Assembly: GCA_022562855.1 (NCBI GenBank)
Contig: JADFON010000078.1
Location: forward strand, 1 to 7,544
DNA length: 7,544 nt
Direction of reading: 5' to 3'
Source of the DNA: Candidatus Zhuqueibacterota bacterium
GTDB lineage: Bacteria > SM23-31
Below, piece by piece: positions 1 to 7,544 of this stretch (position 1 is its first letter; each line of letters starts with the position of its first letter). The notes beneath the pieces are model-generated. The model saw only the letters and a program-made list of their open reading frames with translations, had not been told where the DNA came from and did no database searches. The position numbers were made by a program, and so were the translations under genes.

Positions 1-1554
1 CTCACCGGCATTTGAATATGCAAGCGCAAAAGTAGTAATAATTCCACCAAGCGCAGCCTGGATTAAGTCTGTTTCCCGGTCATCTACGAATGTAATCTGG
101 TCGGAAGTACGGATGCTGATCGTTACGTCACCGGACGCTGCCAGATTTCTGACAATACCTGTCGCAATCGTCAATTGAACGGTCGTAAGCATGTCTAAGC
201 TTCCGTCATTTTTTGGCGCAAACTTGATTATACCGGAACTGGAATCGTTGACGTTAATCGTAAACTTACCTGTATCGGCAAAGCTCGCTACCGTCCAGGT
301 ATAATTCGATGAATCACCTACTCCTGCTTCTAAACTAAATTCGGCGGTAGGGAACCGAATATAGAGTGTATCAACCACTCCGGTTGCCCCCAAACCATTT
401 GTATCGAGTTTTGTACTTGTCCGGAACCACAAATCCACGGGCGTAAAGTTACCCGCGGTATTATCACTCAATATTACGGCGCCCTGACCCCCGTTAAATG
501 AGGATGCAGGGAACCAGTTTGAATTTATCACAAAAGTTATATCACCGCCTGAGGACTTGTCAAGCGCTATGGTATCACTTGAAGCGTCCAATGCCACGAC
601 CGTGAAATTGTCTAACGATGCGCTAATATCAGCGGAGGCAACACCCGAGGTATATGTTCTCTGGGCTACCGTATTAGGAGCGGTACCGGTAAAGATCGCC
701 GGGTTGTTTATGCTAAACGCGTTGCCAGATCCGATTTTGATCACTACAACCGCCCCGTCCGCTATTTTGCTCGAAGCGTTGAGCGGAATAGTCATGGTGC
801 GTCCGCTTGTCGAAATCGTTCCCAACGTGATAGCAGAATTGGCAACGGTAACTGTCACCGAATCTTTGAGGGTTGCGTCATATGTGAAACCGTCCGGTAG
901 AATTACCTTTAATTCACCGTCTTTAGGATACTGTCCGTTTGCAGTAAAACTCAGCGTTGTCCAATTCGTATTTTGGGCAAGAGTATCCGCATTAGTCACT
1001 GCAGTCAGGTCATTGTCATTAGGAGTAGTAAGCAAGTTATCGGTATCAGCATCTGATTGGAATACCGGCTGATCGCTGCTTCGAACCCGAAAACGGTAGT
1101 CAAAGGTGGCTCCACTACTTGTTTTGCCATTGTGGGTCGTTACATTCTGTATAATAACCGTAACCGTATCTCCCGGAACAAGAGCGTTTTCAGTTACAAG
1201 CGTCAGACGGACTACACCCGTTGAAGAAGTGTATCCAGCGGAAAAATCCGCTGTATTGCTCATCTGGAGACTCGGATTATTCGAAGAAAACGAATAATTC
1301 GCCGCAGTGGCTGCCGCCGTTTCGTCCACCTGGAAACTTGAAAGATCAATTTCCAGCCACTGTGTGTTTGTAAGCTGTGAGAACTCGCCCAGGATAATTC
1401 GCAGGGTATCGTTTGTTGCTTTACCCGGCGTACTGCTGGACACGCCGACGCCTGCTGGGCTGTCTAACCATTGTATCTGCCCAAATGCGTCTGCTCCGGA
1501 AATCAGTATTATTGCCATGAAGGCTGCCAAAACGAATACAGATTTCGACCTCAT
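1..1554 (-). CDS. Large exported surface protein with beta-sandwich-like repeats, N-terminal 518 residues (3' end outside window)
   Basis: One uninterrupted minus-strand frame of 518 codons runs from an ATG at 1554 off the left edge. The N-terminus is a signal peptide: basic n-region (MRSKS), hydrophobic stretch at residues 6-18, and a likely cleavage site after ADA at 21-23. The mature part has no cysteine, few Lys/Arg, and is rich in Asp, Ser, Thr, Asn and Val in alternating patterns typical of beta-sandwich domains. Residues about 24-157 end in a stretch (LVPGDTVTVIIQNVTTHNGK) resembling the end of bacterial Ig-like domains of the SbsA type. Residues about 160-315 contain another beta unit with KVILPDGFTYD, and further units follow from about 319 and 410. 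No catalytic motif is visible. A role in adhesion, S-layer or extracellular structure is inferred only. The missing C-terminus would show the anchoring or secretion route. An in-frame ATG at 1584 would add ten residues, but the ATG at 1554 has the better ribosome binding site. Confidence 0.88.
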   Translation of the reverse strand, partial: MRSKSVFVLAAFMAIILISGADAFGQIQWLDSPAGVGVSSSTPGKATNDTLRIILGEFSQLTNTQWLEIDLSSFQVDETAAATAANYSFSSNNPSLQMSNTADFSAGYTSSTGVVRLTLVTENALVPGDTVTVIIQNVTTHNGKTSSGATFDYRFRVRSSDQPVFQSDADTDNLLTTPNDNDLTAVTNADTLAQNTNWTTLSFTANGQYPKDGELKVILPDGFTYDATLKDSVTVTVANSAITLGTISTSGRTMTIPLNASSKIADGAVVVIKIGSGNAFSINNPAIFTGTAPNTVAQRTYTSGVASADISASLDNFTVVALDASSDTIALDKSSGGDITFVINSNWFPASSFNGGQGAVILSDNTAGNFTPVDLWFRTSTKLDTNGLGATGVVDTLYIRFPTAEFSLEAGVGDSSNYTWTVASFADTGKFTINVNDSSSGIIKFAPKNDGSLDMLTTVQLTIATGIVRNLAASGDVTISIRTSDQITFVDDRETDLIQAALGGIITTFALAYSNAGE

Positions 1555-1561
1555 TAGTATA

Positions 1562-1568
1562 CTCCTTT
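1562..1568 (-). promoter_or_regulatory. Strong Shine-Dalgarno for the surface protein
   Basis: On the minus strand AAAGGAG lies seven bases before the ATG at 1554, an ideal spacing. It favours this start over the in-frame ATG at 1584, which has only a weaker GAGG about nine bases ahead. It is the only clear Shine-Dalgarno sequence among the four visible starts in the window. Confidence 0.75.
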
Positions 1569-2095
1569 TTTGAATATGATTCATGTCTATTATCCTCAAT
1601 ATATTTTTACTCTTAATCTACTGTGATGAAAACTGTCGAACTTTTTTGTAAGCCTGCGAGGCATATAGCAATCCCATTGGGGAGCATATTCGTTCCCGCA
1701 AAGGTGTGATAAACTATATTGATTTGGGAAATAAATAAACATATCAAGGTCATCTATTCTGCCCAGACCTCCACAAGACTATATTAATTATCTAATAATC
1801 CATTGTAGATAACATAATCACAGGGATATCCGTTTTGTGCTGCAATCAGTCGGATAAATTCGTACCGGAGTATCCCATGCGTGTATTTTTCTTACCTATG
1901 TTATCGTCAACATTTAATAAAACTTTAAATGATTTACTTATTTTTTTCCAATATCTACAAAAGAATAATTCATATTGGAAATCACCTTTAGTCGATTTGA
2001 CTGATACAAGTTTTGCAACTATTATGCCAGAAGGTGTTTTAAAGGCGATATAAGGGGTGAAAACTGCAGGATATGGGTACTATTGAACAGTTGAT

Positions 2096-2108
2096 GGCAA
2101 TTATTGCC
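2096..2108. repeat. Perfect short palindrome GGCAAT-T-ATTGCC
   Basis: Six-base arms GGCAAT and ATTGCC flank a single T. It lies 48 bp beyond the mutS stop codon. No T-run follows on either strand, so an intrinsic terminator is not supported; a protein-binding site or a weak hairpin is possible. Confidence 0.4.
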
Positions 2109-2119
2109 GAAAAATATGC

Positions 2120-2135
2120 ATTATTGACCAATAAT
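2120..2135. repeat. Perfect inverted repeat ATTATTG-AC-CAATAAT
   Basis: Seven-base arms around a two-base centre begin 20 bp beyond the mutS stop codon, and only 11 bp from the neighbouring palindrome at 2096-2108. The stem is AT-rich and has no following T-run, so it is a poor terminator. It might mark the 3' end of the mutS transcript or bind a dimeric protein; the sequence does not decide. Confidence 0.4.
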
Positions 2136-2155
2136 AAGTGTGGGTATGAGGATAA

Positions 2156-4795
2156 TTACGCAGGTGTGTTCCCGGAAGGACGTTTTCCGTCTAATATCTG
2201 CTTTAATTCGAATAAAACCCGGATGGCATCTTTAGGGGTGATCGAATCGGGATCGATATCGTTCAATTTCTTTCGTAGTAAGGTTTCTTCGAAGTGAAAT
2301 AAACTTATTTGCAGGTTGTCCAGTGCCTGCTTGTCATTTGAATCGGCTGATCCGCCACCGGTTATTCCGTCGAGCGTTAGTCCCATCGATTCGAGATTGG
2401 TGAGGATTTCACGGGCGCGGGATATTATAGTGGAAGGAATCCCTGACATTTGCGCAACATGAATACCATAGCTATGATCGCTGGTTCCTGTGATGATTTT
2501 CCTCAGAAACAGGACGGAATCTTCCCATTCCTTTACCTGTACATGAAAATTCCTGACTTTTGGCAGGTATTGTGTGATAGCTGTAATTTCGTGGTAATGC
2601 GTCGCGAACAGGGTTTTTGCGGCTATTGCGCGTGTATTGTGCAAATACTCTACAGTCGCCCATGCTATCGACAATCCGTCAAATGTGCTGGTACCGCGTC
2701 CGATTTCATCGAGCAGCAGGAGGCTCCGGTCGGTGGTGTTGTTTATGATATTAGCAAGCTCGGTCATTTCAACCAGGAAAGTGCTCTCCCCGCGGCTCAC
2801 ATCATCGTGAGCGCCCACGCGGGTAAATATTCTGTCAACGATACCGATTTGTGCTTTCCGGGCAGGTACGAAACTTCCTATTTGTGCCATCAAGACGCTC
2901 AGACCGACCTGTCGCAGAAATGTAGATTTTCCTGCCATGTTCGGTCCTGTGATGATGTGAATCTGATCATCCCGATGCCCGAATGCGTGATCGTTTGGGA
3001 TAAACGGTTCGTCGGACGGCAGCATTTTTTCAACAACCGGATGTCGTGATTCGACAAGGTGCAGTTCTTTCCCTTTGGTGATTTCCGGTTTGCAATAGCC
3101 ATTTTCCAGGGCAACTTTTGCAAGGTTGCAGAACACATCAAGCTGTGCTACGATATTCGCATTGACCTGTAATGATGCTGTCTCACCTGCTATTTTCAGC
3201 CTTAATTCCTCAAATAACTCCTGCTCCTTTAGAAGTATCCTTTCCTGGGCATTAAGAATTTGCTCTTCCTGTTCCTTCATTTCCGGTGTGATAAACCGCT
3301 CAGCATTAACAAGTGTTTGCTTACGGATATAATACTCGGGCACTTTTGATAGATGTGTATTTGTAACTTCTATATAATAGCCGAATATCTTGTTATAGTT
3401 TATTCGCAGCGATGGAATACCTGTTGCTGTGCGCTCTTTTGCCTGCAAATCAAGTATCCACTTTTTCCCCTTTTTTGAAATGTTTCTTAGATCATCGAGT
3501 TCTTTATCATACCCTTCGCGAATCAAACCGCCGTCCGAAATCGAAACCGGCGGAGTCTCAGAAAGCGCCCTGTCAATCTCATCAGCTACACCTTTCAGAG
3601 GTTTTATCTTTTTGAAACACTCCTTCAAGAGTCTCGCTTCCATATCCTGAATAAGTTGACGTATTTCCGGCATCAGACGCAGACTGCTGCCCAGTCCCCT
3701 GATATCTCGTCCATTCGCACGGTTGGCGTTTATCTTTGACGTAATCCTCTCGATATCGTTTATTTTTTTTAATAATCCCGACAGTTCTGCTCTGCGTGCG
3801 CTGTCGGTGTAAAATTCATCAACTGCCTGGAGTCTTTTTTGGATTTCATTTTTGTTTAAAAGCGGTCTCAACAGCCACGATTTCAAAAGCCGGGTTCCCA
3901 TTTTTGTAACGGTATGGTCAAGGACAGCCAGAAGACTTCCCTCCTTTTCACCTTGATTCATGGAGGCAACGATCTCCAGGTTTCTCCTTGTAGCCTGATC
4001 AAGAACCATGAAATCGGCAAGAAAATATACTTTCACGTTCTGGACATGCCCCAGCTTTCCTCCCTGGATACTTTGCAAATATTTGAGACTGGCACCTGCA
4101 CACGACACACCGGCACGGCACTCTTCGCTGCCAAAACCCTTGAGGGATACCGTGTTAAAATGGTCGGTCAGAGTATTATACGCGTAATCAAAGGAGAAAT
4201 AGTAGTCTTCTACCGGCGTGAACAATAGATCGTCCGTTCTTTTGAACAATGATTTTACCGTCTCCCCCTGTTCCATAGGATGCAGTATCTCTTTTGGATT
4301 CATACTCTCGGCATGGGCAATTATCTTATCGGCATTCCCTTCAGTCAGAAAAAACTCCCCGGTCGACACATCGAGACCTGCAAGACCTATCCTGTCATTT
4401 TGTTGACATATCGAGAGAAGATAATTATTTGATCCCGTATCTATGACATTTTCAGAAGTCACTGTTCCCGGCGTGATAACCTCTGTGACCGCTCTCTTTA
4501 CAATACCTATCGCTTTTTTTGGGTCCTCTATTTGTTCACAAATTGCTACTTTATGACCCGCTTTGAGCATTTTCGACAAGTATCGATCTACACTGTGATA
4601 AGGAAAACCCGCCAGGGGCACCTTTGCAGCTTTTCCGTGAGCCCTTGAAGTAAGCGTCAGACCCAGGACATCGGACGCGATATGCGCGTCTTCGTAAAAC
4701 ATCTCATAAAAATCCCCCATTCTGAAAAACAATATGGCGTCGGGATATTTCTTCTTTACGGAGGAATATTGCGCCATTAACGGTGTCGTTTTCAT
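2156..4795 (-). CDS. mutS: DNA mismatch repair ATPase MutS
   Basis: MutS binds base mismatches and small loops in newly replicated DNA, clamps round the duplex, and with ATP recruits MutL to start repair. The 879-residue product is full length (E. coli 853). The mismatch-recognition domain carries the Phe-X-Glu motif at F29/E31 within RMGDFYEMF. Connector, lever and clamp domains fill roughly 130-570. The ATPase domain has Walker A GPNMAGKST (617-625, Lys623), the signature loop SRGEST (667-672), Walker B with D696-E697 in LLLLDEIGRGTSTFDG, and the switch His733 in THYHE. QISLF at 829-833 matches the beta-clamp binding consensus, and the last 35 residues resemble the C-terminal dimer/tetramer helices. 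All key residues are present, so it should be functional. An in-frame TGA directly before the ATG at 4795 fixes the start; no Shine-Dalgarno is evident. No mutL is adjacent. It is not the MutS2 type: the mismatch-recognition domain is present and no Smr domain is seen. Confidence 0.98.
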   Translation of the reverse strand: MKTTPLMAQYSSVKKKYPDAILFFRMGDFYEMFYEDAHIASDVLGLTLTSRAHGKAAKVPLAGFPYHSVDRYLSKMLKAGHKVAICEQIEDPKKAIGIVKRAVTEVITPGTVTSENVIDTGSNNYLLSICQQNDRIGLAGLDVSTGEFFLTEGNADKIIAHAESMNPKEILHPMEQGETVKSLFKRTDDLLFTPVEDYYFSFDYAYNTLTDHFNTVSLKGFGSEECRAGVSCAGASLKYLQSIQGGKLGHVQNVKVYFLADFMVLDQATRRNLEIVASMNQGEKEGSLLAVLDHTVTKMGTRLLKSWLLRPLLNKNEIQKRLQAVDEFYTDSARRAELSGLLKKINDIERITSKINANRANGRDIRGLGSSLRLMPEIRQLIQDMEARLLKECFKKIKPLKGVADEIDRALSETPPVSISDGGLIREGYDKELDDLRNISKKGKKWILDLQAKERTATGIPSLRINYNKIFGYYIEVTNTHLSKVPEYYIRKQTLVNAERFITPEMKEQEEQILNAQERILLKEQELFEELRLKIAGETASLQVNANIVAQLDVFCNLAKVALENGYCKPEITKGKELHLVESRHPVVEKMLPSDEPFIPNDHAFGHRDDQIHIITGPNMAGKSTFLRQVGLSVLMAQIGSFVPARKAQIGIVDRIFTRVGAHDDVSRGESTFLVEMTELANIINNTTDRSLLLLDEIGRGTSTFDGLSIAWATVEYLHNTRAIAAKTLFATHYHEITAITQYLPKVRNFHVQVKEWEDSVLFLRKIITGTSDHSYGIHVAQMSGIPSTIISRAREILTNLESMGLTLDGITGGGSADSNDKQALDNLQISLFHFEETLLRKKLNDIDPDSITPKDAIRVLFELKQILDGKRPSGNTPA

Positions 4796-4880
4796 TCAGG
4801 AAATATGGAAAGAATTCAGAGATTTACAATGATGGAATTACCGTTCTAAAGATAAGAAATTTTGGTCGCCAAAGAAACAG
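4796..4880 (-). promoter_or_regulatory. mutS: Probable mutS leader and promoter region (elements not resolved)
   Basis: mutS is 563 bp from the next upstream gene on its strand, so it needs a promoter here or further back. The minus strand at about 4848-4855 reads TATCTTTA, close to the Bacteroidetes -7 consensus TAnnTTTG, and TTTG lies 15 bases ahead, shorter than the usual spacing. This is a weak match and could be chance in an AT-rich relic. Confidence 0.2.
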
Positions 4881-5318
4881 ATTTTTGGCTCAAATCTCTC
4901 ACAACAAATTTTCAAATGAAATCACAAGCCATTTTTGTACGCCAACGGTCTGAGTTGAACGTGCGAAAAACTGCCACTTTGTACCGTTTCATAATTCCAA
5001 ATTTAATCTCAAATACGAAAACCAGTTAAAACAAGTACTTAGTCAAATGAAAATGAGTATCGTCTTTGAACCGCGGAATGCCGATTTTTCAAAGATCGAC
5101 AATGAACGAGGCTGATATAAATAAAGTAAAGCACAAGACATTTGTAGAAGCAAACGAGGAAGGTACAGCAATTACAGCGGTTACAAGTGCAGGAATAGCC
5201 CCCACGAGTTCACCTCCGGCATTTTATCGTCAACCGCTCTTTTGTCTTTATGATACGGGAGAGATTGTCAAATACGATATTGTTTATCGGTAAGATCATT
5301 GATCCGGTAAATGGGTAA
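4805..5318 (+). pseudogene. Decayed serpin (serine protease inhibitor) gene, C-terminal part
   Basis: Stitching three frames gives the C-terminal part of a serpin, a suicide inhibitor whose exposed reactive loop traps proteases. In order: MMELPF (4829-4846), matching the family's ELPY; two in-frame stops (4847, 4853); a segment with AKETD and SLTTN; FIIP (4988-4999). A one-base loss in an A-run near 5000 then shifts to KFNLKYENQLKQVL and NADFSKI. A second shift near 5100-5115 leads to NKVKHKTFVEANEEGT, the conserved serpin hinge (NEEGT at about 5153-5167), then the reactive loop and SSPPAFYRQPLFCLYDTG. A third shift near 5270 gives ILFIGKIIDPVNG and a natural stop at 5316-5318, the typical serpin ending. 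The five residues between ELPF and ILVAKE are fewer than usual, suggesting an internal deletion as well. The 5' half is absent: mutS coding begins about 10 bp away. It points toward the SPOR gene (convergent). It cannot make a working inhibitor. Confidence 0.9.
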
Positions 5319-5358
5319 AAACGGTTTGGAATTGGAAGGATTTAAAGAAAAAAATGGG

Positions 5359-6093
5359 TTAGTTTTTTGTTGTCACAATGATATTTTCTCTTAACCGGTA
5401 CCGTATTCTTAGTTCTTCACGTTTTTTTTCGGCTTCTTCCTTGTTTTTGAATTCTCCCGACCGGACTTTATAGAGTTTACGTTGTCCCACCTGTTGTTCG
5501 GACAAGAATACCTGCGACACTCCGAGATTTCTCAGGTATGTTAGAAAAGTACGCGCCCTCGATTCAGTGCCGAACGCACCGAATTGGAGCGTATATATTA
5601 CTTCCGGTTCTTCCTTATTAATTCCTCCATCATCCTGACTTCTTGTCTCTTCGAACTCCCGGTTAAAATATCTGTTGACCGCACTATACATATCCCTGGC
5701 TTCATCCTGAAGGTCGGAATCGGGAAACTCCGTTATGAACCTGCTGACACTCGACCCACATTCCTCATATTGGTCTTTTGCATAAAGAAACTGGCACATC
5801 TTCCAGAGCGCCCGCTCATAAAGAGGATTATCCGGGGAAAACGCATTGAGCTGCCGGTACAACGAAAACGCCCGGTCGCCATTCTGCTCAAATACTGCGC
5901 TCAAAAAGAGGTATTCCGGTTTATCGTAATCCTTATCCTTTAATTCAATCAATGCGCTTCGAACGTTGTCGAGCCGTCCCCTCTCATAATCACGAATCGC
6001 TGAATCGATGTCCTGGGCAAAAAGACCAACTGTACCCGGCAGTATACCGGCAATGATGGTCGGCAGCAGAATCATCTTATAGTATTTATTCAT
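5359..6093 (-). CDS. Exported SPOR-domain protein with helical repeats
   Basis: A 244-residue protein with a signal peptide (MNKYYK, then hydrophobic 7-25, likely cut after LFA at 24-26); there is no lipobox cysteine, so it is probably soluble in the periplasm. Residues about 30-150 are helical and TPR-like, with a YERALWKMCQFLYAKDQYEE segment and FPDS, resembling the repeat region of YbgF/CpoB-type proteins. Residues about 164-241 form a SPOR domain: YTLQFGAFGTESRARTFL, then LGV, then LYKVRSGEFKNKEEAEKK. SPOR domains bind peptidoglycan stripped of stem peptides, often at division sites. The start is 27 bp after the lapB-like stop, so the genes are probably co-transcribed; no Shine-Dalgarno is visible (AT-rich TTTAAATTTTATT precedes the ATG). 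A role in cell-wall remodelling or division is inferred from the domain; the specific partner is unknown. Confidence 0.9.
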   Translation of the reverse strand: MNKYYKMILLPTIIAGILPGTVGLFAQDIDSAIRDYERGRLDNVRSALIELKDKDYDKPEYLFLSAVFEQNGDRAFSLYRQLNAFSPDNPLYERALWKMCQFLYAKDQYEECGSSVSRFITEFPDSDLQDEARDMYSAVNRYFNREFEETRSQDDGGINKEEPEVIYTLQFGAFGTESRARTFLTYLRNLGVSQVFLSEQQVGQRKLYKVRSGEFKNKEEAEKKREELRIRYRLRENIIVTTKN

Positions 6094-6120
6094 AATAAAA
6101 TTTAAAACTAAATCTCAAAC

Positions 6121-7284
6121 TTATAATTCAAAAGCATCCCACTTTTCACAGGAAGGACATTGAATAAGAATTTCTGATACGGAATCGCCGCAAAACCTGC
6201 ATTTATATGACGGTGAATTCGAGACTAATTCAGCGAGAGACAGCGCCTTTTCTTTTATGACTTGTATATCGTCAGATTTGTCTAAATACATTATTAAATT
6301 TTTCAAACCGTCCGGAGAATGAGGATTGATCCGAAAACTTCTTTCGGTCATCTCCATGGCTTTTTCTTTGTCCCCCTTTTTGAAAAAGATTTCGCCAAGT
6401 TTAAGCAATGCCTGGTAATTGTCATTGTCTTTTTCTATCATATCTGTATAAAATTCCTCCATTGCGGCATAATTTCCCGATTCAAAATATGCCGAATCGA
6501 GAAAATCGAATACCAAAAAAGACTTCAGAGGAACAACATCGGCAAATTCGCGCCAAACCTTGACAGCATCATCCTGTCTGTCTTCTTTTGCATAAGCATC
6601 GCCGAGATACAAATACGCCGCGGGAAAGGATTTATCGAGTTTGATTGCCTCTTTGAAAACTAAACGGGCATCGTGATACTCTCCCCTTTCTACAAGTATC
6701 CTGCCATGTGATATTTTATAAAGGGCAAGTTGATGATCGACATCCCCGGCTTTGTCAGGATTTGCCTTGAGATATTTGAATGCGTTTTTGAAATCCTTTT
6801 TATGCTCATAAATTACAGGTTGAAAATCCAACGCCCACCTGTTTTTCGGGTCGAGGGAAAGTAATTTTTCGCAATAACTCAATGCCTCGTCATACTTTTT
6901 AGAATCGAATAAGTCATTGACAATGTTACGGTATAGGTCCTTGAGGTGATTGTCTTTAAGGCAGGCTCTTATGGTAAGTTCTTTGTGGATTTTCAATGCC
7001 TGCTCCGGATTGTCGTTCAAACGATAAAGCATACCGAGCTTTATATAGGCATCAATATTATTTGTATCGAAACGGACGGCTTCTTTAAAAAGTTCCTTTG
7101 CCCGTTCATTATTACCTGCAATTAGTTCATTAAGCGCTTCAACATACGCATTTGCCTTGAGAATACGGCGTTCTCTTTTATTCCTGATATTATATCGAAA
7201 AGCCAATAAGCCGAAAAACAGAATAATTACGACCGTACCGATAATTATGATGTTTGTCCCGCTAATAAAATCTACACTTTCCAT
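6121..7284 (-). CDS. lapB: LapB/YciM-like lipopolysaccharide assembly protein
   Basis: The 387-residue protein has the whole LapB layout (E. coli LapB: 389 residues). One N-terminal membrane helix lies at about 10-29 (IIIIGTVVIILFFGLLAF), followed by Arg/Lys-rich residues that should face the cytoplasm. TPR repeats cover about 43-340, starting with YVEALNELIAGNNERAKELF and including LGMLYRLNDNPEQALKIHKE. A C-terminal rubredoxin-like zinc ribbon follows, with C362-x2-C365 and C376-x2-C379 and then a Trp. In E. coli LapB controls LPS synthesis by bringing LpxC to the protease FtsH and helps coordinate LPS assembly at the inner membrane; the same task here is inferred from family and context. 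The upstream neighbour is lapA-like, as in E. coli, with 44 bp between them. No clear Shine-Dalgarno precedes the ATG. A generic TPR protein is unlikely given the membrane helix and ribbon together. Confidence 0.88.
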   Translation of the reverse strand: MESVDFISGTNIIIIGTVVIILFFGLLAFRYNIRNKRERRILKANAYVEALNELIAGNNERAKELFKEAVRFDTNNIDAYIKLGMLYRLNDNPEQALKIHKELTIRACLKDNHLKDLYRNIVNDLFDSKKYDEALSYCEKLLSLDPKNRWALDFQPVIYEHKKDFKNAFKYLKANPDKAGDVDHQLALYKISHGRILVERGEYHDARLVFKEAIKLDKSFPAAYLYLGDAYAKEDRQDDAVKVWREFADVVPLKSFLVFDFLDSAYFESGNYAAMEEFYTDMIEKDNDNYQALLKLGEIFFKKGDKEKAMEMTERSFRINPHSPDGLKNLIMYLDKSDDIQVIKEKALSLAELVSNSPSYKCRFCGDSVSEILIQCPSCEKWDAFEL

Positions 7285-7328
7285 TGATGATATTCTTGAT
7301 AATTAAACGAATACACTATTTTGAAACA

Positions 7329-7544
7329 TTATTTTTTTTCGGGTTCTTCTTCCTTGTTTTCTTCCTCATCGATCGAAATATTTCTCAGGTCACGTAGTTC
7401 CGATTGCAACTGGTGGTTGTCTCTTTTTAATTTTCGTACTTCAGCTTTTGTTTTTAAGTATTGTGTAATCGCCACGGGAAACCAGGCTAAAGCTCCAAAG
7501 ATGAAAACGACAAATAGGGTTACAAACAGCGGCGTATTAATTTG
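7329..7544 (-). CDS. lapA: LapA-domain (DUF1049) membrane protein, C-terminal 71 residues (start outside window)
   Basis: The frame enters from the right edge and ends at TAA (7329-7331). The visible part begins with NTPLFVTLFVVFIFGALAWF, the second membrane helix and Gly-containing turn typical of LapA/DUF1049 proteins. A short coiled-coil-like segment rich in Lys, Arg, Gln and Leu follows (LKTKAEVRKLKRDNHQLQSE), then a strongly acidic and lysine-rich tail ending EEEPEKK. LapA is a small inner-membrane partner of LapB in LPS assembly; E. coli LapA has 102 residues. The first membrane helix and the start codon should lie just beyond the window. The order lapA then lapB, both on the minus strand, matches E. 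coli and supports both calls. The frame is too short to appear as a complete ORF here. Confidence 0.82.
   Translation of the reverse strand, partial: QINTPLFVTLFVVFIFGALAWFPVAITQYLKTKAEVRKLKRDNHQLQSELRDLRNISIDEEENKEEEPEKK

Follow-up and report, generated by a model that had tools for sequence, protein, structure and literature searches.

Does the interval just upstream of mutS hold the remains of a serpin gene and, if so, how did they come to lie there? The window, that is, the whole stretch of DNA that was analysed, is 7,544 nucleotides long and constitutes an entire contig (C84) of a 2.51 Mb genome assembled into 491 contigs and 80% complete. A read-through profile search of this genome with the serpin family PF00079 gave matches only at this site, in three overlapping pieces:

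5202-5306, plus strand: PF00079 match, E 1.0e-6, profile positions 336-370
4820-5224, plus strand: PF00079 match, E 4.0e-6, profile positions 208-343, with 5 stops
4966-5106, plus strand: PF00079 match, E 6.8e-5, profile positions 256-301

The best single-frame piece, at 29 bits, passes the curated PF00079 cut-off of 27 bits, and the search found no second serpin in the 491 contigs of the 80% complete genome. An intact serpin from a genome of the same family (G002c, of genome G002) aligns by tblastn to three co-linear pieces (4999-5100, 5117-5224 and 5223-5309) with a joint E of 1.7e-19. The same three-piece match is given by intact serpins of further genomes. A profile was built from 15 full-length serpins and one C-terminal fragment, 16 in all; in a frame-aware alignment to it the locus scored 192.5. 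Sixty dinucleotide shuffles scored 21.1 +/- 2.8 (maximum 29.1), and the reverse strand 21.8. G002c is the nearest intact relative, with 53% identity over 103 residues. The original prediction had read a co-linear serpin C-terminus in three plus-strand frames and had proposed a search against PF00079 and serpins as a check; serpin matches were obtained in all three frames. The locus is thus confirmed as a decayed serpin C-terminus, about the last 104 residues, read in three co-linear frames. It lies where it had been placed, just upstream of mutS and on the opposite strand, with the mutS start codon about 20 bp away. The relic can be divided as follows:

4817-4846, plus strand: probable upstream piece QRFTMMELPF, corresponding to residues ~259-268 of G002c (421 aa); profile alignment score 21.7
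4847-4998, plus strand: scrambled stretch of 152 bp, each of the three frames interrupted by stops, from the stop list
4999-5112, plus strand: first clear frame, KFNLKYENQLKQVLSQMKMSIVFEPRNADFSKIDNERG; tblastn against G002c and other intact serpins, profile alignment
5117-5221, plus strand: second frame, with the hinge and reactive-centre-loop region, INKVKHKTFVEANEEGTAITAVTSAGIAPTSSPPA; tblastn, profile alignment
5156-5182, plus strand: degraded hinge P17-P9, EEGTAITAV; alignment against ExGTEAAAA
5223-5318, plus strand: third frame, C-terminal strands, FIVNRSFVFMIRERLSNTILFIGKIIDPVNG, with the native stop TAA at 5316-5318; tblastn, profile alignment

The clear part, 4999-5318, aligns to a serpin of 421 residues from residue 316 to ~421. 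Its frame changes twice, at about 5101-5116 and at about 5213-5223, and the serpin-reading frames contain no stop before the native TAA. The first ~258 residues, about 60% of the gene, are missing, and the mutS start codon is reached on the other strand at 4795. Instead of a complete serpin domain of ~350-400 residues in one open frame, the locus holds at most residues ~259-421 of 421, spread over three frames.

The piece at 4817-4846, which ends in ELPF directly before a TAA at 4847, is a probable part of the relic. Its score exceeds those of all 300 shuffles when the alignment is restricted to residues 230-315, the segment expected there, and it is called probable because it does so only within that segment. 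Its support is mostly positional, since 8 of 120 shuffles equal it when aligned against residues 1-315. The distance to the next piece is 152 bp, against 141 expected, and frame-aware profile alignment found no significant serpin alignment within the intervening 4847-4998. The earlier count of two stops and at least three frameshifts holds only if this weak upstream piece is included; the clear part has two shifts and no internal stop. The accompanying expectation that gene callers would miss the relic was borne out: the 75-residue open frame at 5066-5293 reaches only 24 bits against the serpin cut-off of 27.

The erosion extends to conserved sites. The hinge consensus of inhibitory serpins, P17-P9, is given as ExGTEAAAA in a passage of the main phylogenetic study of the family (PMC8233489), and the relic reads EEGTAITAV at these positions. 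It keeps 20 of 26 conserved columns, whereas almost every intact serpin keeps 24-26 of about 27; the six lost columns include hinge alanines and the proline of RPF. One intact serpin, from genome G052, keeps about as few (21 of 28). Like other bacterial serpins (PF00079, MEROPS I4), for example miropin of Tannerella forsythia (PDB 5ncs), the relic has the hinge, the loop and the last strands in order along its ~104 C-terminal residues, and 5ncs is the best match of G002c among solved structures (E 2.5e-71). Unlike them, it lacks the N-terminal 60%, occupies three frames and has EEGTAITAV in place of ExGTEAAAA. Judged from its sequence, neither folding nor inhibition can be expected of it. Recognisable homology combined with a disabling truncation and frame breaks is what defines a bacterial pseudogene, and all of these are present. 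Ordinary bacterial pseudogenes likewise show 5' truncation, small insertions and deletions, drifted conserved sites and a position on the opposite strand in an intergenic gap, and the relic differs from them in nothing beyond the usual.

The genes surrounding the relic are all on the minus strand:

1-1599, minus strand: N-terminal 533 residues of a large secreted-type protein; no Pfam match
2156-4795, minus strand: mutS, 879 aa, intact; Pfam MutS I-V all above cut-off, 64% identity to MutS of G002
5359-6093, minus strand: SPOR-domain protein, 244 aa, intact, adjoining mutS in G002 and G006; Pfam SPOR E 2.8e-12, synteny
6121-7284, minus strand: TPR protein, 387 aa, intact, in an order common to G002 and G006; Pfam, synteny

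On contig C133 of G002 the order TPR-SPOR-mutS, followed by a large secreted-type protein, is the same as in the window, and the ~76 bp between SPOR and mutS contain no serpin. The more distant G006 also has TPR-SPOR-mutS, with a SPOR-mutS gap of ~240 bp that is likewise free of serpin. The site occupied by the relic is therefore empty in both relatives, suggesting that the serpin copy, or a piece of it, most likely entered the site in the lineage of the window. The comparison of the junction comprised G002 and G006. G001 was left out because its mutS contig begins inside mutS and a search of that genome found no SPOR homologue; its TPR-repeat matches were only weak. A protein resembling the secreted-type protein at 1-1599 is found downstream of mutS in both G002 and G003, with about 38-40% identity.

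An intact copy in relatives, which the original prediction had suggested looking for, is found away from the junction. G002 has three tandem serpins of 421 codons each on contig C307 (L114:1237-5043), and G006 has one on contig C85, away from SPOR-mutS. The end of the G001 serpin adjoins other genes. The start of G002c resembles a lipoprotein signal (LFITLNCSS).

The remaining sequence of the window offers few landmarks. A search for mobile-element traces and for direct or inverted repeats around the relic found only one chance-like 12-bp inverted pair. The window contains no RNA families or tRNAs, and the other intergenic gap, 1600-2155, has no meaningful match to the relatives. Scanning 4700-5500 for promoters and terminators yielded nothing above the level of shuffled sequence, which leaves no argument for a role of the relic as a mutS promoter.

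Very probably, then, the relic is a 5'-truncated, decaying serpin pseudogene, left after a serpin gene or its 3' half came between SPOR and mutS in the lineage of the window. From the homology, the truncation, the two frame breaks, the empty site in two relatives and the intact neighbours we infer the following history and origin of the copy. A serpin gene or its 3' half, related to the lipoprotein-type serpins of the same family, would have come between SPOR and mutS in the opposite orientation, and its first 60% would have been deleted or would never have arrived. Insertion of part of the gene, or of all of it followed by a deletion, would leave the same picture. Small insertions and deletions would afterwards have split the remainder into three frames, while the hinge and other conserved sites drifted. 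No serpin is made from the locus today, and the relic is most likely without function.

Alternatively, a serpin might have been ancestral at the SPOR-mutS junction, lost independently in G002 and G006 and decaying in the lineage of the window. Serpins occur in G001, G002 and G004, which belong to the same class, and in G006, and may thus be old in the group. However, neither junction retains any trace of one, in G002 the intact serpins are found on a different contig with different neighbours, and at least two clean losses would be needed, which makes an ancestral serpin improbable. Still less probable is an intact gene broken by assembly or sequencing errors. The assembly is MAG-like, with its 491 contigs and 80% completeness, but ~6.1 kb of coding sequence on the same contig (mutS, SPOR, TPR and the 533-residue frame) are free of frame breaks, whereas in the relic 311 bp contain two breaks and a further 152 bp are scrambled. 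Sequencing error is unlikely because these neighbouring genes are intact. Moreover, the first 258 residues are absent even though both flanks match the gene order of G002, and the substitutions at conserved serpin residues are unexplained by insertion or deletion errors. A remaining use for pieces of the relic, such as a short peptide or a frameshifted product, is hardly credible: the 75-residue frame is open, but it departs from the serpin frame near position 5222 and covers only part of the C-terminus, the N-terminus is gone, and the hinge and conserved sites have drifted.

Two broader readings of the decayed pseudogene go further than the evidence shows. Bacterial serpins had been described as patchily distributed and often regarded as acquired, but the closest serpin to the relic is that of G002 itself, with which it groups weakly (support 66) and within the same family rather than outside the host lineage; a copy made internally would fit the sequence as well as an outside acquisition. 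The relic had also been taken as the loss of a serpin from the organism. With an assembly only 80% complete, and with three intact tandem copies in G002, a genome of the same family, such a loss cannot be claimed.

The decay had been described as fairly recent. Over the aligned parts, the relic and G002c differ by 0.29/0.24/0.66 at the first, second and third codon positions, and the intact pair G002c-G006 by 0.32, 0.18 and 0.66. Differences concentrated at third positions, as between intact serpins, indicate that most of the divergence accrued while the gene was still coding. This coding-like pattern favours the description, whereas the eroded conserved positions and the long branch of the relic (0.85, against 0.19 for G002c) speak against it. 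Among the genomes compared, the closest of which belong to the same family, with no same-genus genome found for dating, the description is only partly supported: compared with the divergence from G002, the decay probably came late.

Serpin matches are present in 93 of 386 sampled genomes, and several are themselves damaged:

G059:C12:34352-35287 (L149): second broken serpin, profile positions 5-131 then 178-368, seven stops; adjoins an intact serpin
G156:C54:2203-2664 (L151:1203-1664): internally deleted serpin, 154-residue open frame, residues ~79-143 joined to ~357-420
G146:C1, ~1642515-1642900 (L153:1015-1397): remnant of a serpin N-terminus, split over two frames, in a chromosome assembled as a single contig
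G211:C124:46945-47091 (L152): C-terminal ~48 residues alone, beginning at the hinge, well inside a contig of 79 kb

Like the relic, these pieces lie inside contigs and are truncated, broken or internally deleted; they belong to other families and sites and were examined in less depth. The window is thus not alone in carrying a serpin relic.

The relic is a real but ordinary pseudogene, a new example of a known family. A literature search, mostly of titles and abstracts, turned up nothing devoted to serpin pseudogenes of bacteria. The phylogenetic study cited above (PMC8233489) in one passage calls the loss of serpins in most bacteria perplexing. Relics are direct traces of such loss, hidden from gene annotation, and read-through profile searches allow them to be counted. 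The main use of the present one is as a single direct example of serpin loss in bacteria, and the picture of serpin function is unchanged by it. It is conceivable, as a tentative proposal, that in uncultured bacteria serpins are often copied locally and then decay, and turn over in this way. The relic would then be one such copy, derived from a family-specific lipoprotein serpin, that reached the flank of mutS and died there and, together with the relics of other lineages, would suggest that the patchy distribution of bacterial serpins arises largely from ongoing gain and loss unseen by annotation.
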